From NCBI RefSeq assembly GCF_036347135.1, contig NZ_CP108938.1, positions 5,766,001 to 5,830,000 on the forward strand: DNA of 64,000 nucleotides. Direction: 5' to 3'. Positions 1 to 64,000 of this stretch are shown here, piece after piece; position 1 is the stretch's first letter; each line of letters begins with the position of its first letter. Both the position numbers and the translations under genes were made by a program. Source of the stretch: Streptomyces sp. NBC_00775. Lineage in GTDB: Bacteria; Actinomycetota; Actinomycetes; Streptomycetales; Streptomycetaceae. Under the pieces are notes generated by a model, which did no database searches, was not told where the DNA came from, and was given only the letters and a program-made list of their open reading frames with translations.

Positions 1-903
1 GTAGTGGGACTCGGGGTGGTAGACCTTGTAGTAGCTGACCGCGTCGAGCTTGGTGTAGACGGCCCGGCAGTCCGAGTCGGTGATGGGGCCGCAGTACGGG
101 TCGGTGATGCGGGCGCCGGTGGAGGTGACGAGGCCCTCCGAGAGCGTGGGGCCCGTGCCCAGGGCGTGGTCGTGCTTGAGGCTGGTGATCCTGGTGACGG
201 CGGGCCAGAGGTTGGGCATGGCCAGCGTGACGGCGCCCCAGAGGAAGCCCGTGGCGGACACCGAGCCGATGAGCGAGCCCAGGGAATCGCGCCGGTACAC
301 GCCTATGAGGGCGCCGGCTGCCAGGCCCGCCAGGGCCAGGGCGACGACGATCGTGCCGTTGGCGGCGTAGGTCCCGTCGGCGTACCAGGGCTGGGCGGTG
401 GATATGCGGCCCTGGCCGTTCGACCAGGCCCAGTGGTGCAGCCCCACCAGCAGTCCGGAGCCCGCGGTGACCAGTACGGCCGGGACGGCGAGCTTGGTGG
501 CGAGCCAGCGGGCCGGGGTGACGGACTGGGCCCAGACCAGGTGGGCGGTGCCGTTCTCCATCTCGCGGCCGATGAGGGAGGCGCCGGACCAGGCGGCGGC
601 CAGGAACGGGACGGCGAGGACGGCGAAAGTCGCGTAGTTGTACCAGTCCTTGTAACGGCCGATCGACTCGGTGTCGTGCGGGCAGGTGAAAACCGACTTG
701 CAGGCGTTGTACTGCTTCCAGCCCTCGGCCGACGCGTCGGTGAGCGGGCCGCCGACCCACAGCAGGAGGGCGCCGACGACGATCACGAGTGCCACCCAGA
801 CGAGCAGCGCCGGTCGGTGCAGCCGCAGCAGCCAGCGGACCAGGCTCGGCGCGCCGGACGAGCGCCCGGTGGACGTGGGCGCGGGAGTGGCGAGGGTGGT
901 CAC
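1..903 (-). CDS. ABC-2 type transporter permease, C-terminus cut by window edge
   Basis: This is the membrane subunit of an ABC exporter. Read on the minus strand from GTG at 903 it gives MTTLATPAPTS, then a hydrophobic helix (LLVWVALVIVVGALLLWV) and an extracellular-looking loop with two cysteines (NACKSVFTC). A second helix follows, then the ABC-2 coupling segment SLIGREMENGTAHLVWAQS and further helices; the frame runs open off the left edge. Its GTG overlaps the ATPase stop by 4 nt, so translation is probably coupled. It is the third gene of the GntR/ATPase/permease operon. The substrate is unknown; in this family such exporters often answer cell-envelope stress. Opposite-strand ORFs here are shadows. 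Confidence 0.85.
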   Translation of the reverse strand, partial: MTTLATPAPTSTGRSSGAPSLVRWLLRLHRPALLVWVALVIVVGALLLWVGGPLTDASAEGWKQYNACKSVFTCPHDTESIGRYKDWYNYATFAVLAVPFLAAAWSGASLIGREMENGTAHLVWAQSVTPARWLATKLAVPAVLVTAGSGLLVGLHHWAWSNGQGRISTAQPWYADGTYAANGTIVVALALAGLAAGALIGVYRRDSLGSLIGSVSATGFLWGAVTLAMPNLWPAVTRITSLKHDHALGTGPTLSEGLVTSTGARITDPYCGPITDSDCRAVYTKLDAVSYYKVYHPESHY

Positions 904-1796
904 GCGGCGGGCTCCTGGGTCTTGGCGGGGGCGGGGGCGGAGGCGGTGGCCTGCGGGTTGCGGAGATAGGAGAGGACCAGCTCCTCCAGGGAGGGCGGGC
1001 CGGCCTGCCAGTCGGGGGCGAGCGGGCCCGCCGGGCGGATCAGCGCGGTGAGCTGGCGGCCGTTGGTGCGGGACTCGACGACGGTGTGCGGGCCGAGGGC
1101 GGTCTGCGCGGGAGCGGACACACGGGCGTGGGCTTCGAGCAACTCGTCGATCTCGCCGGCCAGTTGGACGCGGCCCCCGCCGATCAGCAGCAGGTGGTCG
1201 CAGGAGTCCTCCAGTTCGGCGACCACGTGCGAGGACATCACGATCGTGGTGCCGAACTGGGCGGCCTGCGCCATGAGGAGCCCCATCATCTCGTGCCGGG
1301 CCAGCGGGTCCAGGTCGGCCATCGGCTCGTCCAGGAGCAGCAGTTCGGGTCGCTTGGCCAGTGCGAGGGCGAGGGCGACGCGGGTGCGCTGGCCGCCCGA
1401 GAGCGTGCGGATGCGGGACTTCGGGTTCAGGTCGCCGCCGGCCACGATGCGCTCGGCGGTGGCCGCGTCCCAGCGGTCGGTGTTGAGGTCGGCGCCCATG
1501 CGCAGCGTCTCGGCGACCGTGAGCTGCGGGTACAGCGGCTTGTCCTGGGCGACGAACCCCACCCGCTCGCGTGCCGCGCCCGGCACCTTCCCCAGGACGG
1601 CGATCGAGCCCTCGGTGGGGGCCAGCAGACCGGCGGCCAGCGCGAGGAGCGTGGACTTGCCCGCACCGTTGGGCCCGACCACGGCGCAGACGCGCCCGGC
1701 GGGCAGCCGGAAGGTGCAGTCGCGCAGCGCCCACCCTCCCCGCCGGCCGAACCGCATGCCGAGTGCGGCGGCCTCTATCGCGGCGGTGCCTGTCAT
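900..1796 (-). CDS. ABC transporter ATP-binding protein (YtrB-like)
   Basis: This is the nucleotide-binding subunit (298 aa) that powers the permease at 1-903. It shows Walker A GPNGAGKST near residue 40, the Q-loop GFVAQDKPLY, the signature LSGGQRTRVALALALA, Walker B LLLLDEPMADLD and the switch histidine MSSHVV. The start is ATG 1796, preceded by AAGGAG; an upstream in-frame start at 1892 would lie inside the GntR gene and is rejected. The start overlaps the GntR stop by 4 nt (ATGA). A regulator-ATPase-permease order with no other components is typical of YtrA-controlled exporters. The substrate cannot be read from sequence. Confidence 0.9.
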   Translation of the reverse strand: MTGTAAIEAAALGMRFGRRGGWALRDCTFRLPAGRVCAVVGPNGAGKSTLLALAAGLLAPTEGSIAVLGKVPGAARERVGFVAQDKPLYPQLTVAETLRMGADLNTDRWDAATAERIVAGGDLNPKSRIRTLSGGQRTRVALALALAKRPELLLLDEPMADLDPLARHEMMGLLMAQAAQFGTTIVMSSHVVAELEDSCDHLLLIGGGRVQLAGEIDELLEAHARVSAPAQTALGPHTVVESRTNGRQLTALIRPAGPLAPDWQAGPPSLEELVLSYLRNPQATASAPAPAKTQEPAA

Positions 1797-2179
1797 GAAG
1801 GTTCTCCTTGGAAGTGCTTTTCGAGTACGGCGGTGAAGAGTGCGGCGATGTCGTCCCGGCCGAGACCGGACGCCCGGGCCCGTTCCGCCCATGCGTCGAG
1901 TTCGGTGCGCAGGGGCGAGTCGGCGGGAGTGGTGCTGAGGCTGCGGCGCACGAACGTGCCGAGGCCGCGTCTGGCCTCGACCAGGCCCTCCCGCTCCAGC
2001 TCGCGGTAGGCCTTGAGGACGGTGTTCGGATTGATGGCGGTGGCTTCCACGACCTCGCGGGCCGTGGGGAGCTTGTCGCCCGGCTCCAGCAGGCCCAGGC
2101 GCAGGGCCTGTTTGGTCTGCTGGACGATCTGGACGTAGGTGGCGACGCCGCTGCGCCGGTCGATGCGGTACTCGACCAC
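1793..2179 (-). CDS. GntR-family transcriptional regulator, YtrA subfamily
   Basis: This 128 aa regulator consists almost only of the winged-helix domain: YVQIVQQTKQALRLGLLEPG, LPTAREVVEATAINPNTV and YRELEREGLVEARRGLGTFV. A short helical tail follows that is too small to be a ligand-binding domain, which is the YtrA subfamily pattern. It probably represses its own operon with the two downstream ABC genes. GTG 2179 gives VVEYRIDRRSG. A GTG at 2191 is also possible (132 aa); that codon lies inside the operator palindrome, so RNA polymerase access and translation start would share the same DNA. Exact start uncertain. Confidence 0.85.
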   Translation of the reverse strand: MVEYRIDRRSGVATYVQIVQQTKQALRLGLLEPGDKLPTAREVVEATAINPNTVLKAYRELEREGLVEARRGLGTFVRRSLSTTPADSPLRTELDAWAERARASGLGRDDIAALFTAVLEKHFQGEPS

Positions 2180-2188
2180 TCGGACAAC

Positions 2189-2220
2189 CACCCTTTCACT
2201 AATTGAGTAGTGAAAGGGTG
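2189..2220. promoter_or_regulatory. Perfect 13-bp inverted repeat: likely YtrA-type operator
   Basis: CACCCTTTCACTA at 2189-2201 and its exact complement TAGTGAAAGGGTG at 2208-2220 flank a 6-nt AT-rich spacer (ATTGAG). The core CACTA-N6-TAGTG resembles operators of short GntR regulators. It sits directly on the start of the GntR gene, so autoregulation of the ABC operon is the simplest reading. Confidence 0.8.
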
Positions 2221-2335
2221 ATGCAAGATGGTGCCCGGCGTCAAGAGCGAGATCGTCAAGAGCGAGATTCTGTGGGCCGGAGATTTTGTGTGCCGGTCCG
2301 TGAACCGATCGGTGGGGCTCGTCCGATGAGGGGTT

Positions 2336-2878
2336 GTGAGGGAAACAAGAAGCGACGGGGAGCTGCTGCGGGCCATCGCGGCGGACGGGGACCGTCGCGC
2401 CTTCGAAGAGCTGTACCGGCGGTACGCGCCATGGCTGACCGCGCGGCTGCGCGGCCGGTGCGCGGACGCCGGGGTCGTCGACGACGTCGTACAGGAGACG
2501 TTCCTCGCGGTCTGGCGCGGCACCGCCCGCTACCGCGAGGAGGGTGACGCGGCCGGCTGGCTGTGGCGCATCGGCTCGCGCCGGCTCATCGACAGCCTGC
2601 GCGGCGACGGCGCGCGCGGCCGCATGCGGCAGGCGCTGGCCCGGCTCCGCCACCGCGACGAGGCCTCGGCCGAGGAGCGCGTCCTGGCCGGCGTCGAACA
2701 CGGCGACCTCGCGGGCGCGTTGACCCGTCTGTCGCCCGAACTGCGGGCGGTTCTCCAGGCCACGGTGATCGACGGACTCAGCACCCGGGAAGCGGCCGTC
2801 CTGCTCGGCATCCCGCCGGGCACGGTCAAGACGCGCGCCCTGCGTGCACGCAAGCAGCTGCGGGAGGAGTTGGCATGA
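2336..2878 (+). CDS. ECF-type RNA polymerase sigma factor
   Basis: A 180 aa sigma-70 family protein with only regions 2 and 4. Region 2 reads RAFEELYRRYAPWL through VVDDVVQETFLAVWR. Region 4 reads LSPELRAVLQATVIDGLSTREAAVLLGIPPGTVKTR as one helix-turn-helix stretch with the usual SxxE/A and GTVKxR signature. It should direct polymerase to promoters under control of the next gene. The GTG start at 2336 sits a few bases after GAGGGG. The stop overlaps the next start (ATGA at 2875-2878), tying it to an anti-sigma-like membrane protein and an ABC transporter. Confidence 0.9.
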   Translation: MRETRSDGELLRAIAADGDRRAFEELYRRYAPWLTARLRGRCADAGVVDDVVQETFLAVWRGTARYREEGDAAGWLWRIGSRRLIDSLRGDGARGRMRQALARLRHRDEASAEERVLAGVEHGDLAGALTRLSPELRAVLQATVIDGLSTREAAVLLGIPPGTVKTRALRARKQLREELA

Positions 2879-3747
2879 GCGACGACACGCGTATGACATG
2901 GCATGTGCCGGAGGAAGACCTCCAGGCTTACGTGCGGGGCGAGTTGGCGGCTCCCCGGCTGTGGTCCGCCGACACCCACCTCGCCTCCTGCGCGCGGTGC
3001 CGGGCGGCCCTGGCCGAGGTGAGCGACCCGGTCGCGCTGGACGCGGGCTGGGAGCGGCTCGACGCCGAGCTGGACGCGCCGCGGCCCGGCCTGGTCGAGG
3101 CCCTGCTGGTGCGGATCGGCGTCGCCGACCACACCGCGCGGCTGCTGACGGCCACCCCCGTACTGCGCGCCTCCTGGCTCGGGGCGGTCGCCGTCGTCCT
3201 GCTGATGACCGTGCTGGCGTCCTACTCCATGCGGACGTCGGCCACTCCCACCCTGTTCCTGGCCCTCGCACCGCTGCTCCCGCTCGCCGGCGTCGCGCTG
3301 TCGTTCGGGCCCGCCCTCGACCCGACGTACGAGATGACGGCCGTCACGCCGACCCACGGCTTCCGCCTGCTGATGATCCGCACGGTCGCGGTCCTGACGG
3401 TGGGCCTCGGGCTGAACGGTCTCGCGACCCTCGCCCTCCCCTCGTACGGCCTGCACGCCCTGGCCTGGCTGCTGCCCGCCCTCGCCCTCACCGGCACCGG
3501 CCTCGCGCTGACCGCCCGTCTCGGCCCGGTCCTCGCGCCCTCCCTGGTCGGCGGGGCCTGGGTCGCGCTGCTGGCGGCGGCCCACGCGAGGACCGCGTCC
3601 GGCGCGACACTCGCGCCGTTCACCGCGACGGGCCAGACGGTCGCCGCGGCGGTCGCCGCCCTGGCCGCCGGTCTCCTCTATCTCGCACGGGACCGGTTCG
3701 ACTCCTCGACGGCGTACGGGCCCTTCTCCGGCGGGGGTGCCGCGTGA
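2875..3747 (+). CDS. Zinc-finger anti-sigma-like membrane protein
   Basis: A 290 aa protein. The N-terminus (about residues 10-45) carries the zinc anti-sigma pattern H-x3-C-x2-C in THLASCARC. About six hydrophobic segments follow from residue 95 (for example SWLGAVAVVLLMTVLASYS and LFLALAPLLPLAGVALSF). It overlaps the ECF sigma gene by 4 nt, so it is the obvious candidate to hold that sigma factor at the membrane. Classical anti-sigmas have one membrane helix; this one has a multi-span tail, which may sense the membrane or the adjoining transporter. Zinc binding is inferred from the motif only. Confidence 0.8.
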   Translation: MSDDTRMTWHVPEEDLQAYVRGELAAPRLWSADTHLASCARCRAALAEVSDPVALDAGWERLDAELDAPRPGLVEALLVRIGVADHTARLLTATPVLRASWLGAVAVVLLMTVLASYSMRTSATPTLFLALAPLLPLAGVALSFGPALDPTYEMTAVTPTHGFRLLMIRTVAVLTVGLGLNGLATLALPSYGLHALAWLLPALALTGTGLALTARLGPVLAPSLVGGAWVALLAAAHARTASGATLAPFTATGQTVAAAVAALAAGLLYLARDRFDSSTAYGPFSGGGAA

Positions 3748-3809
3748 GCGCCGCCCCCGCCCCCGTCCCCGACCACCACCACTCCTCCTCCGACAGGAGC
3801 CCCACTCGT

Positions 3810-4670
3810 ATGACCCCCACTGTCTCCGCCTCCGGCCTGAGCCTCCGCTTCGGGGGGACCGTCGCGCTCGACGACGTCTCCGTGCGGCTGCGTGAGGGCG
3901 TCACCGGACTGCTCGGACCCAACGGCGCCGGCAAGACCACCCTGTTGCGGGTGCTCGCCACCGCCGTGCCCGCCGACCGGGGTGCCTTCACGGTCCTCGG
4001 GCACGACCCGAGCACGACGGCGGGACGCCTCGACGTCCGGCGCGTGCTCGGCTATCTGCCGCAGACGCCCGGCTTCCACCACGACTTCTCCGCCTTCGAG
4101 TTCGTCGACTACGTGGCGATCCTGAAGGAGATGACGAACCGCACCGCCCGGCACCAGGAGGTACGGCGCGTCCTGGAGGCCGTCGACCTCTCCGACGTCC
4201 GGAGCAAGCGCATCAAGAAGCTGTCCGGCGGCATGCGCCAGCGGGTCGCGCTGGCCGCCGCGCTGGTCGGCGACCCCGGCTTCCTCGTCCTGGACGAGCC
4301 GACCGTGGGCCTGGACCCCGAACAGCGCATGCGCTTCCGCGAGTTGATCGCGCAGGCGGGCGAGGGGCGGACGGTACTGCTCTCCACCCACCAGACCGAG
4401 GACGTGGCGATGCTCTGCCACCGCGTGATCGTCATGACGAGCGGCCGGGTCCGCTTCGACGGCACTCCGGCCGAACTGACCGCGCGGGCGGCCGGCCGGG
4501 TGTGGAGCAGCACGGAACGCGACCCGGGCGCGCGGGCCGGCTGGCGCACCGGCACGGGCAGCTTCCGCAATGTCGGCGATCCGCCCGAGGGCGCCGACCT
4601 CGTCGAACCGACCCTGGAGGACGGCTACTTGCTCACCCTCGACGGCGAGCCCGCGGAGGTGGCGGCATGA
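3810..4670 (+). CDS. ABC transporter ATP-binding protein
   Basis: A 286 aa nucleotide-binding subunit. Walker A is GPNGAGKTTLLRVL near residue 40, the Q-loop region GYLPQTPGFHHDF, signature LSGGMRQRVALAAALVG, Walker B FLVLDEPTVGLDPEQ and switch LLSTHQTED. ATG 3810 follows AGGAG at 3795-3799; a GTG near 3744 that would overlap the preceding stop is the alternative. It shares 4 nt with the permease downstream. Fourth-position context (sigma, anti-sigma, ATPase, permease) suggests that the sigma factor controls its own transporter operon. Substrate unknown. Confidence 0.88.
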   Translation: MTPTVSASGLSLRFGGTVALDDVSVRLREGVTGLLGPNGAGKTTLLRVLATAVPADRGAFTVLGHDPSTTAGRLDVRRVLGYLPQTPGFHHDFSAFEFVDYVAILKEMTNRTARHQEVRRVLEAVDLSDVRSKRIKKLSGGMRQRVALAAALVGDPGFLVLDEPTVGLDPEQRMRFRELIAQAGEGRTVLLSTHQTEDVAMLCHRVIVMTSGRVRFDGTPAELTARAAGRVWSSTERDPGARAGWRTGTGSFRNVGDPPEGADLVEPTLEDGYLLTLDGEPAEVAA

Positions 4671-6241
4671 GCGCCACCACGCACACGGTCATGGAGACGG
4701 CCCCCACGGGGGTGGAGCCGCCCGCTCCGGCCGGAACGTCCAGGAGGGCCGCCGTCCTCGCCCTCGCCCGCTTCGAGGCCCGAGAACTGTTCCTGCAGAT
4801 CCCGGTGTTCGTCTTCTTCCTGCTGTACGTCGGCTACACCGGCTGGCAGCTGTTCTCCGGCCGGGACGGCATGGACGACTACCCGGTCCTCCAGAACGTC
4901 GACCGGGGCACCCAGAGCGGTCCGTTTCTCCTGGCCGTCGCGATCTTCGTCTGCGTCAACCGGGCCGTGCTGCGCTCCCGCCGGCGCGACACGGACCGGC
5001 ACTTCGACGTCCTGGTCATGGAGCCGTGGCGGCGTACGGTGGCGCACGGGCTGTCCGTCGTGCCCTGCGCCGTGCTCACCGCACTCGTGGTCGCCTTCGA
5101 GTTCACCTGGGCCGCGCTGAAGCCGGGTGCCGTCGGCCACGGATCACTGGCCGAACTGGCCGTGGGTCCGCTGATGGTGCTTCTGTCCGGCGTCCTCGGC
5201 GTGCTGTCCGCGCGGCTGATCCGCAACTCGTTCGCCGCCCCGCTCTTCGTCGTCGGCGTCGCCGCCCTGGGCACCCTGGCCTCGTCGGCCTCCGGTGGCG
5301 CGCGCTGGGAGGAGTGGCTGTGGCCGACCGTCTCCGAAGTGGGCGCCGACCCCTTCCCGTCCGAACTGCTGGGCCGGCCGGCCGCCTGGCACGCGCTGTA
5401 TCTGACCGGGCTCGTGGTGCTGCTGCTGTGCCTCGCCGTGCTGCTGGGCGGCGGTCGTACCCGCGCGGTCAAGGCGGTCACCGCCCTCGCGCTCGCTGCC
5501 ACCGCCGCGGGCGTCGTGGGCCAGTCGCCGGGCGATTCGGCGGCGCTTCTCGCGGCCCGCACGAAGGCGTCCGTCAGCCCGCAGAAGGTGCAGTCCTGCG
5601 TCGAGCACGGCAGGTCGACGTACTGCGCCTTCCCCGAATGGACCGGCCGCACCGCCGACTGGGCCGGGATCGCCGACCGCGTCCAGTCCCTCGCGGGCGG
5701 CAGCGCCGGAGGCGAACGGATCACCGTACGGCAGCGGATCGACGCCCGCTACGGCCTGACCAGCGACTCGGCGCTCCCCTCGGCCACCACCCCGGCCACC
5801 GTGACGGTCGGCACACGCTGGGGCGGCAACCGCGTCCCGGAGTTCGCGGTCGGCGTCGCCTCGGTCCTGGTGGCGGGCGACGAGAAGTCCGGCGGCGAGA
5901 TCTGCGGCGGCCGCGCGGTGACCACCGTCTGGCTGGCGCTGGGCGCGCTGCCCGACCCGATGAAGGCGTTCAAGAACGTCCGCCTGGACGACAGTGTCAA
6001 GGGCGCCGGTCTGGTGCTGACCCCGACCAACGGCCTGTCCCTGAGCGCCGAGCAGACCCGCGTCGTCCGGGAGCTGCTGGAGAAGTCCCGCTACAGCGTC
6101 GTCCCCAAGGTGAAGGCCCACTGGGCGGAGCTCACGTCCCCGAAGACGTCCACGGCACAGGTGGCCGAGCTGCTCGGGGTCCCGGCCGGCGCGAAGGCCA
6201 ACGGCTCGGCATCGGACGGTGACTCGTGCGGACAGCAGTGA
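4667..6241 (+). CDS. ABC-2 type transporter permease, large extracytoplasmic domain
   Basis: A 524 aa membrane protein with an N-terminal block of about six helices (residues 40-270, such as IPVFVFFLLYVGYTGW and LYLTGLVVLLLCLAVLLGGG). About 220 residues of mostly soluble sequence follow, with cysteines at QSCVEHGRSTYC, GGEICGG and the C-terminal GDSCGQQ, likely outside the cell. It overlaps the ATPase stop by 4 nt. The soluble tail is unusual for an ABC-2 permease and may take part in substrate or signal recognition. Overlap of 16 nt with the next gene shows a tight operon. Confidence 0.8.
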   Translation: MSATTHTVMETAPTGVEPPAPAGTSRRAAVLALARFEARELFLQIPVFVFFLLYVGYTGWQLFSGRDGMDDYPVLQNVDRGTQSGPFLLAVAIFVCVNRAVLRSRRRDTDRHFDVLVMEPWRRTVAHGLSVVPCAVLTALVVAFEFTWAALKPGAVGHGSLAELAVGPLMVLLSGVLGVLSARLIRNSFAAPLFVVGVAALGTLASSASGGARWEEWLWPTVSEVGADPFPSELLGRPAAWHALYLTGLVVLLLCLAVLLGGGRTRAVKAVTALALAATAAGVVGQSPGDSAALLAARTKASVSPQKVQSCVEHGRSTYCAFPEWTGRTADWAGIADRVQSLAGGSAGGERITVRQRIDARYGLTSDSALPSATTPATVTVGTRWGGNRVPEFAVGVASVLVAGDEKSGGEICGGRAVTTVWLALGALPDPMKAFKNVRLDDSVKGAGLVLTPTNGLSLSAEQTRVVRELLEKSRYSVVPKVKAHWAELTSPKTSTAQVAELLGVPAGAKANGSASDGDSCGQQ

Positions 6242-6951
6242 CGGGCGAAGCCTCCGGGCCGGGCACACCGGCCCCGGAGCGTACGCCGGCCACGCGGCGC
6301 CCGTACGCCCTGATCCGCGCCCTCGCGCGACCGGTGTGGCGCACCCTGCCGCGCAGGGCCCTCGCCACGGGCGCCGTCCTGGGGCTGCTGCTGGCCGGTG
6401 TCCCGCGGATGTTCTCCGCCCCGGACGACGGATGGCTCTGCCTCAGCGTGCTGCGGGCCGCCGCGCTCGCCTTCGGGCTGGGCCTTGCGTTCCTGCTGGA
6501 CGACCCGGCCCGGAACACCACCGCCGCGGTGCCGGCCCGGCGCCCCATGCGGACCGGGCTGCGGATGGCGCTCGTCGCCCCGCTCGCGGCGCTGTGGTGG
6601 ACGGCCGCGCTGCTCCTCGTACCGGAGCAGGGCCGGCCCCCGGTCGGCGCGGTCACCCTGGAGGCGGCGGCCACCGCCGTGCTCACCCTGGCCGCCGCGA
6701 CCCTGGCCGTGCGGTACACGGAGACCGCCGAACCGGGGATCGCCATCTCCTCGGGGCTGGTGGGCACCGCACTCGGCGCGGCCCTGCTGCTCCCCGACCG
6801 CTGGGAGCTGTTCGTGGCGGTGACCGACCCGCGCTGGGACGCCGCGCACCAGCGGTGGGCGGGGATCCTGGCCGTGGCGGCGCTGGTCGTCGTGTGCCGC
6901 ATGGCGGAACCCACACAGCGGTGGAGGGTAACCTCCTTTGCTCATCGTTGA
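6226..6951 (+). CDS. Polytopic membrane protein of the ABC operon
   Basis: A 241 aa protein with about six hydrophobic segments (ALATGAVLGLLLAGVP, LAFGLGLAFLLDDPARN, LVAPLAALWWTAALLLV, WAGILAVAALVVVC). No catalytic motif was recognised. GTG 6226 lies inside the preceding permease gene (16-nt overlap), which indicates co-translation. It is probably a second membrane subunit of the same exporter, judged by position and the R-R-A-M-x-T-G-L cytoplasmic loop pattern. It ends the operon that begins with the ECF sigma gene. Confidence 0.75.
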   Translation: MRTAVTGEASGPGTPAPERTPATRRPYALIRALARPVWRTLPRRALATGAVLGLLLAGVPRMFSAPDDGWLCLSVLRAAALAFGLGLAFLLDDPARNTTAAVPARRPMRTGLRMALVAPLAALWWTAALLLVPEQGRPPVGAVTLEAAATAVLTLAAATLAVRYTETAEPGIAISSGLVGTALGAALLLPDRWELFVAVTDPRWDAAHQRWAGILAVAALVVVCRMAEPTQRWRVTSFAHR

Positions 6952-6984
6952 CTTGACGTGAGCACGCGCTCAAGGGGGACCTGA

Positions 6985-7563
6985 ATGTCCACGCCTCCGC
7001 CGCCCCAGGGTGGCTACAACTCCTATGGCCAGCAGCCCTATCCCGGGCCTCAGGGGCCGTATCCGCCCCAGCAGCAGTACGGGCAGCAGCAGCCGCCTCC
7101 GCAGTACGGGCAGCAGCAGCCGTATCCGCCCCAGCAGCCCTACCAGGGCCAGCCGCCCTATGGGCAGCCGCCGTACCAGCAGCACCCGGCGCCGGCGGGG
7201 CCGCCGCCCGGGCGGCAGCGGCCCGCGTTCAACTCGCGGTCGCCGCAGTTCAAGGCCGTCGTGTTCGTGATCGCGCTGATCGGCGCGGGCGTCTACTACT
7301 TCACGAAGAGCGACGAGCCCTACAAGCCCAGCACCGACACCAGCAACAGCGACTTCAGCGCCGAGGTCGGCGACTGCATGAAGAACAACGGCACCGAGAG
7401 CAGCCCGGACCTGGAGGTCGTCGACTGCACCAGCAGCGCGGCGGCCTACAAGGTGGAGAAGACCGGCTCGACGAGCGAGTGCGAGGACGGTCAGCTCAAG
7501 TACACCAAGACCCGCCGGAGCACGACGCTGCTCACGATGTGCCTGTCCGAAATCAGCAAGTAG
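6985..7563 (+). CDS. Pro/Gln/Tyr-rich single-span membrane protein
   Basis: A 192 aa protein. The first 75 residues are low-complexity repeats of YGQQQP and PYPPQQ, probably cytoplasmic. One membrane helix follows (AVVFVIALIGAGVYYF, about residues 88-104), then an extracellular domain of about 85 residues with four cysteines (VGDCM, VVDCTS, SECED, TMCLS) that could form two disulfides. AAGGGGGAC precedes ATG 6985. The architecture matches the LppU-like group of exported actinobacterial proteins of unknown function. No enzyme motif seen. Confidence 0.75.
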   Translation: MSTPPPPQGGYNSYGQQPYPGPQGPYPPQQQYGQQQPPPQYGQQQPYPPQQPYQGQPPYGQPPYQQHPAPAGPPPGRQRPAFNSRSPQFKAVVFVIALIGAGVYYFTKSDEPYKPSTDTSNSDFSAEVGDCMKNNGTESSPDLEVVDCTSSAAAYKVEKTGSTSECEDGQLKYTKTRRSTTLLTMCLSEISK

Positions 7564-7597
7564 CCGAGCGGCCCAGTGATCGACGCGGTGGCGGCGG

Positions 7598-8524
7598 TCA
7601 GGACTCCGTCCGGTACATCAGGTCCGTCTCGTGGGTGACGAAGCCGAGGCGCTCGTACACGGTCACCGCCGCCTTGTTGTCGGCGTCGACGTAGAGCATC
7701 GCGGTGGGCAGGGCCTGGGCGGCGAGGTGGCGCAGCCCGATCGTGGTGAGGGCCTTGCCGAGGCCGCCGCCCTGGGCGCCGGGGCGGACGCCGAGGACGT
7801 ACACCTCGCCGAGCCCCTCCGCGGCGTGGACCTTGGTCCAGTGGAAGCCGAGGAGTTCGCCGCCGCGCCAGGCGAGGAAGAAGCCGGACGGGTCGAACCA
7901 CGGCTCGGCCATCCGGTCGTCCAGGTCGCGCTGGGTGAGGGAGCCCTGCTCGGGGTGGTGGGCGAAGGCCTCGGCGTTCACCGCGAGCCAGGCGGCGTCG
8001 TCCCGTCCGGGCACGAAGGCGCGGACGTGCACCCCGTCCGGGAGCTTCGGCTCGGGCAGGTCGAGGCCCGCCAACGGCCGCCGCATCTGCCGCAGTTCGC
8101 GGAAGAGGGTGAGCCCGAGGACCTGCGCGAGGTGCCGGGCGGCGGAGTGCCCGCCGTGCGCCCACACCCGCAGCCGCTTGCCGGACTCGGCGAGCAGCGC
8201 CGAGCCCAGCGCCCGGCCGTGCCCGTGTCCGCGGACCGCCGGGTGGACGACCAGCTCGGCGGCCGGGGCCTCGACCGGGTCGGTGTCCTCCAGCTGCGCG
8301 TATCCGATCAGCGTGTCGCCGAGGGTCAGCAGCAGATGGCGTACGCCTTCGCGGGCCCCGCCCTTCAGCTGGAGCCGCCCCTGCTCGGACACCGCCTGCT
8401 GCCCATCGGCCCGGGCGGCCTCCGCGAGCAGCCGGAGCACGTCCTCGGCCTGGGCCGGGGAGAGCGCGGTGTAGGTCTCGATGGCGCGGGAGAGGCCGGG
8501 GGGTGCGGTGTCGTCGCTGGTCAT
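7598..8524 (-). CDS. mshD: Mycothiol acetyltransferase (mycothiol synthase)
   Basis: It catalyses the last step of mycothiol synthesis, acetylating Cys-GlcN-Ins with acetyl-CoA. The 308 aa protein has two GNAT domains. The N-terminal half contains AELVVHPAVRGHGHGRALGS. The C-terminal half contains GEVYVLGVRPGAQGGGLGKA, a full acetyl-CoA loop, and ends VYERLGFVTHETDLMYR, as MshD proteins do. ATG 8524 (MTSDDTAPPG) is chosen over the longer 8701 start, which would run back through the promoter of the divergent nucleotidase. Known in Streptomyces as a stand-alone gene next to a 5'-nucleotidase, as here. Confidence 0.92.
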   Translation of the reverse strand: MTSDDTAPPGLSRAIETYTALSPAQAEDVLRLLAEAARADGQQAVSEQGRLQLKGGAREGVRHLLLTLGDTLIGYAQLEDTDPVEAPAAELVVHPAVRGHGHGRALGSALLAESGKRLRVWAHGGHSAARHLAQVLGLTLFRELRQMRRPLAGLDLPEPKLPDGVHVRAFVPGRDDAAWLAVNAEAFAHHPEQGSLTQRDLDDRMAEPWFDPSGFFLAWRGGELLGFHWTKVHAAEGLGEVYVLGVRPGAQGGGLGKALTTIGLRHLAAQALPTAMLYVDADNKAAVTVYERLGFVTHETDLMYRTES

Positions 8525-8560
8525 GGCTATGAGGGTACGGCCTGCCCGTTTCATGGTGAA

Positions 8561-8589
8561 GTGACCCCGGTGGCAACCAACTGGTAACC
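8561..8589 (+). promoter_or_regulatory. Three tandem 11-nt repeats, possible PHO box
   Basis: GTGACCC (8561), GGCAACC (8572) and GGTAACC (8583) start exactly 11 nt apart, upstream of the 5'-nucleotidase gene and just before a candidate -35 region (TTGCGC at 8602). PhoP in Streptomyces binds 11-nt direct repeats with a GTTCACC consensus. The fit is imperfect, so this is a candidate only; GlnR sites have a similar spacing. Confidence 0.4.
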
Positions 8590-8728
8590 GCGACCCCCCT
8601 GTTGCGCTACGCGCGTTGAATCTAAAGTGCGGGCAAAGCCATGCGGCAGCCACAGCCGTCCCACAGCTGACACGGCTCCGAGGGCTCCGAGGCTCCGACA
8701 ACTCCGACTGCTCCCACTGGGGGGAACC

Positions 8729-10528
8729 ATGCCGCAGACGTCACGGCACAGACACACCCATCGCCTTCTCGCGGCCGCCGCCGGTCTGGCCACCGTCGGT
8801 GCGCTGGCCGCGGCGATGCCCGCGAGCGCGGGTCAGGACAAGGCGACGCCCCTGCACCACCAGGGCAGCGGCCGCTACCAGGACGTGCAACTGCTGTCCT
8901 TCAACGACCTGCACGGCAACCTGGAGCCGCCGACCGGCTCCTCGGGCCGGGTCACGGAGCTCCAGGCGGACGGCACGACGAAGACGGTCGACGCGGGCGG
9001 CGTCGAATACCTCGCCACGCATCTGCGCGAGGCCCGCAAGGACAACAAGTACTCGATCACGGCCGCCGCCGGTGACATGGTCGGCGCCTCCCCGCTGATC
9101 TCCGGGCTCTTCCACGACGAGCCGACGATCGACGCGCTCAACAAGCTCGACCTGGATGTCACCTCCGTCGGCAACCATGAGTTCGACGAGGGCGCCAAGG
9201 AGCTGGCCCGGCTGCAGAACGGCGGCTGTCACCCGAAGGACGGCTGTTACGACGACAGCGAGAAGTTCACCGGCGCCAACTTCCCCTACCTCGCGGCGAA
9301 CGTCACCGACGAGAAGACCGGCAAGCCGATCCTCAAGCCCTACTGGGTGTGGAAGAAGAACGGCGTCAAGGTCGGCTTCATCGGCGTCACCCTGGAGGGC
9401 ACGCCGAACATCGTGTCCGCCGACGGCGTCAAGGGACTGAAGTTCGGCGACGAGGTCGAGACGATCAACAAGTACGCCAAGGTGCTCCAGCGCCAGGGCG
9501 TGAAGTCGATCGTCGCGCTGATCCACGAGGGCGGCGCGCCCGCGTCGGCGGCGTACAACTACGACTGCGACAGCCCCGGCGCCGGTGACGGCATCTCCGG
9601 CCCGATCGTCGACATCGCGAAGAACGTCACCCCGGCCGTGGACGCGCTGGTGACGGGCCACACCCACCAGGCGTACGCGTGCACGATCAACGACCCGGCG
9701 GGCAACCCCCGCATGGTCACCTCGGCGGCGTCCTTCGGCCGGCTCTACACCGACACGACCCTCACGTACGACCGCTGGACCGGCGACATCGCCCGTACGG
9801 CGGTGAAGTCCGCGAACCACGTGGTCACCCGTGACGTGGCGAAGGCCGCCGACATGACGGCCCTGATCAGCAAGTGGAAGACGCTCTCCGCCCCGATCGC
9901 CTCGCGCCCCATCGGCTACATCGCGGGCGAGATCGGCAACACGGGCACCGAGTCCCCGCTCGGCGACATGATCGCCGACGCGCAGCTCGCGTACGCCAAG
10001 TCCCTCGACCCGGAGGCCGACCTCGCGGTGATGAACCCGGGCGGCATCCGCGCCGGGCTCACCTACGCGGCGAGCGGCAGCGAGGGCGACGGCGTGGTGA
10101 CGTACGGGGAGGCCTACACGGTCCAGCCCTTCGCCAACACGGTCAACCTGGTCGACCTGACCGGCGCCCAGGTCATCACCGCACTCCAGCAGCAGGTCAG
10201 CGGCTCGAACGAGGCCGCCCCGAAGATCCTCCAGATCTCCAGCGGCCTGACCTACACGCTGGACCTCACCCAGTCGGGCGCGGCCCGTGTCGTCGCCGGC
10301 TCGGTCAAGCTCAACGGCACCGCCATCGACCCCACCGCCAGCTACCGCGTCGCGATGAACTCCTTCCTCGCGGGCGGCGGCGACGGCTTCGCCGAACTCG
10401 GCAAGGGCACGAACATGCTCATCGGCGGCGACGACCTGGCGGCCTTCGAGGCGTATCTGACGGCCAACTCGTCGGCCACGACGCCTTATCCGGTACCGGC
10501 GGCGAACCGGATCACGGTCGTGCGCTGA
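8729..10528 (+). CDS. Secreted 5'-nucleotidase / metallophosphoesterase
   Basis: A 599 aa extracellular enzyme that should release phosphate from nucleotides. A signal peptide covers about residues 1-35 (RLLAAAAGLATVGALAAAMPASAG). The N-terminal dinuclear-metal phosphoesterase domain has NDLHGNLE, DMVGASP, VGNHEFDEG and GHTHQAY. The C-terminal 5'-nucleotidase domain has NPGGIRAGLTY (substrate-binding part) and FLAGGGDGF. ATG 8729 follows GGGGGAA. The gene is monocistronic, with repeats upstream that may bind PhoP and a strong hairpin downstream. A scavenging role in phosphate limitation is inferred from family and context. Confidence 0.9.
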   Translation: MPQTSRHRHTHRLLAAAAGLATVGALAAAMPASAGQDKATPLHHQGSGRYQDVQLLSFNDLHGNLEPPTGSSGRVTELQADGTTKTVDAGGVEYLATHLREARKDNKYSITAAAGDMVGASPLISGLFHDEPTIDALNKLDLDVTSVGNHEFDEGAKELARLQNGGCHPKDGCYDDSEKFTGANFPYLAANVTDEKTGKPILKPYWVWKKNGVKVGFIGVTLEGTPNIVSADGVKGLKFGDEVETINKYAKVLQRQGVKSIVALIHEGGAPASAAYNYDCDSPGAGDGISGPIVDIAKNVTPAVDALVTGHTHQAYACTINDPAGNPRMVTSAASFGRLYTDTTLTYDRWTGDIARTAVKSANHVVTRDVAKAADMTALISKWKTLSAPIASRPIGYIAGEIGNTGTESPLGDMIADAQLAYAKSLDPEADLAVMNPGGIRAGLTYAASGSEGDGVVTYGEAYTVQPFANTVNLVDLTGAQVITALQQQVSGSNEAAPKILQISSGLTYTLDLTQSGAARVVAGSVKLNGTAIDPTASYRVAMNSFLAGGGDGFAELGKGTNMLIGGDDLAAFEAYLTANSSATTPYPVPAANRITVVR

Positions 10529-10549
10529 CGCCCGACTCGCAGGCCACGA

Positions 10550-10599
10550 AAGGGGCCGGTGCGCATCACCCTGCGGGGACCGATGCGCACCGGCCCCTT
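10550..10599 (+). terminator. Rho-independent-like terminator of the 5'-nucleotidase gene
   Basis: Perfect 17-bp arms at 10550-10566 and 10583-10599 (AAGGGGCCGGTGCGCAT and complement) with a 16-nt loop, 21 nt after the stop codon, followed by a pyrimidine-rich stretch (TCTCGTGTCTTCTC). Confidence 0.85.
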
Positions 10600-10894
10600 C
10601 TCGTGTCTTCTCATGTCTTCTCGAACCTTCCGGAGCCGAGCGCAATGAATTAGCCTGGCAATGATCTCGGTAAGTTCCATGTGAAGCCCGTAATAAATTC
10701 TGTGTGAGTGCGGGTTTGGTTCCATGCTCCGTCTGAAAATCAGTTTCAGGCGCAATTCATCGAGGTCTAAGCGGAATTGGCGATTTCCGTCTCCGGTGTC
10801 CCGTAGTGTTTTCCATGTCGAAAGCGAACGACGCGAAAAGCGAACGACGCATACGACACAGGGAATTGATCCGCACGGGAACAAGGAGAGACCC
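10600..10894 (+). promoter_or_regulatory. AT-richer regulatory region before the basic-peptide genes
   Basis: About 295 nt without a convincing gene, markedly lower in GC than its surroundings. It contains an inverted repeat CTGAAA-N5-TTTCAG (10733-10749), AAGCCCG/CGGGTTT flanking TAATAAATTC, and a 16-nt-period direct repeat AAAGCGAACGACGC (10821-10834 and 10837-10850). AAGGAG lies 8 nt before the first peptide start. A regulated promoter is likely, but no single -35/-10 pair stands out. Confidence 0.55.
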
Positions 10895-11032
10895 ATGAGC
10901 TTCCACAAGATCGCCCCGGTGAAGAAGGCCCGCAAGGCCGCCCCGGCCCCGAAGTGCGCCGGCAAGCCCGCGGCGAAGGCCGCTCCCAAGAAGGCCGCGC
11001 CGAAGCGCCGCCCGGTCGACCACAAGGGCTGA
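10895..11032 (+). CDS. Small highly basic Lys/Ala/Pro peptide, copy 1
   Basis: A 45 aa peptide with 11 Lys, 3 Arg and a single acidic residue. It starts MSFHKIAPVKKA and ends KRRPVDHKG, both ends shared with copies 2 and 3; the middle is AAPAPK/AAPKKAAPK repeats with one cysteine (PKCAGK), unique to this copy. A strong ribosome site (AAGGAGAG) precedes the ATG. There is no signal peptide and no obvious double-glycine leader. It is most likely a precursor or mature peptide exported by the ABC transporter at 11523. The tail also resembles histone-H1-like Lys/Ala/Pro tails, so a nucleic-acid-binding role is the alternative. Confidence 0.75.
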   Translation: MSFHKIAPVKKARKAAPAPKCAGKPAAKAAPKKAAPKRRPVDHKG

Positions 11033-11107
11033 CATCGCCAGGCCGCTTGATCTGTAGCAGAACCGCGACAAATAAGCCGCATTTAAAGAATCAGGGAGGG
11101 AATTTCT

Positions 11108-11230
11108 ATGAGCTTCCACAAGATCGCCCCCGTCAAGAAGGCCCACAAGCCCGCTCCGGCCCCCAAGAAGAAGGCCCCGGAGAAGCCCGCGCCCGTCGCG
11201 AAGCGCCGCCCCGTCGCGCACAAGGGCTGA
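11108..11230 (+). CDS. Small highly basic Lys/Ala/Pro peptide, copy 2
   Basis: A 40 aa paralogue of the copy at 10895: MSFHKIAPVKKA, a variable centre (KPAPAPKKKAPEKPAPV) and KRRPVAHKG. It replaces the D of the terminal DHKG with A and has one Glu. AGGGAGGG precedes the ATG. It is separated from copy 1 by 75 nt of AT-rich DNA. Conservation of both ends with a shortened centre is the pattern expected of functional tandem duplicates, not of random ORFs. Confidence 0.75.
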   Translation: MSFHKIAPVKKAHKPAPAPKKKAPEKPAPVAKRRPVAHKG

Positions 11231-11302
11231 GTTGATTCACAGCCTTCAGGGCTTACGCACAGTCATAGAACTCGCAGCAGTTGCAGCGGAGAGGGAAACC
11301 CC

Positions 11303-11428
11303 ATGAGCTTCCACAAGATCGCCCCGGTGAAGAAGGCCGGCAAGGCCGCCCCGGCCCCGAAGCGCGTCGTCAAGTCCGCGCCGAAGAAGGCCGCGCCGAA
11401 GCGTCGCCCGGTCGACCACAAGGGCTGA
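11303..11428 (+). CDS. Small highly basic Lys/Ala/Pro peptide, copy 3
   Basis: A 41 aa paralogue: MSFHKIAPVKKA, a centre with RVVKSAPKKAAP and KRRPVDHKG. GAGAGGGAAA precedes the ATG. It is followed 9 nt later by a perfect 16-bp hairpin and then by the ABC exporter gene, so the three peptides would be made in excess of the exporter. No modifying enzyme lies between the peptides and the transporter. Confidence 0.75.
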   Translation: MSFHKIAPVKKAGKAAPAPKRVVKSAPKKAAPKRRPVDHKG

Positions 11429-11437
11429 GGCCCGCCA

Positions 11438-11488
11438 CGAGGCGGGGCCACCGTGAAGCGAGCGCGCTCGCCCGGTGGCCCCGCCTCG
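11438..11488 (+). terminator. Hairpin between peptide genes and ABC exporter (attenuator-like)
   Basis: Perfect 16-bp arms, CGAGGCGGGGCCACCG at 11438-11453 and its complement at 11473-11488; the loop contains a second palindrome (GCGAGCGCGCTCGC). There is no U-tract, and the exporter ribosome site follows shortly after. Partial termination here would make more peptide than transporter mRNA. Confidence 0.75.
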
Positions 11489-11522
11489 GCCGTACCCGGC
11501 ACAGGAGAGGGAGTTGTTGACC

Positions 11523-13271
11523 ATGAGGGAAGCCCGCGCGGCCTTCCGCCGTTTCTGGCCGCTGACCCGCGGCGACCGCACATGGCTGGTGGCGATCGTG
11601 GCGTGCGTGGTGGTGTCCGCGCTCGCCGAGACCGCCTCGATCCTGCTGTTCGCGAACCTCACCGACAACGCCCTGAAGGCCGGCTCGCTCGCCGCCTTCT
11701 GGGTCCCGGCCGCGGCCTGGCTCGGCGTCGCCGTGCTCGGCGCGCTCGTCGGATACCTCGGCAACTCGCTCGCCACCTGGACCGCTGAGAGATTCGTGCT
11801 GCGGCTGCGGGCGAGCGTCTTCCGGCATGTCCAGGGTCTTCCTCCGCACTTCTTCCAGAAACACCGCCAGGGCGACCTCGTCGAGCGGCTGACCGGAGAC
11901 GTCGAGGCCATCGAGCAGATGGTCGTCTCGGGGGTCGTGGGGACCGTGTCCGCGGCCTTCTCCGCCGTCTTCTATGCCGCCGCCGCGCTCTGGCTGCGCT
12001 GGGACCTGGCGCTGGTCACCTTTGTCCTCGCGCCCCTCTTCCTTCTCGCCGCCCGCCGCTTCTCCGGCCGTATCAAGGAGGCCTCGCAGGACGAGCGGGT
12101 CGCCGACGGCGCGATCACCTCGGTCGTCGAGGAGTCCCTGGGCAATATCGTCCTCACCCAGGCCTACAACCGCCGCCGCGACGAGGAGAAGCGGCTCGAC
12201 CGCGAGGCCCGCGCGTGGATGCGGGCGAGTGTGCGCGGGGCGCGGCTGAGCGAGATGTACGAGCAGTTCGTCGAGGTCGTCGAGACCGTGTGCGTGCTCG
12301 CGGTGATCGGCCTCGGCGTCTGGGAGATCTCCGCCGGCCGGATGACCCTGGGCCAACTCCTGGCCTTCGCCGCCTTCCTCGGCTACCTCTACCCGCCGAT
12401 CCGCAACCTCGGCCAGCTCGGCCTCACCCTCACCGCCGCCACCGCAGGCGCCGAGCGCATCCAGGAGATCCTGGACGCCGAGCCCGCCGTCAGCGACCCC
12501 GTCGCCCCGGTCCCCGCATGGCCCGTACGCGGCTGGGTCAGCCTCCACAGCACCTCGTTCCGCTACCCGGGCGCCGAGCACGACTCCCTGCGCGAGGTGA
12601 CCTTCACGGCCGGACCCGGCGAACTCGTCATCGTCACCGGCCCGAGTGGCGCCGGAAAGTCGACGCTCTCCAAGCTCCTCACTCGTTTCTACGACCCGAC
12701 CGCGGGCGTGATCTGCCTCGACGGTGTCCCGCTGAGCGACGTACCCCTGGAGTTCCTGCGCGAGAACGTCGCGCTGCTGCCCCAGGAGACCCTCATCCTG
12801 CACGGCACGATCCGCGAGAACATCGAGTGCGGACGGCCGGGCGCGTCCCTGGCCGACATCGAGCAGGCCGCGCGGGACGCCGTCGCGCACGAGTTCATCA
12901 GCGCACTGCCCGAGGGCTACGACACCGAGATCGCGCCCGGCACCGCCATCCTGTCCGGCGGCCAGCTCCAGCGGATCGCCATCGCCCGCGCCATGCTGCG
13001 CGGCGCCCCCGTCCTCGTCCTCGACGAGCCCACGGCCGGGCTGGACTCGGTCGCCGCGCGCCGGGTGGTGCAGCCGCTGCGCCGGCTGATGGCGGGCCGT
13101 ACGACCATCATGATCACGCACGATCTGTCGCTGGCGCCCGACGCGGACCGGATCCTGGTCGTGGACGGCGGCCGGCTCGTGGAGGCGGGCACGCACGACG
13201 AGTTGATGGCGTGGGACGGGCTGTACGCACGGCTCGCTTCCCCGGGTAAAGGAATCACCGTTTCTGTGTGA
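11523..13271 (+). CDS. ABC exporter, fused membrane and ATPase domains
   Basis: A 582 aa half-transporter. A six-helix membrane domain (about residues 1-310) is followed by an ATPase with Walker A GPSGAGKST, Q-loop LLPQETLI, signature LSGGQLQRIAIARAML, Walker B VLVLDEPTAGLD and switch MITHDLSL. It works as a dimer. It begins directly with the membrane domain and lacks an N-terminal C39 peptidase, so it resembles NisT or MsbA-type exporters and not bacteriocin exporters that cleave leaders. Its position 94 nt after the third basic peptide gene makes those peptides the best candidate substrates; that is inference. ATG 11523 follows AGGAGAGGGAG. Confidence 0.88.
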   Translation: MREARAAFRRFWPLTRGDRTWLVAIVACVVVSALAETASILLFANLTDNALKAGSLAAFWVPAAAWLGVAVLGALVGYLGNSLATWTAERFVLRLRASVFRHVQGLPPHFFQKHRQGDLVERLTGDVEAIEQMVVSGVVGTVSAAFSAVFYAAAALWLRWDLALVTFVLAPLFLLAARRFSGRIKEASQDERVADGAITSVVEESLGNIVLTQAYNRRRDEEKRLDREARAWMRASVRGARLSEMYEQFVEVVETVCVLAVIGLGVWEISAGRMTLGQLLAFAAFLGYLYPPIRNLGQLGLTLTAATAGAERIQEILDAEPAVSDPVAPVPAWPVRGWVSLHSTSFRYPGAEHDSLREVTFTAGPGELVIVTGPSGAGKSTLSKLLTRFYDPTAGVICLDGVPLSDVPLEFLRENVALLPQETLILHGTIRENIECGRPGASLADIEQAARDAVAHEFISALPEGYDTEIAPGTAILSGGQLQRIAIARAMLRGAPVLVLDEPTAGLDSVAARRVVQPLRRLMAGRTTIMITHDLSLAPDADRILVVDGGRLVEAGTHDELMAWDGLYARLASPGKGITVSV

Positions 13272-13560
13272 AGACCGCGTGCCGGAGACTAATTTATTCG
13301 GCAGGTCTGGTGAACGCGGACGGATTCCCCGTGCTGGGCACCCGGGTTCGCGAGCCCCTGATGCGATTTTCAGCCATCGGGTTCCACTCCCCGGGCGTGA
13401 CGAAGCGCATGCTTGACGGTGACCTGCCAGATTGCGCCACCCGATTCGAGACGGGTATCAATTGGGGACCGCGAATGACGCCTGGGGGATTCAGGCGCGT
13501 CGCGTTTCCGGTTCCTTGACCAGGGAGCCGTTTCGGTAGCTCGAACGGGGAGACAATCGA

Positions 13561-14058
13561 ATGAACAAGGGCATACGTATGCGCCTGATGTCCGGGGCTG
13601 CCGCCGCTTTCGCGGCCGGGGCCCTCGTGATGACGGCGGCTCCGGCCCACGCCACCTCGGCCTCCACTTCGGTGGGTCTGCCGGGCGGCAACAAGATCTC
13701 GATCAACGCCTGGCACTGTGGCTTCTACGTGACCGCCTGTGACTGGAAGGCGTCCACGAAGATGTCCGGTACCAACCCGCGCAAGGCGCAGTGGATCCAG
13801 AACCGCGCCCTGCTGGAGGCTCACGGCATCAGCGTCTCCATCACCATCTCCAAGAACCCCGAGGCCACGCTCACGATGAAGAGCCGGTCCCTGGGCGAGG
13901 TGCGCTGGAAGAACACCAACGCCAACATCTCCGACACCTACGGCCAGATGAAGCCGGGCGGTGCCACCACGTACGTGTCGACCAAGAGCTGCGGTTCGGC
14001 CCGGGTGACCAGTGCGATCAACGTCAGCGAGAAGTGCGCGTACGCGGGCGCTGCCTGA
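13561..14058 (+). CDS. Secreted Cys-containing protein, unknown function
   Basis: A 165 aa protein with a clean signal peptide (LMSGAAAAFAAGALVMTAAPAHA, residues about 9-31). The mature part of about 134 aa has four cysteines (WHCGFYVTAC near its start, KSCGS and EKCAYAG near its end), suggesting two disulfides. It is Thr/Ser/Asn-rich (SVSITISKNPEATLTMKS) and probably all-beta. GGGGAGACAAT precedes the ATG, and its own terminator follows. It lies before a lipoprotein and a MacB-type ABC pair. It could be a secreted bacteriocin-like protein or a cell-surface protein. I do not recognise the family, and the lactococcin-972 pattern was not convincing. Confidence 0.75.
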   Translation: MNKGIRMRLMSGAAAAFAAGALVMTAAPAHATSASTSVGLPGGNKISINAWHCGFYVTACDWKASTKMSGTNPRKAQWIQNRALLEAHGISVSITISKNPEATLTMKSRSLGEVRWKNTNANISDTYGQMKPGGATTYVSTKSCGSARVTSAINVSEKCAYAGAA

Positions 14059-14130
14059 TCCGCTTCCGCTTCCGCTCGGTTCCGCCGGTCCGGGCCGATC
14101 CGAGCTGACGCGGCGAGTGAACTGAGAAGA

Positions 14131-14170
14131 GGTGTCACACCGTCAGGGCCCGGCGGTGTGGCGCCTTTTC
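14131..14170 (+). terminator. Terminator after the secreted-protein gene
   Basis: GGTGTCACACCG (14131-14142) pairs with CGGTGTGGCGCC (14154-14165), 12 bp allowing two G-T pairs, followed by TTTTC. It separates the 13561 gene from the lipoprotein/ABC operon. Confidence 0.75.
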
Positions 14171-14176
14171 GTGTGA

Positions 14177-15922
14177 GTGCGACCGGTGAAGATGAAGGAC
14201 GACGCACGGGGGCGTTCGGTGAAATTCGGTTCGATGACGCGCGGCGGAAAGCTGGCGTCCCGGTTTGTCGGGGCGGCCATGTGCGCCGCCCTCATGACGT
14301 CATGCACATCCACGTCATCCACATCGGAGAATTCCGAGGGGCGTGAATCAGCCACTGCCCGGCAATTCGAGCTTCTCGTCAGTAAGCAGAACGGCTACTA
14401 CTACCACCCTTTCCTGCGCCAGGAGCCGGCCGGACCCGCGGCGCAGTCCTACGCGCTGCGGACGCTTTCCGAACTGGGCCGTGATCCGAAGACCAGCATC
14501 GCCTCGGCGGACGTCGCGTCACTGCGCCGGGAAGCGCTGGAGACCTCCTCGCTCTGGGGCCGCGACTGGCTGATCCCGTTGCGGCGGGCCGGCGCCGGCG
14601 GAGCGCTGGACAAGGGCGACGCGGTGGACGTGAACAAGACCCGCACCAAGGGCGGCTGGTACGTCGACTCGGCGCTCGGCAAGGACGGGGACCCGGCGCG
14701 CCTCGGCGCCACCTGGGCCGCCCTCGAAGTGCTCGACGCACTCGGGCGCCTGCAAGACCTCCCGTCCGCGGACCGGGCCACCACCGTCGCCTGGCTGCAC
14801 TCCCTGGCCGGGAAGTCCAAGGCGCTGGACCGGGGCAGCGCCCTGGCCCGTTCGCTCCAGCTGCTGAAGGAGCCCGTACCCGCCGCCCTCACCCGGATCG
14901 GGGTGCCGCGCACGGACGACTTCGCGGACCTCACGCCCGACGCCAGGGCGACCCGGCTCGAAGACACCTACAGCTATGTGCTGATCCAGGAGGCGGCGGG
15001 GAAGCGGTCCGCCGTGAACCGCCAGGTCTGGGAACCGGTGCTCCGCGACGGCGCGAAGACGCTCCCGTACGAGCAGCTCTACCGCCTGGTCCATGTGCTG
15101 AAGGCGGCCGGTTCGCCGAAGAGCGTGTTCGCACCGGTGCTGAAGCGGCTCGACGACGCACGGCTCGACGACGGGACGGTACGGGACCCCGATGCCTACA
15201 TCGGCAACCCGGACGCCTCCCTCTTCGTCCAACGGCTGCGCGCCCTGGCCGGCTGGTCGCGCCGGGATCCCGCACTGCTGGCGGCACTTGAGCGGGAGGA
15301 GAAGTCCCCCGACGCCAGCCAGGAAGGCGCCGAGCGGCTGAACCGGGCCGCCCTGCGCAAGGTCACCGCGGGCGGCGACACCAGCGAACCGGCGCGGCAG
15401 CTGTGCGCCGACCCGCAGGTACTGCCCGCCACCGTGACCGAGCAGAACGCCACCCAGTGGCAGCGCACCACCCTCAACTGCGTCGACGCCGGGGTCACGG
15501 CCGGCGCCCCGAAGATCGGCGCCTGGAGCCTGGACACCCCGGACCGGGTGGTGGCGGCGGCCACCGTCGCGGTCGGCCTCGCCGACAGCGACCGGAGTGG
15601 GAGCATCCCGTCCTGGATCACCGCCGAGGCTCTCAAGCCGTGGGCCCAGAACCCGGACCGGTTCACCTCCGTCTACCAGTACGCACTCGTCGTACGGGCA
15701 TACTTGCTCGCCGGCGGCGCACTCGACGTGACGCTGCGCGAAGCCCTCGGGCGAGGCATCACGCCGTACAAGGGCTGCCCCGGCCTGCCGAACCTGTACC
15801 AGGTCGGCGGCGGGGACACCGCCTGCGACCTGAAGACCACCTGGAGCGTGTGGACGCTCGACCGGCAATTGCACGGCGCCATGGGATGGCTGCCGGCCGG
15901 GACCCCGAGGAACGGAAAGTGA
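14177..15922 (+). CDS. Large lipoprotein, alpha-helical, unknown function
   Basis: About 581 aa. A lipoprotein signal appears early: SRFVGAAMCAALMTSC, with lipobox LMTSC. The start is uncertain: GTG 14177, GTG 14186, ATG 14192 and ATG 14234 are all in frame and none has a strong ribosome site; 14234 would give the most normal signal length. The rest is a run of amphipathic helices (LGATWAALEVLDALGRLQDL, ARSLQLLKEPVPAAL) resembling the alpha/alpha barrel of prenyltransferase or terpene-cyclase-like repeats, without recognised catalytic Asp motifs. It overlaps the downstream ATPase start by 4 nt, so it belongs to that transporter operon and may act at the outer face of the membrane. Confidence 0.75.
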   Translation: MRPVKMKDDARGRSVKFGSMTRGGKLASRFVGAAMCAALMTSCTSTSSTSENSEGRESATARQFELLVSKQNGYYYHPFLRQEPAGPAAQSYALRTLSELGRDPKTSIASADVASLRREALETSSLWGRDWLIPLRRAGAGGALDKGDAVDVNKTRTKGGWYVDSALGKDGDPARLGATWAALEVLDALGRLQDLPSADRATTVAWLHSLAGKSKALDRGSALARSLQLLKEPVPAALTRIGVPRTDDFADLTPDARATRLEDTYSYVLIQEAAGKRSAVNRQVWEPVLRDGAKTLPYEQLYRLVHVLKAAGSPKSVFAPVLKRLDDARLDDGTVRDPDAYIGNPDASLFVQRLRALAGWSRRDPALLAALEREEKSPDASQEGAERLNRAALRKVTAGGDTSEPARQLCADPQVLPATVTEQNATQWQRTTLNCVDAGVTAGAPKIGAWSLDTPDRVVAAATVAVGLADSDRSGSIPSWITAEALKPWAQNPDRFTSVYQYALVVRAYLLAGGALDVTLREALGRGITPYKGCPGLPNLYQVGGGDTACDLKTTWSVWTLDRQLHGAMGWLPAGTPRNGK

Positions 15923-16695
15923 GCGAGAGTTCGGTGAACGCGCTGCTGCGTGCGGAGGGTGTGGGCAAGTCCTACACCCTGCGCGGAAGGAGGGTCGACG
16001 TCCTGCGCGGCGTCGACCTCACCGTGAGGGGAGGCGAGGTCACGGCCCTGGTCGGCCACTCGGGCTCCGGGAAGACCACGCTCCTGCACATCCTCGGGCT
16101 GCTGACGCCGCCGGACAGCGGCCGGGTGTTCGTCGCGGACATCGACGGCGCGGATCCCGTCGACACGGCGGGCCTCCCGGACGGCGCGCTGGCGGATCTG
16201 CGCCGCAGCCGTCTCGGGTTCGTGTTCCAGTCGTACAACCTGCTGCCGCAGCACTCGGCGCTGCGCAATGTCGTCCTGCCGTTCACCGGCCGCCGCGCCG
16301 AGGGTGAGGCACGTGCCCGGACGCTGCTGGCGCGGGTCGGGCTCGCGGAGCGCGCCGACCATCTGCCCAGCGAACTGTCGGGCGGTGAGCAGCAGCGGGT
16401 GGCGCTGGCGCGGGCGCTGATCAACGACCCGCCCGCGGTACTCGCCGACGAGCCGACCGGAAACCTCGACACGGAGAGTGAGGACGTACTCCTCGGGCTG
16501 TTCCGCGAACTCGCGGACGAGGGCCGGGCCGTACTCCTGGTGACGCACAACCCCTCGGTGTCGGAGTTCGCGGACGTGGTGCACCGCCTGGAGAAGGGCA
16601 CCTTCACACAGGTCGCGGCGGAGAAGCCCGCGACGGCGGAGAAGCCCGTGGCCGAGCGGGCCAGGGCCAACACGCAGACGGAGAGAGCCGAATGA
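15919..16695 (+). CDS. ABC transporter ATP-binding protein, MacB/LolD type
   Basis: A 258 aa ATPase of the group that partners FtsX-like permeases. Walker A is GHSGSGKTTLLHILG, the Q-loop GFVFQSYNLLP, signature LSGGEQQRVALARALI, Walker B AVLADEPTGNLD and switch LVTHNPSV. GTG 15919 overlaps the lipoprotein stop (GTGA), and the stop overlaps the permease start (ATGA). The C-terminal 35 residues are low-complexity Ala/Glu/Lys. The family normally moves lipids or peptides, or transmits force across the membrane; the target here is unknown. Confidence 0.9.
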   Translation: MSESSVNALLRAEGVGKSYTLRGRRVDVLRGVDLTVRGGEVTALVGHSGSGKTTLLHILGLLTPPDSGRVFVADIDGADPVDTAGLPDGALADLRRSRLGFVFQSYNLLPQHSALRNVVLPFTGRRAEGEARARTLLARVGLAERADHLPSELSGGEQQRVALARALINDPPAVLADEPTGNLDTESEDVLLGLFRELADEGRAVLLVTHNPSVSEFADVVHRLEKGTFTQVAAEKPATAEKPVAERARANTQTERAE

Positions 16696-17909
16696 ACGTC
16701 TTCAGTCTGGCGCTGGCCAACGTCCGCGCCCTGCGCCGCCGCCTGGTCGGCCTCGTGGCGCTGGTCTCGGTCGCGGCCGCCGTCTGTCTCGGCGCGCTGG
16801 GCATCGCCGACCGGGCGCAGGGGGTTACCGACTCGGGCGTCAAGGAGAGCAGCGCCAACCGCAGCATCACCGTCGACCGCCCTTCCGACCGCCCGGACAC
16901 CGCGCAGCTGACGGACCGTACGGCCGCCCGGCTCGCGAAACTGCCGCACGTCGAGTCGGTACAGCACCGGGCGCAGGTGTCGTTCGGGGTCATGACCAAG
17001 GCGGGGGACACCGTACTGCTGTACGCGACGACCTACCGCCCCGCGCTGCCCCCGCCGATCACCAAGTCCGTACGCGCGAAGCTTTTTCCGCTTCAGCCGG
17101 GTGAGATCGTCGCCCCGGCCGCCTCCCAAGGTGTGGACCTGAGCAAGCTGGTGGGCAAGGAGATCGAGACGGAGACCACCCGCTTCGTACGGCAGGGCGA
17201 GGGCACCGGAGTTTCCGGCCACGCGCGCCTTGTCGGGGTGTACGACCCGACCTGGCAGCTGGACAACCCGGATGCCGCGTACGCCGCCGACTCCACCGTC
17301 GTCCAGTGGGCGGCGCAGCGATCCGGCGAGCCGGAGAGGAGCTATCTCTCCACGATCGGCTACGACCAGCTGACCGTGGTCGCGAAGACAGCGGCGGATG
17401 TGCCGGCCGTGACGAAGGCGGTGCAGAAGCTGGGCTATCCGGCGGTCACGCTCCAGCAGCAGCTCAGCGCGCTGCCCGCGGTCCTGGAGATGATCAAGAC
17501 GGTCGGCCAGGTGCTGCTCGGTGTGCTCGGAGTGCTGGCGTTCGTCGGTGCGGTCACCGTGACCGGCGCGCTGTCGCGGCAGCGGGCGCAGGAGATCGGC
17601 ATCCTCAAGGCGGTCGGATTCCGCACCAGGTCGGTGCTGACGATGCTGGTGACGGAAATGACGCTGGTCGGTGCCGTGGCCGCGGTGATCGGCACCGTGC
17701 TCGGCGCACTGCTCGCCGGCGGTGCCGCGGCCGCGATGCGCGGCAGCACGGAGCTCGCGCCGTACGTCAAGGGCTGGGTGCCGCTGCCGTCGGCGGGCAC
17801 CCTGCTGCTGCTCCTCGGTCTGACGGTGCTGGTGGTGGCGATGGGTTCGCTGGCCCCGGCGCGCAGGGCCGCGAGGATGTCCCCCACAGATGCCATGAAG
17901 GACTGGTGA
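16692..17909 (+). CDS. FtsX-like ABC permease (MacB type)
   Basis: A 405 aa permease with the standard layout. There is one N-terminal helix (LVGLVALVSVAAAVCLGAL), a periplasm-facing domain of about 220 residues, then three C-terminal helices (VLLGVLGVLAFVGAVTVTGA, TLVGAVAAVIGTVLGALLAGG, TLLLLLGLTVLVVAMGSL). The coupling segment RAQEIGILKAVGFRTRSV and the terminal PTDAMKDW are typical of the family. Four-gene order (lipoprotein, ATPase, permease, lipoprotein) resembles bacteriocin-export or immunity and envelope-stress transporters, but the function is not shown by sequence. Confidence 0.9.
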   Translation: MNVFSLALANVRALRRRLVGLVALVSVAAAVCLGALGIADRAQGVTDSGVKESSANRSITVDRPSDRPDTAQLTDRTAARLAKLPHVESVQHRAQVSFGVMTKAGDTVLLYATTYRPALPPPITKSVRAKLFPLQPGEIVAPAASQGVDLSKLVGKEIETETTRFVRQGEGTGVSGHARLVGVYDPTWQLDNPDAAYAADSTVVQWAAQRSGEPERSYLSTIGYDQLTVVAKTAADVPAVTKAVQKLGYPAVTLQQQLSALPAVLEMIKTVGQVLLGVLGVLAFVGAVTVTGALSRQRAQEIGILKAVGFRTRSVLTMLVTEMTLVGAVAAVIGTVLGALLAGGAAAAMRGSTELAPYVKGWVPLPSAGTLLLLLGLTVLVVAMGSLAPARRAARMSPTDAMKDW

Positions 17910-17919
17910 GCCACCCCCC

Positions 17920-19032
17920 ATGCGTTTCCTCACGACACAGCACCAGACACTCAAGCATCAGCCCCACAAGCACCACACACGGCTGACCCGTCCGGCGGCC
18001 CGAGCCGCCCTCCTCCTGGCCGCGCTCGGCACGACGGCCGCGCTGACCACGGCCTGTTCGGGGCCGGGCGGGGTGGATCTGGGCACGGACTGGAAGGGCT
18101 CCTCGACCTTCGCGCTCGCCAAGGTCGACGGCCTGGTGACGATTGTCGGGATCAACCCCGACAAATCCCATGCGCAGAGCCTGGCCGTGGTGCCCCAACA
18201 GGCCGACGACGACGATTCGGTCAGCCCGCACATCGTCCAACTCTCCGACGGACGCTGGATGGTGACGGTCCCGCGCAAGGGCGGCAAGCCCGACCGGCGG
18301 TACGAGATCAACCGCAAGGACCACGTCCTGGACGGCCGGACCGGCGGCGAGCGGCTGCGCCTGATCCTGCCGGGCAAGACCCTGGTCGCCGAGGTCGCGG
18401 GGCTGTCCGACGCCAAGTCGGCGAGCGGCTCCGCCGAGTCCAGTGTGCTCGTCCGTAACCCGGCCGATTGGACGACCAAGCGTGAGCTGAAGGTCCCCGG
18501 CACCATCGGCCTGGCGGCGTCCGACCCGGCCTCGGACACGATCTGCCTGGGCAGCGGATCGGGGAGCGGCACCAAGGTCTCCGTCGCGAACCTGACCGAC
18601 GGGAAGGTCACCCCCGTGGCTGTCCCGAGCGGCCTGGCCGTCACCGATCTCGCGTGTCCGTCGGGCCGCCCGGTCGTCGTCGGCTCCCCGGCCTCCGGCA
18701 AGTCCGGCGGCGGTGTCAAGGTCACGCTCACCCGCCGCGCCGCCGGGACGGCGGTCTCGGTGGACGGCGGCCGAGCCGACGCGGTGGCGGCGACGGACTC
18801 GTCCGTCGTGGTCGCGGTGGCCACCGGCAGCGACACCGAGCTGGTGGAGGTCGACGCCACCACCGGCAAGGAACTGCACCGCGCCCGCGTCAAGGGCCTC
18901 ACCGGGGTCGCGTCCCTCACCCACACCGCGGCGGGCTGGCTCGTCTACGCCGACAAGACGGTGACCCGCGTGGACCTCGCCACGGGGAAGACCAAGCGGT
19001 TCGACCTGCCGGGAACCCTGCTGGACTCCTGA
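17920..19032 (+). CDS. Lipoprotein, probable beta-propeller
   Basis: A 370 aa protein with a long basic N-region and a lipobox ALTTAC near residue 46. The exported part consists of short repeats with Gly-Thr-Lys and beta-strand character (DGLVTIVGINPDK, DGRWMVTVPRKGGKPDRRY, TELVEVDATTGKELHRARV, TVTRVDLATGKTKRFDLPG), suggesting a PQQ/YVTN-like propeller. It starts 11 nt after the permease stop, so it is in the same operon. It may bind a partner protein at the membrane surface. No catalytic residues recognised. Confidence 0.75.
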   Translation: MRFLTTQHQTLKHQPHKHHTRLTRPAARAALLLAALGTTAALTTACSGPGGVDLGTDWKGSSTFALAKVDGLVTIVGINPDKSHAQSLAVVPQQADDDDSVSPHIVQLSDGRWMVTVPRKGGKPDRRYEINRKDHVLDGRTGGERLRLILPGKTLVAEVAGLSDAKSASGSAESSVLVRNPADWTTKRELKVPGTIGLAASDPASDTICLGSGSGSGTKVSVANLTDGKVTPVAVPSGLAVTDLACPSGRPVVVGSPASGKSGGGVKVTLTRRAAGTAVSVDGGRADAVAATDSSVVVAVATGSDTELVEVDATTGKELHRARVKGLTGVASLTHTAAGWLVYADKTVTRVDLATGKTKRFDLPGTLLDS

Positions 19033-19052
19033 GGTCCTTGCTCCACCGCTGG

Positions 19053-19760
19053 TCAGGCGGCACGCAGGGCGTAGCCCAGGCCCCGCACGGTGTGGATGAG
19101 CCGCGGTCCGCCGTGGCTCTCCAGCTTCCGGCGCAGATACATCACGTACACGTCCAGCGTGTTGGACGCCGGTTCGAAGTCGAAGCCCCAGACCTCCCTG
19201 AGGATCTGGGCCCGGCTGAGGACCTTGGCCGGGTGCCGCAGCAGATGCTCCAGCAGGGCGAACTCGGTCCGGGTGAGGTCGAGGGGGTCGTCGCCGCGGG
19301 TGACCGTGCGGGCCCGCAGGTCCATGGCGATGTCCTGGAAGGCGAGCCGGTCGCCGGGAAAGGCCGCTTCCGGCGCCTGCTCCGGGCGCGGGCTGCGGCG
19401 CAGCAACGCCCGTACGCGGGCGAGGAGTTCCTCGCTCGCGAACGGTTTCATCAGGTAGTCGTCGGCGCCGTTGTCGAGCGCGACGATACGGTCACCGACC
19501 GCGTCCCGGCCGGTGATCATGAGGATGGGGACGGTGGACCCGGAGGCCCGGATCCGCCGGGTGGCGGCCAGCCCGTCGAGCCCGGGCATGGTCACATCCA
19601 TCAGCACCAGGTCGGGCCGCCCGTCCGCGCCGCCCACGAGAGCGAGGGCCTCGCGGCCGTCTCCGGCGAGGACGGTCTCGTACCCCTCGAACCGGAGCAG
19701 CCGATCGAGCCCCTCACGTACGGCCGCGTCATCGTCGGCCAGCAGGATCTTCCGCGCCAT
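19053..19760 (-). CDS. OmpR-family response regulator with no adjacent histidine kinase
   Basis: A 235 aa regulator. The receiver (residues 4-115) has the acidic triad at LLADDDA, the phospho-acceptor Asp in LVLMDVTMPGLDG and the Lys in DYLMKPF. The C-terminal winged helix includes LDLTRTEFALLEHLLRHP and [13 protein letters not shown]. It converges with the lipoprotein operon, 20 nt away. It is very similar in its effector half to the CssR-like protein at 28209, so cross-talk with the CssS-like kinase at 26737 is possible. No kinase gene is next to it. Confidence 0.88.
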   Translation of the reverse strand: MARKILLADDDAAVREGLDRLLRFEGYETVLAGDGREALALVGGADGRPDLVLMDVTMPGLDGLAATRRIRASGSTVPILMITGRDAVGDRIVALDNGADDYLMKPFASEELLARVRALLRRSPRPEQAPEAAFPGDRLAFQDIAMDLRARTVTRGDDPLDLTRTEFALLEHLLRHPAKVLSRAQILREVWGFDFEPASNTLDVYVMYLRRKLESHGGPRLIHTVRGLGYALRAA

Positions 19761-19870
19761 CGGTCCAACGTGTAACGGGGGGCTGTGCTGGGCCTGGCAG
19801 GCGGATAAGCGTGAGCTGGGGGAAGCGGAAGGGCAGGAGGGGACAGGAGGGGACGGGAGGGGGACGGGGG

Positions 19871-20656
19871 CTACGGCTCCCGCAGGGACCGGGGGACCTG
19901 GGACTCCCAGCGCCAGTTCAGGAGGGCGGCGAGGAGGGCGAAGGCGGCCAGCGGGATCCACGCGAGCAGCAGGAGCGCCGGCTGCTCGTCCTCGGTGACC
20001 AGGAGCACCACCCAGAGCACGAACATGCACAGCCAGACGATCAGGCCGCCGTTGAAGGCCCGCTGCCAGGCGGTGCGGTGCCCGGCCCGCCGCCGGATCA
20101 GCGCCTCCACCGCCGGACGCCGCTCCCAGGTCGTGCCGCGCTGCCGGGTGGCGGCGTAGCGCAGGTCGGTCATCTCGGCGTGGGGGTCGGCCAGTTGCCA
20201 GTCGTTGACGTGCGGGAGGAGGAGCCTGCGGCCCTCGGTGTCGTACAGGAAGGTGATCCACTGGGGCGCGAACGAGGACTTCCGCGGTATGGGCTCGACG
20301 CGGATGTCGTAGATGTCCTGCCAGGCCCGCCGCCGCTCGGTCACGGCCCCGCGGACCCGGATACCGTCGCCCGTGACCAGCGTGCGGCCCCGCGTCATGA
20401 ACAGCGCCAGCCTGCCGAAGGCCAAGGCCGCGGTGACCGCGAGGACCGGCCGTCCCCAGTCCGCCGCCGGGCCGGTGGTCGAACGCGTCAGCTGAAAGAC
20501 GCAGTTCAGCAACAGGAAGGCCCACAGGGCGAGCAGCCGCCCGGGCAGCCATCGCCTCCGGTACTCGCGCTCGATCCCGTGCCCGGCCTCGTCCCAGGCC
20601 TCGTCCCCGGATTCGCCCCTTGCCGCGTCCCCGGACCCGGCCCCGTACTCGTCCAT
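19871..20656 (-). CDS. Membrane protein with PH-like domain
   Basis: A 261 aa protein. An acidic N-terminus is followed by two helices (LLALWAFLLLNCVFQL, LAVTAALAFGRLALFM). A cytoplasmic beta-rich segment comes next (GRTLVTGDGIRVRGAVTERRRAWQDI cut into short strands, and ITFLYDTEGRRLLLPHV), resembling bacterial PH domains. Two more C-terminal helices are GLIVWLCMFVLWVVLLV and LLLAWIPLAAFALLAALL. GGGGGAGAGG precedes ATG 20656. Such proteins occur in actinobacteria as single genes of unknown function. Confidence 0.75.
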   Translation of the reverse strand: MDEYGAGSGDAARGESGDEAWDEAGHGIEREYRRRWLPGRLLALWAFLLLNCVFQLTRSTTGPAADWGRPVLAVTAALAFGRLALFMTRGRTLVTGDGIRVRGAVTERRRAWQDIYDIRVEPIPRKSSFAPQWITFLYDTEGRRLLLPHVNDWQLADPHAEMTDLRYAATRQRGTTWERRPAVEALIRRRAGHRTAWQRAFNGGLIVWLCMFVLWVVLLVTEDEQPALLLLAWIPLAAFALLAALLNWRWESQVPRSLREP

Positions 20657-20724
20657 GTGCCTCTCCCCCGGCCACGCGTCGAACGCGCGCGACCGGGAGA
20701 TCGTAAGGCGGGCCCCTGTGAGGG

Positions 20725-22800
20725 TCAGGAAGCGGTCGGCGTCCAGTCGCCCAGCCAGGCGGCGACGGTCTGGTCGGCGGCCTGGGTGTCCGTCAGCTGC
20801 GGACGGTCGCTGCTCGCGGCGCCCGAACCGGCGCCGGTGTTCTTGTACTCGGCGAAACGGTCGGCCTTCCAGGAGAAGCCGCCCATGTCGGACCAGGGCG
20901 TCGACTTGATCGCGGCGCTGAGGCTGGAGTTGCGGACGGTGGTCTGCGGCTTGAGGGTCGCGTCGCCGCTCGCGTGCCAGTTGCGGCCGAGGGAGAAGCT
21001 GGCGGCCGTCACATCACCGTTGAAGGTGGTGTTGTTGATCAGGAAGCCCTTGCGGTTCGCCGCGGTGCTGGGCGCGGTGACGTACCCGGCGGAGCTGCCG
21101 TCCCAGCGCTTCTTCAGGGTGATCACCGAGTGGTCGACGACGGCGGTGGCCCGGCCGAAGATGAAGTCGACGTTGCCCACGACGTACGAGTTGCGGACGT
21201 AGACCCGGCCCAGCGCGCTGCTGCTCGCGCTGTCCAGCTCCAGGGTGTCCTGGTCACCGGTGATGATCACCGAGTCGAGGAAGACCTTGTCGGCGGCGGT
21301 GCGCAGGGCGACGGCCTGCGCGCTGATGTCCTGGTGCGCCTTCTCGTCGAAGTCGTTGGAGACGGTCAGGTTGCGGGCCCGGAAGTCATCCGCCTCGACG
21401 GCCACGGTGGCGCTGCCGGTCGTGCCGTACGTCGTGCCGTCGGCCTTCTTCGTCCCGGCCGCGTTGTTGTAGACGATCACCGTGTCCTTACGGCTGCCGC
21501 CCGTGCCCTGGATGGTGACGTGCGGCTTGTTGGAGGGGACCTTGACGGTCTCGCGGTACGTGCCCGGCTTCACGGAGATCGTCACGCGCGCCGTGTTGTT
21601 CGCGGGTACGGCGTCCACGGCGGCCTGCACGGTCTTGTACTGCCCGGTGCCGTCGGCGGCCACGGTGAGGGTGGTGCCCGTGGCCGCGGTTGTCGTGGCC
21701 GTCGTCGTACCGAGCGAACTCCTCGGCCCCGAGCTTGACTTGAGGAGCGCGGGGACGTCGGCCGCCTTGTCGAGCGTGTAGCTGTAGTAGCTCTTCGGGT
21801 CCCAGGACGCGCCCGTGCCCCCGCTCTCGTTCTTGCCGCTGGTACCGGAGAAGACGTTGCCGCTCTGCTTGAGGGTGGCGGTGCTGTCCCGGACGACGGG
21901 GTTGTTCATCCCCGAGAAGTAGCTGTTCTGCAGCACCATGTTGGTGTTGCCGCGCGCGTAGTTGCCGTACGCGGACGTGATGTCCGTGCCCGGCTCGTCC
22001 TCCAGGTAGTTGTTGTAGAGGTGCGCGTGGGCGACGTTATCCGTGGAGGGGTTGCGCTGCTGGGTCTCGCGGATCCAGTTGTGGTGGATCGTGATGTCGG
22101 CGGTGGTGTTGTCGGTCCAGCCGATGCCGAACGCCTTGTTCTCGTTGCTCAGCTTGTTGTACGACACCGTCAGGTACGTGGTGTCCTTGCGGCTGTCGAT
22201 GAGCCCGTCGGCCATGTGCCGGATGTCGTTGTGGTCGATCCACACGTGGTGCGCGCCATCCATCTGGATGCCGTCGTAGTCGTGCTCCTTGTCGTTCCAT
22301 ACGCCCTGGTAGGCGTCCCGGATCGTCAGGTTGCGGATGATCACGTTGTGCACGCCCTGGCCGAGGAAGAAGCCGCCGCCGACGATGTGCCCGGCGGTGC
22401 CGGAGCCGATGATGGTCTTGTTCGACTGGACCTTGATCTCGTTGCCGACCGGGTCCATGTTGATGGTCGCGGCCACGACGATGACGTACGGCTCGGTCGC
22501 GGTCGCGTACTTCTCCAGATCGGCGAGCGTCTTCACGGTGACGGTCTTGCCGTCCCGGCCGCCGTAAGTCCCGTTCTGGCCAAGGGCGTTGACGGAGGCG
22601 AAGCCGTCGGCGGTGGCCGTGGCCCAGGCCGGCGTGGTGGTCGCGGCCGACGCCTTCGGCTGCGCGTCCGCACCGAACATGCCGAACACCCCGCCGTAGG
22701 CCATGGCTCCGGCGGCGGACAGGGCCAGGGGAACGCCGACGACCAACGCGGTTCTCCGCCGGCGGTGACGAGCGCGGGCCTTGCTGCGGGTCTCACTCAC
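20725..22800 (-). CDS. Bifunctional secreted pectate lyase and pectin methylesterase
   Basis: A 691 aa exported enzyme for pectin breakdown. The N-terminal signal region (RTALVVGVPLALSAAGAMAYG) is preceded by many Arg. Residues about 60-370 form a PL1-type parallel beta-helix: TIIGSGTAGHIVGGGF, DYDGIQMDGAHHVWIDHND and ADGLIDSRKDTTYLTVSYNK. After a Thr/Ala linker, residues about 400-690 form a CE8 methylesterase: TVAADGTGQYKTVQAAVDAV, ITGDQDTLE and the catalytic GNVDFIFGRATAV. GTG 22800 has GGAAG 8 nt upstream. De-esterification and cleavage in one chain suits attack on methylated pectin from plant litter. Confidence 0.9.
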   Translation of the reverse strand: MSETRSKARARHRRRRTALVVGVPLALSAAGAMAYGGVFGMFGADAQPKASAATTTPAWATATADGFASVNALGQNGTYGGRDGKTVTVKTLADLEKYATATEPYVIVVAATINMDPVGNEIKVQSNKTIIGSGTAGHIVGGGFFLGQGVHNVIIRNLTIRDAYQGVWNDKEHDYDGIQMDGAHHVWIDHNDIRHMADGLIDSRKDTTYLTVSYNKLSNENKAFGIGWTDNTTADITIHHNWIRETQQRNPSTDNVAHAHLYNNYLEDEPGTDITSAYGNYARGNTNMVLQNSYFSGMNNPVVRDSTATLKQSGNVFSGTSGKNESGGTGASWDPKSYYSYTLDKAADVPALLKSSSGPRSSLGTTTATTTAATGTTLTVAADGTGQYKTVQAAVDAVPANNTARVTISVKPGTYRETVKVPSNKPHVTIQGTGGSRKDTVIVYNNAAGTKKADGTTYGTTGSATVAVEADDFRARNLTVSNDFDEKAHQDISAQAVALRTAADKVFLDSVIITGDQDTLELDSASSSALGRVYVRNSYVVGNVDFIFGRATAVVDHSVITLKKRWDGSSAGYVTAPSTAANRKGFLINNTTFNGDVTAASFSLGRNWHASGDATLKPQTTVRNSSLSAAIKSTPWSDMGGFSWKADRFAEYKNTGAGSGAASSDRPQLTDTQAADQTVAAWLGDWTPTAS

Positions 22801-22985
22801 GGGATGCTTCCGATCAGGTGGGCGGTGGCTTGAGTCACCTGCTGGTCGGCGCCGGTGGGGAAAAGGTTGCCGTGATGTCGGGAAGCCTTGGGTGGCGGTC
22901 AAGCGGGAAGTGGGGAGTGGGCACCTTCGAGTGACATAGGCGCCATCACGGAGCCAGGTGACTGTGGCGCGGCTATGGTGTAACC

Positions 22986-23273
22986 ATGGCAGAGAACACG
23001 ACCATCCAGGTGTCCCGACAGGCCCGTGACCATCTTGCCCAGGTCGCCAAGGAGCGGGGCATGACCCTGGGGCAGCTCGTCGAGAAGCTGGCCGCTGAGC
23101 AGCCGACGGTGGAGCAGATCGCGGAGCGGGTGGCCGCCGATCGCCAGGTTGTCCGCGAGGTGATCGGCCTGGACATCAGCGATGAGCAGTTCGACCGGGC
23201 CCCCGACATCCTCGGGAACATCTACAAGATCGCCGCGGAGAAGGTCCGCTTGGCGCGGGGCGCGGTCGCGTGA
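22986..23273 (+). CDS. Antitoxin-like DNA-binding protein (ribbon-helix-helix type)
   Basis: A 95 aa protein starting MAENTTIQVSRQARDHLAQV, with a short basic strand then helices (KERGMTLGQLVEKLAAEQP), as in CopG/ParD-like regulators. The C-terminal half (VVREVIGLDISDEQFDRAPD) probably binds a partner. It ends overlapping the start of the next gene (GTGA at 23270-23273). The pair is compact and coupled, as type II toxin-antitoxin modules are. No ribosome site stands out; the ATG lies close to GGTGTAACC. Confidence 0.7.
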   Translation: MAENTTIQVSRQARDHLAQVAKERGMTLGQLVEKLAAEQPTVEQIAERVAADRQVVREVIGLDISDEQFDRAPDILGNIYKIAAEKVRLARGAVA

Positions 23274-23668
23274 TCATTCTCGACACCGGTGCCACCCGGG
23301 CTCTCGCGGACGGGCACAAGACATTGAACCTTCTGGTCGCGAACATGGCACGCACCCCGGGGGACCTGCTCCGGATCCCCGCTCTCTGTCTCATGCAGGC
23401 AGAATCGGAGGACGTGGGGGCCGGGCAGCGGGTGCTGGCGTTCTCCTCGGTCGTCGTCGACGACCTGACCACGGTGGCCTCGGTTGCTGTCGGCACCATG
23501 ATCCGTGACGGATACGGGGGCCCGGACACGTGTCATGCCCTGTACTGCGCATTGCCGCGGGCTGAGTTCACGGGGATGTCGATCCTGCTCACGACCAACG
23601 AAGAGGCGTACCCCCCGGGCGTAGTCACCGTCGACGTCGACTCACCGGGAATGCTCGGCTTCCACTGA
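23270..23668 (+). CDS. PIN-like small protein, possible toxin of the pair
   Basis: A 132 aa protein. It opens with a buried strand and acidic residue (MIILDTGATRALADGHK) like the first metal-binding Asp of PIN nucleases. It has an acidic Glu after a hydrophobic helix (LCLMQAESEDVG) and an Asp-containing segment later (GGPDTCHALYCAL). The spacing is looser than in canonical VapC, so nuclease activity is not assured. It is translationally coupled to the antitoxin-like gene, which supports a two-component module. Confidence 0.6.
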   Translation: MIILDTGATRALADGHKTLNLLVANMARTPGDLLRIPALCLMQAESEDVGAGQRVLAFSSVVVDDLTTVASVAVGTMIRDGYGGPDTCHALYCALPRAEFTGMSILLTTNEEAYPPGVVTVDVDSPGMLGFH

Positions 23669-23678
23669 GGGTGGAGGC

Positions 23679-23755
23679 GATTGGCAGGACCGTTCCAGTC
23701 GGCGCCGCGCTGAACAGGCAGTACGGCGGCGGGCGTTGGAACAGCTCTGCCAATC
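23679..23755. repeat. 19-bp imperfect inverted repeat after the toxin-antitoxin-like pair
   Basis: GATTGGCAG-GAC-C-GTTCCA (23679-23697) pairs with the complement at 23737-23755, with 16 of 19 positions matching and a 39-nt loop. It begins 11 nt after the stop codon of the 23270 gene. It may be a terminator or the end of a small mobile unit. No transposase lies nearby. Confidence 0.6.
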
Positions 23756-23835
23756 AATCCCAGACCAGTGTCAGCAGCTCGCTCAGCGACCCGGTGGGGG
23801 AGCCGTGTCGCTCTCACTCGGCCGCTGGCTGTGGG

Positions 23836-24159
23836 CTACTGCTCGTTTCCCGAGATGCGCCCACCCCGGCTGACCGCGACCCGGAGTACGTCCTCCAGCG
23901 ACTCGGTCGCCCTGGTGAGCGCGAAGCGGACGGCTCGCTCGCCCGCCTTGGGGTCGGCGAGTACGGATCTGGCGCCGGCGAGCACCTGTCCTCCGGAGTC
24001 CAGCTGGGCGGCCTCGATGTCGTCGGCGAGGAGGGAGAGCCTGCTGTCCCGGCCGCCGTCGGTACTGAGGTAGCAGGGCTTGCCCTCGGGGGTGGTCCAC
24101 GGCAGCAGCCGCAGCTCGCCCGGGGCTTGGGTGGCCCGGGTGTCCTTGGGGGCGCTCAC
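23836..24159 (-). CDS. Small conserved-type protein linked to XRE/DUF397 locus
   Basis: A 107 aa protein, VSAPKDTRATQAPGELRLLP at the N-terminus, then WTTPEGKPCYLSTDGGRDSR and a helical C-terminal half (AVRFALTRATESLEDVLRVA). GTG 24159 follows GGAGGTGGCAGC and overlaps the upstream gene's stop by 4 nt. It lies divergently from an XRE regulator, an arrangement frequent in Streptomyces. A role as an accessory of that regulatory system is inferred from position only. Confidence 0.7.
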   Translation of the reverse strand: MSAPKDTRATQAPGELRLLPWTTPEGKPCYLSTDGGRDSRLSLLADDIEAAQLDSGGQVLAGARSVLADPKAGERAVRFALTRATESLEDVLRVAVSRGGRISGNEQ

Positions 24160-24488
24160 GCTGCCACCTCCACACCATGAATACGGCGGGGCCCCACATC
24201 GACTCCGTGCACGGCGAGCCAGAGGGCACGCCGCCGCTGCCGTCGCAGCCGCCGCTCGTGGCGCTCTTGCGGGGTGAGGAGGTACGGGCGTACGAGCGAG
24301 GTGTCCGGCTCGAAGGGCCATACGTCGAGGGGGCCGCCGGTGGGCAACGGTGAGGAGGGCTCCAATGGCCGCCGCTGTACCGGTGGTTGGGGTGGAACTG
24401 CCGCCCGGTGTCGCCCCCGGGCGGGCAACAGCGCCCGGAGCAAGGCCAGAAGTAGCAACTCGCGTAATCCCGCGATACGTTCACGCAT
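24156..24488 (-). CDS. Small Arg/Pro-rich protein upstream of 23836
   Basis: A 110 aa protein. An N-terminal hydrophobic helix (LRELLLLALLRALLPARG) is followed by a Pro-rich linker and a very basic helix (ERHERRLRRQRRRALWLAV). GAGGAGC precedes ATG 24488. The 4-nt overlap with the next gene indicates a two-gene operon. The hydrophobic then polybasic layout suggests a membrane-associated protein. Not recognised. Confidence 0.65.
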   Translation of the reverse strand: MRERIAGLRELLLLALLRALLPARGRHRAAVPPQPPVQRRPLEPSSPLPTGGPLDVWPFEPDTSLVRPYLLTPQERHERRLRRQRRRALWLAVHGVDVGPRRIHGVEVAA

Positions 24489-24681
24489 GTCGGCGCTCCT
24501 CGTTCCTCGTGCGTCGGCCACGCCCCGGGCCGACCTGCTATCGGCTGCGGGGTTTTGTCGTGACGGGACGGGCGTCCTGACGAGCGGTGATTACCGTTCG
24601 TGCATCAATCGTCACTGCCTCGGCGTACGCTCCGAAAGAGGGTGGGCGTTGTCTGGCGCCCAGGCAACGGCGAGGGGTGAC

Positions 24682-25515
24682 ATGGGCGAACAGCTGCTCG
24701 GAGATGGGGAGTCGGGGCGTGCGGCCCTGGGGCGGACGTTGCGGTTGCTGCGGGAGAAGGCCGGTAAGTCGCTGGGGCAGCTGGCCGAGGAGACGGCGTA
24801 CGACAAGAGCTATCTGTACCGCCTGGAGACGGGGGAGCGGCTCTCCAAGCGGGCGGTCATGGAGGACTTGGACGGGTATCACGGTTCCGGTGACCTGCTG
24901 GTTCGCTTGTGGCGGGACGCGCGCAAGGAGGTCATCAAGGACAAGTACAAGGCGTTCATGGAGCTGGAGGCGACGGCGCGGGTCATGTGGAAGTTCCAGC
25001 TGCGGGTGCCGGGTCTGTTGCAGACCGAGGACTACGCCCGTGCGGTGTTGTCAGGGTTGTCCAGAGCCCAGACAACGGCTGGCAACGGTGAGGAAGTTGA
25101 GGAGCAGGTGGCCGCGCGCATGGGACGGCAGGAGCTGCTGTACCGGCAACCGACGCCGAGCGTCCGCGTGATTTTGGACGAGGGGGCGCTTCGGCGAACC
25201 GTTCCCGACGTGAAGGTGTGGGCGGACCAGCTGACGCACCTGGTGGACGCGGCAGAACTGTCGTCGGTCGCACTTCAGGTGTTGCCCTACGCGGCCGGGG
25301 TGCACGACCTCATGAACAGCGACCTCACGCTGATCTGGCAACGAGTCGGCGACCCCGTTGCCTACGTGGAAGGCAACGGGTTCGGCGAACTGATCGACGA
25401 TCCGGACAAGGTTCTGTCCTTCCGCTTGTCCTACGATCTCGTCAGGGACGCGGCTCTGACTCCGGAGGAGTCGACGGCGTTCATCAAGCGCCTTCTGGAG
25501 GAGTGCAGATCATGA
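24682..25515 (+). CDS. XRE-type regulator with DUF5753 C-terminal domain
   Basis: A 277 aa protein. Helix-turn-helix at about residues 16-60: LGRTLRLLREKAGKSLGQLA and DKSYLYRLETGERL. The rest is the DUF5753 domain, with its usual landmarks VPGLLQTEDYARAVL, RQELLYRQPTPSVRVILDE, ALRRTV, and VLPYAAGVH. GAGGGG lies just before ATG 24682. This protein type pairs with DUF397 proteins, here two copies directly downstream (4-nt overlap), as in the development-linked whiJ-like loci known in Streptomyces. Confidence 0.9.
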   Translation: MGEQLLGDGESGRAALGRTLRLLREKAGKSLGQLAEETAYDKSYLYRLETGERLSKRAVMEDLDGYHGSGDLLVRLWRDARKEVIKDKYKAFMELEATARVMWKFQLRVPGLLQTEDYARAVLSGLSRAQTTAGNGEEVEEQVAARMGRQELLYRQPTPSVRVILDEGALRRTVPDVKVWADQLTHLVDAAELSSVALQVLPYAAGVHDLMNSDLTLIWQRVGDPVAYVEGNGFGELIDDPDKVLSFRLSYDLVRDAALTPEESTAFIKRLLEECRS

Positions 25516-25715
25516 ACCGAACCCCCGACCTGAGTACCGCTGCCTGGCGCAAGTCGTCCTACAGCGACGGGGGTGACTCGAACTGCATCGAGGTCGCCGA
25601 CGGCTACGCCGACCTTGTTCCGGTCCGCGACAGCAAGACCCCTGGCTCCCGCCCGCTGGTCTTCTCGGCGGCGTCATGGTCCGCGTTCGTGAGCAACGTA
25701 CGGGAGACGGCGTGA
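25512..25715 (+). CDS. DUF397 protein, copy 1
   Basis: A 67 aa protein with the full DUF397 signature: AAWRKSSYSDGG, NCIEVADG, VPVRDSK and ASWSAFVSNV. It overlaps the XRE gene by 4 nt and the second copy by 4 nt. In known loci such proteins modulate the partner XRE regulator. Complete and probably functional. Confidence 0.9.
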   Translation: MNRTPDLSTAAWRKSSYSDGGDSNCIEVADGYADLVPVRDSKTPGSRPLVFSAASWSAFVSNVRETA

Positions 25716-25927
25716 CCCCCGACCTGACCACCGCTGCCTGGCGCAAGTCGTCCTACAGCGACGGGGGCGGCACGAACTGCGTCGAGGTCGCCGACGGCCA
25801 CCCCGGCCTCGTCCCGGTTCGCGACAGCAAGACCCCGTCGGCCCGCCCGCTGGTCTTCTCGGCCGTGTCTTGGGCCGGGTTCGTGGAGGGCGTCAAGGGA
25901 GAGGCGGGCTCGCACACCTTCGGGTGA
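25712..25927 (+). CDS. DUF397 protein, copy 2
   Basis: A 71 aa tandem paralogue of the preceding gene: AAWRKSSYSDGG, NCVEVADGH, VPVRDSKT and VSWAGFVEGV, with a different C-terminus (GEAGSHTFG). The nucleotide identity to copy 1 is high across the core, which points to recent duplication. GTG 25712 is coupled to the stop of copy 1. Confidence 0.88.
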   Translation: MTPDLTTAAWRKSSYSDGGGTNCVEVADGHPGLVPVRDSKTPSARPLVFSAVSWAGFVEGVKGEAGSHTFG

Positions 25928-26024
25928 CGCCTGCCGGAATTCCTGACTTTCGGGGCCTCGCCATCAACAGGGTGGATCTTGTGACCAGGGCACGAACGAC
26001 TGATCCAAGAAAGGCGAGGCGGTT

Positions 26025-26414
26025 ATGGTCGTAGACACGACGCGTCGAAGGAGGGCATCGGCCATGGCTGCTCACGCTGCGGATCCCGATCCGGTCATCC
26101 CCCCCATGCCCGAGCGGACGCCGAAGGCGCTGCGCGATGCCATTGCCGAGCACGCCCCCGAGCTCCTCCCCGACTTCGACCACCACTGGAAGTGGGCGAT
26201 CGCCGAGGCGTACAACCTTGGCCCTGTGCCGGCGTTCATGGCCCTCTGGTGGGGTGAGTACGCCATCGCCCGCGACCCCGAGCTTGACGCACATGTTCGC
26301 GATCTTGAACACCGGGCCGCGTACGAGTGCACCGACATCGCCGAAGCCAAAGCCCTCCTCGAAGAGGCGTCGAAGATTCACTACCGGGTCCGAGAACTGG
26401 AGCCCGGCGAGTGA
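26025..26414 (+). CDS. DUF6247-type protein, possible antitoxin
   Basis: A 129 aa protein; ATG 26025 or ATG 26064 (MAAHAADPDP) could be the start. The core reads RTPKALRDAIAEHAPELLPD, then WKWAIAEAYNLGPVPAFMAL and WWGEYAIARDP. It is an acidic helical protein. The following sequence at 26411-26762 encodes a second polypeptide whose frame is broken. Together they look like a two-gene toxin-antitoxin-type unit with a disabled second gene. Confidence 0.75.
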   Translation: MVVDTTRRRRASAMAAHAADPDPVIPPMPERTPKALRDAIAEHAPELLPDFDHHWKWAIAEAYNLGPVPAFMALWWGEYAIARDPELDAHVRDLEHRAAYECTDIAEAKALLEEASKIHYRVRELEPGE

Positions 26415-26762
26415 CCGACGGGTTCATGGGGCCGCCCTGGCAGGCGGATCGACGCTCTCGTCACCTTCGAGGCGCTGCCCGACCACGTTCGTGAGATCGT
26501 CCTCGCAGCGCGCGCCGAACTGGTCACGGCGAAAGACCCGTATTTCCATGGCATCGATGCTGCCTCCGGGCTTCCCGAGGGCATTACTGTCATGCCGGGC
26601 CGGTCCACCGATCCGAAAGGCCGTCACGTCTGCCTCTTCGACAACGGCAACGGCTGGCTGAAGTACAGCTTCGTCCGTCGAACCGAAGATCCCCAGATCG
26701 TGGTCGAAGAGGTGTTCTGGCAAGAAGCTGAGCCTCTTACACCGCCTCCGGCGGAGGAGTAG
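26411..26762 (+). pseudogene. Frameshifted partner gene of the DUF6247 protein
   Basis: GTG 26411 overlaps the previous stop and begins VTDGFMGPPWQAD, but this frame ends after about 23 codons. The clear coding continuation lies in another frame from about 26448: RIDALVTFEALPDHVREIVL, HGIDAASGLPEGITVMPGR, GRHVCLFDNGNGWLKYSFVR and PQIVVEEVFW, ending at 26762. A net one-base insertion near 26440-26450 would explain both. The continuation has no start codon of its own after the TGA at 26412. It overlaps the 3' end of the kinase gene by 26 nt. Sequencing error cannot be excluded. Confidence 0.7.
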
Positions 26763-28212
26763 CCGCCCCCGGCAGCCGTACCGTAGCCACCGTTCCGCCG
26801 CCCTGCGCCGGGCGCAGCGAGATCTCGCCGCCCGCCTGCTGGACCGTACGGGCCACTATCGACAGACCGAGGCCGGAGCCCGGGAGTGCCCGTGCCGACG
26901 GGGAGCGCCAGAAGCGGTCGAAGACGTGCGGGAGTTCCTCGCTGGGGATGCCGGGGCCGTGGTCGCGTACGGTCAGTTCGCCGCCCTTGAGTACGACATC
27001 GATGACGCCGCCCTCGGGGCTGAACTTCACCGCGTTGTCCAGGATGTTCACGATCGCCCGCTCCAGGGCCTGCGGCTCCGCCCGGACGAACCAGGGCTGG
27101 AGATCCGCCGTGATCGTCAGCTCGGGGCCACGCAGCCGTGCCCTGCGCAGGGCCGCCTCGACGGTGTCCTGAAGGTCCACGACCTCGACACGGTCGGCCG
27201 ACGTCGCCGCGTCCGAACGCGACAGCGTCTGCAAGTCGCCGATCAGTGAGGCCAGTTCCGTCATCTGCGCCGTCACCGAGGCGAGGAGTGCCTTGCGGTC
27301 CGCCGGGGGGATCGGGCGGCCGGTTTCCTCGCTGCGGGTGAGGAGTTCGATGTTGGTGCGGAGGGAGGTCAGGGGGGTCCGGAGTTCGTGACCGGCGTCC
27401 GCGATGAGCTGTTGCTGGAGCTCGCGGGAGCTGGCGAGGGAGGCGGTCATCGAGTTGAAGGAGCGGGAGAGGCGTGCGATCTCGTCCTCGCTGTGCTCCT
27501 CGACCGGGATACGGATCGTGAGGTCTTCGGTGCGGGCTACGTGTTCTACGGCGTCGGTGAGCTTGTCGACGGGGCGGAGGCCCGCGCGGGCGACCCAGAG
27601 ACCTGCGGCGCCGGCGCCGACCACTCCGATTCCGGAGACGAGGAGCAGGACGAGGGCCAGGTCGTTGAGCGTGGACTGGGTGGCCTTGAGCGGGGTGGCG
27701 ACGACAAGGGCGTAGCCCTCGGCCAGGGCCCGATTGCGCGGGTCACCGTTGCTGACCATCAGCGGCAAGGTCAGCACCTGTACGGCGTTGCCCTTGCTGT
27801 CGGTTCCCGTGCGGAGAGTCCAGGTGCCGGGCGTCGACTTCTTGGCTACCTGCTTATCGCTGTCGGTGACCTTTACCAGGCCTGCCGAGTTGTCGGAGAT
27901 GCACGCGGTGCCGTCCGCTTTGACGATTTCGTAGTACATGGTCCTGGCCCGCGGGCCGAAACCGTTGATCCCCGTCTGCGTACTGGGCGTCTGGGTGCAG
28001 TTGTTGATCAACGTGGTGGCGTCGTTGGCGTCCACCGCCATCCGCGTCGCCGCCCGCAGGTCACCGTTGACCTCGTCGTACAGCTTCTCCTTCACGATGA
28101 ACCAGCACGTCACCGAAACCGCAGCCACCGCGAACGCCACCGCTGCCGCCACCAGCAGTGCGAGCCGCGACCGGATCGGCAGTGACCGGAACCGGCGTAC
28201 CACGTTCTTCAC
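26737..28212 (-). CDS. cssS: Sensor histidine kinase, CssS-like
   Basis: A 491 aa membrane kinase. Two helices ([20 protein letters not shown] and [20 protein letters not shown]) flank an extracellular sensor of about 140 residues with two cysteines. HAMP follows ([20 protein letters not shown]), then the H-box [17 protein letters not shown]-box NILDNAVKF and G boxes [15 protein letters not shown]. It overlaps the regulator gene by 4 nt. In S. lividans the equivalent pair CssRS is reported to govern secretion stress with HtrA-like proteases, and the HtrA-like gene follows here too. Symbol assigned by that synteny. Confidence 0.85.
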
Positions 28213-28940
28213 TCCGCGCCGCCCGACCGCAGCACGTACCCCACACCCCGGACGGTGTGGACGAGGCGCGGCTCGCCGCCCGCCTCGGTCTTGCGGCGCA
28301 GGTACATGACGTAGACGTCCAGGGAATTCGAGGACGGCTCGAAGTCGAAGCCCCAGACCGCCTTGAGGATCTGCTCGCGGGTGAGGACCTGGCGCGGGTG
28401 GGCCAGGAACATCTCCAGGAGGGTGAACTCCGTGCGGGTGAGCTCCACCGCGCGCCCGGCCCGCGTGACCTCGCGGGTCGAGAGGTCCATGCGGAGGTCG
28501 CCGAAGGTGAGCGCGTCGTCGTCCGGGACGGTGCCCGCGGTCGCCGTGTACGAGCTGCGCCGCAGCAACGCCCGGACGCGGGCGAAGAGTTCGTCGAGCT
28601 CGAACGGCTTGACGAGGTAGTCGTCGGCGCCGGCGTCCAGGCCGGTGACGCGGTCGCCGACCGTGTCGCGGGCGGTGAGCATGAGGATCGGCGTCGTGGT
28701 GCCCGCGCCGCGCATCCGGCGGGCGGCGGTGAGGCCGTCCATGCGGGGCATCTGGATGTCCAGGACGACCAGGTCGGGCTGGTAGGCCGTCGCCTTCTCC
28801 AAGGCGTCCGCGCCGTCGACCGCGACCGCGGTGTCGTATCCCTCGAAGGCGAGGCTGCGCTGGAGTGCTTCGCGCACGGCAGGCTCGTCGTCGACGATCA
28901 GAATGCGCTGGGGGTCACGGTCGCCATCGGCGGGGCTCAT
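28209..28940 (-). CDS. cssR: OmpR-family response regulator, CssR-like
   Basis: A 243 aa regulator. The receiver has [11 protein letters not shown], the acceptor Asp in [13 protein letters not shown] and [11 protein letters not shown]. The C-terminal winged helix reads [32 protein letters not shown] and [21 protein letters not shown] precedes ATG 28940. Transcription probably runs regulator then kinase. It sits downstream of an HtrA-type protease gene, its likely target. The similarity to the orphan regulator at 19053 is marked. Confidence 0.87.
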
Positions 28941-29045
28941 GGGCTGGAGTTCCTCGGGTGCGCTGGGACGGTGGGTCGGACGCCTTCAGCCTCGCACGTT
29001 TGCGGGCGGGGACGGAAAGAAGGCATCAGCCGGGGAAGCGGCGGT

Positions 29046-29258
29046 TCAGCTCGGCAGCGCGCTGAGTGCGTTGAGCCGGCGCAGCTGGACCTTGCGGAGG
29101 TGCGGGTGTGCGGCGGAGATACGCAGGCCCATCATCTGCGGGACCGCCACCTCGGGCGCCCTGGCCGCCGGGGCATGCAGTTCGTGTGCCACTTCCAGGG
29201 CCAGGGTGAAACCGGCCGGGCCGCTGTCAGAGACGGTGTGGGAGACGCGCGTGATCAT
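29046..29258 (-). CDS. Small protein between htrA-like and cssR-like genes
   Basis: A 70 aa protein, MITRVSHTVSDSGPAGFTLA then LEVAHELHAPAARAPEVAV, with a basic C-terminus (HLRKVQLRRLNALSALPS). GGAGG sits 5 nt before the ATG, a stronger ribosome site than most in this window. It starts 15 nt after the protease stop on the same strand, so the two are probably co-transcribed. It has no membrane helix. Function unknown; co-expression suggests a link to the secretion-stress response. Confidence 0.65.
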   Translation of the reverse strand: MITRVSHTVSDSGPAGFTLALEVAHELHAPAARAPEVAVPQMMGLRISAAHPHLRKVQLRRLNALSALPS

Positions 29259-29273
29259 GGGAACCTCCAGGAA

Positions 29274-30503
29274 TCAGCTGTCGGAACCGCCGGCCCGCAG
29301 AGAGGCCAGGTCGGACTTGACGGTGTTGATCGGGATGGCGAAACCGAGGCCGACGCTGCCCGCGCTGGACGAGCTGGACGAGGAGTCCGAAGCGGCCGAG
29401 TACATCGCCGAGTTGATGCCGATGATGTTGCCGTTCATGTCGATCAGCGCGCCGCCGGAGTTGCCCGGGTTGAGGGACGCGTCGGTCTGAAGGGCCTTGT
29501 ACGTCGTCGTGGACGAGCCGGTGTCGCCGTTGAACTCCTGGCCGCCGAACTCGAACGGCCACTGGCCGCTGCCGCCCTGGCCCTGCTGGTCCTGGCTCTG
29601 GCTCTCGTCCGTGGAGACGGTGACGTCACGGTCGAGCGCGGAGACGATACCGCTGGTGACCGTGCCGGTCAGGCCCTCGGGGGAGCCGATCGCCACGACG
29701 TCGTCGCCGACCTGGACACCGTCGGAGTTGCCGAGCGTCGCGGTCTTCAGACCGGACGGCGCGTTCTCCAGCTTGATCAGCGCGAGGTCCTTCTTGCTGT
29801 CGGTGCCGACGACCTTCGCGGTGTACGACTTGCCGTTGCTCAGCTGCACCTTGATCGACGAGGCGCCGGAGATGACGTGGTTGTTGGTGATGATCTCGCC
29901 GCCGGTCGTGATGATCACGCCCGAGCCGGTGGACGAGCCCGCGTTCGAGGTCGCGTTGATCTCGACGATGCTCGGGCTGACCGCCTGGGCCACCCCGGCG
30001 ACCGTGCCCTTCTTGGCGGTGGGCACCACGTTCGTGCTGGTGCTGCTCGACGTGGTGTCCTTGCCGGTCAGCTCCTGGATGCCGTACGCGGTGCCGCCGC
30101 CTATGGCCGCGGCGACGATCGCGACGGCGGCCAGCAGGGCGAGCGGCCCCTTCGCGCGCTTCTTCGGAGCGGCGGCCGGGGCCTCCGTGGCGGGGACCGG
30201 CTCGGCCATGAGGACCGCGGTGCTCGCCGCGGCCGGCTCGGGGGCGCCGGGGTAACCCGCGAAGCCACCGCCATAGCCCTCGCCACCGTTGCCACCCTGA
30301 CCGGAGCCCGGCCACACGGTGGTACCCGGCTCGACGGCGACCGGTGCGACCGGCTGGTACGCCGGCGGGGGAGGCCACTCGGGGTTCACGGGGGAGGAAG
30401 CGTGCTGCTGCTGGGGGTACGCCGGCTGCTGGTTGTCGCCCTGGGGGTACTCGCCGCTGCGGCGGAAGCTCTCGGTCATGGAAAAAGACTGTCCCCCGAT
30501 CAT
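29274..30503 (-). CDS. HtrA/DegP-like membrane-anchored serine protease without PDZ domain
   Basis: A 409 aa protein. About 120 N-terminal residues are Pro/Gln/Gly-rich and cytoplasmic. One membrane helix follows (LALLAAVAIVAAAIGGG), then an extracellular trypsin-like domain. The triad is visible: His in NNHVISG, Asp in DLALIKLENA and Ser in NPGNSGGALIDMNG. The chain ends about 35 residues after the serine motif, so no PDZ domain is present, unlike most DegP proteins. GGGAG precedes ATG 30503; ATG 30479 is an alternative. It is likely a quality-control protease under the neighbouring two-component system. Confidence 0.88.
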   Translation of the reverse strand: MIGGQSFSMTESFRRSGEYPQGDNQQPAYPQQQHASSPVNPEWPPPPAYQPVAPVAVEPGTTVWPGSGQGGNGGEGYGGGFAGYPGAPEPAAASTAVLMAEPVPATEAPAAAPKKRAKGPLALLAAVAIVAAAIGGGTAYGIQELTGKDTTSSSTSTNVVPTAKKGTVAGVAQAVSPSIVEINATSNAGSSTGSGVIITTGGEIITNNHVISGASSIKVQLSNGKSYTAKVVGTDSKKDLALIKLENAPSGLKTATLGNSDGVQVGDDVVAIGSPEGLTGTVTSGIVSALDRDVTVSTDESQSQDQQGQGGSGQWPFEFGGQEFNGDTGSSTTTYKALQTDASLNPGNSGGALIDMNGNIIGINSAMYSAASDSSSSSSSAGSVGLGFAIPINTVKSDLASLRAGGSDS

Positions 30504-30839
30504 GAGAGCTCCCTGAGTCCCCGCTGAGAAGCCCGACAGAACCTCGTATGCCCGATATAAAGACGCTCCGGGCCCGCTCCTGCACGGAAAACAGGGGGTT
30601 GCGCGGGGGTGATGTCACGGAAGGCGCCCGACGAATACTTGTCTGCCTGCTGTGAAGCCCGTGTGCGCCGGGACGCGTGAGGCCTACGATCGCCGCGCCG
30701 GAGGGGGGCTCCGCGGATACGCCTGAATCGATGCAAGCAAGCGCTGTCGTCGCTGTCGTCGATCGGGCGGCCTGTGCGTCGTACGCCCTCCCCGGGCCCT
30801 GTACGACACCACACGCACCCACCACCCCAGGAGCCCTGA
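30504..30839. promoter_or_regulatory. Intergenic region between two divergent protease genes
   Basis: 336 nt with no convincing gene; short plus-strand ORFs lack ribosome sites. It must carry promoters for the minus-strand HtrA-like gene and the plus-strand trypsin-like gene. An AT-rich patch (CCGATATAAAGACG around 30551) faces the HtrA-like gene and is a candidate promoter core. No clear inverted repeat was found for the response regulator. Confidence 0.45.
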
Positions 30840-32591
30840 GTGATACGTGCCCTGCGCGGCCGTCTGAGACGTCCCGCCACGGCGTTGCCCGCGGCCGCCC
30901 TCGCGCTGGCGCTGACCTGCGCCGGCGCCCTCGCGGCGCAGCCCGCCACGGCGGCCGGCAACCCGGCCGGTCTGCCCGACGCGAGCGCCGCCCGGTCCGT
31001 GACCCCGGCCCCGGCCGCCTCCGACAAGGAACTGCGCGACCGCGTCATCGAGGCCGCCAAGGCCCAGGCGACCCCCGAGACCCCCAAGAAGACGCCGTTC
31101 ATCATCGGCGGCAGCGAGACGACCATCGCCTCCGCGCCGTGGATGGTCCAGCTTTCGTACTACGACAGCACGGCGGGCGTCGGCTACTTCTGCGGCGGCA
31201 CCCTCGTCGCCCCGAACAAGGTCCTGACGGCGGCGCACTGCGTCGCGGGCCTGGACTGGGTGAACAACGGCGCCGTCGTAGCCGGTACCGCCGGTCTGCT
31301 GGACGACACGAGCGGCACGGTCGCGGGCGTCTACCGTCAGTGGAACCACCCGCACTACAACTCCACGACCGTCCAGAACGACATCGCGGTCCTCACCCTG
31401 GACCGCCCGCTGGAGCAGCAGTGGACGCGGCTGGTGGCCGCCGGCGACTCCGCGTCGTACGCCGCGGGCAAGACCGCCACCGTCTACGGCTGGGGCCTGA
31501 CCTCCGGTGCCGAGGGCGCCGACCTGTCGGCCACGCTGCGCAAGGTCGACCTGACGGTGCAGTCGGACGCCACCTGCAACTCCGCGATGCAGACGGTCCT
31601 CGGTGAGGACGACTTCGTCGAGGGCTCGATGTTCTGCGCGGGCACCCCGGCCACCGGCACCGACGAGGGCACCAAGAGTCCCTGCAACGGTGACTCCGGC
31701 GGCCCGGTGATCGTCGGCGGCAAGGTCGTCGGCATCGTCTCGTGGGGCGTCTCGGGCTGCACGGCCGCGGGCGCCTACCCGGTCTTCACCAAGGTCGCCT
31801 CGTACACCTGGGCGGCCCAGCCGCGCATCGACGACGCCGACCTGACCTTCGACGGCAAGGCCGACATCCTGGCCCGTACGCCCTCCGGCGGCCTGTTCGA
31901 GCAGGACAGCAAGGGCACCTCGCTCGCGGCCCGCGCCTTCCAGGGCAACGGCTGGGAGGGCATCAGCTGGGGTCTCCAGGCCGACCTGGACCGGGACTTC
32001 TACCAGGACCTGATCGTCCGCGACAAGGGCGACGGCAAGCTGTACCGCAGCTACCTGAACCACTCCTCCGGCGAGTACGAGTGGATGCAGATCAGCTCGG
32101 TGTGGGGCGGCTACAAGTCGTACGCCATCCCCGGCGACATGACCGGTGACGCCCGCCCCGACCTCGTCGCGGTGGACGCCGACGGCTCGGTCTACCTCTA
32201 CCCGGGCAAGGGCACCGGCCAGTTCTACGGTCGCGTCAAGGTCGTCGACAAGGCCTGGAAGAACGTGAAGATCTTCGGCCACGGCGACCTGTCCGGCGAC
32301 GGCAAGGCCGACCTGCTGGTCCGCAACAGCTCCGGCGTGCTCTACCTCTACCGGGGCACGCAGGTCGAGAAGACCCCGTTCGCGGCGCGGATCCAGGCCC
32401 GCACGGGCTGGAACTTCACGTCGTACGTCTCCAACGGCGACGTCACGGGCGACGGCATCGCCGACATCATCACCCGCGACTCCGGCGGCACACTCTGGCT
32501 CTACCCGGGCACCAACAAGGCGTCCAGCAGCCTCTTCGGCTCACGCAAGAGCCTGGGAACGGGCTTCAACCAGTACAACTTGTTGTTCTAG
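30840..32591 (+). CDS. Secreted trypsin-like protease with FG-GAP/VCBS repeats
   Basis: A 583 aa extracellular protein. A signal peptide (ALPAAALALALTCAGALAAQP) and propeptide are followed by mature-like FIIGGSETTIASAPWMVQL. The trypsin fold shows CGGTLVAPNKVLTAAHC (His), QNDIAVLTLD (Asp) and CNGDSGGPVIVGGKVVGIVS (Ser). From about residue 335 there are four or more FG-GAP-type repeats with D-x-D-G-x-x-D calcium-loop patterns (TFDGKADILAR, GDMTGDARPDLVAV, GDLSGDGKADLLVR, GDVTGDGIADIITR), probably a seven-bladed propeller used for binding. GTG 30840 is the start; no strong ribosome site. Confidence 0.9.
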   Translation: MIRALRGRLRRPATALPAAALALALTCAGALAAQPATAAGNPAGLPDASAARSVTPAPAASDKELRDRVIEAAKAQATPETPKKTPFIIGGSETTIASAPWMVQLSYYDSTAGVGYFCGGTLVAPNKVLTAAHCVAGLDWVNNGAVVAGTAGLLDDTSGTVAGVYRQWNHPHYNSTTVQNDIAVLTLDRPLEQQWTRLVAAGDSASYAAGKTATVYGWGLTSGAEGADLSATLRKVDLTVQSDATCNSAMQTVLGEDDFVEGSMFCAGTPATGTDEGTKSPCNGDSGGPVIVGGKVVGIVSWGVSGCTAAGAYPVFTKVASYTWAAQPRIDDADLTFDGKADILARTPSGGLFEQDSKGTSLAARAFQGNGWEGISWGLQADLDRDFYQDLIVRDKGDGKLYRSYLNHSSGEYEWMQISSVWGGYKSYAIPGDMTGDARPDLVAVDADGSVYLYPGKGTGQFYGRVKVVDKAWKNVKIFGHGDLSGDGKADLLVRNSSGVLYLYRGTQVEKTPFAARIQARTGWNFTSYVSNGDVTGDGIADIITRDSGGTLWLYPGTNKASSSLFGSRKSLGTGFNQYNLLF

Positions 32592-32609
32592 AAGCAGAGA
32601 ACCCGCGCC

Positions 32610-32660
32610 CCGATAGGGGCGCGGGGAACTGCGCGACCAGCCCCCACCGTCCCGCAGACA
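32610..32660 (+). repeat. REP-like dispersed repeat copy
   Basis: CGCGCCCCGATAGGGGCGCG forms a hairpin and is followed by GGGAACTGCGCGACCAGCCC. The string GGGGCGCGGGGAACTGCGC recurs at 48834 and 48891 and, inverted, at about 48777, so this belongs to a dispersed family common between Streptomyces genes. It lies between convergent genes and can also serve as a terminator. Confidence 0.75.
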
Positions 32661-32665
32661 CCCCA

Positions 32666-33688
32666 CTACGCGCAGCCGCAGGACCGTCGTACAACCAACC
32701 GCGACGGAAACAGCTTCAACCGCTCCCGCCGAGACCCAGCAACCCGCAGCCCATCATCAAGCACAAGATCAACCGCGGCCCGAGCCATCGCCGACCGGTC
32801 CGATGCAATCGTTGTCAAAGGCGGGTCCGTCAGCGCCGCTTCCTTGACGTCGTCGAACCCGGCGACCGCCAGCTCCCCCGGAACGTCAATGCGAAGCTCC
32901 CGCGCGGCCCGCAAAATGCCGATCGCCTGGTCATCCGTGGAACAGAAGATCGCCGGCGGCCGATCAGGCCCGGCCAGCAGCCCCAGGCCGACCTGATACG
33001 CGTCGTACCGGTTGTAAGGAGCCTCGAAGAGGCGCCCCTCCGTGGAGATCCCGGCCTCCTGCATCGCCCGGCGCCAGCCCTCGACGTGGTCCGAGACGGG
33101 GTCACCGACCGCGGGGGTCTCGGCCGTACCGCCGAGACAGGCCACGTACTCGTACCCGTGCTCAAGAAGGTGCCGCGTCGCGAGCTGGCCGCCGCCGATG
33201 TCGTCCGTGACGACGGCGACGTCGTCGATGGCCTCGGGGCGCTCGTGCAGCAGCACCACGCGGGCGTCCCACGCGTCGATCTCGGCGGCCGCGTGGTCGT
33301 TCAGCGCGTGGCTGACGAGGATCAGTCCGGAGACCCGCATGCCGAGGAAGGCCCGCAGGTAGTGGACCTCGCGCTCGGCTACGTAGTCGGAGTTGCCGAC
33401 GAGCACCATTTTTCCGCGCTCGGCGGCGGCCTGCTCGACCGCGTGCGCCATCTCCCCGAAGAAGGGCTGGCGCGCGTCCGGCACGATCAGGCCTATGAGC
33501 TCGGTCCTCCGCGATGCCATGGCCTGGGCGACCCGGTCGGGCCGGTACCCCAGTTCCTTGATCGCGGCGAGAACGCGCTCGCGCGTGGCCGGGGCAACCG
33601 GCCTCGGTCCGTTGTTGATGACATAGCTGACGACGGCGGTCGAAGTACCCGCCAGCCGCGCTACATCATCCCTAGTCACCTTGGCCAC
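32666..33688 (-). CDS. LacI-family transcriptional regulator
   Basis: A 340 aa regulator. The N-terminal helix-turn-helix reads [20 protein letters not shown], followed by the hinge [20 protein letters not shown]. The periplasmic-binding-protein-like core includes [50 protein letters not shown] and [20 protein letters not shown]. The natural ligand is unknown. GTG 33688 is placed 6 nt after TAGACT, so the transcript is probably leaderless. It lies just downstream of glnR, reading the same way. Confidence 0.9.
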
Positions 33689-33711
33689 GCGCGGAGTCTA
33701 CGCGGATGGAC

Positions 33712-34530
33712 CTACCTCTGGGCAGGGCGTACGGCGGCTTCCTGTGCCCCCGCTGTGATCTCGTCGTCGGCCGTGGCGTCGAGGTGCGCCGTCTCGTCCG
33801 CATCATCCGGCTTTGGCTGGGCCGCCTTGGCCTTTGCCTCGTCCGCCGCGCGGTCCACCTTCTCAGGAGTAACGAATCGATAACCGACGTTCCGGACGGT
33901 TCCGATGAGCGACTCGTGCTCGGGTCCGAGCTTCGCGCGCAGCCGTCGTACGTGCACGTCGACCGTCCGCGTACCACCGAAGTAGTCGTAGCCCCAGACC
34001 TCCTGGAGCAGTTGGGCGCGGGTGAAGACGCGGCCCGGGTGCTGCGCGAGGTACTTCAGGAGCTCGAACTCCTTGAAGGTCAGGTCGAGGACCCGGCCCT
34101 TGAGCTTCGCGCTGTACGTCGCCTCGTCCACGGAGAGGTCGCCGTTGCGGATCTCCATGGGGGAGTCGTCGTTGACGATCTGCTGCCGGCCCATGGCCAG
34201 TCGCAGGCGCGCCTCGACCTCCGCCGGGCCGGCGGTGTCGAGCAGCACGTCGTCGATGCCCCAGTCGGCGGTGACGGCCGCGAGGCCGCCCTCCGTCACG
34301 ACGAGGATCAGTGGGCAGCCGGGTCCCGTGGAGCGCAGCAGCTGGCACAGGCTGCGCACCTGGGGGAGATCACGGCGTCCGTCGATCAGGATGACGTCGG
34401 CACCGGGGGTGTCGACGAGAGCGGGTCCTTCCGCCGGGGCCACTCGCACGTTGTGCAGGAGCAGGCCGAGAGCGGGAAGCACCTCCGTCGACGGCTGAAG
34501 GGCATTGGTAAGGAGCAGCAGAGAACTCAT
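33712..34530 (-). CDS. glnR: GlnR, global nitrogen regulator (OmpR-like, atypical)
   Basis: A 272 aa DNA-binding protein that activates and represses nitrogen assimilation genes such as glnA and amtB. The receiver-like N-terminus ([31 protein letters not shown]) lacks the full acidic pocket, in line with GlnR working without a cognate kinase. The C-terminal winged helix is strongly conserved: [40 protein letters not shown] and [12 protein letters not shown]. The last 35 residues are low-complexity Ala/Asp. The start is ATG 34530, after AGGTGGGGC. Position next to a hydrolase and MoaD matches the S. coelicolor order. Confidence 0.95.
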
Positions 34531-34782
34531 CGCGCCCCACCTGCCTGGGTCGTCTTACGTTCGTGCACGGTTCGCTCGCCCATAACGTCTGGTTCCTCCT
34601 CGGTCCCTGCGAGGACGTTTGCGGCACTGCTTTGTACGTGCGGCTCCCGCGCCCCTGGGATCCGCCATGCGATCGACGGCCCGTACACCTGCGGTTTCCC
34701 GCTTCGTATACAACGCTTCCGAAAGCACAAAAGGACCCGGGGGCTACGCTGCCCGAGTCCTCTGCCCAGCAGAATAGCCCAC

Positions 34783-35658
34783 ATGAGCTCAGGTCCGGCA
34801 GGTCAAGTGACGCGATCTTTCAATAGTCCACACCTTGAGACAACGTCGCGCACCTCTTTGCGGAGGTTTCTGCGCACGGTCGACGGGGTGACGATCGATG
34901 CGGCGTACGACCCCGGAACGGGGCCTTCTGGTGACCTGGCGTTCATCGTCGCGCACGGGTTCACGGGCGAACTGGACCGCCCGCATGTGCGCCGCGCGGC
35001 GGGTGTCCTGGCGCGGAATGCGGCGGTGGTCACCTTCTCCTTCCGTGGTCACGGGGGATCCGGCGGCCGCTCCACGGTCGGCGACCGCGAGGTGCACGAT
35101 CTCGCGGCGGCCGTGGCCTGGGCCCGCGAACTGGGGCACACCCGGATCGTCACCGTCGGCTTCTCCATGGGCGGCTCGGTGGTGCTGCGGCACGCCGCGC
35201 TGTACGGCGGCTCGGCGGGGGAGCGCGACGGGGAGCGGGATCAGGAGCACGAGGGGCGCACGGATGCGCGAACGGACGCGGTGGTTTCGGTGAGCGCACC
35301 GGCTCGCTGGTACTACCGGGGCACAGCCCCTATGCGGCGGGTGCACTGGCTGGTAACCCGCCCGGAGGGCCGGTTCGTGGGCCGGTTGGGCCTGCGCACC
35401 CGTATCCACCACCGTGACTGGGACCCGGTTCCGGACTCCCCGGTCGAGTGCGTTCCCCGTATCGCGCCCACCCCGCTCCTCATCGTCCACGGCGACCAGG
35501 ACGGCTACTTCCCCGTCGACCACCCGCGGATGCTGGCCGAGGCGTCCGACGGCCACGCGGAACTCTGGCTGGAGCACGGCATGGGCCACGCCGAGAACGC
35601 CGCCGACGACGAACTGCTCGCCCGCATCGGGGACTGGGCCGTCGCACACGCGGGCTAG
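34783..35658 (+). CDS. Alpha/beta hydrolase
   Basis: A 291 aa enzyme. Motifs: oxyanion strand IVAHGFTGELDRPHV, nucleophile elbow VGFSMGGSVVLRHA (Ser), Asp in IVHGDQDGYFPVDHP, and His in LEHGMGHAENA. A charged insertion (SAGERDGERDQEHEGRTDAR) in the cap region looks specific to this strain. ATG 34783 lies 7 nt after AGAATA, so it is probably leaderless. It is divergent from glnR. Substrate unknown; esterase or lipase-like activity is inferred. Confidence 0.85.
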   Translation: MSSGPAGQVTRSFNSPHLETTSRTSLRRFLRTVDGVTIDAAYDPGTGPSGDLAFIVAHGFTGELDRPHVRRAAGVLARNAAVVTFSFRGHGGSGGRSTVGDREVHDLAAAVAWARELGHTRIVTVGFSMGGSVVLRHAALYGGSAGERDGERDQEHEGRTDARTDAVVSVSAPARWYYRGTAPMRRVHWLVTRPEGRFVGRLGLRTRIHHRDWDPVPDSPVECVPRIAPTPLLIVHGDQDGYFPVDHPRMLAEASDGHAELWLEHGMGHAENAADDELLARIGDWAVAHAG

Positions 35659-35751
35659 CCTGACCCTGACGGTGTTCACAGAAACCGCAGACTTTCGGAT
35701 CCAGTGGATCTGCTGGATGCAGTAGATCCAGATCGCTGATTGAGGAACGAG

Positions 35752-36006
35752 ATGGCAAAGGGCACGGTGCGTTACTGGGCCGCCGCCAAGGCCGCGGCAG
35801 GCGTCCCCGAGGAGCCGTACGACGCGAGCACGCTCGCCGAGGCACTCGACGCGGCCCGCGAGCGACACCCCGGCGAACTCGTCCGCGTCCTGCGGCGATG
35901 CTCGTTCCTCATCGACGGTGACCCCGTGGGGACCCGCGGGCATGAGACGGTACGGCTGGCCGAGGGCGGCACGGTCGAGGTGCTCCCGCCGTTCGCAGGA
36001 GGGTGA
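35752..36006 (+). CDS. MoaD/ThiS-like ubiquitin-fold protein
   Basis: An 84 aa sulfur-carrier type protein: GTVRYWAAAKAAAGVPEEPY, SFLIDGDPVG, and GGTVEVLPPFAGG ending in the essential Gly-Gly that is adenylated and thiocarboxylated. GAGGAAC precedes ATG 35752. It could serve molybdopterin synthesis or another sulfur transfer; the moaE gene is not adjacent, so the pathway is uncertain. The stop overlaps a GTG by which the next gene could start. Confidence 0.85.
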   Translation: MAKGTVRYWAAAKAAAGVPEEPYDASTLAEALDAARERHPGELVRVLRRCSFLIDGDPVGTRGHETVRLAEGGTVEVLPPFAGG

Positions 36007-36014
36007 GCGAGACG

Positions 36015-37232
36015 ATGAGCAACCAGCCGTACGAGCCTCCGTACGAGGGGTACGACCCCTATCAGCAGGCTCAGCAACAGCAGTCGCAGCAACAACAGCA
36101 GCAGCCCGCACAGCAGCCCGAGTGGCAGCAGTACACCCAGCAGTGGGAGGGGCAGACCTGGGAGACCCAGGGGCAGGCGCCCGTGTCCGCCGCGGACACG
36201 GCGTATCTGCCTCCGCAGGGGTACCAGGGGCATCAGGGGCACCAGGGTTACGCGGAGCCGCAGGCGTACGGCGTCACGGCCCAGCCGCTCCCGCAGGAGA
36301 CCGGGGGCCAGGCCGGGGCCCAGGCTGCCGGGGCTCAGGCTGCCGGGGCCCAGGGGTGGGACTACCCGCAGCAGCCGCCGCTGGCTCAGCAGCCAGAGGT
36401 CGTCGCGGCGACCGTCCCCGACGAAAACCCTGACTCCGCCGGCTACGGCCCGCCCACCGTCACCGGCAACCCCCGCGTGACGGACGCCCAGCGCGCCCGC
36501 GCCGAGGGCCGGTCGCCGATCATCGAGCCCGGGATGCAGCCCGCCGCGCTCACCGCGGTGCTCGGGCTGCTGCTGTCCGGTACGGCGGCGATCGGGGAGT
36601 ACGCGCTCGTCGTACCCCTCGTACTGCTCCAGGCCGTCACCGCGGCGGGATGGTTCCGGCTGAACGGGATGTGGCCCGCCCGGCAGGGCATCGCGCTGGC
36701 GTTCCTGGGCGCGGTGACCGCGGACGTCGTGCTGCTCGCGACCGGCCGGGAGAACGCGCCCGCCGCGATCCTCGGCACCCTCGGCGTGTGGGTCCTGCTC
36801 ACCCTCGTCCTGCAACTGCGCAGCCACGCCGACCCGGACACCCGGATGTACGGCCTGATGGCGACCGTCGCCTCGGCGGCGCTGGCGATCATCGCGGCCG
36901 GGCACCTCGCGGCGGAGCCGGACGCCGTCACGGTGGGCGCGGCCGCGGTCGCGGTGGCCGTCCTGGCCCGCGCACTGCCGCTGCCCACGGCGGCCTCCGT
37001 GGGGGTCGCGCTGCTGGCCGCCGCGGGCGCTGGCATCGCGGTCGGCGGGATGACGGACCTGGGCACGCAGGGCGCCTTCCTCGGCCTCGGCGCGGGCGTC
37101 TGCGCGCTGATCGGCCACCGGGTCGCCAGTTACGACTACCCGTCCCGTTTCGTCCACTTCACGGCGGGCGTGGCCCTGCCGCTGGCGGCGGCGGCCCCGG
37201 CGGTGTACCTGCTGGGCCGCGCGCTGGGCTAG
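36015..37232 (+). CDS. Integral membrane protein with Gln-rich N-terminus
   Basis: A 405 aa protein. The first 165 residues are rich in Gln, Tyr and Pro with repeats GYQGHQGHQGY and AGAQAAGAQAAGAQ. About eight hydrophobic helices follow (ALTAVLGLLLSGTAAIGEYA, LVVPLVLLQAVTAAGWF, VLARALPLPTAASVGVALLA, LPLAAAAPAVYLLGRALG). AGGAGG lies 12 nt before ATG 36015; GTG 36003, overlapping the MoaD stop, is the alternative. Probably an operon with the MoaD-like gene. No known family motif. Confidence 0.78.
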   Translation: MSNQPYEPPYEGYDPYQQAQQQQSQQQQQQPAQQPEWQQYTQQWEGQTWETQGQAPVSAADTAYLPPQGYQGHQGHQGYAEPQAYGVTAQPLPQETGGQAGAQAAGAQAAGAQGWDYPQQPPLAQQPEVVAATVPDENPDSAGYGPPTVTGNPRVTDAQRARAEGRSPIIEPGMQPAALTAVLGLLLSGTAAIGEYALVVPLVLLQAVTAAGWFRLNGMWPARQGIALAFLGAVTADVVLLATGRENAPAAILGTLGVWVLLTLVLQLRSHADPDTRMYGLMATVASAALAIIAAGHLAAEPDAVTVGAAAVAVAVLARALPLPTAASVGVALLAAAGAGIAVGGMTDLGTQGAFLGLGAGVCALIGHRVASYDYPSRFVHFTAGVALPLAAAAPAVYLLGRALG

Positions 37233-37302
37233 AAGTCCCACTTCAGCCGCTCTCCGGCCGCTCTCCGACGTCTCTCCGATCGTCACAGCTGATCGACAAC
37301 TG

Positions 37303-37337
37303 CCCCGAAGGGCCCCCGAACCGGGGGCCCTTCGGGG
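37303..37337 (+). terminator. Strong intrinsic-type terminator
   Basis: Perfect 16-bp arms (CCCCGAAGGGCCCCCG and complement) with a 3-nt loop, about 70 nt after the membrane-protein stop. It ends with GGTTA, so no long U-tract. Confidence 0.88.
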
Positions 37338-37403
37338 TTAGGCTCGCTCGACGGCCACTCGGTCGTCGAGACCGGGCCGGCCTAGGTGGGGGAAACACCG
37401 AGC

Positions 37404-38147
37404 ATGCGCGCACTGCGAATAATCCTGATCCTTGTCGTCGTTCTCGGGGGCCTGTTCGTGATCGCGGACCGGGTGGCGGTCGGGTTCGCGGAGGACAAGG
37501 CGGCGGACAAGATCAAGACCACCGAGGGCCTGGCCAGCACCCCCGACGTGTCCATCGAGGGCTTCCCCTTCCTCACCCAGGTCGTCGGCGGTGAGCTCGA
37601 CGACGTCAAGATCGGCATCAAGGACTACGAGGCGTCGACGGGCGGCACGAACGCCGCCGCCGGCACGATCCGCATCGACGACCTCAACGCCGAGATGCAC
37701 GGCGTGGACTTCAACAGCGACTACAGCTCCGCCACCGCCAACAGCGCCACCGGCACCGCGTCCATCACCTACGCCGAGCTCCTCAAGGCCGCCAAGGCCG
37801 AGCCCACGCAGGTCGCCTCCGGCGTCACCGCCCAGGTCATCGGCCTCTCCGACGGCGGCAACGGCAAGATCAAGGTCACGGTCGAGGCGACCGTCCTCGG
37901 CACCAAGCTGCCCCAGCCGGTGTCCGTGCTCAGCTCCGTCAGCGTCTCGGGCGACACCGTGAAGGTGCACGCGGACTCCCTGCCCAAGCTGGGCGTCGAG
38001 CTCGCCGAGGGCCGGATCCGCGCGATCACCGACTTCTCGCAGAAGATCGACGAACTCCCCGGCGGCATCAAGCTCGACAAGGTCGAGGCGGCGAAGACCG
38101 GCGTGGACATCTCGGTGAAGGGTTCGGACGTCAAGCTGGTCGGGTAG
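37404..38147 (+). CDS. DUF2993 membrane-anchored protein
   Basis: A 247 aa protein with an N-terminal anchor (ALRIILILVVVLGGLFVIAD) and an exported lipid-binding-like domain: DVSIEGFPFLTQVVGGELDD is the family landmark, then IDDLNAEMHGVDF and LPGGIKLDKVEAAKTGVDIS. The TULIP-like fold suggested for the family would bind a hydrophobic ligand; no experiment is implied. ATG 37404 follows GGGGGAAACACC. It is a single gene between two hairpins. Confidence 0.83.
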   Translation: MRALRIILILVVVLGGLFVIADRVAVGFAEDKAADKIKTTEGLASTPDVSIEGFPFLTQVVGGELDDVKIGIKDYEASTGGTNAAAGTIRIDDLNAEMHGVDFNSDYSSATANSATGTASITYAELLKAAKAEPTQVASGVTAQVIGLSDGGNGKIKVTVEATVLGTKLPQPVSVLSSVSVSGDTVKVHADSLPKLGVELAEGRIRAITDFSQKIDELPGGIKLDKVEAAKTGVDISVKGSDVKLVG

Positions 38148-38162
38148 GAGGGCCTGACGAAA

Positions 38163-38193
38163 GGCCTTCGGTAGGCGCGCCTGCCGAAAGGCC
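38163..38193 (+). terminator. Hairpin terminator after the DUF2993 gene, in a repetitive stretch
   Basis: GGCCTTCGGTAGGCG pairs with CGCCTGCCGAAAGGCC with one mismatch and one bulge. The following 60 nt repeat the same words (CGAAAGGCCT, CCGAAGGGTCT) several times, giving alternative hairpins. Confidence 0.7.
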
Positions 38194-38393
38194 TGCCGAA
38201 GGGTCTACGAAAGGCCTACCGAAGGGTCTGCGCAGGGGCCCGCTCGTCCGAGGGGCGAGACGGCCCCGTCCGTACAGCAGATGAGCTGCCGATGTGATGA
38301 CGGATACAGGGCCCTGGAATCCCGGCGGACACGGCCCTGCCCCCCTCCTCGTCCCACATTGCGGACGATCGTGTCTCAAAATATGACACACCG

Positions 38394-38423
38394 GTGACAT
38401 GGCTGCCTGTGCGTCCCTACGAT
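38394..38423 (+). promoter_or_regulatory. Promoter of the leader peptide and sulfurtransferase operon
   Basis: GTGACA (38394-38399) and TACGAT (38418-38423) are 18 nt apart, and the leader ATG lies 7 nt after the -10, so the mRNA should be leaderless. An upstream TGTC-N9-GACA symmetry (about 38374) could be an operator. Confidence 0.6.
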
Positions 38424-38430
38424 CGGACGC

Positions 38431-38511
38431 ATGAAGCGACAGGCGGATCTCACGAAGCGGCGGGCAGTAGACCTGTGCCGCGTCGCCGCCATGCTCTGTC
38501 GCACCTTCTGA
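38431..38511 (+). CDS. Cys-containing leader peptide of the sulfur operon
   Basis: A 26 aa ORF: MKRQADLTKRRAVDLCRVAA then MLCRTF. The VDLCRVxxxLCR pattern is that of the actinobacterial 'putative leader peptide' family found before sulfur-assimilation genes; in mycobacteria, ribosome stalling at such Cys codons is reported to couple cysteine supply to downstream expression. Here it is followed by 143 nt and then the thiosulfate sulfurtransferase gene. It starts at the inferred transcription start, and both Cys codons (TGC/TGC or TGT) lie in the second half, suited to attenuation. Confidence 0.8.
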   Translation: MKRQADLTKRRAVDLCRVAAMLCRTF

Positions 38512-38654
38512 GCGGAAGCGTTCGTCCTTCCGCGAGCCGGGCCCTTCGACCTCTCTTGTCGGGGCCACCCCCGCGCCGCCCCGCCGCCTCAGGCGTGCCG
38601 CGCACCCCTCTCCAACGCACCACCCCGCCGCAACTGCCCCGGAGGAGAACGAGC

Positions 38655-39494
38655 ATGAGCCGCAGCGACGTCCTGGTAGACGCCGACTGGGTCCAGGACC
38701 ACCTGGACGACCCGAGCGTGGCCATCGTCGAGGTCGACGAGGACACGTCCGCGTACGAGAAGAACCACATCAAGAACGCGATCCGGATCGACTGGACCAA
38801 GGACCTCCAGGACCCGGTCCGCCGTGACTTCATCGACCAGGAGGGCTTCGAGAAGCTCCTGTCGTCGAAGGGCATCGGCAACGACACCCTCGTCGTCCTC
38901 TACGGCGGCAACAACAACTGGTTCGCGTCGTACGCCTACTGGTACTTCAAGCTCTACGGCCACGAGAACGTGAAGCTTCTCGACGGCGGCCGCAAGAAGT
39001 GGGAGCTCGACTCCCGCGACCTGGTCGCCGAGGTTCCCAACCGCGCCTCGACCGACTACAAGGCCAAGGCCCAGAACACCTCGATCCGCGCCTTCCGTGA
39101 CGACGTCGTCGCCGCGATCGGTTCGCAGAACCTGGTCGACGTCCGCTCGCCCGACGAGTTCAGCGGCAAGCTGCTCGCGCCGGCCCACCTGCCGCAGGAG
39201 CAGTCGCAGCGTCCGGGCCACGTCCCGTCCGCGCGCAACATCCCGTGGTCGAAGAACGCCAACGACGACGGCACCTTCAAGTCGGACGACGAGCTCAAGG
39301 AGCTCTACGCCGACGAGCAGGTCGACCTCGCCAAGGACACGATCGCGTACTGCCGCATCGGTGAGCGTTCCGCGCTCACCTGGTTCGTGCTGCACGAGCT
39401 GCTCGGTGTCGAGAACGTCAAGAACTACGACGGCTCCTGGACCGAGTACGGCTCCCTCGTCGGCGTGCCGATCGAGCTCGGCGCCAACAAGTAA
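38655..39494 (+). CDS. cysA: Thiosulfate sulfurtransferase (rhodanese, two-domain)
   Basis: A 279 aa enzyme that moves sulfane sulfur from thiosulfate to an acceptor. Two rhodanese domains: an inactive N-terminal one (AIVEVDEDTSAYEKNHIKNA, VVLYGGNNNWFASYAYWYF) and an active C-terminal one (LVDVRSPDEFSGK, GHVPSARNIPW) with the catalytic loop AYCRIGERSALTWF (Cys). GGAGGAGAAC precedes ATG 38655. The leader peptide upstream and the DUF1416 gene downstream are its usual partners. Symbol follows actinobacterial usage for sulfurtransferase CysA. Confidence 0.92.
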   Translation: MSRSDVLVDADWVQDHLDDPSVAIVEVDEDTSAYEKNHIKNAIRIDWTKDLQDPVRRDFIDQEGFEKLLSSKGIGNDTLVVLYGGNNNWFASYAYWYFKLYGHENVKLLDGGRKKWELDSRDLVAEVPNRASTDYKAKAQNTSIRAFRDDVVAAIGSQNLVDVRSPDEFSGKLLAPAHLPQEQSQRPGHVPSARNIPWSKNANDDGTFKSDDELKELYADEQVDLAKDTIAYCRIGERSALTWFVLHELLGVENVKNYDGSWTEYGSLVGVPIELGANK

Positions 39495-39538
39495 CCCGGC
39501 TAAGCAACCCTCAAGGCCTGAAGGAACGGAATCGAAAT

Positions 39539-39826
39539 ATGTGTGGAGCGAAGGCCGGCGGCCCCGACGCCTCGACGATCAAGCCCGGTGAGACCACGAT
39601 CCAGGGCCAGGTGACCCGCGACGGCGAGCCGGTGACGGGCTACGTCCGTCTCCTGGACTCGACCGGCGAGTTCACCGCCGAGGTCCCGACCTCGGCCACC
39701 GGACAGTTCCGCTTCTACGCGGCCGAGGGCACGTGGACCGTACGGGCCCTGGTGCCCGGCGGCACCGCCGACCGCACGGTCGTCGCCCAGACGGGCGGCC
39801 TCGCCGAGGTCGCGATCGCCGTCTGA
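39539..39826 (+). CDS. DUF1416 protein of the sulfurtransferase operon
   Basis: A 95 aa protein: MCGAKAGGPDASTIKPGET, then an Ig-like or transthyretin-like beta domain (IQGQVTRDGEPVTGYVRLLD, AEGTWTVRALVPGG). The N-terminal MCGA Cys is a family hallmark and could carry sulfur. It follows the sulfurtransferase by 44 nt with AAGGAACGG upstream. Always found with that enzyme in actinobacteria, as far as I know, but its role is undefined. Confidence 0.88.
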   Translation: MCGAKAGGPDASTIKPGETTIQGQVTRDGEPVTGYVRLLDSTGEFTAEVPTSATGQFRFYAAEGTWTVRALVPGGTADRTVVAQTGGLAEVAIAV

Positions 39827-39864
39827 GACACCGGCCGCCGTCCCTGACGGCAGTCACCTGAACG

Positions 39865-39924
39865 GCCGAAGGGCCGCACCCCCGGGGGTTGGACGCTTAC
39901 CGGATCGGGGTGCGGTCCTTCGGC
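39865..39924 (+). terminator. Terminator of the sulfurtransferase operon
   Basis: GCCGAAGGGCCGCACCCC (39865-39882) pairs with GGGGTGCGGTCCTTCGGC (39907-39924), one mismatch in 18, with a 24-nt loop. Confidence 0.8.
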
Positions 39925-39993
39925 TGTTCCGGCCGCTCACCGGACCGCTCCCACCCCTGCGCCGGACGGCCTTCCGGGGCCTACGCTGGACGT

Positions 39994-40254
39994 ATGTACG
40001 CGCGACGGCGCCATGTGTACTTCGCCATGATGGGGACGTGCATCGGACTCTTCGTCCTGGCCTGGGGAGTCGTACGGCTGTGGTCGATGCCCGTGGCCGT
40101 GGGGATGTGTGTGGTGGCGATGGTGATTCCGCCGCTGGCCGCGATGGTGGCCAACCGGCGGGGGCCCGAGGATCGCTGGTGGGACGATCCGTCCGGGGAT
40201 CCCAAGTCCGACGAGTGGTGGGACGAGCTGGACGGGAAGAAGCGGCGGCCGTAG
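39994..40254 (+). CDS. DUF3099 small membrane protein
   Basis: An 86 aa protein with two helices (VYFAMMGTCIGLFVLAWGVV and MPVAVGMCVVAMVIPPLAAM) and an acidic, Trp-rich tail (EDRWWDDPSGDPKSDEWWDE). TACGCT lies 6 nt before ATG 39994, so the mRNA is likely leaderless. A VOC-family gene follows 20 nt after. Function unknown. Confidence 0.85.
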   Translation: MYARRRHVYFAMMGTCIGLFVLAWGVVRLWSMPVAVGMCVVAMVIPPLAAMVANRRGPEDRWWDDPSGDPKSDEWWDELDGKKRRP

Positions 40255-40274
40255 CAGGCGGCGGAAGGACGTTC

Positions 40275-40679
40275 ATGTCGCGTACGAGACTGTCCACCGT
40301 GGTGTTCGACGCTCCGGACGCCCATGAACTGGCCGACTTCTACATGCGGTTGCTCGGGTACGTGCTGCGCGCCGAGGAGCCGGACTGGGTGCTCATCGGC
40401 CCGCCGTTCGAAGGCACCGCGCTCGCCTTCGAGACCGAGCCGCTCTACACGCCGCCCGTATGGCCCGCGGGGCCCGGCGACCAGCGGATGATGCTGCACC
40501 TCGACATCGAGGTCGACGACCTGGCCCAGGAGACGGACCGTGCCCTCGCCGAGGGGGCGAAGCTCGCCGACCACCAGCCCCAAGAGGACGTACGGGTCTT
40601 CTTCGACCCGGCCGGGCACCCCTTCTGCCTCTGGGTGCACACCCGTCAATCGCGGCGGAAGCGCCGGACGCCTCAGTAG
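40275..40679 (+). CDS. VOC-family (glyoxalase-like) protein
   Basis: A 134 aa protein with two beta-alpha-beta modules: LSTVVFDAPDAHELADFYMR at the front and MMLHLDIEVDDLAQETDRAL, VRVFFDPAGHPFCLWVH at the back. These are the usual places for metal ligands; His in MLHLD and Glu-equivalent positions are partly kept. It may act on or bind a small molecule; no specific substrate can be read. GGAAGGACG precedes ATG 40275. Its 3' end overlaps the convergent DsrE-like gene by 7 nt. Confidence 0.83.
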   Translation: MSRTRLSTVVFDAPDAHELADFYMRLLGYVLRAEEPDWVLIGPPFEGTALAFETEPLYTPPVWPAGPGDQRMMLHLDIEVDDLAQETDRALAEGAKLADHQPQEDVRVFFDPAGHPFCLWVHTRQSRRKRRTPQ

Positions 40680-41035
40680 ACCAGCGCCTGCGTCCCGTCC
40701 GCCATCGCCTCCTGCACGAACACCTGCGCCCCCGCGATGCGTACGCCCTCGATGACGTCCTTCTCCGTGATCTCGCGGCGGGCCGCGCACTGCGTGCACA
40801 GGGTGAGGGACCCGGCCGCCAGGATCGAGTCGATCAGGTCGGGCAGCGGCGCCGCGTGCGGAAGCTCGAACTCGGCGGCGCGGCCCGGCAGCGCGAACCA
40901 CGAGGACTCGCCGGTCAGCCAGAGGGAGACCTCAACACCACTGGCCACGGCCACCGCCGCGACGGTGAACGCCTGTGAGCAGCGCTCCGGGGCATCGGCC
41001 CCCGCCGTCACCTTGATCACGAGCTTCTTCGCCAT
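40673..41035 (-). CDS. DsrE/DsrF-like protein
   Basis: A 120 aa protein: KKLVIKVTAGADAPERCSQA, VAVASGVEVSLWLTGES, and a CTQC motif in AAGSLTLCTQCAARREITEK. The sulfur-relay DsrE fold often uses a conserved Cys to carry sulfur, and CxxC here fits. ATG 41035 is used; the longer start at 41131 lacks support. Its position near the sulfurtransferase operon is suggestive, yet it is on the opposite strand with its own promoter. Confidence 0.83.
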   Translation of the reverse strand: MAKKLVIKVTAGADAPERCSQAFTVAAVAVASGVEVSLWLTGESSWFALPGRAAEFELPHAAPLPDLIDSILAAGSLTLCTQCAARREITEKDVIEGVRIAGAQVFVQEAMADGTQALVY

Positions 41036-41149
41036 GCCCGAATGGTAGTCCGAATCGTAATCAACTCCCGTGCAACCCCATGCATTGGCCATGGGTCTCC
41101 TGTGCGCGCGGATACGGAATCCTCGCTTCACGTTCTGTGGGGGGACGTC

Positions 41150-41962
41150 TTGGAAGTAACTGAAGGCCCCGAAGTGCCTGAAAGACCTGTCGTGCCTGAA
41201 GATGTACCGGTTGTTGATTCCGGTACGACTTCTGGTGAACCGGACCCGGCCGGCCCGGCCGCGCCGCGCGCCCGCCGACGCGGTCGTACGACCCTGTTGA
41301 TCGCCACCGCCGCCGTGCTCGGGCTCGTCGCCGGTACCTGCGCCGGTTATCTGGTCCAGGCCGACCGCAAGCCCACCAGGCTGCCCTCGCTGTCCCAGCC
41401 CGTGGTCGCACAGGCCAAGGGCGCGGGCCCCGAGCCGCTGTCCGCCGCCCAGGACTACCGGGTGAAGACGGACGGCGACCTGCGCAAGCTGCTGATCAAG
41501 CGGCCGAAGGGAGCGCAGAACCTCAGCTCATTGCAGGGCGAGAACAGCTGGCTGGACATCGGCGACTACGCGGACCAGCTCAAACACTCGGACGAGATGT
41601 TCAGAGAGCTCCTCGGCGCCGAGTTCCGTCGCGCGGCCGGCACCGAGTGGGGCGTCGGCAACACGTACACCGTCGAGATCCGGCTCGTGCAGTACCGCCA
41701 GGAGGAGGGCCTCGGAGCCGCTGACCGGGCCGGCTACTGGAACGTCGAGGACACCCGCGGCTGGCCCATTCCCGGCACCGGCGACGGCATGGCGTATGTG
41801 AGCACCAAGCCCGAGACGAAGCCCGGCTATCTGCCGCTGTACAAGGCGCAGGCGGCTGCCTGGCGCGGTGACATCGCCATGGAGATCTGGATCTACGACA
41901 CCAAGCCGATCCCCAAGTCGAAGATCATGGACCTGGCCAAGCGGCAGATGGAGCGGCTGTGA
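41150..41962 (+). CDS. Membrane-anchored protein, first of three paralogues
   Basis: A 270 aa protein. A cytoplasmic acidic/Pro region is followed by one membrane helix (TTLLIATAAVLGLVAGTCAG) and an extracellular domain of about 185 residues: LRKLLIKRPKGAQNLSSLQG, NSWLDIGDYADQ and TVEIRLVQYRQEEG. TTG 41150 after GGGGGGACG is chosen; ATG/GTG starts further up lack a ribosome site. It overlaps the second paralogue by 4 nt. Shares layout and the PKGA...GE(N/D)(S/G)W pattern with the third. Function unknown. Confidence 0.75.
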   Translation: MEVTEGPEVPERPVVPEDVPVVDSGTTSGEPDPAGPAAPRARRRGRTTLLIATAAVLGLVAGTCAGYLVQADRKPTRLPSLSQPVVAQAKGAGPEPLSAAQDYRVKTDGDLRKLLIKRPKGAQNLSSLQGENSWLDIGDYADQLKHSDEMFRELLGAEFRRAAGTEWGVGNTYTVEIRLVQYRQEEGLGAADRAGYWNVEDTRGWPIPGTGDGMAYVSTKPETKPGYLPLYKAQAAAWRGDIAMEIWIYDTKPIPKSKIMDLAKRQMERL

Positions 41963-42837
41963 CCGAGCAACCGACAACCCCGGAGCCGCTGGAGCCGGTG
42001 GAGCCCATGGCGCCCGTGGACGCTGTGAACTCCGTGCCGGAGGCCGTGACGCCCGCCCCGGAGCCCGCGCCCGCCAAGAAGCCCGTGCGCCGCGGCCGTA
42101 TCGCCGCCATCGCCGGTTCGGTCCTGCTCGTCGGAGCTGTCATCGGAGGCAGCGCCTACACCGTCGTGACGGTCCAGGACGCCGACCGTGACGCGGGCGC
42201 GCCGGTCTGGAAGTTCCCGAAGGCCTCGAAGAAGGACGCCAAGACGGCGAAGGCGGCCTCGGGGCTCGCCGCCATGCTCGTGCCGTACGAGAAGGACGGC
42301 TGGAGCCGGGGTCCGGACATCGCCGAGTTCGGCTCGGACGCCGCGCTGAGCGGGGGCGAGGCCGCCGCCCTGCGCAAGGAGTCGATCAGCGGTCTGCCCC
42401 GCACCCAGCGGCGGCGGATCGAGAAGCAGATCGACAAGCAGCACACCAAGGGCATGGTGATGCGCAGCTACCTGAGCACGGCGAACGCGACCGACTCCAC
42501 GCTCTACGCCGACAGCGCCTTCACCGTGAGCATCGAGCTGATGCAGATGGAGGACAAGGCGGCGATCAAGAACATGTCGACGTTCCAGAACGAGCTCTTC
42601 GACACCCTCGGCATCTTCCGCGCCGGGCCGAAGATCGCGGGCCACAAGAACGCCAAGTGCTTCCTGCCGCCCAAGGACAAGACAGAGAAGCTCGACATGA
42701 TGATCTGCTCCGCCTACGAGGGCGACGTGCTGGTCAGCGTCACCGCCGAGGCGGCCAAGCCACTGAACACCAAGGGGGTCGCGTCGCTCCTGCGTGAGCA
42801 GCTCGACCGCATCGTCGAGCCGGGGGAGGCGGTATGA
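41959..42837 (+). CDS. Membrane-anchored protein, second of three paralogues
   Basis: A 292 aa protein with a Pro/Glu-rich N-terminus, one helix (IAAIAGSVLLVGAVIGGSAY) and an exported domain (AAMLVPYEKDGWSRGPDIAE, LSGGEAAALRKESISGLPRT, MQMEDKAAIKNMSTFQNELF, AKCFLPP and MMICSAYEGD, two Cys). GTG 41959 overlaps the preceding stop and its own stop overlaps the next ATG. The three genes form one translationally coupled operon. No enzyme motif. Confidence 0.77.
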   Translation: MTEQPTTPEPLEPVEPMAPVDAVNSVPEAVTPAPEPAPAKKPVRRGRIAAIAGSVLLVGAVIGGSAYTVVTVQDADRDAGAPVWKFPKASKKDAKTAKAASGLAAMLVPYEKDGWSRGPDIAEFGSDAALSGGEAAALRKESISGLPRTQRRRIEKQIDKQHTKGMVMRSYLSTANATDSTLYADSAFTVSIELMQMEDKAAIKNMSTFQNELFDTLGIFRAGPKIAGHKNAKCFLPPKDKTEKLDMMICSAYEGDVLVSVTAEAAKPLNTKGVASLLREQLDRIVEPGEAV

Positions 42838-43823
42838 CCGAGCAGACGGAACAGACGACACCGGTCGAGCAGGCCGAGCACGCCGAGGACACGCAGCAGG
42901 CCGAGCAGGTCGAGCAGGCGCCCCCGGCCGAGCCGCAGGCCGCCGTCCCGCCGCTGCCCGAGGCGCCGCCCGCGGTCGACGACCCCCCGGCACCCCCGGT
43001 GACGGTCGATCCGCTGGCACCCCTGGCACCCCTGGCACCCCTGGCACCGCCGGTGAAGAAGGACCGCCGAGTCCTGCGCGCCGTTCTGCGCTGGACCGCC
43101 GCCGTGGTGGTCTTCGGCGCGGTCGGTACGTCGGCCGCGTACGGCATCACGCGGATGGAGCGCACCGACGTACCCGGTCTGGCGACGGAGGCGGACGGGC
43201 GCTGGGACTACCCGACGATCAGCAAGCCGCCGCTGCCGTCCGGCAGCCCGGCGCCGTTCGCCGACGCCAACAAGGCCGGCGCCCACTACGCCGACCTGCG
43301 CAAGCTGGTCCTCCCCGCCCCGAAGGGCGCGAAGGCCGACGCGGCGCTGCGCGGCGAGGACGGCTGGCTGGCGCGGAAGACCTTCCTGGCGGAGTACGCC
43401 GAGAAGGCGGACCGGGAGGCGACCGCGCAGCTGCTGACCGACTACGGCCTGCGGCACATCGCGGCCCGCGGCTGGACCACGCAGGACGGCACCCACACGC
43501 GGATCTACCTGCTGCAGTTCAACACCGCGGCCGTGGCGGACGAGGTGATCACCACCAAGCTCGCGAACTACGACTCCCCGCAGTACGCGGTGCGCGGCGC
43601 CGCCCTGACCGAGCGGGACGAGAAGTTCCCCGAGCGAGCAGCGGTCGACGACATCACCCGGTTCGCGTACACGGAGAGCAAGCCGTACGGCGCCGAGCAG
43701 GTCCGTCAGGCGTATCTGTCGGCCGGGGACACCCTCGCCGTGATCGTCCAGTCCCGGAAGGGCACCGCGCAGGCGGTCCCGTTCCAGCAGACGGTGATCC
43801 TGCAGAGCCAGTTGCTCGGCTGA
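42834..43823 (+). CDS. Membrane-anchored protein, third of three paralogues
   Basis: A 329 aa protein. The N-terminus is a long Glu/Gln/Pro region ending in a (LAP) tandem (DPLAPLAPLAPLAPPV, from a 9-bp repeat near 43013-43050). One helix (WTAAVVVFGAVGTSAAYGI) precedes the exported domain: LRKLVLPAPKGAKADAALRG, EDGWLARKTFLAEYAEKAD and RIYLLQFNTAAVADEV. It is most like the first paralogue. A terminator follows at 43878. Probably a surface complex with the other two; function unknown. Confidence 0.77.
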   Translation: MTEQTEQTTPVEQAEHAEDTQQAEQVEQAPPAEPQAAVPPLPEAPPAVDDPPAPPVTVDPLAPLAPLAPLAPPVKKDRRVLRAVLRWTAAVVVFGAVGTSAAYGITRMERTDVPGLATEADGRWDYPTISKPPLPSGSPAPFADANKAGAHYADLRKLVLPAPKGAKADAALRGEDGWLARKTFLAEYAEKADREATAQLLTDYGLRHIAARGWTTQDGTHTRIYLLQFNTAAVADEVITTKLANYDSPQYAVRGAALTERDEKFPERAAVDDITRFAYTESKPYGAEQVRQAYLSAGDTLAVIVQSRKGTAQAVPFQQTVILQSQLLG

Positions 43824-43877
43824 GCTCGCTGAGCTCACTGAGCTTGCTGAGCCGTCAGGGTGTACCTGACAGAGAGC

Positions 43878-43910
43878 GCCGGGCCCCAGCCGCGTAAGCT
43901 GGGGCCCGGC
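43878..43910 (+). terminator. Terminator of the three-paralogue operon
   Basis: Perfect 13-bp arms GCCGGGCCCCAGC and complement with a 7-nt loop, followed by TCTTGTG. Confidence 0.85.
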
Positions 43911-43956
43911 TCTTGTGTACCGCCTCTACCGCACCCGCTCATCCGAGGAGCACCCC

Positions 43957-44055
43957 GTGGAGATCTTCTTCGAAACCCTGCTGGTCCTGGTCTGCGTCGG
44001 CGTTCTCGCCTTCGCCGGGCTGACCGTGAAGAAGCTGTACCAGGGCCAGCGCTGA
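43957..44055 (+). CDS. 32-aa single-span membrane peptide
   Basis: MEIFFETLLVLVCVGVLAFA then GLTVKKLYQGQR: one hydrophobic helix and a basic tail. GAGGAG at 43945-43950 gives ideal spacing to GTG 43957. It ends 25 nt before the nitrobindin-like gene, so the two share a transcript. Too short for standard gene finders, yet well supported by ribosome site and composition. It may anchor or regulate a membrane complex. Confidence 0.7.
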   Translation: MEIFFETLLVLVCVGVLAFAGLTVKKLYQGQR

Positions 44056-44080
44056 CCCCCATCGAGGAATTGCCGAGTTC

Positions 44081-44656
44081 ATGATCGAGATCCCGTCCGA
44101 CCTCCACAAGGACCTGGTCCCCCTCGTCTTCCTGCTAGGCAACTGGGCCGGCGCGGGCGTCCACGACTTCCCCGGCTCCGAGAAGTGCAACTTCGGGCAG
44201 GAGGTCACCTTCTCGCACGACGGCCGTGACTTCCTGGAGTACCACTCCCGCACCTGGGTGCTGGACAACGACGGGAACAAGGTCCGCCCGCTGGAGACCG
44301 AGTCCGGCTTCTGGCGCATCGACGCCGACCGCAAGGTCGAGGTCACGATGACCCGCGACGACGGCGTCGTCGAGATCTGGTACGGCGAGCTGGCCAAGCA
44401 GAAGCCGCAGATCGACCTGGTCACGGACGCCGTCGCCCGTACGGCCGCCTCCGGCCCCTACACCGGCGGCAAGCGACTGTACGGCTACGTCAAGAGCGAC
44501 CTCATGTGGGTCGGCGAGAAGCAGACCCCCGAGGTCGAGCTGCGCCCCTACATGTCGGCGCACCTGAAGAAGGTCGTCACCCCGGAGGACGTCGAGCGCT
44601 GGGCGAAGGCCCTGCCGGACGACATGCCGGACGACGGGATCGCTTTCTTCAAGTAG
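44081..44656 (+). CDS. Nitrobindin-like / FABP-like heme-binding protein (DUF1794)
   Basis: A 191 aa beta-barrel protein. The signature GNWAGAG (residues about 20-26) and GQEVTFSHDGRDFLEYHSRT match nitrobindins, and the proximal His may be that in YMSAHLKK near the C-terminus. In characterised homologues ferric heme is bound and peroxynitrite is isomerised. A signal peptide is absent, so it is cytoplasmic. It precedes nur by 15 nt, so redox or metal homeostasis is a plausible context. Confidence 0.85.
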   Translation: MIEIPSDLHKDLVPLVFLLGNWAGAGVHDFPGSEKCNFGQEVTFSHDGRDFLEYHSRTWVLDNDGNKVRPLETESGFWRIDADRKVEVTMTRDDGVVEIWYGELAKQKPQIDLVTDAVARTAASGPYTGGKRLYGYVKSDLMWVGEKQTPEVELRPYMSAHLKKVVTPEDVERWAKALPDDMPDDGIAFFK

Positions 44657-44671
44657 GCCTAGACTTCCAGT

Positions 44672-45094
44672 GTGGTGAGCACCGACTGGAAGAGCGACCT
44701 GAGGCAGCGCGGCTACCGGCTGACGCCGCAGCGTCAGCTTGTCCTCGAAGCCGTGGACACCCTGGAGCACGCGACCCCCGACGACATCCTCATCGAAGTG
44801 AGGAAGACGGCGTCGGGGGTCAACATTTCCACGGTCTACCGGACCCTGGAGCTCCTGGAGGAGCTGGACCTGGTCAGCCATGCCCATCTGGGCCACGGCG
44901 CGCCGACGTACCACCTGGCCGACCGGCACCACCACATCCACCTTGTCTGCCGCGACTGCACGAACGTCATCGAGGCCGATGTCTCGGTCGCCGCCGAGTT
45001 CACCGCGAAGCTCCGCGACACGTTCGGCTTCGAGACGGACATGAAGCACTTCGCGATCTTCGGCCGCTGCAAGGACTGCGCGGCGAAGAAGTAG
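44672..45094 (+). CDS. nur: Nur, nickel-responsive Fur-family regulator
   Basis: A 140 aa regulator that, with nickel, represses nickel uptake genes and sodF in S. coelicolor. The DNA-binding half includes RQRGYRLTPQRQLVLEAVD and NISTVYRTLELLEELDLV. The nickel- and metal-site histidines described for Nur are all at the reported positions here: H33, H70, H72, H86, H88, H90 and H126. CRDC (93-96) and CKDC (133-136) provide a zinc-like cluster. GTG 44672 gives this numbering. It lies directly after the nitrobindin-like gene. Confidence 0.93.
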   Translation: MVSTDWKSDLRQRGYRLTPQRQLVLEAVDTLEHATPDDILIEVRKTASGVNISTVYRTLELLEELDLVSHAHLGHGAPTYHLADRHHHIHLVCRDCTNVIEADVSVAAEFTAKLRDTFGFETDMKHFAIFGRCKDCAAKK

Positions 45095-45144
45095 CGCCGA
45101 CGAGAAATAAATACGGCGGCTACTCGGTCGTAGGCTGTGTGGAT

Positions 45145-46119
45145 ATGAAGAGCCCCCTGCTGTCCCTGCCCGGAGCCGTTCCCGCCGAGGGTGTGGACGA
45201 AGCCGTCGCCGCGCACTACGGCGACCTGTTCCGCGAGCAGCGTTCCCTCGCCGACGGCACCGGCTTCGTGGACCTCTCGCACCGCGCTGTCGTGACCGTC
45301 ACCGGCGAGGACCGGCTCAGCTGGCTGCACCTGCTGCTCACCCAGCACGTCACGGACCTCCCGGTGGGCCGAGCCACCGAGGCCCTGATCCTCTCCGCGC
45401 ACGGCCACATCGAGCACGCGCTGTACCTCGTCGACGACGGCGAGACGGTGTGGATGCACGCGGAACCCGGCACCCAGGAGGCGCTGATCGCCTACCTGGA
45501 GTCGATGAAGTTCTTCTACCGGGTCGAAGTCGCCGACCGGACCGCCGACTTCGCGGTCGTGCACCTCCCGGCCGGTTCCATCGCCGAGGTCCCGCAGGGC
45601 GTCGTCGTACGCGAGACGCCGTACGGCCGTGATCTCTTCCTTCCGCGCGCGGACCTGGAGTCGTACGCGGCGGACACCGAGAAGCACGGCCCGGCGGTGG
45701 GGCTCCTCGCGTACGAGGCCCTGCGCGTCGAGAACCACCAGCCGCGCCTCGGCTTCGAGACCGACCACCGCACCATCCCGCACGAGCTGGGCTGGATCGG
45801 CAGCGCGGTGCACCTCCAGAAGGGCTGCTACCGCGGCCAGGAGACCGTCGCCCGCGTGCAGAACCTGGGCAAGCCCCCGCGCCGTCTGGTCTTCCTGCAC
45901 CTCGACGGCAGCGAGGTCCATCTGCCGCCGCACGGCACCGAACTCCACCTCGCGGCCGACGGCCCGGACGGCCGCAAGATCGGCTTCATCACGACGTCCG
46001 TACGCCATCACGAGCTGGGCCCGATCGCGCTGGCACTGGTGAAGCGGAACGTACCCGTGGACGCGCCGCTGGTGGCCGACACCACGGCGGCGGCGCAGGA
46101 AGTCGTCGTAGAGCCGTAG
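45145..46119 (+). CDS. ygfZ: YgfZ/GcvT-like folate-binding protein
   Basis: A 324 aa protein that helps Fe-S cluster assembly or repair using folate. The hallmark KGCYRGQETVARVQNLGKPP (conserved Cys) is present near residue 230, with the GcvT-type N-terminus GFVDLSHRAVVTVTGEDRLS. TAGGCT lies 8 nt before ATG 45145 and no ribosome site is seen, so the mRNA is probably leaderless. It is adjacent to nur, as in related genomes. Confidence 0.9.
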   Translation: MKSPLLSLPGAVPAEGVDEAVAAHYGDLFREQRSLADGTGFVDLSHRAVVTVTGEDRLSWLHLLLTQHVTDLPVGRATEALILSAHGHIEHALYLVDDGETVWMHAEPGTQEALIAYLESMKFFYRVEVADRTADFAVVHLPAGSIAEVPQGVVVRETPYGRDLFLPRADLESYAADTEKHGPAVGLLAYEALRVENHQPRLGFETDHRTIPHELGWIGSAVHLQKGCYRGQETVARVQNLGKPPRRLVFLHLDGSEVHLPPHGTELHLAADGPDGRKIGFITTSVRHHELGPIALALVKRNVPVDAPLVADTTAAAQEVVVEP

Positions 46120-46159
46120 CCCCAGGTGTAGGCGCAGGCGTATTGCCCTGGCCCTGGGC

Positions 46160-46585
46160 TCACATCTCCAGGAGCACAGTGAACGGGCCGTCGTTCGTCA
46201 GCGAGACGCGCATCTGCGCGCCGAAGCGGCCCGTCGCCACCGTCGCGCCCAGGGCGCGGAGTTGGGCGACGACCTCGTCGACCAGGGGCTCGGCCACATC
46301 GCCGGGGGCGGCGGCGTTCCAGGTAGGGCGGCGGCCCTTGCGGGCGTCGCCGTACAGGGTGAACTGGCTGATGACGAGCAGCGGGGCGTCGATGTCGGAG
46401 CAGGACTTCTCGTCGGCCAGCATGCGGACCGACCAGAGTTTGCGGGCCAGTTGGGCCGCCTTCTCCTTGGTGTCCTCGTGCGTGACCCCGACGAGGACGC
46501 ACAGCCCCTCGCCGTCGATCTCGCCGACCGTCTCGCCGTCCACGACGACGCTCGCGCCGTCCACTCTCTGCACCACCGCACGCAT
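46160..46585 (-). CDS. dtd: D-aminoacyl-tRNA deacylase
   Basis: A 141 aa editing enzyme that removes D-amino acids from t[21 protein letters not shown] opens the chain. [15 protein letters not shown] carries the catalytic Thr region, and the cross-subunit Gly-cisPro motif is in [11 protein letters not shown]. The chosen start is ATG 46585. Two more in-frame ATG codons lie 4-5 codons upstream. Usual length for the family is about 145 aa. Convergent with ygfZ. Confidence 0.92.
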
Positions 46586-46758
46586 GCGGACCATCATGCC
46601 GTGCCGTCCCTTCGCGTGATTTCCAGGGTCACCAACCCCCCATCTGGGGCCGATCGGGGGCACTCGGTCACATAGCGACCACTCGGGGTGGCACGATGCG
46701 GTGTGTTGCGGTGCATCCGTGGGGTGGACCGCGCCGGTCGAGGGGACGGTAGAGGCAC

Positions 46759-47469
46759 ATGAGCACACCGAGTACTGGGCAGCCGCCCGGAGCCGTGTCA
46801 CTGACCCGTACGAGCCCACGGGCGGCACGGACGGAACGGATGGAACGGACGGAACGGACGAGAGGGACGGAACGGACGGGAGGGGTGGCCGCCCGGCCAC
46901 CGGTGCAGCGCACCGACAGCAACCCGCTGTCCGCCGACCCGGCCCCGCACGACCTCGCCGTGCTCCGGCTGCCCGAGCTGCGGACGCTGCGCCGGGACGC
47001 CCAGCGGGACGAGGCCGACCTCAGCTATGTGCGGCGGCTGCTCCAGGGACGCATCGACATCCTGCGGGCCGAGCTGGCGCGCCGCGGGAAGCGGCGGGCG
47101 CCCTCCCCGGCCTCGGGCCGGCTGTCGGTCGTCGGGCCCGGGGAGCCGTCGGTCGTCGAACGGCTCTCGGAGATCCTGACGGACGCACCCGCCCGGCACC
47201 GTTCGTCGGCCCGCCATGTGACAGTGGGCACACCGCACGGCGAGGAGTACCGGGCGCTGGCCGCGGACATGCTCGCCGAGGTCGAGCTGTCCGACCTGGA
47301 CGCTCGTACGGATGAGGAGCTCGGCGCCGGGATGGGACGGCTCGTCCGGTACGAGCAGCAGGTCTCCCGGCGGCGCCAGCAGCTCCAGCGCACGGCCGAC
47401 GATTGCAGCGCCGAGATCGCCCGCAGGTACCGTGAAGGCGAAGCACAAGTAGACGACCTGCTCATGTGA
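46759..47469 (+). CDS. rsiG: RsiG, c-di-GMP-dependent anti-sigma factor for WhiG
   Basis: A 236 aa helical protein that sequesters the sporulation sigma factor WhiG when bound to c-di-GMP. Both copies of the RsiG signature E-x3-S-x2-R-x3-Q-x3-D are intact: [16 protein letters not shown] in the first helix (about residue 85) and [16 protein letters not shown] in the last (about residue 203). These two helices form the coiled coil that holds the nucleotide. The N-terminal 45 residues are a low-complexity [12 protein letters not shown] stretch from a short DNA tandem repeat (46829-46880) and probably vary among strains. Confidence 0.92.
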
Positions 47470-47607
47470 CGCGGCGGCCCCGGCGATCCCGGGGCCGTAT
47501 GGCGGGCACGGCGACCACCCAGCTGGTTCCGCGGGCGTGGGGGCGTGGTCCGGGACAGTCCGGGCCGGCGCCGCCTGAGCGGGTCCCGTTCCGGAAGGCC
47601 ACCGCCG

Positions 47608-48663
47608 ATGTCCGCCGCACCCGCAGACCCCTCCATACCCGAGGTATCCGCACCCGACGTTTCCGCCGCGCGTGCCGTATCCACCCCCGCGCAGCCGGTG
47701 CAGCCGGTGCAGCCGGTGCAGCCCGTGCCGCCCGTCCTCGCCGAGGTCGTACGGTCCGGCTTCGTCGAGGGGCGTCATCGCGGGAGCCTGGTGCTGCTGG
47801 CCGCGGACGGGTCGGTCGAGCTGGCGCTCGGTGACGTGACGGCGCCGGTGTTCCCGCGCTCGTCGAACAAGCCGATGCAGGCGGCGGGTGTGCTGCGCGC
47901 GGGGCTCGACCTGGCCGGGGAGCGACTGGCCCTCGCCGCCGCGAGCCATTCCGGGGAGATCTTCCACCGTGATCTGGTCCAGAAGATTCTTGCCGAGCAC
48001 GGGCTGACGGCCGCGCAGTTGCAGTGCCCGCCGGATCTGCCGCTGGACCCCGCCGAGGCCGAGACGTACCTCGCCGGGGGTGCCGTCCGTGACCGGGTCA
48101 CCATGAACTGCTCCGGCAAGCATGCGGCGATGCTCGCGGTGTGCGCGCTGCGGGGCTGGCCGACGGAGTCGTACCTCGACCCCGGGCACCCCCTCCAGCA
48201 GCTGATCCACTCCGTGGTCGAGGAAGCGGCCGGGGAGCCTGTCGCCGCGGTCGGTACGGACGGCTGCGGGGCGCCCCTGATGGCCATCACCCTCACCGGG
48301 CTCGCCCGGGCCTTCCGCTCCTTCGTCCTCGCCGCCCCCGGCTCCGCCGAACGCCGTGTGGCCGACGCGATGCGGGCCCACCCCGAGTACGTCGCCGGTA
48401 CGCGTCGCCCTGACACCTGGCTCATGCGCGAGGTTCCGGGTGCGCTGTCCAAGATGGGCGCGGAGGCCGTCCAGGCGGTGGCCCTTCCCGACGGCCGCGC
48501 CCTCGCCTTCAAGATCGACGACGGTGGGGGGCGGGCGCTGGGTCCCGTCCTCGCCCGTGCGCTGGGTCTGTTGGGTGTGTCGGCGCCGGTGGTGTCACGG
48601 ATCGGGCGGGCGCCGCTGGTGGGTGGGGGCCGGGAGGTGGGGGAGATACGGGTGGCGTTCTGA
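47608..48663 (+). CDS. Asparaginase II family (PF06089-like) protein
   Basis: A 351 aa protein. PVLAEVVRSGFVEGRHRGS opens the family domain, followed by LALGDVTAPVFPRSSNKPMQ, AAASHSGEIFHRDLVQKIL, NCSGKHAAMLAVC, GTDGCGAPLMAITLTGLARA and the C-terminal LPDGRALAFKIDDGGGRALG. It may hydrolyse L-asparagine. The N-terminus has a VQPVQPVQPV tandem (47694-47733). ATG 47608 is 139 nt after rsiG, same strand; GGAAGG is upstream. Confidence 0.87.
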   Translation: MSAAPADPSIPEVSAPDVSAARAVSTPAQPVQPVQPVQPVPPVLAEVVRSGFVEGRHRGSLVLLAADGSVELALGDVTAPVFPRSSNKPMQAAGVLRAGLDLAGERLALAAASHSGEIFHRDLVQKILAEHGLTAAQLQCPPDLPLDPAEAETYLAGGAVRDRVTMNCSGKHAAMLAVCALRGWPTESYLDPGHPLQQLIHSVVEEAAGEPVAAVGTDGCGAPLMAITLTGLARAFRSFVLAAPGSAERRVADAMRAHPEYVAGTRRPDTWLMREVPGALSKMGAEAVQAVALPDGRALAFKIDDGGGRALGPVLARALGLLGVSAPVVSRIGRAPLVGGGREVGEIRVAF

Positions 48664-48674
48664 GGGGTTTTCCT

Positions 48675-48980
48675 CGCCCCCGCCGCCCCTACCCGTCCCA
48701 TCCCCAGGGGCTCTGCCCCTTCGACCCCGGGGGTTGTGTTTCGGCTGCGGGTGGGTGGGGGCTGGTGCAAAAGATTGCGCAGTTCCCCGCGCCCCTGAAA
48801 AGACGGCTGCGGGCGGGCGTGCCTTCAGGGGCGCGGGGAACTGCGCGAGCAACCCCCACCCACCCGCAGCCGACGAACCACCCCGTTTTCAAGGGGCGCG
48901 GGGAACTGCGCAATCTTTTAGGGGGGTCTGGGGGCGCAGCCCCCAGGAACGGGATGGGACGGGTAGGGGCGGCGGGGGCG
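48675..48980. repeat. 306-bp element with perfect 30-bp inverted termini and nested repeats
   Basis: The 30 nt at 48675-48704 are the exact reverse complement of 48951-48980. Inside, AAAGATTGCGCAGTTCCCCG (from 48778) is mirrored by its complement near 48896-48918, and GGGGCGCGGGGAACTGCGC occurs near 48834 and 48891. The whole fills the 361-nt gap between asparaginase and GNAT genes. It contains no credible ORF. It could be a MITE-like or composite REP element, or a very strong bidirectional terminator. Confidence 0.85.
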
Positions 48981-49024
48981 AAAATCGCCGCGACACCCCG
49001 CCGTCGTACACCTAGCGTGGCTAT

Positions 49025-50284
49025 ATGACCCCTCCCGCCCCCATCGACGTACGACCGATCACCGCCGCCGACACCCGAGAGTGGATCCGCGCGCTGAACA
49101 CGGGGTTCCTGCGCACGCCGACCGTGTCGGACAGCGAAGTCGAGGACCGGGGCTCATACATCGACCCCGCACGGACACTGGGCGCCTTCGACGGCCCCCG
49201 CTGCGTCGCCACGTTCCGATCGTTCCCGCAGGAACTCACCACCGTGGGCGGCACCCCCGTCCCCGCCGACGCGATCTCGAACGTCACCGTCACCCCCACC
49301 CACCGCCGCCGCGGCCTCCTCACCCGCATGATGACGGCCGACCTCGCGGCGGCGAAGGAGCGGGGCGACGTCGTGGCGACACTGATCGCCGCCGAGTACC
49401 CGATCTACGGGCGGTACGGCTTCGGTCCCGCCACCACCACCGCGGAGTGGACGATCGACGTACCGCGAGCCGGTCTCGACCCCCGCTGGTCGGGCCCGGC
49501 GGACGGCGGCCGTATCGACCTGGTGGACGGCGAGGACGTCCGGAAGGCGGGCCCCGAGCTGCACGAACGGTTCCGGCGGAGCCGGCCGGGGGCGATCAAC
49601 CGCGACGAGCGCTGGTGGGAGGTCGGCACCGGGGTGCTGCGCCTGGACCGCGCGCCGTGGCGGGATCCCTTCTTCGCGGTGTACCGCTCGGCGGCCGGCG
49701 AGGTCGAGGGCCTGGTCTCGTACGAGTCGGACGACAACTGGGGCGACGCCAACCAGCCGCTGAACACGGTGAGCGTGAACTGGCTGATCGCGGTGACGCC
49801 GGCGGCCGAGCGGGCCCTGTGGCAGTACCTCTGCTCGATCGACTGGATCGTCACCGTCAAGACCGGACGGCGGGCCCCGGACGACCTGCTGCCGCGCTTC
49901 CTGCCCGATCCGCGCGCCGCCCGCATCACCACGCAGTCGGACTGGCTGTGGGTGCGGATCCTGGATGTCGTACGGGCTCTGGAGGCGCGTACGTACGAGG
50001 GTTCGGGCGGCAGCCTGGTCCTGGAGGTGACGGACCGGGACGGGCTGTCGGCCGGGCGCTACCGGCTGGACGCGGGACCGGAGGGCGCGTCCTGCGCGCC
50101 GACCACTCGGGACGCAGAACTCGTCCTGGATGTGGGCGAGTTGGCGGCGCTGTGGCTGGGCGACGAGTCGGCGGTGCGACTCGCCGCGCTGGGCCGGGTG
50201 CGGGAAGAACGAGCGGGCGCCGCCTCCATTGCCGACGCCCTGCTCCGCACGTCCAGGCGACCGTGGTGCCCGGACATCTTCTGA
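49025..50284 (+). CDS. Eis-like GNAT N-acetyltransferase
   Basis: A 419 aa protein of the enhanced-intracellular-survival type. The first GNAT domain has [20 protein letters not shown] (acetyl-CoA loop) and [17 protein letters not shown] second GNAT-like region and a C-terminal sterol-carrier-like domain follow ([40 protein letters not shown]). Eis relatives acetylate amines including aminoglycosides; the substrate here is unknown. ATG 49025 follows TAGCGTGGCTAT and lacks a ribosome site, so the mRNA may be leaderless. Confidence 0.87.
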
Positions 50285-50316
50285 TCTCGGCTGAGTGGTA
50301 CTCCTTCCGTGCGGGC

Positions 50317-50450
50317 GATGACCGATGGCCGATGACCGATGACCGATGACTGATGTGATGACTGATGACATCGATCCGTTGATCCGTAGCGATTCAGTTG
50401 TAGTGATGCGGTGACGCATTCAGTTGTGGCTGCGCATTCAGTTGTGGCTG
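50317..50450. repeat. Short tandem repeats in the gap after the GNAT gene
   Basis: A 7-bp unit (GATGACC and variants) is repeated five times at 50317-50351, then GCATTCAGTTGTGGCT-like units (about 17 bp) occur at 50416 and 50434, with a partial at 50392. These sit at the left border of the accessory GntR/HAD/kinase region. No gene in 50285-50538. Confidence 0.7.
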
Positions 50451-50538
50451 TGCTGTGCGGTGTTACGGACTGACCGAGCTCCCGGCTCCCCTCCGGAAGG
50501 GAGCCCGGTCAGCCGGACTGCCGGACGGCGGCGTCCGA

Positions 50539-50724
50539 TCAGCCGGACTGGGCGAGCAGCATCACGAGGATCACAGCTCCGATGCCGCTGATCATGGTGT
50601 TCTTGGCCTTGAGGCCGATGGACAGCGCGACGAACGCGATGATGCCCATCGGCCCGTACTCCCACTGGATGAGCTGTTCGAATCCGACGGCGAGAGCGGC
50701 GACGGCGAGGGCGATGAGCGGCAT
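50539..50724 (-). CDS. 61-aa two-helix membrane protein, module 1
   Basis: MPLIALAVAALAVGFEQLIQ then WEYGPMGIIAFVALSIGLKA, ending in a second hydrophobic stretch (IGAVILVMLLAQSG). AGGAGGGACC precedes ATG 50724. It is divergent from the GntR-type regulator at 50893. It shares FEQL(I/V)QW-x-YGP-x-GI and GIKAK/GLKAK with the 51832 protein. Two helices with a short polar hairpin; no known family recognised. Probably controlled by the neighbouring regulator. Confidence 0.75.
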   Translation of the reverse strand: MPLIALAVAALAVGFEQLIQWEYGPMGIIAFVALSIGLKAKNTMISGIGAVILVMLLAQSG

Positions 50725-50790
50725 GGGTCCCTCCTGGTGGACAGGGCGACTCTGGCGGCCAACCTCCGGGAAGTTTGACCATGTTGCTCA

Positions 50791-50805
50791 AGTTGGCGAC
50801 CAACT
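50791..50805. promoter_or_regulatory. Operator-like palindrome, module 1
   Basis: AGTTGG-CGA-CCAACT, perfect 6-bp arms with a 3-nt centre, lies 67 nt before the small membrane-protein start and recurs in module 2 with only the centre changed. Confidence 0.7.
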
Positions 50806-50853
50806 CACTCTTACTTATCTCCGCGTTGGGTCGACTCATAACCACCTACCAAG

Positions 50854-50895
50854 CAACTGCCCAAAGATGGCGGGAAGTTGTAGTGTTTGGTCGTG
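50854..50895 (+). promoter_or_regulatory. Regulator promoter, module 1 (conserved with module 2)
   Basis: CAACT-N17-AGTTG (50854-50880) is followed directly by -10 TAGTGT, then TTGGTC and GTG 50893. Module 2 has exactly the same spacing and words. Transcription should begin at or near the GTG, giving a leaderless mRNA, with the inverted repeat covering the -35 zone. Confidence 0.75.
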
Positions 50896-51795
50896 GACCC
50901 GGAACACGTCGCCGTCAATGGGCGGAACAGGTCACCACGGCCCCAGAGGTCACACCGTGAGGTTGCCGACGAACTGCGCAGCCGGATCAGGTCCGGTGAG
51001 CTGCGGCCGGGACAGCGCATGCCCACGCAGGTCAAGCTGGCGGACGAGTTCGGCGTCGAGCGCGGCACCGTACGCCAGGCGTTGCGCATCCTGCAGTCGG
51101 AGCATCTGCTCGTCAACGTGTCCAGGGGGAGCCCAGCGACCGTCGCCGACAACCTGGCCAGGGCTCTGACCGGCCCCGAAGCCCCGCCGCAGCCCACCAC
51201 GGTGGCGCTCGGCGCGAGGATCGCGGCCGCCTTCGCGGCCCCCCATGTGGAGATCGACGCGCTGTGTCTGACGTCGATCTCGCTGACCCTCGCCATGGGC
51301 GAACCGCTGCGTCAGATTCACGCGGGGCGAATAAAACCGGCCAGGGTGGACGTCCGCCTGTTGCTGCCCAGTGGCGACATCGACCTTGCCTTCCCGGCCC
51401 CCGTCGACGCTTCCGCGGACGGCCGGCTCCAGCGCAACTGGCTGGCCAACCGCAACGCCCAGGGCCAGGTGCTGCGCCACAACCTGCTCGCCCTGCGCTC
51501 CACGCACGGCATCGACGTGAACGTCACCTTCCGCGCGCTCCCCTTCACCCCGCCCGTGAAGCTGTATCTGCTCAACGGCGCCGAGGCTCTCTTCGCGTAC
51601 TACACCCTCACCAAGCGCGAGGAGGAGATCGACGATGTGCACCTGGAGATGTACGACGTCCAGGGCACCCAGTCCATGCTCTTCCCTTTCACCCAGGGCG
51701 CCGGGCTGCGGGACACGACGTTCGTGGAGCAGTCCCATCTGTGGTTCAACGCACTGTGGGAGACCATCAGCTCGGAGCTGCTGCTCACGAGCTGA
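50893..51795 (+). CDS. GntR-type regulator with unrecognised C-terminal domain, module 1
   Basis: About 300 aa. Winged helix at residues about 20-85: HREVADELRSRIRSGELRPG, LPTQ-like MPTQVKLADEFGVERGTVRQ and ALRILQSEHLLVNVSRG. The C-terminal 200 residues are neither FadR nor HutC type: VDVRLLLPSGDIDLAFPAPV, HGIDVNVTFRALPFTPPVKL, YLLNGAEALFAYYTLTKREE and FVEQSHLWFNALWETIS. GTG 50893 is favoured because the N-terminal VDPEHVAVNG has a counterpart in module 2. The domain may be a degenerate PLD-like sensor, as the F-x5-W-F-x2-LW ending suggests. It likely controls the divergent membrane protein. Confidence 0.82.
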   Translation: MDPEHVAVNGRNRSPRPQRSHREVADELRSRIRSGELRPGQRMPTQVKLADEFGVERGTVRQALRILQSEHLLVNVSRGSPATVADNLARALTGPEAPPQPTTVALGARIAAAFAAPHVEIDALCLTSISLTLAMGEPLRQIHAGRIKPARVDVRLLLPSGDIDLAFPAPVDASADGRLQRNWLANRNAQGQVLRHNLLALRSTHGIDVNVTFRALPFTPPVKLYLLNGAEALFAYYTLTKREEEIDDVHLEMYDVQGTQSMLFPFTQGAGLRDTTFVEQSHLWFNALWETISSELLLTS

Positions 51796-51831
51796 GGCCT
51801 CCCGGACCTGCCGGTCGGAGATCCTCGCAGC

Positions 51832-52020
51832 TCACAGGGCTGGTCCGGCGATCATCAAGGCGAGCACGACCGCCCCGATGGAGCTGCAGGTGGGGCTCTT
51901 GGCCTTGATGCCGATGCTGAGCAGCAGCAGTCCGACGATGCCTGTCGGGCCGTAGTGCCACTGGACGAGCTGCTCGAAACCGACGACGAAGACGGCGGAG
52001 AGGAGGGCGATGGCGGGCAT
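51832..52020 (-). CDS. 62-aa two-helix membrane protein, module 2
   Basis: MPAIALLSAVFVVGFEQLVQ then WHYGPTGIVGLLLLSIGIKA, and an end helix IGAVVLALMIAGPAL. AGGAGGAACCACC precedes ATG 52020. It is a clear paralogue of the 50539 protein, with a longer centre around two extra residues including a Cys (KSPTCSSIG). It is divergent from the module 2 regulator. Function unknown. Confidence 0.75.
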   Translation of the reverse strand: MPAIALLSAVFVVGFEQLVQWHYGPTGIVGLLLLSIGIKAKSPTCSSIGAVVLALMIAGPAL

Positions 52021-52060
52021 GGTGGTTCCTCCTGTTGCAGAGAGGGAAGCAAAACTTCCG

Positions 52061-52087
52061 CCAACTTGGCCAAGTTGGCAACCAACT
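52061..52087. promoter_or_regulatory. Overlapping operator palindromes, module 2
   Basis: CCAACTTGGCCAAGTTGG (52061-52078) is a perfect 18-bp palindrome. It overlaps AGTTGG-CAA-CCAACT (52073-52087), the same operator type seen in module 1. Located 41 nt before the small membrane-protein start. Confidence 0.75.
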
Positions 52088-52135
52088 ATGCTTAAGTTGT
52101 CCCCACTTGGCTACTAGTCATAAACAACTCTCAAG

Positions 52136-52177
52136 CAACTCCCCATAGATGGATGAGAGTTGTAGCGTTTGGTCGTG
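52136..52177 (+). promoter_or_regulatory. Regulator promoter, module 2 (conserved with module 1)
   Basis: CAACT-N17-AGTTG (52136-52162), -10 TAGCGT, TTGGTC, then GTG 52175: spacing identical to module 1. Confidence 0.75.
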
Positions 52178-53059
52178 ACCCAGGAGAACGTGGCAGTGAA
52201 CGGCAGCAGAAGGCTTTCGCCCCAGGAGATCGCCGACGTCCTGCGGGAGCGGATCCGTGTGGGAGACCTCAAGGCGGGCGACCGTCTGCCCACCCAGGCC
52301 GATTTGGCAGAGGAATTCGGCGTCGAGCGCGGCACTGTCCGGCAGGCCCTGCGCGCCCTCCAGGACGACGGTCTCCTCAGCAACGTCAGCAAGGGCAGTC
52401 CGCCGCGCATCGCCGACATTCCCCGGATGCGGGACGAGCCCCAGCCGACGATGGTGGGGCTGGCGCCACGCCTCACCGAGGCGTTCTCCGTGCCGCACGT
52501 CCGCGTGGACGCCGCCTGCCTCACCGCGGAGACGCTGATGGTGGCCCTGAGCGAGCCGGTCCGCCTGATCCACGACGGCAAGATCCGGCCCGAGTCGATC
52601 GACGTCCGCATCCTGCTGCCCTCCCGGGACATCACCCTCGCGTTCCCGGTCCCGGTGGAGGGCCGCGGCGACGACGACCCCGTCCACCAGCGCTGGCTCA
52701 AGCAGCGCAACGCCCAGGGCCACGTCCTGCGCCACAACCTCCACTCCCTGCGCTCCTCGCACGGCATCGACGTCCGAGTGACCTTCCGCGCCCTGCCGTT
52801 CACCCCGCCGGTGAAGCTGTACCTGCTCAACGGCTCGGAGGCGCTCATCGCGTACTACATGATCACCAGGCGTGAGGAGACCGTGGAGAGCGGAGACTCG
52901 GACATCACCTTGGACATGTATGACACCCTCGGCTCCGAGTCCCTCCTCTTCTCCTTCGAGAAGCGAGCCGGCCAGCGGGACGCCGCCTTCGTGGAGCAAT
53001 CCCAGAAGTGGTTCGACGCCCTCTGGGAAACCATCACCACGGACCTGACACTCTCCTAG
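52175..53059 (+). CDS. GntR-type regulator with unrecognised C-terminal domain, module 2
   Basis: About 294 aa, close paralogue of the 50893 regulator: EIADVLRERIRVGDLKAGDR, LPTQADLAEEFGVERGTVRQ, ALRALQDDGLLSNVSKGSPP; then IDVRILLPSRDITLAFPVPV, GIDVRVTFRALPFTPPVKLY, LLNGSEALIAYYMITRREET and FVEQSQKWFDALWETIT. GTG 52175 fits a leaderless start; GTG 52196, with AGGAG 9 nt upstream, is the alternative. Its stop overlaps the HAD gene start by 1 nt, so the hydrolase is translated from the same mRNA and probably belongs to the same response. Confidence 0.84.
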   Translation: MTQENVAVNGSRRLSPQEIADVLRERIRVGDLKAGDRLPTQADLAEEFGVERGTVRQALRALQDDGLLSNVSKGSPPRIADIPRMRDEPQPTMVGLAPRLTEAFSVPHVRVDAACLTAETLMVALSEPVRLIHDGKIRPESIDVRILLPSRDITLAFPVPVEGRGDDDPVHQRWLKQRNAQGHVLRHNLHSLRSSHGIDVRVTFRALPFTPPVKLYLLNGSEALIAYYMITRREETVESGDSDITLDMYDTLGSESLLFSFEKRAGQRDAAFVEQSQKWFDALWETITTDLTLS

Positions 53060-53796
53060 TGACTTCTGATACGGCGCAGACTGATTCGGTGGCAACAGAG
53101 ACAGAGAACCTACGGGAAGTGATCAACCGCGCCCGCTTCGTGCTCTTCGACTTCGACGGGCCGATCTGCCGGTTGTTCGCGGGGCATTCGGCGGAGGATG
53201 TGGCCAGGGATCTGGTCGACTGGCTCGAGCGGCAGGGGCTGCGGGGGCTGCTGACCGAGGAGGAGCGGGTCCATCCCGACCCGATGGTGGTCCTCTACGC
53301 GGTCGACCGGCGGCATCCGCAGAGCGATCTGGTGACCGAGCTGGAGGAGCGGCTCACCCAGCAGGAACTCAAGGCGGCACCTTCCGCCTGGCCCACCCCG
53401 TACGCGGATCCGCTGATACGTACCTGGAGTGCCGTCGGCGCCAGGCTGGCCATCGCGACCAACAACTCGGCCCGCACCGTGGCCAGTTACCTCGCGAGCC
53501 GCGATCTCGCCGGCTGCTTCGCCCCCAACATCTACGGCCGCACCCAGAACCTGCGCCACCTCAAGCCCGACCCGCACTGCCTCAACCGGGCGCTGAACGC
53601 CCTGGGCGCCGCCCCGTCGTCCGCGCTCATGATCGGCGACGCCCCCTCGGACTTCGTCGCCGCGCAGCGGGCCGGAGTTCCGTTCCTCGGCTACGCGCGT
53701 AACGAGGACAAGGAGAAGCTGCTGCGGGACGCGGGAGCCGAGAATGTGGTGGGGTCGCTGGAGCCGGTCCTGCGGGTGCTCCGGGGTCAGGCCTGA
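53059..53796 (+). CDS. HAD-superfamily hydrolase, paired with module 2 regulator
   Basis: A 245 aa phosphatase-like enzyme. Motif I is VLFDFDGPICR (Asp nucleophile), motif II IATNNSARTVASYL, the Lys is in HLKPDPHCLNRAL, and motif IV is MIGDAPSDFVAAQ. A helical cap (residues 30-110) lies between motifs I and II, as in phosphoglycolate phosphatase-like HADs. It overlaps the regulator by 1 nt and converges with the small membrane protein at 53787. It may dephosphorylate the ligand or the product of the neighbouring kinases; this is inference. Confidence 0.85.
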   Translation: MTSDTAQTDSVATETENLREVINRARFVLFDFDGPICRLFAGHSAEDVARDLVDWLERQGLRGLLTEEERVHPDPMVVLYAVDRRHPQSDLVTELEERLTQQELKAAPSAWPTPYADPLIRTWSAVGARLAIATNNSARTVASYLASRDLAGCFAPNIYGRTQNLRHLKPDPHCLNRALNALGAAPSSALMIGDAPSDFVAAQRAGVPFLGYARNEDKEKLLRDAGAENVVGSLEPVLRVLRGQA

Positions 53797-53975
53797 AGCT
53801 GCAGGGTGAGCAGGACGAAGAGGAAAGCCGCCCATCCGGCCAGTCGTGGATGCCCCGCCCGTACGCCCACCAGCGCCAGGGTCAGCAGGACCAGACCCGC
53901 GAACCCCAGCTCCGTCTGCACCAGTTGAGCCATCCCGAACTCGACGGCCGCACCCACCACCTGAAAGATGACCAT
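53787..53975 (-). CDS. 62-aa two-helix membrane protein, module 3
   Basis: MVIFQVVGAAVEFGMAQLVQ then TELGFAGLVLLTLALVGVRA and a terminal helix AGWAAFLFVLLTLQLQA. The start at ATG 53975 is favoured over GTG 53993 because GGGGGAC sits just before it and the length then matches the other two. It shares the F-x-x-LVQ-x-x-x-G-x-x-G(I/L) pattern but is more divergent than modules 1 and 2. Its 3' end overlaps the HAD gene by 10 nt. It is divergent from the regulator at 54169. Confidence 0.68.
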   Translation of the reverse strand: MVIFQVVGAAVEFGMAQLVQTELGFAGLVLLTLALVGVRAGHPRLAGWAAFLFVLLTLQLQA

Positions 53976-54039
53976 GTCCCCCACCCCGTCCACTTCACGG
54001 ACACTTCACTGGACACTTCACTGATTTGATCAACCAACC

Positions 54040-54139
54040 GTCCAATTGGACTGGTTGACTTGAAATTGGTTTGCCCGACTGGGCTGATCCCTTAACTGGC
54101 AGTCAAGGTGGACTTCCGATTTGACTGAAACTGGTTTGC
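54040..54139. promoter_or_regulatory. Control region of module 3: palindrome and long direct repeat
   Basis: GTCCAATTGGAC (54040-54051) is a perfect 12-bp palindrome. A near-identical direct repeat follows, TTGACT(T)GAAA(T/C)TGGTTTGC, at 54055-54074 and 54121-54139. GTG 54169 lies 6 nt after TACGGT, again a leaderless start. Sequences differ from the modules 1-2 operator. Confidence 0.6.
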
Positions 54140-54168
54140 TTGTCGGTCGGAAGCGGTACGGTCGGCAT

Positions 54169-55041
54169 GTGGGCGATGAGCGGACCGGTGACGGGGGTGG
54201 CAAGGAGTTCCGGCGTGTCCTGGACGAGCTGCGCAACCGCATGGTCAACGGGCGCTACGCGCTAGGCAGTTCGCTGCCGGCCCAGCGGCTCCTGGCCGAT
54301 GAGTTCGACGTGTCCCGGGACACCGTTCAGCGAGTGCTGAAGACCCTGGCGAGCGAGGGCTGGGTCGAGTCCCGGCAGGGCAGTGGATCCCGGGTGGTCA
54401 AGACCCAGCGGATACAGCCGGCGGTCCTGCAGAGCGCGAAGCCCCGCCCCATGGCTCTCGGCCCGATCATCAGCAAGGCCTTCGGGCGGGCCGAGGTCAG
54501 CCTGGACGTCTTCACGCTGACCGGCGAATCCCTCGACCTCCACGTGCGGTTGCAGGCGGAGCGCATACGTGCGGAGCCGGACACCGCACCGCAGCGCGTC
54601 ACCGTACGCATTCTGGTGCCTTCCGAGGAAGTCGATCTGCCCTTCCCCCGGTTCAAGGACGATCCGTCCGACCGGCGCCCGGTGGAGCGGGTGTGGGACA
54701 TCGCGCGCCGGTCGGCGTCCTCGCTGCGGTACGTCCTTGAATCGCTGAGGGTCGAGAAACTGGTGCCGGAGGTCAGCCTGGAGATCCGGCACACACCGGT
54801 GGTGCCGACCTTCAAGTTCTATCTGCTCAACGGCTCGGAGACGCTGTTCGGGCTGTACCAGGTGGTCGAGCGCCCGATCGTCCTGGACGACGGCGAGGAG
54901 CTGACCGTCGTCGACGTCGAAGGGGTCGGCGCCAATCTCATGCACTACGAGCGGGACACCGCCCCGGACTCCCCGGGATCCTTCTTCGTGGACAGCATGC
55001 AGACCTACTTCGACTCGGTGTGGACCCTCCTTTCGGAGTAG
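54169..55041 (+). CDS. GntR-type regulator with unrecognised C-terminal domain, module 3
   Basis: About 290 aa, distant paralogue of 50893 and 52175. Winged helix: FRRVLDELRNRMVNGRYALG, LPAQRLLADEFDVSRDTVQR and VLKTLASEGWVESRQGSG. C-terminal domain: VTVRILVPSEEVDLPFPRFK, VSLEIRHTPVVPTFKFYLLN, GSETLFGLYQVVERPIV and a closing SMQTYFDSVWTLLSE. GTG 54169 is chosen for its -10 spacing. The 3' end overlaps the second HAD gene, on the other strand, by 37 nt. Same role as the other two is inferred. Confidence 0.82.
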   Translation: MGDERTGDGGGKEFRRVLDELRNRMVNGRYALGSSLPAQRLLADEFDVSRDTVQRVLKTLASEGWVESRQGSGSRVVKTQRIQPAVLQSAKPRPMALGPIISKAFGRAEVSLDVFTLTGESLDLHVRLQAERIRAEPDTAPQRVTVRILVPSEEVDLPFPRFKDDPSDRRPVERVWDIARRSASSLRYVLESLRVEKLVPEVSLEIRHTPVVPTFKFYLLNGSETLFGLYQVVERPIVLDDGEELTVVDVEGVGANLMHYERDTAPDSPGSFFVDSMQTYFDSVWTLLSE

Positions 55042-55841
55042 TCGTCCAGGAGCTCCCGGGCCGCGGCGATGACCGGGGCGTGTGACGAGACCACCCCGTC
55101 CGCCTTGTTGCGCCTCATCTGCTGCCGGCGCTTCCTGTCCTGGGTGTATCCGAGGAAGCGGACCCCCGCGGACCTGGCCGCCCGCAGATCGGTGAGCTGA
55201 TCGCCCACCAGCAGGGCCCGGGAGGGATGCAGCCCGCCCAGGTCTTCCAGCGCGCGGAGCACCACGTCGGGATCGGGCTTCATCCGACGTGGTTCGCGCG
55301 GATCGCGGCCGTGGACCGCGACGAACTTCGACTCCAGGCCCGCATGCTTGAGGTAATGCCAGATGGGTTCATCGGCGTTGTTGCTCACGATGACCAGGCG
55401 CTTGCCGAGGTCGAGCAGTGCGTCCAGCAAGTTCTCGACATCCGGGGCCTGAACGGCGGAATTTACAGCGGTGTATTCATGCCCGGTAACGATGGTGTTC
55501 GCCAGGCCCAGAGGCACCCGGTTGCGAACCGCCGGGGCCTCCCCGTCCAGCATGTCCCGGAGACGTTGGAGGATCCCGTGCGAGTCGTCGCAGTCCTCGA
55601 CCTTCCGGTCGAGAGTGCCCCATTCGAGCCGCGCCATGACCTTGATCTCCTCGGCGATGTGCGCGGTCGGCACGTCACCGAACAGGTCACAGACAGGGCC
55701 GTCGAAATCGAGGAGCACCGCGTCCGCGTCGCGCACGAGCCGCCTCAGGTCCTGTCCGCCGCGTCTGCCCCACAGGGGCCTCTTCGCTTTCACCCCGACA
55801 GTGTGGACCACGAGGACCGGCACGCCGCGATTGCGCGACAC
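55005..55841 (-). CDS. HAD-superfamily hydrolase, convergent with module 3 regulator
   Basis: A phosphatase-like protein of up to 278 aa. Motif I is VLLDFDGPVCDLF, motif II IVSNNADEPIWHYL, Lys in RRMKPDPDVVLRAL and motif IV LVGDQLTDLRAARS. It is paralogous to the 53059 HAD (same FDGP(I/V)C and KPDP features). The start could be GTG 55841 or GTG 55793 (VKAKRPLWGRRGGQDLRRL); neither has a good ribosome site. Substrate unknown. Confidence 0.8.
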   Translation of the reverse strand: MSRNRGVPVLVVHTVGVKAKRPLWGRRGGQDLRRLVRDADAVLLDFDGPVCDLFGDVPTAHIAEEIKVMARLEWGTLDRKVEDCDDSHGILQRLRDMLDGEAPAVRNRVPLGLANTIVTGHEYTAVNSAVQAPDVENLLDALLDLGKRLVIVSNNADEPIWHYLKHAGLESKFVAVHGRDPREPRRMKPDPDVVLRALEDLGGLHPSRALLVGDQLTDLRAARSAGVRFLGYTQDRKRRQQMRRNKADGVVSSHAPVIAAARELLDDYSERRVHTESK

Positions 55842-55863
55842 GCCGTCACCGGCCTATCCGCGC

Positions 55864-55930
55864 TGGCGTGTCGTGCCGAATCCGTGCCTGTGTCTCGTGC
55901 CGAATCCGCGCAGGCGTGTCGTGCCGGCTC
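55864..55930. repeat. Three tandem ~24-bp repeats upstream of the kinase genes
   Basis: The words GTGTCGTGCCGAATCCG, GTCTCGTGCCGAATCCG and GTGTCGTGCCGGCTCCG repeat in tandem. They lie between the divergent HAD and kinase genes, in a 245-nt region (55842-56086) that must hold their promoters. Confidence 0.65.
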
Positions 55931-56086
55931 CGTCAAGTTTCCGCTTTCGCACGAGCAGGCGTTCATACGTTCACGCAGGGGACGGAGGTGATCAGAAGAA
56001 TCGCTTCTGGCACGATGCTCACCGGCTGGGGAGTACCGTTCTCCCCTCCTTCACCATTGGTGCGGTCTCACGCGAGAGAACGGGCA

Positions 56087-57187
56087 ATGTCCGAATCGGC
56101 TTCCTTGGCTCGGCAGCGAGCCGTTGAGGTGAGTGGCAACGCGAACGTGGTCGAAGGACCACTCCAGGGCTACCACCACGAGACCTATGTGTTTCCGCTG
56201 CCCGGTGGGGACGAAACGGTTGAGCAGGTCCGCTGGAAGTGCCGTGAACCGCGCGCCAACCTGCTGTGGTTCGACCGGCGTTGCTTCGCCTCCGAGGAGC
56301 AGTTGCTCCGCGCTCTTCAGGGACACATCACGGGTATCCCCGACATCATCCAGGCGGGGCCCGTCGGTCTTCAGCGGTTCATCGAGGGAGAGACGCTGGG
56401 AGCGCGGTACGGGTCCGGTCGTGCGATCTCCTCTTCCCTCTTCCTGCAAATCGTCGAACTCTTCCGGCAGTTGGTTGCCGTACGACCTGAAGTACTCACC
56501 GTGAAGCGGACGTGTGAACCCAAGGACCGTGCGACCGAAGGCGACAGCTCCGGCTTCCTGGACCGGCTGATCTGCTTCACCGAAGAGCGCGTGTACCAGG
56601 AGAACCTGGGCGACTTCGAGGTCCTGTTCGGATCCCTCGGGGTGGACGGCGACGCCTTCAAACGGCTCAGAAAACATGTGTCGGGACTGACCGAACGCCC
56701 GTTCTGTCTTCTTCATGCGGATCTTCATCGCGAGAACTTCGTCGTCGACCGGGAGGACCAGCTCTGGACGATCGACTGGGAGTTGGCGATGCTCGGCGAT
56801 CCGCTCTACGACCTGGCCACCCACCTCTACCTGATGCGCTACCCGAGGCCCCAGCAGCGCAGGATGGCGCAGTACTGGAGGGATGCCGTCGAGGGTGTCG
56901 TCCCCGGAAGCTCGGCCGGATGGGAAGAGGATCTGCCCAGACTGCTCGACTACAAGCGGGCTCAGTCGCTCTTCACGGATGTCATCCGGATGTCCCTGTC
57001 GTTGGGCGCGGGCCCGGTGGGCGACGAACGTCTCCTCACTCGTGCGGGCGGCAAAATACAGCGCGTGCTGGCAGCCGCGGCGGAGCCGTTGGGGCTCGAA
57101 AGAGTGCCGGGCATGCGACAGATCACGGGTTCACTCGTTCGCTGGTATCAGGATCACAAGGAGTTCCGTACGGAGCGCGCGCTGTAA
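56087..57187 (+). CDS. Aminoglycoside phosphotransferase-like kinase
   Basis: A 366 aa APH-fold kinase. Catalytic loop LLHADLHRENFVVDRE (Asp), metal motif TIDWELAMLGDPLYDLATHL (DFG-like Asp), with LVRWYQDHK at the end. The N-lobe begins VVEGPLQGYHHETYVFPLPG, and the usual Lys is probably in EQVRWKCREPRANLL. ATG 56087 follows GAGAGAAC. The same fold phosphorylates antibiotics, sugars, choline or homoserine, so the substrate is open. It closely resembles the first half of the 740-aa protein at 57263. It precedes that gene by 75 nt. Confidence 0.85.
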   Translation: MSESASLARQRAVEVSGNANVVEGPLQGYHHETYVFPLPGGDETVEQVRWKCREPRANLLWFDRRCFASEEQLLRALQGHITGIPDIIQAGPVGLQRFIEGETLGARYGSGRAISSSLFLQIVELFRQLVAVRPEVLTVKRTCEPKDRATEGDSSGFLDRLICFTEERVYQENLGDFEVLFGSLGVDGDAFKRLRKHVSGLTERPFCLLHADLHRENFVVDREDQLWTIDWELAMLGDPLYDLATHLYLMRYPRPQQRRMAQYWRDAVEGVVPGSSAGWEEDLPRLLDYKRAQSLFTDVIRMSLSLGAGPVGDERLLTRAGGKIQRVLAAAAEPLGLERVPGMRQITGSLVRWYQDHKEFRTERAL

Positions 57188-57262
57188 CGTGCGCCGTGCA
57201 ACGGCGATCTGTGATACCCAAGTTGTCCCTGGATATCGGACTCGCTCACAAAGGAGCGGCCA

Positions 57263-59485
57263 GTGGGCGTACCTCCTGTCCCGCGTGCCTTGTCCCGGGA
57301 CTTCACCGGCGACGACGCGTATGACGAGTTCATCCATGCGGCGCTGCTGTACGGGGCGGCGAGCGGGGGTCATCACAACTCCAACTACGTTGCTCCGTTG
57401 ACGCAGCGCATGGCCCGGCTTCTCGGCCAGGAGGCGGGCACGCACGTGACCGTCCGGGTCCGGCGGACCGAGGCACTGCCGGTGGTGATCAGGACCTGGC
57501 CGGACGAGGCGGAGCTCCTCGACGGGGTCGCGTGCGTACTGCCCCATGTCCCGCGCTGCCTGGCCAGGCGCGAGGGTTCGGCCATCCACAGCTATGTGGA
57601 GGGCGTACCGCTCGAAAGCATCTGCCCGAACGGCAAGCCGGTCGACGGTCTGCTGGTCAAGGCGCTGGCCGATCTGCTCGCGCAGATGTCGCGGGTGGGC
57701 AGGGAACACCTGCCGCCACTGCCCGGCTGCTGGCCGCACGGCTCCCATGACAGCCGGGGGTTTCTGCGAACACTCGCCCATCTCGCGGACCAGCAGATCC
57801 GGGACCCCAACTGGGCGGAGTTCGGTGGGCTGTTCGCGGCTCTGGGCGTATCAGGCGACGCGATGACGGAGTTCGGCCGGCGGGTTCCCGCCATGGCGCG
57901 CCGCCCGTACAGCCTGCTCCACGCGGACCTGCACCGTGACAACGTGATCGTGGCCTACGGCGTCGACCCTCCACTGATCTGCGTCGACTGGGAGCTCGCG
58001 ACCTACGGCGACCCCCTGCACGATCTCGCCACCCATCTGGTCCGTATGCGGTACCCGGAGTTCCAGTGGGAAGAGGTGATCGACGCGTGGGCCGGCAGCG
58101 TTGAGGCCGTGCGGCCCGCGGCCGTGCGAGGCCTGGCGCGGGACCTGCGCCATTACATAGCCTTCGAGCGCGCCCAGTCGGTGTTCCCCGACGTGATGCG
58201 CGCGGTCAGGTCCCTGGACGGCTCGCCCGAGCAGAAGACCCTGGACGCCGCGACGGCGGCGGTGCACAGGGCGCTGGAGGCGGCCGCCGAACCGCTGATG
58301 CTCCCTCATGTGCCCGACGAGAACGAGATCGAGCGGCTTCTGCTGCGCCGGCAGGCCGGCAGTCGGGCCACGGCAAGAGATACCCGTCCCGTCCCGGTCA
58401 TGCACTGGAGACCGGACGACCGGATGCCCGAGCATCCCGATTTCCCCCGGTCGGCAGTGCTCGGCGCGTTGCTCGCCGAGGCGGTGGTCCCGGCGGAGCG
58501 CGTGCTCAAGGGCACCGCGCACGTCAACTCGGTCGTGTACGTCCGGGGTGTCCAGGACCCGGTCGTCGTGCGCCGCAACCTGGCGTCGGTCCGCCGCACC
58601 GAGTCCCGCTTCCTCAGCGAACACGCGGTGCTCGGGGCCATCGAACGTTCCGGTCTGCCGGTGCGAGTGCCGCGCGTGCTGGCACTGGGCGAGAGCCTCT
58701 ACGAGAGCCCCCGGGCGAGTGACCCGTTCGCCATCCACACCTACGTCGGGCCGCTCGACGGCGACCATCCTCCCAACCACCCGGTGCACGGCCTCCTCCC
58801 GCACGAGGCGGACGGACTCGTGGACCAGCTCTGTGCGCTGACCGAGCTCGACTACCTGGGACTGGATCCGCTGGGGGCGGACCTCGGGTTCTGCTTCTGC
58901 GACTGGCTGAAGGAACAACTGGTCGACCTGGTCCGGAAGCTGCCCAAGGGGTCGCGGCAAATGGCACGGCAACTGGGGCTGCCCGACCCCGGCGTACTGC
59001 ACCAGATACTTTCCCGGTACCAGGTGACATTGCGGCAGCCGGCCCTGCTGCACGGCGACCTCAACCCCTGGAACCTCGTGCGCCGCGACGACGGGTTCGC
59101 GCTCACCCTCATCGACTGGGAGCGGGCGATGGTCGGCGACCCGCTGTACGACCTGGTCCGGCACATGCATCTCACGCCCACCTTGCCCGAGATCCGCGAC
59201 CGTATGTTCCGCCGCTGGGCGACCAGGCTCCCCGTTGTGTACACCTGGGCCTGGGAAGAGGACTGGCGCGTGTACCGCTGGCTGGAGATCATCCGCTCCG
59301 CCTACGTGGACCTGGACCGGCTGCTCGCTCGCGCCGACCTCGAAGCCCCCAACGTGAACCGGGCCGTGGACTCGTACGGGACGACCCTGGAGGCCGCCAT
59401 AGCGGCGCTGGGGCTGCCGCCGCGGCCGACGGCGAACCCCTATCTGGCGCGGGCGCTGCTGCACGGTGTCCACAGCGGCGGCTGA
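57263..59485 (+). CDS. Tandem double-domain aminoglycoside-phosphotransferase-like kinase
   Basis: A 740 aa protein made of two complete APH-fold kinases. Domain 1 (about residues 1-370) has LLHADLHRDNVIVAYG and CVDWELATYGDPLHDLATHL, closely like the 56087 kinase. Domain 2 (about 390-735) has LLHGDLNPWNLVRRDD and LIDWERAMVGDPLYDLVRHM and is more divergent. Both catalytic Asp and metal Asp residues are present in each, so both could be active. GTG 57263 follows AAGGAG at 57251. Two kinases in one chain could phosphorylate one substrate twice or two related compounds. Confidence 0.87.
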   Translation: MGVPPVPRALSRDFTGDDAYDEFIHAALLYGAASGGHHNSNYVAPLTQRMARLLGQEAGTHVTVRVRRTEALPVVIRTWPDEAELLDGVACVLPHVPRCLARREGSAIHSYVEGVPLESICPNGKPVDGLLVKALADLLAQMSRVGREHLPPLPGCWPHGSHDSRGFLRTLAHLADQQIRDPNWAEFGGLFAALGVSGDAMTEFGRRVPAMARRPYSLLHADLHRDNVIVAYGVDPPLICVDWELATYGDPLHDLATHLVRMRYPEFQWEEVIDAWAGSVEAVRPAAVRGLARDLRHYIAFERAQSVFPDVMRAVRSLDGSPEQKTLDAATAAVHRALEAAAEPLMLPHVPDENEIERLLLRRQAGSRATARDTRPVPVMHWRPDDRMPEHPDFPRSAVLGALLAEAVVPAERVLKGTAHVNSVVYVRGVQDPVVVRRNLASVRRTESRFLSEHAVLGAIERSGLPVRVPRVLALGESLYESPRASDPFAIHTYVGPLDGDHPPNHPVHGLLPHEADGLVDQLCALTELDYLGLDPLGADLGFCFCDWLKEQLVDLVRKLPKGSRQMARQLGLPDPGVLHQILSRYQVTLRQPALLHGDLNPWNLVRRDDGFALTLIDWERAMVGDPLYDLVRHMHLTPTLPEIRDRMFRRWATRLPVVYTWAWEEDWRVYRWLEIIRSAYVDLDRLLARADLEAPNVNRAVDSYGTTLEAAIAALGLPPRPTANPYLARALLHGVHSGG

Positions 59486-59520
59486 GTGCGCACCGGCGCG
59501 GCGTGGGGCGGGGGCCGCGC

Positions 59521-60492
59521 TCACACTTCCAGGACGACCTTCCCCACCAACCCCCGCCCCTCGATGGCCGCATGCGCATCCCCCGCCCGCTCCACCGCGA
59601 ACACCTCACCGATCACGGGCCGCAGCCGCCCCGCCGCGGCCTCCGCGAGGGCGGCGGAGGTGAGGCGGTGCAGGTCGGCGGGGCTGAACTGGACGTCCGT
59701 GATGCCGAAGAGCTTGATGCCACGGTGGGTGGCCTCAGTGGTGTCGATGGGGGAGAAGCCGCCCGACGGTGCCCCGTGGGCCGAGAAGCGACCGCCGTCC
59801 GCCGTCAAGGAGAAGGCGGTGGCGCCGAGTTGGCCGCCGACCCCGTCCAGGACCACGTCCGCGGCCTCCGGTGAGCCGCCAAGTGCCGTACGGGCGGCCG
59901 TCGTCCAGTCGGAGGTCGTGGCGTCGACCACCGCGTCCGCGCCCAACTCCCGTACCAGAGCGGTCTTCGCCTCTCCACGGGCCACCCCGACGACCCGTGC
60001 GCCACGCGCGTGCGCCAGTTGGATCAGCAGGGTGCCCATGCCTCCGGAGGCGCCAAGGACGAGGACGCGGTCGGCGGGCCCGACGGCGGTCAGTTCGAGG
60101 AGGCCGGAGGCGGTGACGCCGTCGTGGACCAGGGCCGCGGCCTGGAGGAGGTCCAGGGAGTTGGGTACGACGGTCAGAGCCGAGACCGGGGCGACGGCCC
60201 GCTCCGCGTAGCTGCCCGACACGAAGGAGGTGACCCGGCGGCCCAGCCACTCGGCGGGCACGTCCGGGCCAAGGGCGCCGACCACGCCCGATACGCCGCC
60301 CCCGGGAACGTACGGAGGCGTCACCGGGAAGAAGTCGCGGCCCCAGCCCGACCTCACTTGCGTCTCCACGAAGATCGTGTCCGCGTACGCCACGTCGATC
60401 AGGACCTCGCCGGGCGCAGGGACCGGGTCCGGGACCTCCACCGGGACGAGGACCTCGGGGCCGCCGAACGCCTTCACCTGTACTGCTCGCAT
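59521..60492 (-). CDS. Zinc-type alcohol dehydrogenase-like quinone oxidoreductase
   Basis: A 323 aa MDR-family enzyme. N-terminal MRAVQVKAFGGPEVLVPVEV, then GGGVSGVVGALGPDVPAEWL; the NADPH-binding Rossmann loop is LVLGASGGMGTLLIQLAHA, and VVGVARGEAKTALVRELGAD follows. The cysteine and histidine ligands of catalytic zinc are absent, so it is of the zeta-crystallin/quinone reductase type. AGGAG lies just before ATG 60492. It is divergent from a TetR regulator that shares the operator at 60543. Confidence 0.88.
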   Translation of the reverse strand: MRAVQVKAFGGPEVLVPVEVPDPVPAPGEVLIDVAYADTIFVETQVRSGWGRDFFPVTPPYVPGGGVSGVVGALGPDVPAEWLGRRVTSFVSGSYAERAVAPVSALTVVPNSLDLLQAAALVHDGVTASGLLELTAVGPADRVLVLGASGGMGTLLIQLAHARGARVVGVARGEAKTALVRELGADAVVDATTSDWTTAARTALGGSPEAADVVLDGVGGQLGATAFSLTADGGRFSAHGAPSGGFSPIDTTEATHRGIKLFGITDVQFSPADLHRLTSAALAEAAAGRLRPVIGEVFAVERAGDAHAAIEGRGLVGKVVLEV

Positions 60493-60542
60493 GGGTCACT
60501 CCTGGGAAGCGGGTCGAGTCCTGCGCAGTCCCCGCAGTCTTC

Positions 60543-60564
60543 GACCTCAAGCCCGGTTGAGGTC
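60543..60564. promoter_or_regulatory. TetR operator between divergent genes
   Basis: GACCTCAA-GCCCGG-TTGAGGTC: perfect 8-bp arms around a 6-nt centre. It lies 51 nt from the oxidoreductase start and 35 nt from the TetR start, and in front of TAGGCT (60587), the probable TetR -10. Confidence 0.82.
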
Positions 60565-60598
60565 AAGGGCCGCCCGGAGGGATGCGTAGGCTCGGGGC

Positions 60599-61213
60599 AT
60601 GGGTGAGATGGGGCTCCGCGAGCGCAAGAAGCAGCGCATGTACCAGGCGGTTTCCGAGACGGCGATCGGGCTGTTCCTGGAGAAGGGCTTCGACGCCGTG
60701 TCCGTCGCCGAGATCGCCGCCGCCGCCGAGATCTCCAAGCCGACCCTCTTCCGGTACTTCCCGGCCAAGGAGGATCTGGTCCTGCACCGGTTCGCCGACC
60801 ACGAGGACGAAGCCGCGCGGGTGGTCGCCGGCCGGGCGGAGGGGGAGTCCGTGATCGGCGCCCTCCGTGCGCACTTCCTGGACGGGCTGCGGCGGCGTGA
60901 TCCCGTCACCGGGCTCAATGACCATCCGGCCGTCCACGCCTTCCACCGTCTGCTCTACGGGACGCCGTCGCTGGTGGCGCGGCTGTACGGGTACCTGGAG
61001 CGGTCCGAGGCCGCCCTGGCCGAGGCCCTGGGCGGCGGCCTCGACGCGCGGCTCGCCGCCGGGCAGATCGTCGCCGTACGCCGCATCCTCGCCGAGGAGA
61101 ACTGGCGGAGGATCGCGGCGGGGGAGGGGGTCGACGAGGTCTACGGGGACGCGGTCGCCGCCGCCGAACGTGCGTTCGAGCAGCTGGGGCGGGGGCTTCC
61201 CGGGCTCGCCTGA
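60599..61213 (+). CDS. TetR-family repressor
   Basis: A 204 aa regulator. The N-terminal helix-turn-helix reads AIGLFLEKGFDAVSVAEIAA and ISKPTLFRYFPAKEDLVL. The C-terminal ligand domain is helical (FHRLLYGTPSLVARLYGYLE). ATG 60599 lies 6 nt after TAGGCT, so a leaderless mRNA is expected. It probably represses itself and the divergent oxidoreductase through the 22-bp palindrome. A hydrophobic or quinone-like ligand is a guess from the partner enzyme. Confidence 0.9.
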   Translation: MGEMGLRERKKQRMYQAVSETAIGLFLEKGFDAVSVAEIAAAAEISKPTLFRYFPAKEDLVLHRFADHEDEAARVVAGRAEGESVIGALRAHFLDGLRRRDPVTGLNDHPAVHAFHRLLYGTPSLVARLYGYLERSEAALAEALGGGLDARLAAGQIVAVRRILAEENWRRIAAGEGVDEVYGDAVAAAERAFEQLGRGLPGLA

Positions 61214-61284
61214 TCCCTGATTCCATCGATCGTGACTGGGTAAAAAATTTAACTCGGTTACGTTATTCCGTTATCTTGGACGGT

Positions 61285-63321
61285 ATGACGTCCCCCGACC
61301 CTGCCCTCGCCCAGTCCCTCACCCGCGAACGCGACTACCACGACACCTGCCGCGCCGCCCTCGCCGCCATGGTCGACGGCGCCGAGGAACAGGTCGTCAC
61401 CGGCGAAGACGTCTCCGCCTCCGGTGCCGACGCCGAAGTGCTCGGGTACCGGCTGCGCAGCAAGGCGAAGGAACTGCGTGAACTGCCCCAAGGGCCGTTG
61501 TTCTTCGGCCGGCTGGACTTCGGGCGCGATGCCGGGGCGGCCGGTGACCACGCCGGGCTGAGCTATCACATCGGGCGGCTGCGGATCACCGAGCACCCCG
61601 CCGCGCCGCCCCTGGTCGTCGACTGGCGCGCGCCCGTCTCCCGCGCCTTCTACCAGGCGAGCGCCCGCGAACCGCAGGGCGTCGCCGTCCGCCGCCGTTT
61701 CGGCTGGGCGCCCGGCAGCCAGGGCGACTCCGCCGACCTCACGGGCCTGGAGGACGAGCACATCGGCACGGGCCAGGAGTCGGACGGCCGCATCCTCGCG
61801 GGCGAGATCGAGCGCCCCCGGGTCGGCCCCATGCGCGACATCGCCGCCACCATCCAGCCCGAGCAGGACGATCTCGTACGAGGTGATCTCGCGGCCTCGG
61901 TCTGTGTGCAGGGCGCCCCCGGCACCGGCAAGACGGCCGTCGGCCTGCACCGGGCCGCGTACCTCCTCTACACCCACCCGCAGCGCATCCGCCGCCGCGG
62001 ACTGCTCATCCTCGGCCCCAACCGCACGTTCCTCTCGTACATCTCGGAGGTCCTGCCCGCCCTCGGCGAGACAGGCGTACGGCAGTCGACGATCGGGGAC
62101 GAGATCGCCCGGCACCCGGTGACGGCGCAGGACGACGAGCGTGCGGCCGTCGTCAAGCACGATCCCCGGATGGCGGAGGTGCTGCGCCGGGCTCTGTACG
62201 GGAACATCGGCAGGCCCGCCGACTCCCTCGCCGTACCGGACGGCTCGTACTGCTGGCGGGTCCCCGTCGGCGTACTCCGTCGCATCGTGGACGACGTACG
62301 CGCCGAGGAACCCCCGTACGCCGTCGGGCGCGAGCGGGTGCGGACGCGGGCCGTGCGGTACGTACAGGAGCAGGCCGAACGGCGTGCCTGGCCGTGCACG
62401 AACGCCTGGCTGCAGAAGATCTCGCGGGCCCGGCCGGTCGGCGCGTACGTCGAAGCGGTGTGGCCCAAGGTGCGTGCGGAGGAGCTCGTCGCCGGGTTGC
62501 TCACCGACCCCGACGCGCTCGCCGCGGCGGCGGACGGGGTCCTGGACGCGGACGAGCAGAAGGCGGTCCTGTGGGCGAAGCCGCCGCGTTCGTGGAAGTC
62601 GGCGCGGTGGTCCGCTGCCGATCTCGTCCTCCTCGACGAGGTCGCCGGGCTCATCGAACACCCCGAGGGATACGGGCACTTGGTCATCGACGAGGCCCAG
62701 GACCTGTCGCCGATGGAGTGCCGGGCGATCGCACGGCGGGCGTCGTTCGGATCGCTGACGGTGCTCGGCGACCTCGCGCAGGGCACGACGCCGTGGGCGG
62801 CGCGGGAATGGGGCGACCTCCTCGGCCACCTGGGGAAGCCGGACGCCGCGGTCGTACCGCTGACGACCGGCTTCCGGGTGCCCGGTGCCGTCGTGGAACT
62901 CGCCAACCGGCTGCTGGCCCGGCTGGATGTGGCGGTGCCGCCCGCTCAGTCCCTGCGCCGGGACGGCGAGTTGAGGATCCGGGCGGTGTCCGACGTCCTG
63001 CCCGCGACCGTCTCCGCCGTGCGCGACGCGCTCACGCACGAGGGCTCCGTCGGGGTGATCGCCGCCGACGCGGATGTCGTACGCGTACGGGAGGCACTCG
63101 GCGCCGAGGGGATCGCGGCGGCGGGCCCCGACGAACTGGGCGCGCGCGTCGCGGTGCTGCCCGCCGCTCTCGCCAAGGGACTTGAGTACGACCATGTCGT
63201 GGCCGTCGAACCGGCGGCCGTTGCGGAGGCGGAGGCACGGGGGCTGCACCGGCTGTACGTGGTGCTGACGCGGGCGGTGTCCCGGCTGGACGTGGTGCAC
63301 TCACGCCCGCTCCCCTGGTGA
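61285..63321 (+). CDS. HelD-like UvrD-superfamily ATPase
   Basis: A 678 aa protein. Walker A QGAPGTGKTAVGLHR near residue 213, Walker B VIDEAQDLSPMECRAIARR, GSLTVLGDLAQGT and C-terminal helicase motifs GLEYDHVVAVEP and LYVVLTRAVSRLDVVH. The N-terminal helical segment and LVVDWRAPVSRAFYQASARE are typical of HelD-type proteins, which release stalled or drug-bound RNA polymerase. It is not the longer HelR type. TTATCT is 8 nt before ATG 61285 in an AT-rich promoter; TTG 61276 is an alternative. Confidence 0.83.
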   Translation: MTSPDPALAQSLTRERDYHDTCRAALAAMVDGAEEQVVTGEDVSASGADAEVLGYRLRSKAKELRELPQGPLFFGRLDFGRDAGAAGDHAGLSYHIGRLRITEHPAAPPLVVDWRAPVSRAFYQASAREPQGVAVRRRFGWAPGSQGDSADLTGLEDEHIGTGQESDGRILAGEIERPRVGPMRDIAATIQPEQDDLVRGDLAASVCVQGAPGTGKTAVGLHRAAYLLYTHPQRIRRRGLLILGPNRTFLSYISEVLPALGETGVRQSTIGDEIARHPVTAQDDERAAVVKHDPRMAEVLRRALYGNIGRPADSLAVPDGSYCWRVPVGVLRRIVDDVRAEEPPYAVGRERVRTRAVRYVQEQAERRAWPCTNAWLQKISRARPVGAYVEAVWPKVRAEELVAGLLTDPDALAAAADGVLDADEQKAVLWAKPPRSWKSARWSAADLVLLDEVAGLIEHPEGYGHLVIDEAQDLSPMECRAIARRASFGSLTVLGDLAQGTTPWAAREWGDLLGHLGKPDAAVVPLTTGFRVPGAVVELANRLLARLDVAVPPAQSLRRDGELRIRAVSDVLPATVSAVRDALTHEGSVGVIAADADVVRVREALGAEGIAAAGPDELGARVAVLPAALAKGLEYDHVVAVEPAAVAEAEARGLHRLYVVLTRAVSRLDVVHSRPLPW

Positions 63322-63385
63322 GTGACCAGAGGCCGGTAACCAACGGCAAGTAACCAGTGGCCAGTTACCCGTCACCTGTCACCTG

Positions 63386-64000
63386 TCACCAGGGGATCGG
63401 CGCGCCGTCGCGGAAGAAGCCGCCGGTGGGGCCGTCGTCCGGGAGGGTGGCCGCCCAGACGACGCTCGCGGCACCCTCCTCGACCGGCCGGCCGCCGGGT
63501 CCGCCCATGTCCGTGGCGACCCAGCCCGGGCAGACGGCGTTCACCAGGACCCCGTCGGCGCGCAGCTCGGCGGCGAGCATGCGGGTGAGGGCGTTGAGGG
63601 CCGTCTTGGTCGCGGAGTACGCCGGGGTGCCGCCGCCCATGCTCGCCAGGGACGCGGCCTCGCTGGAGACGTTGACGATGCGCGGGTGTGCGCCGGCACG
63701 GAGAAGGGGGAGCAGCGCCTGGGTCAGCCGCCAGGGGCCGTACAGATTCGTCTCCGCCGCCTCGCGTACGACGTCCAGGTCGGCGGTGGTGGCGTGTTGC
63801 CAGGTGTCGTACGTGATCGCCGCGTTGTTGATCAGGACGTCGAGGGCGGTGAGGTCCCGGGCTGCCGCGTCGATGTCCGCCGGGGAGGTGACGTCGAGGC
63901 GGAGGGGGCGGGCGTTCGGCCCGACGTCCTCGGCCGCCGCCCTGGCCGCCTCGGCGGAACGCGCCGTGACGTACACGGTGTGCCCCGCGGCGGCCAGCTG
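63386..64000 (-). CDS. Short-chain dehydrogenase, N-terminus beyond the window
   Basis: The visible 204 codons read QLAAAGHTVYVTARSAEAAR onward, so the nucleotide-binding TGxxxGxG lies off the right edge. DVLINNAAITYD, IVNVSSEAASLA (Ser) and TPAYSATKTALNALTRML (Tyr-x3-Lys) are the SDR catalytic motifs. C-terminal NAVCPGWVATDMGGPGGRPV and PTGGFFRDG are typical of classical SDRs. Substrate unknown. Convergent with the HelD-like gene. Confidence 0.88.
   Translation of the reverse strand, partial: QLAAAGHTVYVTARSAEAARAAAEDVGPNARPLRLDVTSPADIDAAARDLTALDVLINNAAITYDTWQHATTADLDVVREAAETNLYGPWRLTQALLPLLRAGAHPRIVNVSSEAASLASMGGGTPAYSATKTALNALTRMLAAELRADGVLVNAVCPGWVATDMGGPGGRPVEEGAASVVWAATLPDDGPTGGFFRDGAPIPW

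Follow-up and report, generated by a model that had tools for sequence, protein, structure and literature searches.

What does a stretch of chromosome do in which three GntR-type regulators, inside 5 kb, each stand back to back with a small hydrophobic ORF? The three divergent pairs lie in the window (the whole 64,000-nucleotide stretch analysed here, at 5.77-5.83 Mb of the 11.1-Mb single-contig genome of Streptomyces sp. NBC_00775). An initial annotation had placed three regulators and three tiny ORFs here, and had taken modules 1 and 2 for close paralogues and module 3 for a diverged one. The genes are indeed there; identity is 60% between modules 1 and 2, and 30-37% between module 3 and either of them. 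The regulators, all on the plus strand, are regulator 1 (50893..51795, 300 aa), regulator 2 (52175..53059, 294 aa) and regulator 3 (54169..55041, 290 aa). Conserved upstream sequence makes GTG 50893, 52175 and 54169 their likely starts, each six bases after a -10-like element, TAG(T/C)GT or TACGGT; this spacing suggests leaderless transcripts (TAGTGT-TTGGTC-GTG at regulator 1). A promoter scan recognised no sigma-70-like site, and a tRNA scan of the window found none.

The small ORFs are all on the minus strand. ORF 1 (50542..50724, stop 50539-50541) has 61 aa and ORF 2 (51835..52020, stop 51832-51834), which carries an RBS-like AGGAGG ahead of it, has 62; the 61-62 aa first assigned to all three holds for these two, and for ORF 3 (53787..53975) it depends on the start, with 62 aa from the ATG at 53975 or 68 aa from the GTG at 53993. 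The F-x-QL(V/I)Q motif attributed to all three does not extend to ORF 3, which reads M-A-Q-L-V-Q, and in an 11-row family alignment only Met1 and three glycines are invariant. The hydrophobic pattern persists at 22-28% identity: by hydropathy all three proteins show a set of three hydrophobic peaks, the last two separated by a basic loop (KAK or RAG/RAR), from which we infer that they reside in the membrane. These ORFs are under protein-level selection: NG86 dN/dS is 0.546 for ORFs of the module 1 type (m1; 38 equal-length of 46 unique sequences) and 0.429 for the module 2 type (m2; 67 of 82), only moderately below 1, and in both sets the coding frame has the lowest value of the six. The regulator C-terminal domain is under stronger constraint (0.264, 45 sequences).

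The unit as first drawn was too narrow. The start codon of a HAD-type phosphatase gene (53059..53796, plus strand) overlaps the stop of regulator 2 (TAGTG, 53057-53061). Beyond module 3 lie a second HAD-type phosphatase (55005..55841, minus strand), convergent with regulator 3, an APH-type kinase (56087..57187, plus strand, 366 aa) and a protein of 740 aa containing two stretches of APH kinase type (57263..59485, plus strand). Both HADs match PF13419 and PF00702, and the kinases PF01636, above the gathering score; the activities are predicted.

How constant each of these parts is can be read from 100 loci, comprising the window, 20 stretches of relatives and 79 named loci, and from 121 Streptomyces genomes. 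The search for paired occurrence that the initial annotation had proposed finds the small gene in 63 of these genomes, the regulator domain in 76 and both in 62. The exception, G493, has a small gene and no regulator match. A small-protein profile finds 183 copies in the 100 loci, of which 179 are close to and divergent from a regulator. Among the genome matches listed, 8 small-gene places are more than 1.5 kb from any listed regulator, and 6 of these have one nearby in the fetched stretches (G440, G480, G485, G498 twice, and G510); in G002 the regulator is 1.56 kb off with a HAD between (locus L062). Read from the regulator side, the pairing is looser: of the 284 regulators that can be scored across the 100 loci, 180 are accompanied by a small gene, one contig-edge case being excluded. 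By type, the small gene is kept in 85 of 97 m2 (where the edge case falls), 48 of 87 m1, 38 of 60 m3, 8 of 24 m3far and 1 of 16 distant regulators, counts that are not independent, since the 79 named loci were picked for matching the module 1/2 types best and some genomes are represented more than once (L079 and L133 appear to be one contig). Because the small gene is so often absent (from 39 of 87 m1 regulators), the regulator must have value without it. Fourteen genomes have a regulator and no small gene: five hold it at Rep/FtsK loci (G005, G019, G462, G484, G516), five have AICE-type regulator-HAD pairs with no Rep or FtsK in the stretch examined, three have chromosomal m1/m2 types (G010, G020, G488), and G438 is left unclassified.

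Where regulator and small protein occur together they are well matched. The nearest other-genome relative of a small protein has the same partner type for all 170 m1, m2 and m3 copies; the m3far small proteins (n=8) divide into four whose nearest relative is paired with m3far and four with m3. Co-occurrence, this 170/170 match and the in-frame minimum of dN/dS together indicate that the pair diverges as one unit. Three pairs are not the rule: regulators number from 1 to 5 per locus across 80 loci (the 79 named loci and the window), m1, m2 and m3 occurring together in 49 and at least one small gene in 75. The original argument, that retention of three pairs implies a function for the pair, is supported in part, as to conservation and joint divergence, and not as to the number. 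As to what would have told against it, neither a restriction of the small ORFs to near relatives nor an equal frequency of regulators without them is clearly seen, although lone regulators are common.

The HAD phosphatase proves to be the more constant partner of the regulator. In 88 of 98 cases an m2 type has it directly downstream, and a HAD lies within 3 kb of 85 of 87 m1 and 60 of 60 m3 regulators, this being the shared cluster HAD and never directly downstream. APH matches occur in 86 of the 100 loci, a homologue of the 740-aa protein in 60 of the 79 named loci, and three loci (L066, L221, L222) have a compact form in which the small gene is divergent from regulator-HAD-APH. Is the regulator-HAD-kinase operon, then, the conserved thing, and the small ORF a by-product, a poorly constrained neighbour? 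The constancy of the HAD, the moderate dN/dS and the frequent absence of the small gene are what such an account would lead one to expect. It does not sit well with a dN/dS that is lowest in frame in both sets, a hydrophobic pattern that outlasts most of the sequence identity, the AGGAGG ahead of ORF 2 or the presence of a regulator in 62 of 63 small-gene genomes, and we consider it very improbable.

The regulators themselves are plainly GntR proteins at the N-terminus, PF00392 matching regulators 1, 2 and 3 with E-values of 6.8e-18, 8.8e-17 and 9.1e-19 (64.5, 61.0 and 67.3 bits; gathering cut-off 27). The C-terminal ~200 residues of all three are covered by no Pfam model and by no NCBIfam model at cut-off. 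The domain is found three times in the whole 11.1-Mb genome, each time here, the other 48 of 51 matches lying within residues 5-110, at the HTH end. It belongs to a large GntR subfamily: at E 1e-3 a protein search retrieves 2,801 proteins with the module 2 query and 902 with an AICE-type query, sets that may overlap. A phylum scan gave 12 of 396, probably an undercount since 7 candidates were scored per genome. PADLOC and PHROGs gave matches only at the HTH level, those of PADLOC weak; phage records gave no match, and PDB sequence searches nothing usable for the C-domain.

The initial annotation called this domain unknown; it models as a pseudo-phospholipase D. The AF2 model of regulator 2, built on a 100-row alignment (a few rows of which, only 16-20% identical to the query, may be poor members), has a pLDDT of 92.3, a single-sequence model (pLDDT 42.5) having been set aside. 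The predicted fold is that of the PLD superfamily, but the catalytic HxK(x)4D motif is not intact: its Lys is present in 100 of 100 rows, His in 1 of 100, and the Asp in none, Asn taking its place in 94 of 100. As far as sequence tells, the domain is not a working HKD enzyme. The top Foldseek match to the regulator model is MITD1, a poor fit (TM 0.25-0.31); the C-terminal domain of MITD1 is a non-catalytic PLD-like membrane-binding domain. Also among the matches is TrmBL2 (5bpd; E 7e-4, TM 0.31-0.34). The VIA-align structure list, obtained with the full regulator model as query, consists mainly of HTH matches. The binding partner of a pseudo-PLD fold could be DNA or protein instead of a small ligand.

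What the regulators are likely to act on is suggested by the intergenic stretches of the modules, which are strongly conserved. Modules 1 and 2 share the sequence AAGTTGGCRACCAACT, and module 3 differs from them in having CCGTCCAATTGGACTGGTTGA. Conserved intergenic sequence and genome searches place the putative operators, O1, at 50790..50805 in module 1 (AAGTTGGCGACCAACT) and 52072..52087 in module 2 (AAGTTGGCAACCAACT), and the module 3 operator at 54038..54058. They are rare. The only exact copies of the O1 pattern in the 11.1-Mb genome are the two at modules 1 and 2, and one-mismatch copies are absent; at this level (up to one mismatch) the count is 2 vs 0 for a reversed-pattern control, whereas with up to two mismatches it is 12, equal to the control. 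For the module 3 sequence the window has a single occurrence, and when up to two mismatches are allowed the genome has a single copy of its 19-base core; of 6 genomes searched, 5 have the core, once in each. Nine other genomes have 20 matches to the module 1/2 operator when up to one mismatch is allowed, 14 of them at the cluster; the six off-cluster matches comprise one AAGTTGGCGACCATCT in each of five genomes plus a further copy in G459. The control pattern has two matches in the same nine genomes, both in G007. A second inverted repeat lies beside the start of regulator 2 (52124..52163; arms 52124-52140 and 52147-52163, 82% complementary) and is a possible autoregulatory site.

The presence of an operator is associated with that of the small gene in m2 (Fisher 5e-7), m3 (4e-8) and m3far (0.002), values that are indicative only, because the copies are related and the patterns were derived from paired copies, those of the window and of its relatives, a choice that biases the comparison toward such copies. 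There is no clear association in m1, where the operator is present in 36 of 39 cases without the small gene vs 48 of 48 with it (p 0.09), and its persistence there makes autoregulation probably a part of its role. A local autoregulated circuit is the natural reading of this pattern.

These facts bear on a direct alternative, in which regulator and small protein are partners at the protein level: the membrane protein would tether or release its regulator in the manner of an anti-regulator, the pseudo-PLD domain docking on the small protein or on lipid head groups. The one-to-one match of types (170/170) is just what such partners would display, and MITD1, poor fit though it is, points the same way. 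Pure docking does not, however, need an operator that tracks the small gene in m2 and m3, and it leaves the same-clade regulators that have no small gene, 39 of 87 in m1, without a partner, as it does the regulators of seven AICE loci, in which a search for an AICE origin of the small protein gave no small-profile match. We regard it as unlikely.

We think it rather probable, instead, that the locus contains local ligand-controlled repressor circuits with the small membrane protein as output. Each module would be a local divergent-promoter switch, in which the GntR-type repressor binds the palindrome between its own gene and the small gene and keeps the membrane protein, and probably also itself, at a low level. 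Its C-domain would be a catalytically dead PLD fold with the active-site Lys kept; a dead fold that retains this residue makes a phosphorylated or otherwise anionic ligand the most likely thing for it to sense. The regulator 2-linked HAD and the nearby APH-type kinases may make or remove that ligand, whose binding would release the repressor and so allow the membrane protein to be made. The array itself would have arisen by tandem duplication at a fixed site near an rsiG-like gene, modules 1 and 2 sharing one operator sequence and module 3 having another.

The cassette does sit at one recurrent Streptomyces site near an rsiG-like gene. Homologues of the flanking genes are present in the 79 named loci as follows, in stretches that often stop before the outer genes: D-Tyr-tRNA deacylase 44, RsiG-like 63, asparaginase II 26 and GNAT 66. 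Small clusters have the same surroundings, D-Tyr-tRNA deacylase and RsiG-like in L062, L066, L075 and L076, asparaginase II and GNAT also in L062 and L076.

The chromosomal cassette would be one branch of the family, the other standing next to genes for replication and transfer in pSAM2-like AICEs, where distant relatives of the regulator occur without the small gene. One locus (L074) has an integrase, RepSA (E 7e-153), FtsK and a DUF2637 gene divergent from the regulator, then a HAD; the set recurs, whole or in part, in L064, L225, L230, L231, L233 and L236, and a HAD is beside all 7 AICE regulators. Among Streptomyces plasmid records (n=4), regulator, HAD and phosphotransferase are close together in 3, with none annotated in 1; a Nocardia plasmid has the regulator and no annotated HAD or kinase nearby. 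The occurrence of the family in AICEs means that this is not an isolated chromosomal system. The AICE control-region arrangement found in these 7 loci is not found at 44-64 kb of the window, where RepSA and FtsK have no match; for this reason, and because its flanks are common to other small clusters, the notion that the locus is a chromosomal AICE remnant was set aside. The 130 small-linked rows of a quick tree, which has 215 dereplicated rows in all, fall without exception in one group of 190 (support 96), and well supported branches force at least 14 changes of small-gene label; the tree is midpoint-rooted for drawing, has 90 of 212 inner branches below 80 support and carries a long-branch warning. 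One gain of the small gene followed by many losses would be the simplest account.

Kinship of this sort raises the possibility of a chromosomal anti-AICE or exclusion system, captured from an AICE control region or the source of one, interfering with incoming elements in a kil-kor or Pif-like way; the mark of a kil-kor system is a neighbouring gene that kills when derepressed, beside a regulator that cannot be deleted. There is a precedent in Pif of pSAM2, a Nudix hydrolase giving conjugal immunity according to the part of PMC3218068 drawn on here, which also mentions GntR relatives of KorSA, and both the same regulator-HAD pair and divergent layout beside AICE genes in 7 loci and a copy number that varies from 1 to 5 would suit it. 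The AICE-type intergenic stretches, however, have conserved repeats of their own, of the TTGGCTAGCCA type and unlike the chromosomal operators, so that cross-repression is not expected from the sequences; the weak, HTH-level PADLOC matches and the lack of any small-profile match in the 7 AICE loci also argue against it, and we hold it to be quite unlikely. A broader conjecture, which we offer tentatively and with considerable doubt, is an undescribed class of signalling cassette in which a dedicated phospho-ligand loop is made up of a pseudo-PLD-GntR repressor together with a HAD phosphatase and a kinase of the APH type, one branch gating AICE transfer and the other a small membrane protein at a fixed site that acts as a kil-like growth-arrest or exclusion factor.

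The ligand-controlled repressor circuit that we favour has consequences beyond this locus. It puts a likely sensor-domain fold to a large GntR subfamily that is blank in Pfam and NCBIfam, and ties that domain to HAD and kinase companion genes; it also connects, in a way open to test, the control of mobile elements in Streptomyces with a locus on the chromosome near an rsiG-like gene. We know of no established signal for triggering AICE transfer, and a ligand for the C-domain would bear on that trigger. With three paralogous switches and two putative types of operator inside 5 kb, the array is, moreover, a test bed for the splitting of repressor specificity after duplication.

The cassette exists and is conserved, and the literature search, which covered few subscription journals, found no description of a system of exactly this kind. 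The nearest known regulators are KorSA of pSAM2 and SCO3932 of S. coelicolor, compared here by description; they too have a GntR HTH, and the AICE branch of the family occupies the same kind of place in pSAM2-like elements. In the sections of PMC8584621 drawn on here, the AICE-borne SCO3932 binds two sites in the intergenic region common with its neighbour, and secondary-metabolism promoters as well; the keywords of that paper include HutC. Unlike such a protein, the family has UTRA or FCD, at E 1, in 0 of 18 C-domains, which model as pseudo-PLD, and its chromosomal branch differs from KorSA and SCO3932 in facing a small membrane protein, and nothing near it in the window matches RepSA or FtsK. 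As to the companion genes, an aminoglycoside phosphotransferase cargo is mentioned in the part of PMC9513070 drawn on here; the word 'haloacid' is absent from the main texts of that paper and of PMC3218068. The three regulators stand apart from the FadR, HutC and MocR subfamilies in having no Pfam or NCBIfam match to FCD, UTRA or aminotransferase beyond the HTH, and from the PLD nucleases Nuc, NucT and Zucchini in their HKD motif (His 1/100, Asp replaced by Asn 94/100). In TrmB proteins, too, a winged helix is combined with an effector domain that is PLD-like, and TrmBL2 is among the Foldseek matches; it is archaeal, however, its HTH is of the TrmB and not the GntR kind, and the TM values are low, so that the parallel is one of design and does not imply kinship. 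A GntR regulator with a divergent target is quite ordinary; what is new here is the pseudo-PLD sensor, the company of HAD and kinase genes, the kinship with AICEs and the split of operator types within a tandem array.

In 39 copies of the module 1 regulator type that stand without the small membrane protein gene, a conserved hairpin, GGGCTCCC...GGGAGCCC, follows directly past the putative operator; the same hairpin lies at about 50484-50505 of the window. Its position in these copies suggests loss of the small gene from between hairpin and operator. At L061:2263-2475, the region upstream of a module 1-type regulator retains the divergent promoter start and gave no small ORF match.

The sequence AAGTTGGCGACCATCT, which differs by one mismatch from the putative operator of modules 1 and 2, also occurs away from the cluster, with one such copy in each of five of the genomes searched (G007, G013, G024, G459 and G472). 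These copies may represent conserved coding sequence or a target far from the cluster.

Fourteen regulator rows form a separate deep group in the tree, and none of the 14 has the small gene. Nine of them cluster tightly in the tree and are located within the same stretches as main clusters (deep-group rows include L069:6318-6887 and L071:12075-12671, with others in loci L108, L125, L126, L131, L148, L158 and L165).

Upstream of the cluster in the window is an RsiG-like anti-sigma gene (46759-47469, + strand; PF22802, 1e-32), separated from it by two genes, for asparaginase II and a GNAT protein, and with a homologue in 63 of the 79 named loci. Downstream, after the single-domain kinase gene, the gene at 57263-59485 (+ strand) encodes a 740-aa protein in which two stretches are of APH kinase type; its homologue is present in 60 of the 79 named loci. 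A regulator-HAD-phosphotransferase set is also carried by a plasmid (L185, NZ_CP109170.1), where a radical SAM gene, a further HAD gene, a second APH gene and a gene with the annotation cyclophane-containing RiPP N-acetyltransferase HaaN are found in its vicinity.
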